From positions 1 to 11,035 of the forward strand of contig CALUJT010000050.1 in assembly GCA_944321005.1 (NCBI GenBank): 11,035 nt of DNA. The letters run 5' to 3'. Below the pieces are notes generated by a model. The model was not told the origin of the DNA. It saw only the letters and a list, made by a program, of their open reading frames with translations, and searched no databases. The stretch is from an uncultured Atopobiaceae bacterium. Its GTDB lineage: Bacteria; Actinomycetota; Coriobacteriia; Coriobacteriales; Atopobiaceae. The translations under genes and the position numbers were made by a program. This document shows positions 1-11,035 of the stretch, in pieces (positions within the stretch are counted from its first letter, which is position 1; every line of letters starts with the position of its first letter).

Positions 1-2
1 CC

Positions 3-623
3 TCGCCCCTGGAGCTCCTCCTGGTCTGCGCGCTCGTGGCCGCGCTCGTGGCGCTCTCGCGCGTGGGGTGGCGCTCGGCGGCGCGCTCCGCGTGGGGCAT
101 CAGGTGGTTCCTCCTCGCCGTTCTTGTCATGAACGCGCTCTTCTTTGGGGCGGAGGACCCCGTCCTCTCCCTCGGGCCCGCGCACCTCACCGCGGCCGGC
201 GTCTCCCAGGGCGCGCGCGTGGTGGTGCGCACCCTGCTCGTGGTGGTGCTGGGGACCCTCCTCACCGCGACCACCCGACCGCAGGAGCTCGTCGACGGCG
301 TGCGCGCGCTCCTGCGGCCGCTCGCCCGCGTGGGGTTTCCCGCCGAGGCCGCGGCGCTCGCGGTGGGCGTGACCGTGCAGTTTGTTCCCACGCTGCTCCG
401 CGAGAGCCGTCAGCTCATGAGGGCGCAGAATATACGTTGTGGTAACGTCGTCTCTCATGGTATTATGCGACGTTCCGTCAGTTATATGCGGCTGCTCGTT
501 CCAATATTCGTGTCCGCGATCCGTCGAGCCGACGAGCTCTCCGTCGCGATGGAGGCGCGCGGGTACCGCCTGTCCCCGTCCCGGCGTCCCGCCGGCGGGG
601 GAGAAAGGGAGATGCACACATGA
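3..623 (+). CDS. ecfT: ECF transporter transmembrane subunit EcfT, 5' partial
   Basis: EcfT is the integral membrane subunit that couples the paired EcfA ATPases to a substrate-binding S component in energy-coupling-factor vitamin or metal importers. The reading frame is open from base 3, so the gene starts before the window; 206 residues are visible against a usual 250-270. The GTG at 36 is probably internal. Hydrophobic segments are followed by two cytoplasmic coupling regions. The second carries the canonical AMEARGY signature at bases 546-566. The first reads AQNIRCG (423-443) where the family usually has an A-R-G triplet, so it looks degenerate. The stop overlaps the start of the S component by four bases (ATGA). 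An EcfA gene probably lies upstream, outside the window. Bases about 424-515 are much less GC-rich than the rest of the gene. Confidence 0.85.
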   Translation, partial: SPLELLLVCALVAALVALSRVGWRSAARSAWGIRWFLLAVLVMNALFFGAEDPVLSLGPAHLTAAGVSQGARVVVRTLLVVVLGTLLTATTRPQELVDGVRALLRPLARVGFPAEAAALAVGVTVQFVPTLLRESRQLMRAQNIRCGNVVSHGIMRRSVSYMRLLVPIFVSAIRRADELSVAMEARGYRLSPSRRPAGGGEREMHT

Positions 624-1162
624 GCCAGGTCAAGAAAATCGTCATCGCCGCGGTCTGCGCCGCGCTCTGCATCGTGCTGCCGATGGCGTTCCACTCCATC
701 CCCAACGCGGGTGCCACGTGGCTGCCCATGCACATCCCGGTGATGATCTCCGGCCTCGTGGCGGGGCCCGTGGCGGGTGCGGTGACGGGGCTTCTGGGCC
801 CCGTGCTCTCCGGCCTTCTCACCGGCATGCCCGCCGCCCCGATGCTGCCTCCCATGACCTGCGAGCTCTTCACCTACGGCCTGGTATCGGGCCTGCTCTC
901 CAGGTTCGTGCGCACGGGAAGCGTCGCCCGCGACCTCTACGTCTCGCTCGTCGGCGCCATGCTCGCCGGCCGCGTGGTCAACGGCGTTCTGCGCGCGCTG
1001 ATCTTCTCGCCGGGCGCCTACTCGCTCGAGGCGTGGGTCGCCGCGTCCTTTGTCACGAGCCTCGTGGGCATCGTGCTGCAGCTCGCCGTGGTCGTGCCCA
1101 TCGTGGTCTCGCTCGAGCGCGCCGGCCTCGTGCCGCCCCGCTACCCCGAGAAGGACGCGTAG
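620..1162 (+). CDS. ECF transporter S component, substrate unknown
   Basis: This is the substrate-capture membrane subunit of an ECF importer. The 180 residues are almost wholly hydrophobic, enough for about six membrane helices. Helix 1 (residues 5-24) has the small-residue pattern AxxxA (A10/A14 and A11/A15), which in this family packs against EcfT. The segment LPMHIPVMISGL (35-46), followed by a Gly/Pro-rich loop ending in LLTGMP (66-71), is typical of the ECF_trnsprt superfamily (pantothenate, hydroxymethylpyrimidine and uncharacterised S components). The substrate cannot be assigned from sequence alone. ATG 620 overlaps the ecfT stop and has an AGGGAG ribosome site a few bases upstream, so the two are translationally coupled. 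It is the last gene of the operon; a hairpin terminator lies about 160 bases downstream. Confidence 0.83.
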   Translation: MSQVKKIVIAAVCAALCIVLPMAFHSIPNAGATWLPMHIPVMISGLVAGPVAGAVTGLLGPVLSGLLTGMPAAPMLPPMTCELFTYGLVSGLLSRFVRTGSVARDLYVSLVGAMLAGRVVNGVLRALIFSPGAYSLEAWVAASFVTSLVGIVLQLAVVVPIVVSLERAGLVPPRYPEKDA

Positions 1163-1216
1163 GCGCGGAGGCGCGTCGAGCTTGTGCGCCGGACTTCTCG
1201 TCTTGGGTCCTTGAGT

Positions 1217-1288
1217 CGGGAGTGCGGCCCGGAGGGCACCTGGTGCCCGCACCTGACGACAGGTTCCGTGGGGGACCCCGCACTCCCG
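1217..1288. other. Predicted branched RNA or DNA fold in the spacer after the ECF operon
   Basis: CGGGAGTGCGG (1217-1227) pairs perfectly with CCGCACTCCCG (1278-1288), an 11-bp closing stem. It encloses two further hairpins: GGGCAC/GTGCCC (1234-1239 with 1243-1248) and ACCTG/CAGGT (1251-1255 with 1260-1264). Together they form a three-way-junction shape. An alternative GTGGGGGACCCC-GCAC fold (1268-1283) competes with the closing stem. It lies between convergent genes and matches no riboswitch or RNA family that I recognise. It could be a terminator module, a small-RNA 3' structure or a decayed palindromic element. Confidence 0.5.
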
Positions 1289-1318
1289 CGCCGTAACTTG
1301 TTAGAATGCCCGCACCTG
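1244..1318 (+). repeat. 12-bp direct repeat pair
   Basis: TGCCCGCACCTG occurs at 1244-1255 and again at 1307-1318; extended to 15 bases the copies match at 14 positions. The first copy spans the two inner hairpins of the branched fold; the second runs into the left arm of the terminator hairpin. A partial duplication of a palindromic element is a possible origin. Confidence 0.5.
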
Positions 1319-1350
1319 GCGGCCGCACATATGCGTGCGGCCGCTTTCTC
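1319..1350 (+). terminator. Hairpin terminator after the ECF operon
   Basis: GCGGCCGCAC (1319-1328) pairs perfectly with GTGCGGCCGC (1335-1344) around the loop ATATGC, and TTTCTC follows on the plus strand. The stem is very stable, but the T-run is short. It sits between convergent genes; on the minus strand no T-run follows, so it should mainly stop plus-strand transcription, although the stem could also slow readthrough from the dipeptidase. Confidence 0.65.
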
Positions 1351-1396
1351 ATCAAATGCCGAGAAGTGCCATCAGTCGAGGGTGTCGAACGCCGCC

Positions 1397-2419
1397 CTAC
1401 CCGCGGGCGTAGCGCTCGAAGAACGAGAGCGCGTTCTCCGCGCAGAGCTTCCTCGTGACGGTCTCGCCAAAGCGCCTCACGAGAAGGTCCTGGAAGGCGG
1501 GGATCGCCTGCGCGCCGTCGAGGAAGTCGGGGACGTCCGTGCCGTCGAAGTCCGAGCCCAGCGCCACGACGTCCTCGCCGCCGAGGTCGAGCCAGTGCTC
1601 GACGTGCGCCGCCACCTCGTCGAAGCTGACCTCGCGCCCGCGCTCTCCCTCGGCGCCCTCAACGAGAAAGCCGCAGCAGTAGTTGAGCCCCACCAGGCCC
1701 CCGCGGTCGCGGATCTCGCGGAACTGGTCGTCCGTGAGATTCCTGCGGTGCCCGCACACGGCACGTGAGTTGGAGTGGCTCGCGACGAAGGGGCGGCCCG
1801 CGCGGGCGGCAACGTCGGCGAAGCCCTCGTCGTTGAGGTGGGAGACGTCGAGCGCGACGCCCGCGCGCTCCATCTGGGCGAGGACGTCCGCGCCGAGCGC
1901 GGAGAGCCCGGCGTGGGAGTCGTGGCCGCTCGCAAGGGGTCCGGCGGCGTTCCAGGTGAGCGAGGCCATGAGGAGGCCGCGCGCCGCGAGGCGCTCCACG
2001 AGCCCCGGGTCCGCGGCGAAGAGCCGCGCGTTCTCGATGGTCCGCACTGCCACGAAGCGGCCGGCGTCGAGGGCGGGCCTGATGTCTGCCGCGCCCCGGG
2101 CGAGGGTTACCGCGCCCGCGTTCTTGTCGGCCTCCTGCTCCACGCGGGAGAACACGTGGTCGCAGAAGGCGAGCGCCTGCTCGGGGGAGAGCTGGTCCAG
2201 GACGAAGCACGCCATGCACTGGGCCCACGGGGTGTCGCCCACGCGCTCGAGCGAGACGTGACAGTGGTTGCGGGCGAGCTCGACGCAGCCCGCGGGGTCG
2301 GCCTCGTCCTCCGGGCCGTAGAACTCGAGGCCCGCGGCGGCGCGGAGCTCGGCCGGAAGCGAGCGCCACGCCAGGCGGTCCGCGGTGTCGCAGTGCAGGT
2401 CGAAGACGGGAAGTGCCAT
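1397..2419 (-). CDS. M19 (renal dipeptidase-type) membrane dipeptidase
   Basis: This is a zinc dipeptidase of MEROPS family M19, which cleaves dipeptides and tolerates a D-residue at the C-terminal position. The 340 residues are a normal bacterial length. The binuclear zinc ligands are all visible: H9 and D11 in FDLHCDT, E129 in the TIEN segment, H194 in DVSHLN and H215 in ASHSNSR. The family GSDFDG motif (D290) is near the C terminus. No signal peptide is seen, so it is probably cytoplasmic. ATG 2419 was chosen because AAAGGGG lies five bases upstream; the longer reading from 2461 adds residues unlike the family. The sotB-like gene ends 62 bp upstream on the same strand, so cotranscription is possible. 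Its in vivo substrate is unknown. Confidence 0.88.
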   Translation of the reverse strand: MALPVFDLHCDTADRLAWRSLPAELRAAAGLEFYGPEDEADPAGCVELARNHCHVSLERVGDTPWAQCMACFVLDQLSPEQALAFCDHVFSRVEQEADKNAGAVTLARGAADIRPALDAGRFVAVRTIENARLFAADPGLVERLAARGLLMASLTWNAAGPLASGHDSHAGLSALGADVLAQMERAGVALDVSHLNDEGFADVAARAGRPFVASHSNSRAVCGHRRNLTDDQFREIRDRGGLVGLNYCCGFLVEGAEGERGREVSFDEVAAHVEHWLDLGGEDVVALGSDFDGTDVPDFLDGAQAIPAFQDLLVRRFGETVTRKLCAENALSFFERYARG

Positions 2420-2481
2420 GGGTGCCCCTTTCTTGGTCCGACGCGGGGCACAGTCTAGCACGCGCGCCCGCCGGCGGAGCG

Positions 2482-3684
2482 TCAGGTCGCGGAGCGCTCC
2501 AGCATGGTCCCGAGCCTCGTCACGCAGAAAGCCGCCCCCGCGGCGGCCACGATGCCGCCGACAACGCCCACGAGTCCGATCCCGGGTCCGTCGCAGACGA
2601 TGCCGCCCACGAACGATCCCAGGCCAATGCCCACGTTGAAGAGGCCCGAGAAGACGGACATGGCCACCGCGGAGGCGTCCTCGGAGGTGATGCGGATGAT
2701 CTCGGCCTGGGCGGCCACGTTGTAGGCGGTGGCGCTGGCCCCCCAGAGGGCGCAGACGACGAAGGGCCCTGCGGCGAGGCCCGCGAGGGGCGCGAGGGAA
2801 AGAAGGGCCGCGGTGATGCCCACCATGGTGGCGGAGAGGAAGGCTCGCCGGTGCGCGTCGAAGAGGCGGGCGAAGAGCCAGCTGCCCGCGAGCCCCGCCA
2901 CGCCAAAGACGGTGAGCGCCACGGTGACGAGGTCGCTCGGGACGCGGGCGACCTGCTGCAGGAAGGGCTCGATGTAGCTGTAGGCGGTGTAGTAGCCGCT
3001 CGAGAAGAGGATCGTTGCCAGGTAGATGCCCAGGAGCGGACGGTTGCGCCCGAGCTCGGGGAGACGGGCGAGCGTGAAGGCCTCGCCCCTGGGGAGGCGA
3101 GGGAAGAGGGTGAGAAGGCCGACGAGCGCCACGAGGCCCGTGGCGCAGACGCAGGCGAACGTCATGCGCCAGCCGAGCGCGAGCCCGAGGGCGCGCCCGA
3201 GGGGAAGGCCGAAGATCATGGCCACGGAGGTGCCCGTGACGATCATGGACATGGCGAGCGAGGCGCGCTCCGGGGCGACGAGGCGAACGGCAAAGGGGGA
3301 GGCAACGGACCAGAAGACCGCGTGCGAGGCGGCGACCACCAGGCGCGCGAGCACGAGCAGCTCGAAGGTGGGGGCAGCGGCGGAGGCGACCTGGCCTGCG
3401 CAGAAGAGGGCGAGCACCGCGGTGATGAGCCCCTTGGGAGGGACGCGGCTCGCCGCGATCATGAGCGGCAGGGAGAGGGCCGCGACCGCCCAGGCATAGA
3501 CGGAGATCATCAGCCCCGCGCCGGACTCGGAGAGGTCGAAGGCCCCGGCGATGTCCGTGAGGAGCCCGATGGGCACGAACTCCGACGTGTTGAGGAGAAA
3601 CGCGGAGAGCGTGAGCGCCAGGAGCGGCATGAGCTCGCGGGCGGGCATCGCCGCCCGACGCGTGGCGGGGGTGGGGGAGGTCAC
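2482..3684 (-). CDS. sotB: MFS exporter of the DHA1 family, SotB-like
   Basis: This is a proton-driven major facilitator of about 12 membrane helices and 400 residues. Several stretches match what I remember of the Escherichia coli sugar efflux protein SotB (YdeA): NTSEFVPIGLL (32-42), GTSVAMIFGLPLGR (151-164, the motif C region of DHA1 antiporters), YYTAYSYIEPF (231-241) and VFSGLFNVGIG (344-354). SotB exports arabinose and IPTG-like sugars; chloramphenicol and other drug exporters of the same family are close, so the substrate is not certain. The GTG at 3684 is chosen because GAGAGGAAG precedes it at normal spacing; an internal ATG at residue 13 is the alternative. The upstream spacer holds the 68-bp palindrome. 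The dipeptidase follows 62 bp downstream. Confidence 0.82.
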   Translation of the reverse strand: MTSPTPATRRAAMPARELMPLLALTLSAFLLNTSEFVPIGLLTDIAGAFDLSESGAGLMISVYAWAVAALSLPLMIAASRVPPKGLITAVLALFCAGQVASAAAPTFELLVLARLVVAASHAVFWSVASPFAVRLVAPERASLAMSMIVTGTSVAMIFGLPLGRALGLALGWRMTFACVCATGLVALVGLLTLFPRLPRGEAFTLARLPELGRNRPLLGIYLATILFSSGYYTAYSYIEPFLQQVARVPSDLVTVALTVFGVAGLAGSWLFARLFDAHRRAFLSATMVGITAALLSLAPLAGLAAGPFVVCALWGASATAYNVAAQAEIIRITSEDASAVAMSVFSGLFNVGIGLGSFVGGIVCDGPGIGLVGVVGGIVAAAGAAFCVTRLGTMLERSAT

Positions 3685-3717
3685 GGTGCTTCCTCTCTGG
3701 CAGGTCAGGTCGCGCAG

Positions 3718-3774
3718 ACTATAGCGCAAGGGTGTGGACGCATGATAGTCACATAATGGTTGGTACCATGTCAA
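3718..3774 (-). promoter_or_regulatory. Possible promoter region of the sotB-like gene
   Basis: On the minus strand there is a perfect TTGACA (3774-3769) with TATCAT (3747-3742) 21 bases on, which is wider than ideal, and a second -10-like TATAGT at 3723-3718 with no good -35. GTCAATTGAC (3770-3779) is a 10-bp palindrome overlapping the -35 and could be an operator half. The choice between the two -10 boxes is open. Confidence 0.3.
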
Positions 3775-3808
3775 TTGACCTGTATTTCGCTGAAAGACGC
3801 AAAGTCGA

Positions 3809-3876
3809 TGCACAAAAGGGGACGTGCCTGAAGCGTGCAAGATCTTGCACGCTTCAGGCACGTCCCCTTTTGTGCA
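3809..3876. repeat. 68-bp perfect spacerless palindrome, REP-like element
   Basis: Two 34-base arms are exact reverse complements with no spacer; the centre is AAGATCTT. Each arm runs, from outside in, TGCACAAAAGGGGACGTGCC, then TGAAGC, then GTGCAAGA. As RNA it would form a hairpin of about 32 bp on either strand. It lies between two minus-strand genes, directly after a normal terminator hairpin. The GGGGAC block is shared with the palindromes at 8885-8955. No transposase is present; a REP/REPIN-like non-autonomous element is inferred, and a bidirectional terminator is the alternative. Confidence 0.9.
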
Positions 3877-3909
3877 AATCGGGCGCCGCTCGAGGGGAGC
3901 GGCGCCCGA
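3877..3909 (-). terminator. Hairpin terminator of the small membrane-protein gene
   Basis: Twelve perfect pairs (3879-3890 with 3898-3909, GC-rich, 7-base loop) lie about 25 bases after the stop codon at 3935. Read on the minus strand, the stem ends in A and is followed by TTTGC. The T-run is short but the stem is strong and correctly placed. Confidence 0.65.
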
Positions 3910-3934
3910 GGCGGTCGTTCTTCTCGCCCGTTGG

Positions 3935-4366
3935 CTAGCGCTCGGCCTGCTCCTTGATCTTGCCGGAGAGCACGAGGCACGCGATCGCGAAGACGATCGA
4001 GACGACGTACGTGACGCTCTGGGCGCCCACGCCGTCCATCGCCACGCCGAGCAGCATGCCGACCACGGCAAAGATCACGGCGATCAGGCTCATCACGCGG
4101 AAGGGGCCGATCTTGCGCGGCGTGTTGGCGCCGCGAATGCCCGCGCCCGCGTAGATGAGGTAGAAGACGCCGGAGACGATGCCCCAGACGCCGAACGCCG
4201 CGGCCCATGGGAGCAGCGGGAACTCGTAGCCGCCCACGATGGCGACGTCGCTTGCGGAGAGCGTGCCCGCCCCGGCGAGGACGAGCCCGCCGAACGCGAG
4301 GCACGCGATGGCGTCGAGGACGTACAGGAAGCAGATGACCTTGAGGAGCTTGCGCTCTTTTGACAT
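3935..4366 (-). CDS. Small four-helix membrane protein of unknown function
   Basis: I do not recognise this 143-residue protein as a characterised family. It shows four hydrophobic segments (about 8-33, 51-77, 91-110 and 117-135) and short basic ends (MSKERK at the start, KIKEQAER at the end). The loop between helices 2 and 3 is GIRGANTPRKIGPFR (76-90), which looks like a family signature because it is polar and Gly/Pro-rich rather than random. The start at ATG 4366 has AAGGAGG six bases upstream; a longer frame from 4432 lacks a ribosome site and reads through the promoter. It is transcribed away from the ligase gene and has its own terminator (3879-3909). A role in the membrane is all that can be said. 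Confidence 0.75.
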   Translation of the reverse strand: MSKERKLLKVICFLYVLDAIACLAFGGLVLAGAGTLSASDVAIVGGYEFPLLPWAAAFGVWGIVSGVFYLIYAGAGIRGANTPRKIGPFRVMSLIAVIFAVVGMLLGVAMDGVGAQSVTYVVSIVFAIACLVLSGKIKEQAER

Positions 4367-4461
4367 GGGGTCCCTCCTTGGAGAGAGAACGGGCGCGGCC
4401 CCGCGCTCCGCTGGCTTCAACTGACGGGACAACTATACAGCGAAGCCAGACGGGAGCCCCC

Positions 4462-4467
4462 TATAAT
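4462..4467 (+). promoter_or_regulatory. -10 box of the ligase-hexosaminidase operon
   Basis: TATAAT, a perfect -10 hexamer, lies 34 bases before the ligase start codon. The -35 position 17 bp upstream (AGCGAA) is poor, so an activator or a weak promoter is possible. On the minus strand TATAGT (4437-4432) is a candidate -10 for the divergent small membrane-protein gene, also without a good -35. The box contains the ATG of the longer ligase reading, which argues against that start. Confidence 0.5.
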
Positions 4468-4501
4468 GAGCTGTTACGCTAATTTCGACGAGAGGCAGGG
4501 C

Positions 4502-5548
4502 ATGACCAGGGTCGCACTTCTCTTCGGCGGCATCTCGACCGAGCACGACATCTCCTGCAAGTCCGCGGACAACGTGATCAAGGCGCTGAGCGGCCGCTTT
4601 GACCTCGTCCTCATCGGCATCACCCGGGAGGGGAGGTGGCTGCGCTACTCCGGCGACCCGTCCGAGGTCACCGGCGCCTGGGAGGGGCACGACTGCTCGC
4701 CCGTGGCGGCGGTCCCCGGGGGCGGGCTCGTGGAGCTCTCCGCGGAGGGGGCCGTGCGTCCACTTTCCGTTGACGTCGCGCTCCCCGTCCTCCACGGGCA
4801 GGGTGGCGAGGACGGGACGGTCCAGGGCGCGTTCGAGGTGGCAGGCGTGCCCTATGTGGGCTGCGGCGTCATGGCAAGCGCCGTGTGCATGGACAAGGAC
4901 GCGTCGCACCGCCTGGCGGCCTCCGCCGGCGTCAGGTCCCCGCGCTGCGAGGTCCTCTGGCGCGGATGCACGGCCGAGGAGCGCGCCCGTGCCGTGGAGT
5001 CCTGCGGCGGCTTCCCCGTGTTCGTCAAGCCGGCGCGCGGCGGCTCCTCCATCGGCGTCTCGCGAGCGGCGGACCGCGCGGCCTACGACTCCGCCGTCGA
5101 CGCCGCCTTCGAGCTCGACGAGAAGGTGGCCGTGGAGGAGGCCATCACCGGCGTCGAGGTGGGCTGCGCCATCGTGGGCGACGCGGTGCGCGGGACCTGG
5201 ATGGGCGAGCCCGACGAGATCGTGGTCTCCGGGGACGGCTTCTTCAGAATCCACCTGGAGAAGGACCCGGGCGCCAACACCGAGCTGCGCTGCCCCGCCG
5301 CCCTGCCTGATGACGTGATGGGGCGCGTGCGCGCCGCCGGCACGGCGGTCTACGAGGCCCTGGGCTGCGAGGGCCTCGCGCGCGTGGACCTCTTCGTCAC
5401 GCCCGAGGGGGAGGTCGTCTTCAACGAGGTCAACTCCATGCCCGGCCTCACGTACTACTCGCGCTTCCCGCAGATGATGCGTGTCGCCGGCCACGAGCTC
5501 GGGGACGTTCTCGCGGGGCTGATCGAGGACCGTCTGGCGCGCGCCTAG
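4502..5548 (+). CDS. D-alanine-D-X ligase (Ddl/Van family) with VanA-like omega loop
   Basis: This ATP-grasp enzyme joins D-Ala to a second D-residue for the peptidoglycan stem. It has 348 residues, normal for Ddl/Van ligases. Visible motifs are LFGGISTEHDIS (7-18), HGQGGEDGTVQG (98-109), VCMDKD (128-133), the ATP-binding KPARGGSSIGVS (176-187), GCEGLARVDLF (288-298) and the Mg-binding FNEVNSMPG (307-315). The omega loop reads FFRIHLEKDPG (247-257). D-Ala-D-Ala ligases usually have a Lys-Tyr motif here, whereas VanA and VanB have FRIHQE; H251 aligns with VanA His244, a residue tied to D-lactate use. ATG 4502 is chosen because AGAGG lies six bases upstream and the alternative ATG 4466 is inside the -10 box. 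No vanH, vanX or vanRS gene is in the window, so it may be the housekeeping ligase. The hexosaminidase follows 27 bp downstream. Confidence 0.9.
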   Translation: MTRVALLFGGISTEHDISCKSADNVIKALSGRFDLVLIGITREGRWLRYSGDPSEVTGAWEGHDCSPVAAVPGGGLVELSAEGAVRPLSVDVALPVLHGQGGEDGTVQGAFEVAGVPYVGCGVMASAVCMDKDASHRLAASAGVRSPRCEVLWRGCTAEERARAVESCGGFPVFVKPARGGSSIGVSRAADRAAYDSAVDAAFELDEKVAVEEAITGVEVGCAIVGDAVRGTWMGEPDEIVVSGDGFFRIHLEKDPGANTELRCPAALPDDVMGRVRAAGTAVYEALGCEGLARVDLFVTPEGEVVFNEVNSMPGLTYYSRFPQMMRVAGHELGDVLAGLIEDRLARA

Positions 5549-5575
5549 CCGCGCCCTTCGCAAAGGAGAGACAAG

Positions 5576-6823
5576 ATGCAGAGAACCGCCAACATCACCC
5601 GCCGTGGCGCCGTCGCGTCCGCGGGCGCGATTCTCGCCCTCGCGCTGGGCGCCTGCTCCGACGAGGGCGTCGAGCAGGAGGAGACGGGCGGCCGCGGCGA
5701 GGCCGGAACCGTGAGCGACCGCGCCCCCGAGACCGGTGACGAGCCCCAGGAGGGCGAGGGGGCCGAGGAGACGGTGTCCGAGGTCGACAGGATCGTCTCC
5801 CAGATGACGCTCGAGCAGAAGGTCGCCCAGCTCTTCGTGGTGCGTCCCGAGGCCATAACGGGCGTGGGGACCGCCACCGCGGCGGGGGAGACCACGCGCC
5901 AGGCCCTTCTCGACATGCCGGTGGGCGGCATCGTCTACTTTGCCGCCAACCTCGTCGACACCGACCAGACGCGCGAGATGCTGCGCAACACCGCGACGTA
6001 CGCCGAGGAGGCGAGCGGCCTTCCCATCTTCCTCTGCGTGGACGAGGAGGGCGGCACGGTCTCGCGCGTGGGCGGAAACCCCGGCTTCGGCGTGGACAAC
6101 GTGGGCAACATGTGCGACGTGGGGGCCACGGGCGACGCCTCCTACGCCCGGGAGGTGGCCAAGCACATAGGCACCTACCTCCAGTACCTGGGCTTCAACG
6201 TTGACTTTGCGCCGGATGCGGACATCGCCAACAATCCGGAGAGCGACACCATGAGCCTGCGCTCCTTCGGCACCACCGTCGATGCCGTGGCGCCGATGGT
6301 CAAGGCGCAGGTGGAGGGCTTTGCCGAGGCGGGCGTCCTCTGCTCGGCCAAGCACTTCCCCGGCATCGGCGGCGCGATGGGCGACTCCCACGACGGCCGC
6401 ATCTACTCCGAGAAGACCCTCGACGAGATTCGCGCCGAGGAGCTCAGGCCCTTCGAGGCCGCCATAGAGGCGGACGTCCCCTTCGTCATGGTTGGCCACC
6501 TCTCTATGCCCACCATCACCGGCGACGGCGACCCCGCCACCATCTCCAGCGAGATCATCACCGACCTCCTGCGAAACGAGCTCGGCTACCAGGGCATCAT
6601 CATCACCGACTCCATGGCGATGGGGGCTGCCCTCGAGTCGCTGACGCTGGACCGCCTCGGCGTGGCGCCGCTTCTCGCCGGCGCCGACATGGTGCTCATG
6701 CCCGAGGATCTCCAGGCGGCGTACCAGGGCGTCCTTGACGCCGTGGCAGCCGGCGAGCTCACCGAGGAGCGGATCGACGAGTCCGTGCGCCGCGTCGTGA
6801 GGACCAAGCTCGAGCGACTGTAG
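5576..6823 (+). CDS. nagZ: GH3 beta-N-acetylhexosaminidase lipoprotein (NagZ-like)
   Basis: This is a glycoside hydrolase family 3 enzyme that removes terminal N-acetylglucosamine from muropeptides or other glycans. It has 415 residues. A lipoprotein signal ends in LGAC with the lipidated Cys at 27; TRR at 8-10 gives only a weak hint of Tat export. A Glu/Gly-rich linker runs to about residue 68. The catalytic barrel follows, with DEEGG (156-160), KHFPG (259-263), the acid/base Asp-His pair in GDSHDG (D270, H272) and the nucleophile D345 in IITDSMAMG. The Asp-Ser-His loop separates NagZ-type enzymes from beta-glucosidases. It should be anchored outside the cell, as in Gram-positive homologues. 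AAAGGAGAG lies just before ATG 5576. The 27-bp gap makes it an operon with the ligase. A strong hairpin repeat follows the stop. Confidence 0.88.
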   Translation: MQRTANITRRGAVASAGAILALALGACSDEGVEQEETGGRGEAGTVSDRAPETGDEPQEGEGAEETVSEVDRIVSQMTLEQKVAQLFVVRPEAITGVGTATAAGETTRQALLDMPVGGIVYFAANLVDTDQTREMLRNTATYAEEASGLPIFLCVDEEGGTVSRVGGNPGFGVDNVGNMCDVGATGDASYAREVAKHIGTYLQYLGFNVDFAPDADIANNPESDTMSLRSFGTTVDAVAPMVKAQVEGFAEAGVLCSAKHFPGIGGAMGDSHDGRIYSEKTLDEIRAEELRPFEAAIEADVPFVMVGHLSMPTITGDGDPATISSEIITDLLRNELGYQGIIITDSMAMGAALESLTLDRLGVAPLLAGADMVLMPEDLQAAYQGVLDAVAAGELTEERIDESVRRVVRTKLERL

Positions 6824-6844
6824 GGGGTCTCGGGCCTGCCGGTT

Positions 6845-6862
6845 GGGGATGAGAGCGTCCCC
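6845..6862 (+). terminator. Weak hairpin after the hexosaminidase gene
   Basis: GGGGA (6845-6849) pairs with TCCCC (6858-6862), with a G-U pair next inside. No T-run follows. It may contribute to termination or be a decayed copy of the GGGGAC palindromes seen elsewhere. Confidence 0.3.
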
Positions 6863-6868
6863 TCCCGC

Positions 6869-6945
6869 CAATGTACAGAAAAGTCGGACTTCCCCGGCGC
6901 CCATCAGGGAAATCGCACGGGGAAGTCCGACTTTTCTGTACATTG
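6869..6945. repeat. 28-bp-arm inverted repeat between convergent genes
   Basis: Arms 6869-6896 and 6918-6945 are exact reverse complements; the left arm begins CAATGTACAGAAAAGTCGGA and ends CTTCCCCG. The 21-base spacer can pair further (GCG with CGC, CCC with GGG), giving one long hairpin. It lies between the convergent hexosaminidase and ATPase genes, about 45 bases and 18 bases from their stops, so it could end transcription from both sides. It lacks the usual GC stem with trailing T-run. Its right flank matches part of the repeat at 8885-8955, so a related mobile palindrome is likely. Confidence 0.9.
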
Positions 6946-6963
6946 AGGAAGAGGCCTGGGCGG

Positions 6964-8874
6964 CTAGTTCTTCTCGACGCGCATGCAGCGCATGGCGTTG
7001 AGGATGGCGATGATGGCCACGCCCACGTCGCCGAAGACGGCGAGCCACATGTTTGCCACGCCGAGGGCGGCGAGCACCAGGATGAGAATCTTCACGCCCA
7101 GCGCGAAGACGATGTTCTGCCACACGATGCGCATGGTCTTTCTCGCGACGCGCATGGCCGACGCGATCTTGGAGGGGCGGTCGTCCATGAGGACGACGTC
7201 GGCGGCCTCGATGGCGGCGTCCGAGCCCATGGCGCCCATGGCGATGCCCACGTCGGCGCGCATGAGCACGGGGGCGTCGTTGATGCCGTCGCCCACGAAG
7301 GCCAGGCGCGCGCCGTCCCCCTCGCCCGCGAGCAGGTGCTCCATGGCATCGACCTTGTCCTGGGGGAGAAGCTGCGCGCGGACCTCGTCGATTCCCAGGC
7401 GCGTGGCCACTGCCTCGGCCACGTCCCGGCGGTCGCCGGTGAGCATGACGCAGCGTCGCACGCCGGCGGCATGAAGGTCGCGGACGGCCTCCTCGGCGTC
7501 CTCCTTCACCACGTCGGCGATCACGATGTGCCCCACGTACTCGCCGTCGACCGTGACGTGCAAGATCGTGCCCGTGAGGTCGCAGTCGTGCCAGGCGGCC
7601 CCGTGCTCGGCCATGAGCTTGTCGTTGCCCACGAGGACCAGGTGCTCGTTCACGCGGGCGCTCACGCCGTGGCCGGACTCCTCCCGCGCATCGGCGATCT
7701 TCTCGCGGTCGATCTCTCCGGAGTAGGCGGCGCGCACGGAGACGGCGATGGGGTGGTCCGAGAAGGACTCGGCGTGCGCCGCCATGGAGAGCACGTAGTC
7801 AGGGTCCACGCCTGCCTCCGGGTGAATGGCCACCACGTTGAAGGTGCCGCTCGTGAGCGTGCCCGTCTTGTCGAAGACCACGGTGTCCACGTGCGCGAGG
7901 AGCTCGAGGTAGTTGGAGCCCTTCACGAGGATGCCCAGGCGAGAGGCGCCGCCGATGCCGCCGAAGAACGAGAGCGGCACGGAGATGACGAGCGCGCACG
8001 GGCAGCTCACGACGAGGAAGGTGAGGCCGCGCAGGACCCAGTCCGACCAGAGTCCCATGCCCGCGAGCGGGGGGATCACCGCGAGCGCGAGCGCGGAGAG
8101 CGTGACCGCCGGCGTGTAGACGCGAGCGAAGCGGGTGATGAAGTTCTCGGTGCGGGCCTTCTTCTCGCTCGCGTTCTCCACGAGCTCGAGGATGCGCGAG
8201 ACGGTTGACTCGCCGTAGGGCCTGGTCGTGCGCACGCGCAGGACGCCGGTCATGTTGACGCAGCCGGAGATGACGTCGGCGCCGGGCTCCACGTGGCGCG
8301 GGACGGACTCGCCGGTGAGCGCCGCGGTGTCGAGCTGGGAGACGCCGTCTGCCACCACTCCGTCGAGGGGCACGCGCTCGCCGGGCTTCACCACGATGAC
8401 GGTTCCGGGGGCAACCTCGGCGGGGTCGACCTGCTCGAGCCCGCCGTCCCCCTCGACGTTGGCGTACTCGGGCGCGATGTCCATCATGGCGGCGATGGAC
8501 TTCCTGCTCTGACCCACGGCGTAGCTCTGGAAGAGCTCTCCCACCTGGTAGAAGAGCATGACGGCGGCACCCTCCGCCATGTGGGGCTCGGTCTCGGGGA
8601 AGAGGACCATCGCAAAGGCCCCGAGGGACGCCACCGACATGAGGAACGCCTCGTCGAAGGGGTCTCCGCGACGGATGTTGCGCGCCGCCTCGAGCAGGGT
8701 CTTGTAGCCTGCGATGAGGTAGGGGACGAGGAACAGGGCAAAGCTCGCATAGACGTCCCCCGGCGTGCCGAACGCCCTGGCGAGGAGCCCCGTCTCCTCC
8801 ACGACCATCACGGCCGCGAAGATGGCGAGCGCAACGATGATGCGGTTGCGCCACTTGATCTGCTTCTTGTTCAC
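6964..8874 (-). CDS. P1B-2 type Zn/Cd/Pb exporting ATPase without N-terminal HMA domain
   Basis: This is a heavy-metal P-type ATPase of the ZntA/CadA class that pumps Zn(II), Cd(II) or Pb(II) out of the cell. From the chosen start it has 636 residues. Motifs in order are TGES (187-190), the transmembrane metal site CPC (291-293), the phosphorylated Asp in DKTGT (D335), the HP pair (374-375), TGD (479-481) and GDGINDAP (528-535). In the last helices Lys595 and Asp616 (VKIL, FGDVG) are the P1B-2 signature and argue against a copper pump. No CxxC metal-binding domain precedes the first helix; a separate gene upstream supplies one. GTG 8874 follows GAGGAG at five bases. The upstream ATG at 8913 is rejected because its first residues translate the inserted palindrome. 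Third gene of the arsR operon. Confidence 0.93.
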   Translation of the reverse strand: MNKKQIKWRNRIIVALAIFAAVMVVEETGLLARAFGTPGDVYASFALFLVPYLIAGYKTLLEAARNIRRGDPFDEAFLMSVASLGAFAMVLFPETEPHMAEGAAVMLFYQVGELFQSYAVGQSRKSIAAMMDIAPEYANVEGDGGLEQVDPAEVAPGTVIVVKPGERVPLDGVVADGVSQLDTAALTGESVPRHVEPGADVISGCVNMTGVLRVRTTRPYGESTVSRILELVENASEKKARTENFITRFARVYTPAVTLSALALAVIPPLAGMGLWSDWVLRGLTFLVVSCPCALVISVPLSFFGGIGGASRLGILVKGSNYLELLAHVDTVVFDKTGTLTSGTFNVVAIHPEAGVDPDYVLSMAAHAESFSDHPIAVSVRAAYSGEIDREKIADAREESGHGVSARVNEHLVLVGNDKLMAEHGAAWHDCDLTGTILHVTVDGEYVGHIVIADVVKEDAEEAVRDLHAAGVRRCVMLTGDRRDVAEAVATRLGIDEVRAQLLPQDKVDAMEHLLAGEGDGARLAFVGDGINDAPVLMRADVGIAMGAMGSDAAIEAADVVLMDDRPSKIASAMRVARKTMRIVWQNIVFALGVKILILVLAALGVANMWLAVFGDVGVAIIAILNAMRCMRVEKN

Positions 8875-8884
8875 GACTACTCCT

Positions 8885-8955
8885 CTGCAAATTGGGGACA
8901 GTCCCCAATTCACATAAAACTTTTCTGCAAATTGGGGACTGTCCCCAATTTGCAG
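8885..8955. repeat. Composite double palindrome inside the metal efflux operon
   Basis: Palindrome 1 (8890-8910) is AATTGGGGAC-A-GTCCCCAATT with 10-bp arms. Palindrome 2 (8925-8955) has 15-bp arms, CTGCAAATTGGGGAC and its complement around one T. The two also form a larger inverted repeat, 8885-8910 against 8930-8955, with exact 26-base arms and a 19-base spacer. TCTGCAAATTGGGGAC is a direct repeat at 8884 and 8924. This two-REP-plus-spacer plan is that of a REPIN. It begins two bases after the HMA stop and its edge touches the ATPase ribosome site, so it probably inserted into the operon and may tune ATPase expression or mRNA stability. Confidence 0.9.
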
Positions 8956-8957
8956 GG

Positions 8958-9176
8958 CTAGCGGACGATCTCGCAGTCGGGCTCGATCTCGGCGGTGCGG
9001 GCGACAACGCGGTCGAGCACCTCGTCGAAGCGTCCGTCCGCGGCGCAGAGCGTGAGCTTCTGCGTCATGAAGTTCACGGAGACTTCGTCGACGCCGTCAA
9101 GCCTGCCGAGCGCGTCCTGGAGCTTGCGGGCGCAGTTGGCGCAGTCGATCTCGTCGAGCCTGAATGACTTTCGCAT
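8958..9176 (-). CDS. Stand-alone HMA-domain metal-binding protein
   Basis: This is a 72-residue heavy-metal-associated domain protein with the beta-alpha-beta-beta-alpha-beta ferredoxin-like pattern. The metal site is DCANC (C12 and C15). An acidic residue before the first Cys is what ZntA-type N-terminal domains carry, whereas copper chaperones usually have GMTC, so Zn, Cd or Pb is the likely ligand. Such domains are normally fused to the ATPase; here the domain is separate, like CopZ for copper, and the ATPase downstream lacks its own. It may carry metal to the pump or act as a buffer. AGGAGG lies four bases before ATG 9176 and overlaps the arsR stop codon (TAGGAGG), so translation is coupled to arsR. 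A composite palindrome follows its stop. Confidence 0.88.
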   Translation of the reverse strand: MRKSFRLDEIDCANCARKLQDALGRLDGVDEVSVNFMTQKLTLCAADGRFDEVLDRVVARTAEIEPDCEIVR

Positions 9177-9184
9177 GGTTCCTC

Positions 9185-9508
9185 CTATTCGCAGATGTGG
9201 GACATGCCCTGGTTGAGCATCGTGTAGACGTGGTCGTCCGCGAGCGAGTAGACGACGTTGCGGCCGTCGCGCTGGAACTTCACCAGGCGCGCCTGCTTGA
9301 GGGTGCGCAGCTGGTGGGAGACGGCGCTCTGCGTGCTCCCGGTCTGCTCGGCGATGTCCGCGACGCAGAGCTCGCGGCCCATGAGGGCAAAGAGGATCTT
9401 GATGCGCGTGGTGTCGCTGAAGACCTTGAAGAGGTCGGCGAGGTCGTAGAGCAGCTCCTCGTCCGGCATCTCGTCGGGCGTCTCCCCAACGGTCAGCTTC
9501 TCCGCCAT
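9185..9508 (-). CDS. ArsR/SmtB-family zinc-responsive repressor
   Basis: This is a winged-helix homodimeric repressor of the SmtB/CzrA group, 107 residues long. The recognition helix region is STQSAVSHQLRTL (58-70), followed by the wing FQRDGRNVVYSL. The alpha-5 metal site is complete: D91-x-H93, ten residues, H104 and E107, the pattern of Zn(II) sensors. E107 is the final residue of the protein. The alpha-3 region reads ELCVAD with one Cys, so the CadC-type cysteine site is incomplete. Metal binding should release it from DNA and switch on the operon, which it heads. ATG 9508 has GGAAGGAG five bases upstream; the longer frame from 9547 begins inside the operator. Two 20-bp operators lie upstream, giving autoregulation. 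Confidence 0.92.
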   Translation of the reverse strand: MAEKLTVGETPDEMPDEELLYDLADLFKVFSDTTRIKILFALMGRELCVADIAEQTGSTQSAVSHQLRTLKQARLVKFQRDGRNVVYSLADDHVYTMLNQGMSHICE

Positions 9509-9529
9509 GTTCGCTCCTTCCAAATGAGC

Positions 9530-9549
9530 ATATGAACACGTGCTCATAT
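9530..9549. promoter_or_regulatory. Downstream operator of the metal efflux operon
   Basis: ATATGAACACGTGCTCATAT is a 20-bp palindrome with one mismatch between half-sites, matching the ATATGAnCA-type inverted repeats bound by SmtB/CzrA repressors. It begins 22 bases before the arsR start, downstream of the predicted transcription start, where bound repressor would block elongation or assist the upstream site. Confidence 0.8.
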
Positions 9550-9563
9550 ATTACCTACGGATG

Positions 9564-9591
9564 ATTATATGAGCATGTGTTCATATGTCAA
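9564..9591 (-). promoter_or_regulatory. Consensus promoter of the arsR-HMA-ATPase operon
   Basis: On the minus strand TTGACA (9591-9586) and TATAAT (9569-9564) are both perfect hexamers with a 16-bp spacer. The spacer is almost entirely filled by the upstream operator. A strong promoter held shut by a repressor is the expected design for this operon. Confidence 0.9.
9567..9586. promoter_or_regulatory. Upstream operator, nested between -35 and -10
   Basis: ATATGAGCATGTGTTCATAT is a 20-bp palindrome with two mismatches between half-sites. It shares its half-sites with the operator at 9530-9549; the centres are 37 bp apart. It overlaps the last base of the -35 box and the first bases of the -10 box, so repressor binding would exclude RNA polymerase. 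Confidence 0.85.
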
Positions 9592-9599
9592 GGGAGAAT

Positions 9600-9612
9600 T
9601 CCGCCGAGCGGA
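9600..9612 (-). terminator. Short hairpin after xpt, weak terminator candidate
   Basis: TCCGC and GCGGA (minus strand) pair around a three-base loop, followed by ATTCTCCC. With only five pairs it is unlikely to stop transcription fully, so some xpt transcripts may run into the metal operon. Confidence 0.2.
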
Positions 9613-9629
9613 GCAGAGGGGGAACGGGC

Positions 9630-10208
9630 CTACGCGAACTCGATTTCGCCGGTCTCGGCGTTCATGGACTTCACCACGGCGAGGGACTCCACCTGGTAGC
9701 CGCGGCGGCGCAGCTCGTCGCCCCCGGGCTGGAAGCCCTTCTCGATGGCGATGCCGATGCCCTCCACGATGACGCCCGCCTCGTCGCAGATCTCGAGCAG
9801 GCCGTTCATCGCGCAGCCCATGGCCATGAAGTCGTCGATGATGAGCACGTGCTCGCCGGGGGAGAGGAAGCGCTTGGCCACGATGACCTGGTACTCGCGG
9901 CCCTTGGTGTAGCTCGTGATGTTGGTGCGGTACTGGTCGCCGTCCATGTTCTTGGACTCGGTCTTGCGCGCGAAGACCACCGGGACCCCGCCGAAGTGCG
10001 TGGCGGCGACGCAGGCGATGCCGATGTCGGAGGCCTCGATGGTGAGGATCTTGTCGATGCGCTTGCCGGCGAAGAGACGCGCCCACTCGGCGCCCATGTG
10101 GTCGTAGAGCGCCACGTCGCACTGGTGGTTGAGGAAGTTGTCGACCTTGAGGACGTTTCCCTCGCGTACGATGCCGTCCCGACGGATGCGATCCTCAAGC
10201 TCCTGCAT
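9630..10208 (-). CDS. xpt: Xanthine phosphoribosyltransferase
   Basis: This enzyme transfers ribose-5-phosphate from PRPP to xanthine, making XMP for purine salvage. It has 192 residues, close to the 194 of Bacillus subtilis Xpt. Family features are KVDNFLNHQ (21-29, base-recognition region), LTIEASDIG (55-63), VVFARK (77-82) and the PRPP-binding loop [13 protein letters not shown] (121-133) with the Asp-Asp pair. The usual ASG of Xpt is ASD here (D61). ATG 10208 has GAGGGAGG upstream; a longer frame from 10253 crosses the promoter. In many Firmicutes xpt sits with pbuX under a guanine riboswitch; neither is present here. It follows the barrel-protein gene on the same strand after a 118-bp spacer and precedes the metal operon promoter. 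Confidence 0.93.
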
Positions 10209-10244
10209 GTGCGTGCCCTCCCTCGCGCGTGTTATGTCCCAACC

Positions 10245-10250
10245 ATTATG
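10245..10250 (-). promoter_or_regulatory. Candidate -10 box of xpt
   Basis: CATAAT on the minus strand matches five of six -10 bases and lies 36 bases before the start codon. The expected -35 is poor. The spacer is otherwise too short for a purine riboswitch plus expression platform downstream of this site. Confidence 0.3.
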
Positions 10251-10262
10251 CACGCGCGCAGG

Positions 10263-10289
10263 GAGTTTTGGCGGCTCGTCCGAAAACTC
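10263..10289. other. Hairpin in the spacer upstream of xpt
   Basis: GAGTTTT (10263-10269) pairs with AAAACTC (10283-10289), and CGG (10272-10274) with CCG (10280-10282) inside, leaving a two-base bulge. No T-run follows on the minus strand, so it is a poor terminator for the gene to the right. It lies just upstream of the candidate xpt -10 and could be an operator or a spent terminator. Confidence 0.3.
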
Positions 10290-10326
10290 GCTGAAATCGG
10301 GGAGGGGCGCGCGGCGCCGTCCGGGG

Positions 10327-11034
10327 CTACCGCGCCTTGCGACCGAAGAAGGGGAGCCTGGGCAGGCGCCCGCGGAAGGGGCTCACGAAGTCCTCCTCGC
10401 CGATCTGCTCGGTGGCCTCGACCTCGGGGGGCACCGTCTGGACCACCCCGTTGGGGACGTCGGCGACGGGCATGTCGGTTATGTCGGGCACGACGGTTGC
10501 TACGGGGCGCTCCTCGCCGGCGGCGCGCTCCTCCGCCTCGGCCCTCTCGCGGTAGCGGACCATCATGTCGCGCTGGAGCTCGGTGACGCTGGGAGGGGCC
10601 CAGATGAGAGCGTTCGCGCCGGAGGCGATGGTGGTCGCGGCGGTCTCGTCGTCGCGCCCGCCGGTGGCGATGATGGGCAGCGCGGGGAAGGCGGCTCGCA
10701 GCTCCGCGATGACCTCGGGGGTGCGGCGCCCGGCGGCGACGTTGATGATGCGCGCGCCCGCCTGGACCTTCTCGGCAGCCTCGTTGTCGAAGCGCGTGAT
10801 CGTGGCTACAACGGGGATGTCCACGGTGGAGACCACCTGGCCCACCATCTCGGGGGTGGCGGGGGAGTTGAGCACCACGCCGGCGGCGCCCTGCATCTCG
10901 GAGACGGCGGCGAGCTCGGCGGCGCGCCGGCCGGTGGTGGTGCCGCCGCCCACGCCCACGAAGAGCGGGGCCTCGGCCACCGTGAGCAGCGCCTGCGTGA
11001 TGGCGGGCTGCGCGGTGAAGGGGTAGACGGCAAA
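10327..11034 (-). CDS. Beta/alpha-barrel protein with proline-rich acidic tail, 5' partial
   Basis: The frame is open to the right edge, so the N terminus is outside the window; 235 residues are visible. The first part alternates hydrophobic strands and helices as in TIM barrels: [37 protein letters not shown] and [12 protein letters not shown], then [11 protein letters not shown]. Gly-rich strand ends such as IATGG resemble phosphate-binding loops of NanE, ThiG or IMPDH-like barrels, but I cannot assign a family or reaction. After a charged helix ([16 protein letters not shown]) comes a Pro/Val/Glu-rich tail of about 60 residues ending in the basic sequence [13 protein letters not shown]. 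Such a tail is unusual for a soluble barrel enzyme. It lies upstream of xpt on the same strand with no convincing terminator between. Confidence 0.6.
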
Positions 11035-11035
11035 G

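What the first reader, a model, noticed from the sequence alone, without database searches (positions are those of the whole stretch)
5240..5275. VanA/VanB-like omega loop in the D-Ala-D-X ligase
Residues 247-257 read FFRIHLEKDPG. As I remember the VanA sequence, its loop is IFRIHQEVEPE with His244 at the same place; this His is linked to D-lactate selection. Ordinary D-Ala-D-Ala ligases have a Lys-Tyr motif here, which is missing. The rest of the protein (ITREGRW, VCMDKD, EVGCAI, GLARVDLF) also looks nearer to the Van branch. The gene pairs with a wall-recycling hexosaminidase, not with vanH or vanX, so it may be an intrinsic ligase with unusual specificity or an ancestor-like relative of acquired resistance ligases.
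Basis: partly seen in the sequence, partly recalled or inferred. Interest (0 to 1): 0.7.

Follow-up and report, generated by a model that had tools for sequence, protein, structure and literature searches.

The report
Orphan VanA-like cell-wall ligase
A gut actinobacterium carries, beside its ordinary cell-wall ligase, a second one whose active site resembles that of the vancomycin-resistance enzyme VanA, yet two related strains that carry it are reported as vancomycin-susceptible, so it looks like a natural cousin of resistance ligases rather than a working resistance gene.

Summary
In detail: window 5240-5275 encodes FFRIHLEKDPGA, and His263 aligns with VanA His244. The gene is a second D-Ala-D-X ligase; the same assembly has an ordinary Lys-Tyr-loop Ddl. 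The loop marks a clade in some Coriobacteriia: of the 120 best homologues 117 have FRIH and 3 FAIH, and 119 also have VanA's Tyr315, rare in VanG-type and unseen in sampled Ddl enzymes. The clade falls with Van ligases, apart from Ddl; its sister-group link to VanA rests on the loop columns. It is not a VanA-type cassette: no vanX found in 24 carrier genomes, no van gene beside it, and two carrier strains are published as vancomycin-susceptible. The hexosaminidase stays at 8 of 8 sites that lack the ligase. On the way: in two genomes of different families a clade member sits in a vanG-vanXY-vanT cluster, between the halves of vanT; only one of them keeps complete vanR-vanS-like genes. Most likely: an accessory ligase with a D-lactate-type acceptor pocket and a non-resistance role. 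No activity has been tested.

The parts
4502..5548 (+). Van-type D-Ala-D-X ligase of the FRIH clade (alternative upstream ATG at 4466)
5240..5275 (+). omega loop FFRIHLEKDPGA, VanA-like
   Evidence: alignments; FRIH in 117 of the 120 homologues listed
5252..5254 (+). codon of His263, equivalent to VanA His244
5456..5458 (+). codon of Tyr331, equivalent to VanA Tyr315, outside the loop, shared with VanA-type ligases
   Evidence: VG 0/14, DDL 0/17; 119 of 120 homologues listed
5576..6823 (+). GH3 beta-N-acetylhexosaminidase-like protein, 27 bases downstream (lipoprotein signal inferred by eye); resident neighbour, not a specific partner
   Evidence: PF00933; kept at 8 of 8 sites that lack the ligase
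6964..9508 (-). Zn/Cd-type P-type ATPase, HMA protein and ArsR regulator; landmark near the ligase in both families (ATPase cluster in 30 of 37 loci)

Best explanation
The gene encodes an accessory, chromosomal ATP-grasp D-Ala-D-X ligase that belongs with the Van-type ligases. Its acceptor pocket has the VanA set (Ile262-His263-x-Glu265, Pro268, Asn271 and Tyr331, i.e. VanA I243, H244, E246, P249, N255, Y315), so it probably couples D-Ala to D-lactate or another D-2-hydroxy acid, alone or together with D-Ala. The housekeeping Ddl goes on making D-Ala-D-Ala and no VanX removes it, so the wall keeps enough D-Ala-D-Ala termini to leave the cell glycopeptide-susceptible. Shown: pocket residues, clade, co-resident Ddl, no vanX found, purifying selection. 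Reported in print for two carrier strains: susceptibility. Inferred: substrate, product and role. A member of the clade has been captured at least once by a vanG-type cluster.
For: Loop and His244 alignment. Tyr315 equivalent in 119 of 120 listed clade members, against His in 104 and Tyr in 1 of 120 listed VanG-type hits and Tyr in 115 of 120 listed VanA-type hits. Columns shared by VanA-type and FRIH and found in 0/14 VG and 0/17 DDL rows: I243, E246, P249, Y315. Van-type versus Ddl split 100/99* with and 100/98* without the loop. Second, Lys-Tyr Ddl in the own genome; in the genus 31 of 31 genomes have a second-type ligase match (31-38% identity) and 21 carry FRIH (loops of those others not read). 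No PF01427 match in the 24 carriers of the class survey (8 of 197 genomes overall). VanH-family D-2-hydroxyacid dehydrogenase elsewhere in the own genome (NF000492 276.9 bits against 211.3 for the best generic D-LDH model, both under their cut-offs) and a LarA-like gene (E 8.4e-64), so D-lactate is plausible. Carriers published as susceptible: Enorma massiliensis phI (PMC3746427; ligase L030) and Collinsella bouchesdurhonensis Marseille-P3296 (vancomycin 1, teicoplanin 0.016 ug/ml; PMC6182551; ligase L021).
Against: No activity data. The D-Ala-D-Lac equivalog model scores well below its cut-off (308.2 of 550) and below VanG (346.7) and a Ddl subfamily model (329.8). Of 25 columns that separate VanA from VanG, FRIH sides with VanG at 12, VanA at 8, neither at 5. 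In the window protein VanA's Gln245 is Leu and the EKGS stretch is missing. The model is unsure in the loop (263-265 under pLDDT 50). VanH-grade dehydrogenases do not track the ligase: 18 of 24 carriers and 6 of 8 non-carriers have one at E below 1e-45, a line drawn after seeing the scores, and of the 6 carriers without one only G161 has a strong LarA hit.
Confidence: 0.55

Rival explanations
1. A second D-Ala-D-Ala ligase (isozyme) that happens to keep an ancestral His loop and makes mainly D-Ala-D-Ala, used at another pH or growth phase.
For: Scores above the Ddl subfamily model cut-off NF002528 (329.8 against 262); sides with VanG or Ddl residues at many discriminating columns; two carriers are reported susceptible; no vanX found; dehydrogenase presence does not track the ligase.
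Against: No Lys-Tyr loop; VanA-type His and Tyr pair kept in nearly all listed members; a second-type ligase match is present in all 24 carriers of the class survey.
Confidence: 0.25
2. A ligase for D-Ser or another D-amino acid as second substrate, like VanG.
For: Best NCBIfam score is VanG (346.7) and it is 49% identical to a Subdoligranulum VanG-type ligase; in L073 and L074 the clade sits in a cluster with a VanT-type serine racemase.
Against: The VanG-type loop FD[YF]xEKY (118 of 120 listed) and its His at position 315 are absent; one alanine racemase only in the own genome and no VanXY match; the two clusters already hold a VanG-type ligase.
Confidence: 0.12
3. A glycopeptide-resistance determinant (or decayed remnant of one) that gives resistance in its native host.
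For: VanA-like pocket; capture in a vanG-type cluster in two genomes, in one of them behind vanR-vanS-like genes.
Against: No vanX found in 24 carriers; no vanR, vanS or vanH among the window's genes (flanks of other carriers were clustered, and only partly named); two carriers are reported susceptible; intact under purifying selection, so not a remnant.
Confidence: 0.08

Closest known systems
VanA/VanB/VanM-type D-Ala-D-Lac ligases (PDB 1e4e; NCBIfam NF000206)
   Different: 39-41% identity; Leu for Gln245, no EKGS stretch; no vanH, vanX or vanRS beside it; below the model cut-off; sister-group link not robust
VanG-type D-Ala-D-Ser ligases (PDB 4fu0; NF000091)
   Same: best NCBIfam score, and best PDB sequence score by a hair (277.8 against 276.6 bits for an ancient VanA); shares 12 of 25 discriminating columns
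   Different: no FD[YF]xEKY loop; Tyr instead of His at position 315; one alanine racemase and no VanXY match in the own genome
'House-keeping' Ddl ligases of Coriobacteriales that group with VanA in PMC8698665 (passages and section 2.3 read; supplementary trees not seen)
   Same: probably includes this clade; that paper already notes the grouping with VanA
   Different: here the clade is found to be a second, patchy ligase beside a near-universal one, and its pocket and loci are described
Intrinsic D-Ala-D-Lac ligases of lactic acid bacteria (Phe-type Ddl; PMC5996685, passages read)
   Same: intrinsic chromosomal ligase; depsipeptide known there, proposed here
   Different: [quoted passage not shown] here a His loop, a second ordinary Ddl, and two susceptible carriers

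Membership tests
ATP-grasp D-Ala-D-X ligase | N- and C-terminal ligase domains over the Pfam cut-offs | tested here: met
   PF07478 166.3 (cut-off 24), PF01820 106.6 (34.6)
Ordinary D-Ala-D-Ala ligase (Ddl) | Lys-Tyr omega loop | tested here: not met
   FFRIHLEK instead; the housekeeping copy has YDLKVKY
Ordinary D-Ala-D-Ala ligase (Ddl) | score over an NCBIfam Ddl model | tested here: met
   NF002528 329.8 against 262; TIGR01205 268.9 against 245.65
VanA-type D-Ala-D-Lac ligase | His244 in an F[RK]IH loop | tested here: met
VanA-type D-Ala-D-Lac ligase | Tyr315 | tested here: met
VanA-type D-Ala-D-Lac ligase | score over NF000206 | tested here: not met
   308.2 against 550
VanA-type D-Ala-D-Lac ligase | one clade with VanA, VanB and VanM | tested here: inconclusive
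   99/89* with the loop columns; not recovered without them, AU p 0.55; VanD, VanC/E/L/N and named actinobacterial VanHAX ligases were not put in the tree
VanA-type D-Ala-D-Lac ligase | encoded with vanH and vanX | tested here: not met
   none among the window's genes; PF01427 not found in the own assembly (85% complete) nor in 23 further carriers
VanA-type D-Ala-D-Lac ligase | forms D-Ala-D-Lac | not testable with these tools
   needs enzyme assay
VanG-type D-Ala-D-Ser ligase | score over NF000091 | tested here: not met
   346.7 against 495
VanG-type D-Ala-D-Ser ligase | FD[YF]xEKY loop | tested here: not met

The most novel reading that the evidence does not exclude
The FRIH clade is a family of true D-Ala-D-2-hydroxyacid (D-Lac-type) ligases kept by gut Coriobacteriia for a purpose other than glycopeptide resistance, giving walls with mixed termini, and it is a gene pool from which resistance clusters draw: in G195 and Collinsella sp. 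An2 one member has become the second ligase of a vanG-vanXY-vanT cluster, lodged between the membrane and racemase halves of vanT (with complete vanR-vanS-like genes in G195, only a vanS tail in An2), so that one cluster could make both D-Ala-D-Ser and D-Ala-D-Lac.
Probability: 0.33. Interest if true: 0.75.

Novelty: new variant of a known kind. Interest (0 to 1): 0.52.

Why it matters
As I recall, acquired van ligases are usually traced to glycopeptide producers and soil bacteria. An intact, selected, orphan VanA-pocket ligase in gut commensals, on an unresolved branch of the Van group and already captured by a vanG-type cluster, makes the origin and non-resistance role of such ligases testable. 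It also warns against reading a VanA-like ligase in a metagenome as resistance: two carrier strains are published as susceptible.

Tried and rejected
Hexosaminidase as functional partner: rejected, since GH3 stays at 8 of 8 sites without the ligase (7 of the 10 genus genomes that lack it, plus the usual site of G195), and other carriers have glutaredoxin or FKBP next to the ligase. M19 dipeptidase as a VanX substitute: not pursued; it lies near the ligase in 11 of 37 loci (window plus L007-L042). D-lactate supply as co-occurring partner: no association (18 of 24 carriers, 6 of 8 non-carriers at E below 1e-45; LarA patchy). Sister group of VanA: not robust once the loop columns are dropped. Promoter scan of 4300-7000 found no sigma-70-like site; a TATAAT overlaps the upstream ATG at 4466, left open. 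Literature searches; I saw no description of a vanG-type cluster with a second FRIH-type ligase in those listings, which cover open-licence PMC papers only. Passages read without use: PMC12004154 (nothing on His244), PMC7520715 (no antibiotic data), PMC4149031 (Enorma timonensis susceptible, its genome not examined here), PMC8889775 (an Olsenella uli isolate did not grow on vancomycin chocolate agar, its genome not examined).

Full report
What is there. The window is contig C50 of an assembly of 2.24 Mb in 294 contigs, 85% complete. Its nearest named relatives are Olsenella and Thermophilibacter records (L007, Olsenella sp. An285, ligase 93% identical). The ORF at 4466-5548 (+) encodes a ligase of 360 aa, or 348 aa from the likelier ATG at 4502. 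Both ligase domains are over the Pfam cut-offs. The omega loop reads FFRIHLEKDPGA at 5240-5275, and His263 aligns with VanA His244. That His244 governs lactate preference in VanA is recalled (the VanA crystal structure paper), not taken from a call; two searches for it listed no paper that held the residue.

Not the housekeeping enzyme. The same assembly has a second ligase on C1 with the loop YDLKVKYEP and 327.6 bits to the Ddl subfamily NF002378. In the class survey 194 of 197 genomes have some ligase match, and 24 of 197 (own genome included) have one of this clade (about 60% identity or more), each with at least two ligase matches in all. In the genus 21 of 31 genomes carry the clade, and 31 of 31 have a match of the other type at 31-38% identity, whose loop was read in the own genome only.

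How fixed the trait is. Of the 120 best homologues 117 have FRIH and 3 FAIH; of 36 named loci 34 have FRIH and 2 FAIH; of the 24 class genomes 21 have FRIH and 3 HIH. The VanA Tyr315 equivalent is Tyr in 119 of 120, and one sequence did not match the motif. Listed VanA-type hits have F[RK]IHQE in 114 of 120 and Tyr in 115; listed VanG-type hits have FD[YF]xEKY in 118 of 120, and His in 104, Met in 1, Tyr in 1 and no motif match in 14. dN/dS of the window gene against 14 relatives is 0.125-0.403.

Surroundings. In Atopobiaceae loci the gene mostly lies between a folate-type ECF cluster and a Zn/Cd ATPase, HMA and ArsR block; in many Coriobacteriaceae loci it is near the same ATPase block but with FKBP next to it (ATPase cluster in 30 of 37 loci). 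At 8 of 8 sites without the ligase (seven genus genomes that lack it, and the usual site of G195) the ATPase, GH3 and FolT genes are in place. The ligase is therefore an accessory gene at a fixed site, and GH3 is a resident neighbour. Whether absence means loss or late gain is not settled.

No resistance cassette. PF01427 (VanX) matches 8 of 197 class genomes, none a carrier. None of the window's twelve genes matches vanH, vanX, vanR or vanS models (some genes were scanned against Pfam only). The own genome has one alanine racemase match and no VanXY match. A VanH-family dehydrogenase lies on another contig (C13), and a LarA-like gene on C5, so D-lactate is plausible, but neither tracks the ligase across 32 genomes. 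Two carriers have published phenotypes: Enorma massiliensis phI is susceptible to vancomycin (PMC3746427, passages), and Collinsella bouchesdurhonensis Marseille-P3296 has MICs of 1 (vancomycin) and 0.016 ug/ml (teicoplanin) (PMC6182551, passages). Both strains' ligases were read here (L030, L021) and have FRIH.

Capture by a van cluster. In G195, of the window's genus, and in Collinsella sp. An2 (L031, same DNA as L074), a member of the clade lies in a van cluster. In L073 coordinates: VanR-like 5611-6309, VanS-like 6257-7501, VanG-like ligase 7618-8679 with FDFHEKY, VanXY-like 8676-9404, VanT membrane half 9394-10437, FRIH ligase 10455-11528, VanT catalytic half from about 11539 to 12729. 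All are under the cut-offs of the van models, the VanT-G C-terminus nearest (423.3 of 460); the racemase is over the general alr model and the ligases over a Ddl subfamily model. A Subdoligranulum VanT matches the two halves on either side of the FRIH gene, and 5305 bases from the end of vanS to the racemase are 94.2% identical between L073 and L074, which belong to different families. In An2 no VanR was found in the 17-19 kb read, and of VanS only the last 51 or so residues match, so control by VanRS is suggested for G195 alone. Among 395 genomes of the order only these two have a VanXY match above 90% identity. In the tree these two ligases nest among chromosomal Coriobacteriaceae members (inside an 18-row set at 97/95*; nearest joins 96/69 and 91/62), so the cluster probably took the gene from there.

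What was known. PMC8698665 (passages and section 2.3 read) already reports that 'house-keeping' Ddl of Coriobacteriales group with VanA. New here, as far as the searches named go, are that the clade is a second, patchy ligase with a VanA pocket, that carriers without vanX are reported susceptible, and its place in two vanG-type clusters. PMC11273654 (passages) and PMC5996685 (passages) were checked for overlap.

Noticed in passing
L073:5611-12729 and L031:5164-10275 (same DNA in L074): vanG-vanXY-vanT-type cluster with a second ligase of the FRIH clade lodged between the two halves of vanT, in an Atopobiaceae and a Coriobacteriaceae genome; complete vanR-vanS-like genes in L073 only, a vanS tail in L031.
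   Followed up: partly
L078 and L079 (G156, G054): VanG-type ligases (40-41% to the window gene) in two genomes of another family of the order; L078 also matches the membrane part of a VanT next to it.
   Followed up: no
G000:C13, L150:1490-2473: D-2-hydroxyacid dehydrogenase whose best NCBIfam model is VanH (276.9 bits, under the cut-off of 540), on another contig than the ligase.
   Followed up: partly
G000:C5:2109-2714: LarA-like (lactate racemase family) gene in the own genome.
   Followed up: no
window 1397-2419 (-): M19 dipeptidase near the ligase in 11 of 37 loci; could be tested on D,D-dipeptides.
   Followed up: no
window 4462-4468: TATAAT overlaps the upstream ATG at 4466, so the true start may be 4502.
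   Followed up: no
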